Assembly (NCBI GenBank): GCA_029558435.1
Contig: JAKQEZ010000450.1
Span: 1 to 5,962, forward strand
From: Bacteroidota bacterium
GTDB lineage: Bacteria > Bacteroidota > Bacteroidia > Flavobacteriales > Crocinitomicaceae
Length of the DNA: 5,962 bases
Direction: 5' to 3'
Below the pieces are notes generated by a model. The model made no database searches. It was not told the origin of the DNA and saw nothing but the letters and a program-made list of their open reading frames with translations. Positions 1 through 5,962 of the stretch are shown here, piece by piece (the first letter of the stretch is position 1; the number at the start of each line of letters is the position of its first letter). Both the position numbers and the translations under genes were made by a program.

Positions 1-138
1 CTAATTTATTATTTGCGGGAGCAACACAAAAAAATGCAAGCTTCAAAACAAGAAATAAACAAACCAACTCAAAAAAAAACATCATTAATTAAGGTAATGC
101 CGAAACAATACGGACACTTTAAAAAATACGGCTTATGA
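1..138 (+). CDS. 3' end of a Lys/Gln-rich protein cut by the window edge, or a 34-aa peptide starting at 34
   Basis: This frame is open from the window edge and stops at a TGA (136-138) that overlaps the ATG of the next gene in an ATGA motif. The same arrangement recurs further down the window and is the main reason to believe the frame. The visible part is basic and polar, rich in Lys and Gln, and ends in a short Tyr/Gly/His stretch; no domain is recognisable. An internal ATG at 34 would give a 34-residue peptide, so it cannot be said whether this is a truncated larger gene or a complete tiny one. Frame 3 is also open from the edge, ending at TAA 90-92, and could instead be the C-terminus of the upstream gene with the small peptide overlapping it. 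Function unknown. Confidence 0.4.
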   Translation, partial: LIYYLREQHKKMQASKQEINKPTQKKTSLIKVMPKQYGHFKKYGL

Positions 139-638
139 AAAAACAGACATCAATTATTTATTGGTCTATTTGGTCCATAGTTCATTTATTGGTTTTATTA
201 CTAATGTTGTCATGTTCACCAATTAAACGCCTAGAACGTTTTGAAAAAAGACACCCTTATTTGTTTGAAAGCATCAAAGACACCGTTGTAATTGAAGACA
301 CAATTCGCACAACAATACCATCAAAAAACGCAGATTCTACAATCAATTTAGACACGTTTTTAAACAAAAAGCATTTTAGTTTTTCAGAAAACGGAATAAA
401 TGTAGATTTATCAATAGACAGTAACAGAAATTTAGCGGTAAAAGCAAAAACAAACCCAGAAAAAATAGAAATACCGTATAAAAAAACCGTTGAAGTAAAC
501 AAATATGCAATAAAACCAATTCCAAAAAAGACATTTTGGCAACAAATGGAGCTTTTTTTCATTTGGGCGGTTTGGATTCTGTTTATCATAGTGGTTATTT
601 ATCAACTAACTAAGGCAATTAACAACAAAAATCGTTGA
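135..638 (+). CDS. Lipoprotein with C-terminal membrane anchor, candidate unimolecular spanin (u-spanin)
   Basis: The 167-residue protein has a hydrophobic N-terminal signal (about residues 7-25) ending in a lipobox-like LMLSC with the acylated Cys at 27. A periplasmic stretch of about 110 residues follows, then one C-terminal transmembrane segment (about 139-158, rich in Trp/Phe/Ile) and a short basic tail. Lipid anchor at one end and inner-membrane anchor at the other is the defining architecture of u-spanins such as phage T1 gp11, which disrupt the outer membrane in the last step of lysis. The residues just after the Cys (SPIKRLERFEKRHP, then DTVVIEDTI) resemble small lipoproteins I recall from Bacteroidota phages; this is memory, not a search. 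It overlaps the preceding frame by 4 bases, suggesting translational coupling. Alternatively it could be a structural lipoprotein of a membrane-containing virion. Architecture is clear; the role is inferred. Confidence 0.65.
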   Translation: MKKQTSIIYWSIWSIVHLLVLLLMLSCSPIKRLERFEKRHPYLFESIKDTVVIEDTIRTTIPSKNADSTINLDTFLNKKHFSFSENGINVDLSIDSNRNLAVKAKTNPEKIEIPYKKTVEVNKYAIKPIPKKTFWQQMELFFIWAVWILFIIVVIYQLTKAINNKNR

Positions 639-715
639 TATTCAAGCAAAACCGCAAAGTGTTATTTCCACTCCTTACAACTTTGCAATCTAATTTATAA
701 ACATTCAAAAATCGC

Positions 716-850
716 ATGAAAGCACAAAAAGTTATCGGGATTATTTCCCTTGTTTTGGTTGCAGGTGTATTGGGTTTCACTATCTATTCGCACTTTGCAA
801 ACCGTAAAAAAAATGAATCAACAGAATCAGCAGTTGAAGAAACAGTTTAA
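716..850 (+). CDS. 44-residue single-pass membrane protein
   Basis: ATG 716 to TAA 848-850 encodes 44 residues: a short basic start (MKAQK), a hydrophobic segment at about 6-25 (VIGIISLVLVAGVLGFTIY), a basic HFANRKK stretch, and an acidic Ser/Glu tail. This layout, one membrane helix plus a short charged tail, matches the other small proteins of the window. It sits 77 bases after the spanin candidate and 20 bases before the capsid candidate, filling what would otherwise be a 230-base gap. By charge the basic region after the helix should face the cytoplasm or, in a virion, the DNA. It may be a minor virion membrane protein; a holin role is possible for such a small peptide but nothing specific supports it. 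No family recognised. Confidence 0.65.
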   Translation: MKAQKVIGIISLVLVAGVLGFTIYSHFANRKKNESTESAVEETV

Positions 851-870
851 AAACAAAAAAGTTAAAGAAA

Positions 871-1629
871 ATGTCAAATAGAGCAGAATTTATCAAAGCA
901 GAATTAAAAAGAAAGACAGGAAATCAAGGTTTACTTTCTTTTGCAAATGGAATTAAAAACGTGATTGGTGCACGTGCGACAGGTTCAAATATTCGTTTGC
1001 GTTTAATCAATCAATGGGCAACAGACGTAGTAGTATTAATTGCGCCAAAAATGTTATTGGGTACATCAGACGGTGCAACAGCATTGGCAAGCGATTTAGG
1101 TTTACCAACTGGTATTCCTTTTTACACACCGTCATCAGCAGAAACTGGAGGTACGGGAAAAAACTTCACGATTGCTTCATTAGACCCAGCACAAAAATTG
1201 GCAATCATTGCTAGTCAGTTGAGCAACGAACCAACTCAAATCACAGGTATTTCAATGAAATCCTACACTACTGCTGGAATTCCAGAAAACACCAACTACG
1301 GAAACTCTTTAATCCATTATAGAGTAAGCCATTTGGAAGAAACAAAACGTTCTACACCGTTGAATTTCGATGCGTTCCAAAACTCAAAAGACGTTTCAAC
1401 TGAAATCTTGAAAATTGATTTGGTTAAAAACAACTTTATGGGGCTTGTTTCTCAAAAAGACGTGTTAGCAATTCAAATCAATGCTGGAACACGCATGGAT
1501 TTAACCTTACACATTGGCGCAAGAGCATCAATGGAAGAGTTTACATTCCGTGAAATTAAAGCTGGTGCAGAAGTATTGCGCGAACAATTTGGAAACGAAG
1601 AATTGTTTGACGGAAGTTGCAACTGTTAA
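871..1629 (+). CDS. Candidate major capsid protein (soluble, beta-rich, 252 aa)
   Basis: This is the only mid-sized soluble protein in the first two thirds of the window; nearly every neighbour is a single-pass membrane protein. The 252 residues show no signal peptide or membrane helix. They contain a basic N-terminal stretch, then many alternating hydrophobic/polar segments that look like beta strands (for example residues 40-57 around NIRLRLINQWATDVVVLIA, and 199-220 around LAIQINAGTRMDLTLHIGA), with Gly/Thr/Ser/Pro-rich loops between. The C-terminus ends in CNC. Size is close to the smallest double jelly-roll capsid proteins (PM2 P2 is in this range). A strong terminator follows directly, as expected for a gene needing separate high expression. 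The A-rich leader (AAAGAAA before ATG) is typical of Bacteroidota starts. The capsid role is inferred from context and composition; I cannot demonstrate a jelly-roll fold by eye. Another abundant virion protein, such as a penton, is the alternative. Confidence 0.5.
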   Translation: MSNRAEFIKAELKRKTGNQGLLSFANGIKNVIGARATGSNIRLRLINQWATDVVVLIAPKMLLGTSDGATALASDLGLPTGIPFYTPSSAETGGTGKNFTIASLDPAQKLAIIASQLSNEPTQITGISMKSYTTAGIPENTNYGNSLIHYRVSHLEETKRSTPLNFDAFQNSKDVSTEILKIDLVKNNFMGLVSQKDVLAIQINAGTRMDLTLHIGARASMEEFTFREIKAGAEVLREQFGNEELFDGSCNC

Positions 1630-1654
1630 CAATAAACACTAATAATTATCTTAT

Positions 1655-1687
1655 AAACCTCACTCCACCAATGGGGTGAGGTTTTTT
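1655..1687 (+). terminator. Intrinsic terminator after the capsid candidate
   Basis: A near-perfect inverted repeat has left arm 1656-1666 (AACCTCACTCC), a six-base loop (1667-1672) and right arm 1673-1683 (GGGGTGAGGTT), with a single T-G wobble. A1655 can add one A-T pair, and the U-tract runs 1682-1687. The stem is GC-rich in an AT-rich background and lies 26 bases past the capsid stop and 13 bases before the next ATG. It should stop or attenuate transcription from the left. Genes from 1701 onward must then rely on read-through or on a promoter I cannot identify. The reverse strand lacks a T-tract after the stem, so it is directional. Confidence 0.9.
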
Positions 1688-1700
1688 AATTAAAAACATC

Positions 1701-1964
1701 ATGGCAGAAGAAACAAAAAACACCACCTCAAAAGAAACCTCAAAACAAATGAACACAGGTTGGGTGGGCACCTTAATTAACACGGTTGGCGATATGGCTA
1801 AAGGCTTTAATTATAAAGCGCAAGAAAACGAAATTGAATTAGCACGGTTACAAGCAGAATCTGCTAAAGCAACGCAACCAGCTCCACAAGACAACAAAAA
1901 AATGCTTTACATAGGCGTTGCCGTTGTTGTTGTTATAGTATTAATTGTCGCACTTAAAAAATAG
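1701..1964 (+). CDS. 87-residue C-terminally anchored membrane protein
   Basis: The N-terminal 18 residues are polar and Thr/Lys/Glu-rich. A probable amphipathic helix follows at about 20-57 (from GWVGTLINTVGDMAKGF through ENEIELARLQAESAK), then a Pro/Ala/Gln linker, and one very hydrophobic C-terminal helix at about 68-85 ending in LKK. The helix with its positively charged tail implies that the C-terminus faces the cytoplasm or virion interior and the N-terminal domain projects outward. The ATG lies 13 bases after the terminator stem, and the next gene starts 5 bases after this stop. It is probably a minor virion membrane protein, inferred from context. No family recognised. Confidence 0.75.
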   Translation: MAEETKNTTSKETSKQMNTGWVGTLINTVGDMAKGFNYKAQENEIELARLQAESAKATQPAPQDNKKMLYIGVAVVVVIVLIVALKK

Positions 1965-1969
1965 AACAA

Positions 1970-2563
1970 ATGACAGTAGAAGAGTACACACAGAGAAATA
2001 AGGACATACAAGAATCAATTACTAAATTACAGGCACAAGCAACGGCATTGCGCTCACAAGCTGGTTCAGCAGATACAAATTCGCAAGAATGGTTGAATAA
2101 TATTGGAAATTGCTCCAAAGGCACAAAATCACAAAAAGCCGCGTGTGAAAAGGATGCAGAATGGAAACGTCAAAAAGCGGCTTCATCCAAAGCAACTGCA
2201 AACGCATTACGTGAACAGGCAACTACTATTGAATCTAAAACAATTCCAGATTTGAGAAAAGAGTTTGACAACAACGTGAAAATGATTGCACAGGCTCAAC
2301 AATCATCAGCGGAGGTTGCAAAATTATTGGCTCAATCTGGAAAGACAGAACAATCCGTTGAAATTGAAAGCAATGCAAATGCAGAAGCAACAAAAACAAC
2401 CGCAGAAATAACCGCAAAGGCAAATGCACAAGCAATTCAAGCAAATGCACAAGCCGATGCAGACGGCAAAAAGAAAAGAAACATGATTTTTATGATCGTT
2501 GGAGCCGTTGTTGCTTTGGGAGCAATTATTTTCTTGATTAAAAAGTTTAAAAAGAAAGGGTAG
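1970..2563 (+). CDS. Ala-rich coiled-coil protein with C-terminal membrane anchor
   Basis: The 197 residues are dominated by Ala, Gln, Lys and Glu with heptad-like spacing at about 5-35 and 60-165, predicting a long helical coiled coil. Two cysteines (C48, C59) bracket a short Gly/Ser/Lys loop and could form a disulfide, which would suit an extracytoplasmic domain. The segment at about 136-165 is low in complexity (NANAEA, AKANAQA, IQANAQA). It includes a seven-residue tandem repeat visible in the DNA at 2420-2454. One membrane helix (about 171-190) ends with the very basic tail KKFKKKG. The helix plus basic tail matches the genes on both sides, so all may be inserted the same way. A stalk, fibre or membrane-scaffold role in the virion is plausible but unproven. 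Confidence 0.75.
   Translation: MTVEEYTQRNKDIQESITKLQAQATALRSQAGSADTNSQEWLNNIGNCSKGTKSQKAACEKDAEWKRQKAASSKATANALREQATTIESKTIPDLRKEFDNNVKMIAQAQQSSAEVAKLLAQSGKTEQSVEIESNANAEATKTTAEITAKANAQAIQANAQADADGKKKRNMIFMIVGAVVALGAIIFLIKKFKKKG
2420..2454 (+). repeat. Short in-frame direct repeat (21-base period)
   Basis: The 14-base word GCAAATGCACAAGC occurs at 2420-2433 and again at 2441-2454, offset by 21 bases, or exactly seven codons. At the protein level this gives AKANAQA then IQANAQA, one heptad repeated, so it looks like coiled-coil extension by slippage or tandem duplication. Confidence 0.6.
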
Positions 2564-2564
2564 T

Positions 2565-2762
2565 ATGAACGCAAAAACAGTTTCTGAACAAATGGCAGGT
2601 TATGTTATCAACGTAAACTTGCCCGATTGGAAGAGCCAATCACAAGAAAGCAAGAACGCTCAACAAGTAAAAGCAGACGAGTTAAAAAAACGTCAAATTA
2701 TTGTTGCTGGAGCTGTTTTGGCAGTTTTAATCGTCGCACTAATTTTTATCCGTAAAAAATGA
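2565..2762 (+). CDS. 65-residue C-terminally anchored membrane protein
   Basis: The polar N-terminal domain (residues 1-44) contains a short hydrophobic patch (AGYVINVNLPDW, 11-22) and a Gln/Lys/Ser-rich helix-like stretch. A single membrane helix at about 45-62 ends in IRKK. The ATG begins one base after the TAG of the preceding gene, and the final TGA overlaps the next ATG (ATGA, 2759-2762), so its translation is probably coupled on both sides. The membrane segment (AVLAVLIVALIFIRKK) resembles that of the 87-residue protein at 1701 (VVVIVLIVALKK). The two may be diverged paralogues, although hydrophobic helices converge easily. Probable minor virion membrane protein; no family recognised. 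Confidence 0.7.
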   Translation: MNAKTVSEQMAGYVINVNLPDWKSQSQESKNAQQVKADELKKRQIIVAGAVLAVLIVALIFIRKK

Positions 2763-2878
2763 ATCTTGAAACAGAAGTTAAATTAAACCAGCACAACTTA
2801 GTAATGATAGGTTTAACGGTTGCAATCGTTGCCACATTCATTGTTTTGGTTGTAAAAATATCAAAAAGAAATGCTTAA
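2759..2878 (+). CDS. 39-residue single-pass membrane protein
   Basis: ATG 2759 overlaps the TGA of the preceding gene in an ATGA, and the frame closes at TAA 2876-2878, eight bases inside the next gene. The product is MNLETEVKLNQHN, then a membrane helix at about 14-32 (LVMIGLTVAIVATFIVLVV), then the basic tail KISKRNA. Without it there would be a 108-base gap in an otherwise gapless operon. Overlaps at both ends and the same helix-plus-basic-tail pattern as its neighbours make it a real gene despite its size. It is probably a minor component of the virion membrane; no family recognised. Confidence 0.7.
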   Translation: MNLETEVKLNQHNLVMIGLTVAIVATFIVLVVKISKRNA

Positions 2879-3302
2879 CAACTTTAAAAAAGCAAGCCCA
2901 TTAATGCAAGTAACGGTAATTGTTATTGTACTTGTTTTAATTGTATTGGCGTTAAAATTTTTTCGTTCATTTTTAGAAAATTCCAAAATCAAAAGCGAAA
3001 GTTTGGGCGAAGAATTGGCACTAGAAGCGCAAGGAGTACAACAAAGCTACTCAACAGCAAAATACAAACAATTTGCCAATAAACTTTATGTAGCATTTGA
3101 CGGAATGGGAACAGACGAAAACGCAGTTTATTCTGTTTTTGGACAAATGAACAACGATTTGGACATCATAAAGCTAAACACGGCTTTTGGAATTAAAGAA
3201 GAAACGGATTTAACGGGGTGGATTCTTTCAGAATTATCCAGCTCCGAGTTAATGAAGCTAAACAACATTCTTGCAAACAAAGGAATCAATCACCAATACT
3301 AA
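2871..3302 (+). CDS. Membrane-anchored protein with an annexin-repeat-like domain
   Basis: The 143 residues comprise a short basic start, one membrane helix at about 13-31, a linker at 32-60, and a globular helical domain at about 64-140. That domain reads like a single annexin repeat. KLYVAFDGMGTDENAVYSVF (71-90) parallels the annexin KAMKGLGTDEDAI-type motif, and LSELSS (119-124) parallels the annexin LKSELSG. In annexins a type II calcium site uses the GxGT backbone plus an acidic residue about 40 positions later. Here GMGT is 78-81 and E121 lies 40 after T81, so the ligand pattern is preserved. The domain would lie outside the membrane. It overlaps the 39-residue gene by 8 bases and sits 3 bases before the next. 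Role unknown; calcium- or lipid-dependent adhesion to membrane is a hypothesis. Resemblance was judged by eye. Confidence 0.75.
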   Translation: MLNNFKKASPLMQVTVIVIVLVLIVLALKFFRSFLENSKIKSESLGEELALEAQGVQQSYSTAKYKQFANKLYVAFDGMGTDENAVYSVFGQMNNDLDIIKLNTAFGIKEETDLTGWILSELSSSELMKLNNILANKGINHQY

Positions 3303-3305
3303 AAA

Positions 3306-3548
3306 ATGAACACAGACTTATTAAATATTTTAACTCCGTTTGCTTCGGCTGGTTTAACGTGGTTTTTAGCTCGCAGAAAATACCGTGCAGAAAGCAAGGC
3401 AAATGAATTGGAAAACGTGGAAAAAGCTATTTCAATTTGGAAAAATTTGGCTATGGACTTGAAAAAGGAAGTTGAGCAATTGAAAACGGAATTAATTGAA
3501 CACAAACAACAAATTGACAATTTAAGAAAACTCGTAAAAGCAAAATGA
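3306..3548 (+). CDS. 80-residue N-terminally anchored coiled-coil protein
   Basis: A hydrophobic segment at about 4-22 (DLLNILTPFASAGLTWFLA) is followed by a basic RRKYR stop-transfer cluster and a long charged helix at about 33-78 (NELENVEKAISIWKNL through DNLRKLVKAK) with coiled-coil heptads. The positive cluster after the helix implies a cytoplasmic or virion-interior coil. It resembles small proteins of this layout that I recall near lysis genes in Bacteroidota phages, but I cannot assign a family. The TGA overlaps the muramidase ATG (ATGA, 3545-3548), tying its expression to that gene. It may be a partner or regulator of the lytic enzyme, a holin-like protein, or a virion membrane protein. 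Confidence 0.7.
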   Translation: MNTDLLNILTPFASAGLTWFLARRKYRAESKANELENVEKAISIWKNLAMDLKKEVEQLKTELIEHKQQIDNLRKLVKAK

Positions 3549-4219
3549 AAAACATTGATTTAAAAACGGTTGCTATTGTTCTAGCTATTTCAATAGCGGT
3601 TGTTTTTGTTGGTCAATATTTAATGAATAAATTTTTAAACGTGATGTTATTATCCAAATTAGTACCATTTATGAAAAAATGGGAGGGAGGTTTATCCCGA
3701 GATCCAAATGATACGGCTTCTAGTTATCCAGCTCCATGGACATATAAAGGCGTTACAGGTTGGCACACCAATAAAGGGATAACTTATAAAGCATTTGTTT
3801 CAAATGCTCAAAAATTAGGATACGCACCCACGGCAGAAAATTTTTTCAATATGCCCGATGATATTTGGCTAAAAATACTCAAAGGCTCTTATATGGCTTC
3901 TTTTCCTCTCAATAAAATTTCTCACTTGCCACGTATTCAAGCCGTCATTATTTCGTGGTCATGGGGTTCTGGCGTGGCAGGTGCAGAAAGATATTTAGCA
4001 AACTTTCAACGTGAAGAAATGGGAATAAAAGACAGCAATATTACTAAGGAGGAAATCATCAAAAACTTTGCTTTGCGCGTCAACCCCCTAAATGAGTTAG
4101 ACTGGTTTAACAAATTATGTGATAGACGTTTAGAAGATTTTAAAAAAATGGCAACATGGAACGTTCACGGCAAAGGGTGGACAAACAGATTAAACGAATT
4201 TAGAACAATTTTATCTTAA
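3545..4219 (+). CDS. Membrane-anchored GH108-type peptidoglycan muramidase
   Basis: The 224-residue enzyme has one N-terminal membrane helix (about 8-24). The catalytic domain opens with LVPFMKKWEGGLSRDP (39-54), the GH108 signature in which the Glu of EGG (E47) is the presumed catalytic acid. THE conserved TNKGIT follows at 75-80, with an internal stretch (about 57-74, PAPWTYKGVTGWH) longer than the spacing I recall for typical GH108 proteins. A WSWGSG core helix motif (138-143) is next. The C-terminal part (187-219, WFNKLCDRRLEDF, KGWTNRLNEF) matches the peptidoglycan-binding-like half usual in this family. It should cleave the glycan strand of murein on the outer face of the inner membrane. 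Permanent anchoring without a cleavable signal fits either a virion membrane protein that drills through murein on entry, or an endolysin held at the membrane. It overlaps the coiled-coil gene by 4 bases and is followed by a murein-binding gene. Confidence 0.85.
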   Translation: MKNIDLKTVAIVLAISIAVVFVGQYLMNKFLNVMLLSKLVPFMKKWEGGLSRDPNDTASSYPAPWTYKGVTGWHTNKGITYKAFVSNAQKLGYAPTAENFFNMPDDIWLKILKGSYMASFPLNKISHLPRIQAVIISWSWGSGVAGAERYLANFQREEMGIKDSNITKEEIIKNFALRVNPLNELDWFNKLCDRRLEDFKKMATWNVHGKGWTNRLNEFRTILS

Positions 4220-4224
4220 AAAAA

Positions 4225-4605
4225 ATGAAAAAAATCAGCACACCAACAAAAATTTTGATTGCCGTAATAATATTGGTTATCATTATTGTTGTTATCCGTA
4301 AAAAGCGAGCTAAACAAGCCGAGGAAACAACCATTAAAACACCTAATAAAGCAGTTACTGGCATTACCACCAAACCAGCTTTGATTTGCGAAAATACAAC
4401 ACCGTTAAAAAAAGGTAGTAAATGCGACAGAGTAGAATGGGCGCAGTATGAAATCAACAAGGTTGCAAGCAAAATTGGTATTGCAAAACTTGCACAAGAC
4501 GGAATTTTCGGAACAAAAACAGAAGCTGCATTTAAAAAATTGTTGGGCAAAACATCAGCAAGTTATGCAGAAGTAAGAAATAAAGTAGCAGAAATTAACA
4601 GTTAA
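4225..4605 (+). CDS. Membrane-anchored peptidoglycan-binding-domain protein
   Basis: The 126 residues have a basic N-terminus, one membrane helix at about 9-24, a strongly basic RKKRAK cluster, a Thr/Lys-rich linker (32-52), and a C-terminal domain at about 55-122. That domain carries the hallmarks of the PG_binding_1 fold: PLKKGSKCDRVEWAQYEIN (60-78) matches the usual LKKGSKGxxVxxLQxxLN start, and DGIFGTKTEAAFKKLL (92-107) matches the family's DGIFGpkTeaAv core. Cys55 and Cys67 could pair at the domain's base. It starts 5 bases after the muramidase stop, so catalytic and murein-binding functions sit in adjacent genes, each with its own anchor. Likely a virion or lysis component that holds the membrane to murein. 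Confidence 0.8.
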   Translation: MKKISTPTKILIAVIILVIIIVVIRKKRAKQAEETTIKTPNKAVTGITTKPALICENTTPLKKGSKCDRVEWAQYEINKVASKIGIAKLAQDGIFGTKTEAAFKKLLGKTSASYAEVRNKVAEINS

Positions 4606-4607
4606 AA

Positions 4608-4838
4608 ATGAAGACACAGACAAAATACATTATTGGCGCAGTTGCTTTGGTAGCAGTTGTTGCCGTTGTTTATTTCTTATTGAAAAAGAAAAAAGAAACA
4701 GGAAGTTTTAACCCCCTTGCAAAATCAACCATTCCAGCAGAAGTGTTGGCAGAACCCGTTGAAGATTGGGAGGGCGAAGTATTAGAATTTCAAGGGGTGA
4801 AATATACACCAGTTAACGGAGTGTGGCAAACAGTTTAA
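4608..4838 (+). CDS. 76-residue N-terminally anchored membrane protein
   Basis: A membrane helix at about 8-25 is followed by a run of lysines (KKKK, 26-29), a Pro/Ala-rich linker, and a short acidic then beta-like C-terminus (DWEGEVLEFQGVKYTPVNGVWQTV), which may fold as a small beta hairpin. The start lies 2 bases after the preceding TAA. The Lys run directly after the helix predicts that this small domain faces the cytoplasm or virion interior. It sits between the murein-binding gene and the spike candidate; a virion membrane role is likely from context only. No family recognised. Confidence 0.7.
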   Translation: MKTQTKYIIGAVALVAVVAVVYFLLKKKKETGSFNPLAKSTIPAEVLAEPVEDWEGEVLEFQGVKYTPVNGVWQTV

Positions 4839-4848
4839 AAAAAGTAGT

Positions 4849-5955
4849 ATGTTTAGAGAATTTGAAGAAAAAGCAAAAAAAGCAAGAACGGCGCAACAAC
4901 CAACCCCAGCACCTACTATTGGAGCTGGTGGACGCAACCCAATGAGTGGTCCAATAGTATTACCTCCATTACGTCCAGCTCCAGCTCCAGCACTTCAAAG
5001 TAGCATTAAAAGAATACACAATTTATTAGCTACAATGTGGGGGAGTGTAAGTATTGGCGTTAGTTTTTCCAATATATCCACCGAGGTAATGGAGAAGGTT
5101 TTTAGAAAAACAGATTTAGTAGGCTATGAACAGAGATTAGCCGGGCTTGTTAAACAGGTTTCTTTTTTAAACGGAATATTTTTAGCGTGTACACAAACAG
5201 GGCTTTATACTTCTCCAGACGGTTATAATTGGACACAAAGACAATCTGGAATTGTAAAGGTTTTATTTGAAAAAGGCGTTTTTGTAGCGATTGGAGTTGC
5301 TGGAACATTCACTTCAACGGACGGTATAGCATGGACTCACAGCTGGTCAGATGGATCTGTATATGATGTGGTTTATTCAGCGGATTTGGGAATGTTTGTT
5401 AAAACAACTTTTCATTCACAAGGGGTATATACATCTTTAGACGGCACTAATTGGACACAAAGACAATCTGGAATTTTTTTTAAAGTTGTGTTTGGAAATG
5501 GCGTTTTTGTAGCGGCGGGAACATCGGGAGTTTATTCATCAACTGACGGCATCACATGGAACCAAACCTCCACAGATTCTATTAACGACATTTGTTTTGG
5601 TAACGGGATGTTTATGACAACATCAATCAGCACCGCCAAAACATATAGGTCCACAAACGGAATCACATGGACTGAAACTTTATCAACAGGAACACTCCGT
5701 TTCCACCTTGCAATAGGAAGGATTGTGATGTTCAACCCATCCATTAATTCAATACATTATACAATAAATGGTGATTCCTGGACAACAATAGAAGCGGCAA
5801 ATATTATAACCCAAATCTTTGGAACTGATGATTTATTCGTGGTTAAAAATGAATTAGATACCGCCTTTACAACAGACTTTAAAACGTGGACAATTGTTCC
5901 AGACGACTATATCATTACATTATTAACCGTTCCACGCTCGGAGTTAAATGTATAG
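4849..5955 (+). CDS. Seven-repeat Asp-box beta-propeller protein, candidate spike or receptor-binding protein
   Basis: The 368 residues have no membrane helix. Residues 1-16 form a charged helix, 17-50 a Pro/Ala/Gly-rich linker (LPPLRPAPAPAL), and about 51-100 a connecting region. From about 101 to the end there are seven repeats of 34-40 residues. Each is centred on an Asp-box-like S-x-D-G-x-x-W: 122-128, 156-162, 196-202, 231-237, 268-274, and degenerate copies at 305-311 (TINGDSW) and 341-347 (TTDFKTW). Blades also share a GxFVAxG strand and an xGxYTS strand. Seven such units suggest a seven-bladed propeller like BNR/sialidase-type folds, though no sialidase active-site arginines are evident. 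Such folds often bind glycans. As the only other soluble protein in the module it is a good spike candidate, the N-terminal part attaching it to the capsid. Function inferred. Confidence 0.7.
   Translation: MFREFEEKAKKARTAQQPTPAPTIGAGGRNPMSGPIVLPPLRPAPAPALQSSIKRIHNLLATMWGSVSIGVSFSNISTEVMEKVFRKTDLVGYEQRLAGLVKQVSFLNGIFLACTQTGLYTSPDGYNWTQRQSGIVKVLFEKGVFVAIGVAGTFTSTDGIAWTHSWSDGSVYDVVYSADLGMFVKTTFHSQGVYTSLDGTNWTQRQSGIFFKVVFGNGVFVAAGTSGVYSSTDGITWNQTSTDSINDICFGNGMFMTTSISTAKTYRSTNGITWTETLSTGTLRFHLAIGRIVMFNPSINSIHYTINGDSWTTIEAANIITQIFGTDDLFVVKNELDTAFTTDFKTWTIVPDDYIITLLTVPRSELNV
5226..5475 (+). repeat. 28-base identical direct repeat inside the propeller gene
   Basis: Positions 5226-5253 and 5448-5475 are identical over 28 bases and encode the same NWTQRQSGI. 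The copies are 222 bases (74 codons, two blades) apart, so blades 1 and 3 share DNA identity while the intervening blade differs. This indicates a recent two-blade duplication or gene conversion within the gene. Confidence 0.85.
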
Positions 5956-5957
5956 TT

Positions 5958-5962
5958 ATGAA
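5958..5962 (+). CDS. Possible start of the next gene (cut by window end)
   Basis: An ATG at 5958 follows the propeller stop by 2 bases, the same spacing as at other junctions of this operon. Only ATGAA is visible, so nothing can be said about the product and the start itself is unproven. Confidence 0.3.

Follow-up and report, generated by a model that had tools for sequence, protein, structure and literature searches.

What is an annexin-like gene doing in a small phage-type cassette, and is the repeat that it encodes a genuine one? In eukaryotes, membrane contact under calcium control depends centrally on annexins, and the annexin repeat is the building block of animal and plant proteins that stick to membranes when calcium is present. 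To our knowledge, no viral annexin was known before. The stretch of DNA analysed here (the window, 5,962 nucleotides) carries a gene that an initial annotation had described as an annexin-like repeat with an apparently intact calcium site on a phage membrane protein. Its features are as follows.

2871..3302, + strand: transmembrane (TM)-anchored single-repeat annexin-like protein (open reading frame with ATG start, 143 aa; relatives; structure model)
2904..2963, + strand: predicted TM helix, about residues 12-31 (hydropathy; structure model)
3048..3293, + strand: annexin repeat, residues 60-141 (structure model; residues 56-141 aligned to annexin repeats)
3102..3119, + strand: GMGTDE, AB loop of the putative type II calcium site, residues 78-83 (sequence; family conservation)
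3231..3233, + strand: E121, DE-loop acid of the same putative calcium site (family conservation)

Annexin fold and homology

N-terminal to the annexin-like domain, a stretch of 19 residues beginning at residue 10 is hydrophobic (Kyte-Doolittle 2.93). In the predicted model of the 143-aa protein, the TM helix runs on to residue 53 as a single long helix (residues 10-53), with a pLDDT of 67-81 over residues 1-50 and of 92-97 from residue 51 onward. The latter part contains the five-helix annexin repeat fold (A 62-76, B 83-91, C 96-106, D 114-121 and E 124-136), as seen in a predicted model and not in a solved structure. Aligned to annexin structures, this model matches annexin repeats, as the initial annotation had anticipated, with a sequence identity of 12-28 percent to eukaryotic annexins among the 50 structure matches listed.

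With regard to sequence, a phmmer search of the PDB with the window protein retrieved 45 distinct sequences at E<=10, every one an annexin or an annexin fusion. Annexin VI reached a whole-sequence E of 1.1e-11 (summed over repeats), and the best single-repeat i-E among the five alignments listed was 0.0074, with annexin XII. In these alignments E121 pairs with the annexin DE-loop acid, namely the D of KNDTSG in annexin VI and the E of ISETSG in annexin XII. The family comprises 125 members, of which 120 are listed, the window protein included, and 78 of the 120 form the profile alignment. The resulting 78-member profile matches annexins at E 3.2e-33. Scored alone against the Pfam Annexin model (PF00191), the window protein obtains 16.4 bits (cut-off 25) and is not among the 28 of 78 family members that match at E<=0.01, and a relative in locus L012 obtains 25.1 bits (cut-off 25); the precomputed PF00191 assignment covers 18 of the 120 listed clusters, or 17 without the three-repeat protein P0120.

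The possibility of a mere chance motif was ruled out, because the whole domain matches annexins in sequence and predicted fold, and because the match persists, in a non-independent sample, when the loop is masked. With GxGTDE masked, the domain profile still matches annexin-domain proteins of fetched loci, in L005 (E 5.5e-7), whose protein scores above the Pfam cut-off, and in L015 (1.5e-8), and it matches the Corallococcus proteins of L019 and L020 only at E 0.0028; this control is not independent, since the loci had been fetched by their likeness to the annexin-like family. Judged from sequence and model together, the window gene almost certainly encodes an annexin repeat by homology.

The protein consists of one repeat, and the four- or eight-repeat core of eukaryotic-type annexins is absent. 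It resembles eukaryotic annexins (PF00191, e.g. annexins VI and XII) in its five-helix repeat, its GxGT loop with a distant acid and its hydrophobic tip, whereas they have four or eight repeats and it has one repeat and a TM anchor. This contrast, drawn in the initial annotation, stands but is less unusual than claimed, since single-repeat and membrane-helix annexins have already been reported in bacteria (PMC3894181). The bacterial single-domain annexins of the Cytophaga hutchinsonii type likewise carry one GxGTD repeat, some have predicted membrane helices, and Bacteroidetes are among their hosts (Kodavali et al. 2014, PMC3894181). By the definition given there (a single GxGTD repeat, a prokaryotic replicon, an optional TM helix), the window protein belongs among them. 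What is new is the virus setting of a known domain, since bacterial annexins are on record and no report of a viral one was found: the 2014 survey reports no annexins in Archaea or viruses (PMC3894181), and the titles and abstract starts of the literature searched, with most subscription papers outside its scope, report no viral or phage annexin. The supplementary list of PMC10311354 includes bacterial annexins and an archaeal annexin, and no word beginning with phage occurs in that paper. The word annexin is absent from the main text of Yutin et al. 2018 (PMC5894146) and of the PhiCjT23 structure paper (PMC9719478).

Conservation of the putative calcium site

The initial annotation had placed GMGTDE at residues 78-83 and an acid at E121, and both were confirmed; E121 lies 40 residues after T81, in agreement with the type II pattern of GxGT followed by D or E about 38-40 residues further on. 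The anticipated conservation of these residues among homologues was also found: among the 120 members, G78 is kept in 102, G80 in 107, T81 in 112, D82 in 102 and E83 in 107, and position 121 is acidic in 108 (E in 71, D in 37). According to the 2014 survey, the DE-turn Glu is less conserved in bacteria (PMC3894181), in contrast to this family, whose window member is moreover encoded within a phage cassette. The acid at position 121 stands out: 90 percent of rows are acidic there, against just 0-20 percent in each of the remaining columns between 118 and 125. E126 is likewise acidic in 92 percent of rows, and residues outside the site are equally conserved (D98, G107 and N131 in 114 each, E126 in 105, of 120).

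The spacing from T to the acid is 40 in 67 of the 96 members having both, and longer where a loop is inserted. Of the 97 members with a full GxGT, 81 have one of V, I, L, M, F, W and Y between the two glycines (M79 here), and we take this position to be the one meeting the membrane in annexins. Most bacterial annexin domains retain a hydrophobic residue at this place (PMC3894181).

Loop and acid also go together. Over all 120 rows, the acid is kept in 96 of 97 members with the full GxGT and in 12 of 23 without it. After four rows were dropped (P0109, a fusion or fragment; P0118, a fragment; P0119, divergent; P0120, a three-repeat annexin), the counts became 95/95 and 12/21. Each of the 12 members that retain the acid without GxGT is about one letter away from this motif. 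The Fisher p of 4e-8 for the co-occurrence is not independent evidence and reflects a small number of loss events, since the nine members that lost both elements sit in one or two clades of a tree built on 88 columns only, with many unresolved forks. We consider that the window protein probably binds calcium.

The phage cassette and its relatives

The other genes of the window are listed below.

135-638: 167 aa, N-terminus resembling that of a lipoprotein (LLMLSCSP), TM helix at the C-terminus, spanin-like in layout (by eye)
871..1629, + strand: major capsid protein candidate, jelly-roll-like, 252 aa (low-confidence model)
1701..1964, + strand: 87-aa protein with a C-terminal TM helix, directly 3' of the capsid candidate (open reading frame, hydropathy)
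1970..2563, + strand: 197-aa protein with a C-terminal TM helix (open reading frame, hydropathy)
2565..2762, + strand: 65-aa one-TM protein, helix at the C-terminus (open reading frame, hydropathy)
2759..2878, + strand: 39-aa miniprotein with one TM helix, its gene sharing 8 nt with the start of the annexin gene (translation, hydropathy 2.98)
3306..3548, + strand: 80-aa protein, weakly hydrophobic at the N-terminus, its charged tail resembling a coiled coil (by eye)
3545..4219, + strand: GH108 lysozyme with an N-terminal TM helix (PF05838 28.8 bits, cut-off 21.2; phrog_315 endolysin E 1e-10)
4225..4605, + strand: TM protein with a peptidoglycan-binding-like C-terminus (phrog_2649 endolysin E 5.7e-4)
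4608..4838, + strand: 76-aa one-TM protein (open reading frame, hydropathy)
4849-5955: 368-aa protein with repeated TSTDGxxWT-like units, possibly a beta-propeller spike or receptor-binding protein

The last of these matches nothing in Pfam above cut-off, nor any PHROG below E 0.1. BLAST links the 4225..4605 protein to relatives in L014 (E 1.9e-9) and in L007 (E 1.4e-4). The layout of the 135-638 protein is that of a unimolecular spanin; lookalikes were noticed by eye at L012 10527-11087 and L021 9885-10274, and BLAST gave no link to the former.

The capsid candidate has no relatives in the phage collection or in IMG/VR. Profile comparisons with the capsid proteins or candidates of FLiP (gp8), PhiCjT23, L012 and L013 were all weak, with no profile link to FLiP gp8. 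Its alignment found two unrelated matches only among PDB sequences (E 0.099 and 0.25), none in seven records (holders of annexin relatives, or FLiP or PhiCjT23), and none in the sampled genomes, 395 of one phylum and 395 of one order. The FLiP major capsid protein (MCP) had no match in 395 genomes of one phylum; its single match in 296 genomes of one order fell inside a 1249-aa frame and was set aside. The capsid candidates of L012 and L013 share, by eye, a C-terminal pattern with that of the window.

Among 22 fetched loci, open reading frames were listed for seven (L006, L007, L012, L013, L014, L021 and L022), and in six of these the short TM-type relative stands amid many small TM-type proteins; several of the other 15 loci have the annexin-like domain within longer proteins. 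The ATPases encoded in L012 and L013 match Pox_A32 weakly (E 0.001, below cut-off); L013 also has an integrase that passes its cut-off, and in L014 an M23 peptidase gene lies near the annexin-like relative. The phage collection gave no match at E<=1 for any of six queries (the window protein, P0002, P0004, P0084, P0112 and P0089). The longest contig carrying the window's annexin-like protein has 9011 nt, about 3 kb of which lie outside the window.

In four loci (L007, L012, L013 and L022), an HExxH (zincin-like) protein was seen by eye to be encoded upstream of the annexin-TM gene, at a distance of up to about 3.2 kb; only that of L012 passes Pfam M78, and none was seen among the window open reading frames. 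Two IMG/VR contigs show domain fusions. At L006 4301-5125, an annexin-like domain (GMGTDE; profile E 5.5e-5) is joined to a phage lysozyme domain (PF00959, 43.8 bits), and at L011 9-1712 a peptidoglycan-binding domain and an annexin-like repeat occur in one protein, with a second annexin-like reading frame downstream (2474-3307).

This context points very probably to a tailless membrane phage as the source. The description as a phage membrane protein is well supported by context in so far as it means a phage gene for a membrane protein; a place in the virion leans on a weak match to FLiP gp11. Three characterised phages only (FLiP, PhiCjT23 and PM2) were scanned with the annexin-like profile. 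Gp11 of Flavobacterium phage FLiP (Finnlakeviridae) is, like the window protein, a small protein (158 aa) with an N-terminal TM helix, and its gene likewise lies between an upstream capsid gene and a downstream lytic enzyme gene. It was matched at E 2e-5 among 1777 open reading frames and at E 1.9e-6 in the FLiP record alone, with an hhalign probability of 83.5, and its 21.1 bits were reached by none of 2000 shuffles of its C-terminal part (best 16.6). However, gp11 differs in that GxGT is absent and the domain-only profile does not match it significantly (E 0.38), so that the homology link between the two sequences is just suggestive. Table 1 of PMC13269007 lists gp11 as a structural protein and the lytic enzyme gp14 as itself a virion protein. 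In IMG/VR, FLiP gp11 and the FLiP MCP retrieved nothing but one 9174-nt record, whose copies of these two genes are identical to those of FLiP.

The PhiCjT23 and PM2 records contain no match to the annexin-like profile. PhiCjT23 gp12 has a diffuse 13.4-bit score with no single stretch passing, and profile comparison supports neither it nor PM2 P6 as a homologue. PM2 (Corticoviridae) offers a parallel of another kind: its virion has an internal membrane, and P3 and P6 are small TM proteins, like the window protein, although no homology was found (PM2 record scan; P6 profile comparison). P3 and P6 are believed to serve as a template that brings the capsomers into register on the membrane, and PM2 itself to lose its capsid and have its membrane fuse with the outer membrane of the host (PMC6356626). 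By analogy with FLiP gp11, the window protein is itself probably a virion protein.

Possible roles of the protein

The reading towards which we lean, with moderate confidence, is a single annexin repeat with an intact putative type II calcium site and one N-terminal TM anchor, encoded among the structural and entry/lysis genes of a small tailless Bacteroidota phage with an internal membrane (FLiP/PM2-like build). Its likeliest place would be the virion membrane, comparable to that of FLiP gp11 or PM2 P3/P6, with the repeat between membrane and capsid or exposed upon capsid opening. During assembly in the calcium-poor cytoplasm the site would be empty, and in the calcium-rich outside it would fill. 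Tipped by a hydrophobic residue (M79 here; in most members V, L, W, Y, M, F or I), the AB loop could then push onto an acidic lipid surface, either the phage's own membrane, thereby clamping it to the capsid, or, upon entry, the outer membrane of the host. An annexin repeat with a TM anchor would be suited to either PM2-type job, capsomer registration or outer-membrane fusion. That the window protein acts by calcium-dependent membrane contact is advanced tentatively. The roles in docking, curvature or fusion suggested in the initial annotation are hypotheses of the same kind.

A rival reading is a structural linker only, in which the annexin fold serves protein-protein contact, e.g. capsomer registration as for PM2 P3 and P6, and the calcium site is incidental or purely structural. 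FLiP gp11, a possible relative known from virions, lacks GxGT, as do 21 of 116 members with regard to the full motif, the PM2 proteins are thought to act in this way (PMC6356626), and residues outside the site are as conserved as those within it. Yet most members retain loop, distant acid and hydrophobic tip, and, a single one of the 120 aside, loss of the acid is confined to members with an altered loop; we regard a linker alone as rather unlikely.

A partner in lysis or peptidoglycan processing would act in the host envelope late in infection instead of in the virion, its periplasmic repeat gripping the membrane near the lysozyme. One small gene separates the annexin-like gene from the TM lysozyme gene (3545), the peptidoglycan-binding-like TM protein is encoded nearby (4225), and the fusions in L006 and L011, the M23 peptidase gene of L014 and, by eye only, hydrolase-like genes near the L021 and L036 relatives fit the same idea. 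Closeness to a lysozyme nevertheless fails to separate a lysis role from a virion role, since FLiP gp14 is itself found in the virion (PMC13269007, Table 1), and the window already has, by eye, a gene with a spanin-like layout at 135-638; this explanation is improbable. A host bacterial annexin on a mobile element or an ordinary chromosome segment is highly improbable: bacterial single-domain and TM annexins do exist (PMC3894181), matches occur in 7 of the 395 genomes sampled from one phylum (one, G002, chosen as a known holder), and IMG/VR relatives are few (the first alignment found 11 loci, one of four sub-family alignments found two, and the other three found none), but the window holds a phage-type operon, no contig with the window's annexin-like protein exceeds the 9011 nt given above, and in L013 a relative, the ATPase with its weak likeness to A32, a protein that looks capsid-like by eye only, and the integrase all lie within 16 kb.

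Returning to the virion-membrane reading, its broadest form would have Bacteroidota membrane phages carry virion annexins as calcium switches, off in the cell at assembly and on outside, docking the virion membrane to the host outer membrane and helping fusion. We consider this general form quite unlikely; if true, it would provide the first viral annexin known to us and a candidate calcium-dependent entry step like that of PM2, for which Cvirkaite-Krupovic is said to have reported calcium-dependent entry in 2010. The annexin-like protein also offers a component that can be tested for its part in holding, or fusing, the internal membrane of such phages. More generally, a large family with a conserved site, of which some members at least occur in small membrane phages and proviruses, constitutes a reservoir of single repeats, in which one can ask whether a single repeat alone can bind calcium and membrane.

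Other arrangements of the domain were also noticed. An Oligoflexia protein (L015 3588-5348) combines an annexin repeat (24.9 bits, cut-off 25) with an OmpA domain. Tandem pairs of annexin-like TM proteins occur at L012 7866-8791 and L036 1474-2391, and the second protein of the former pair and both of the latter depart from GxGT.
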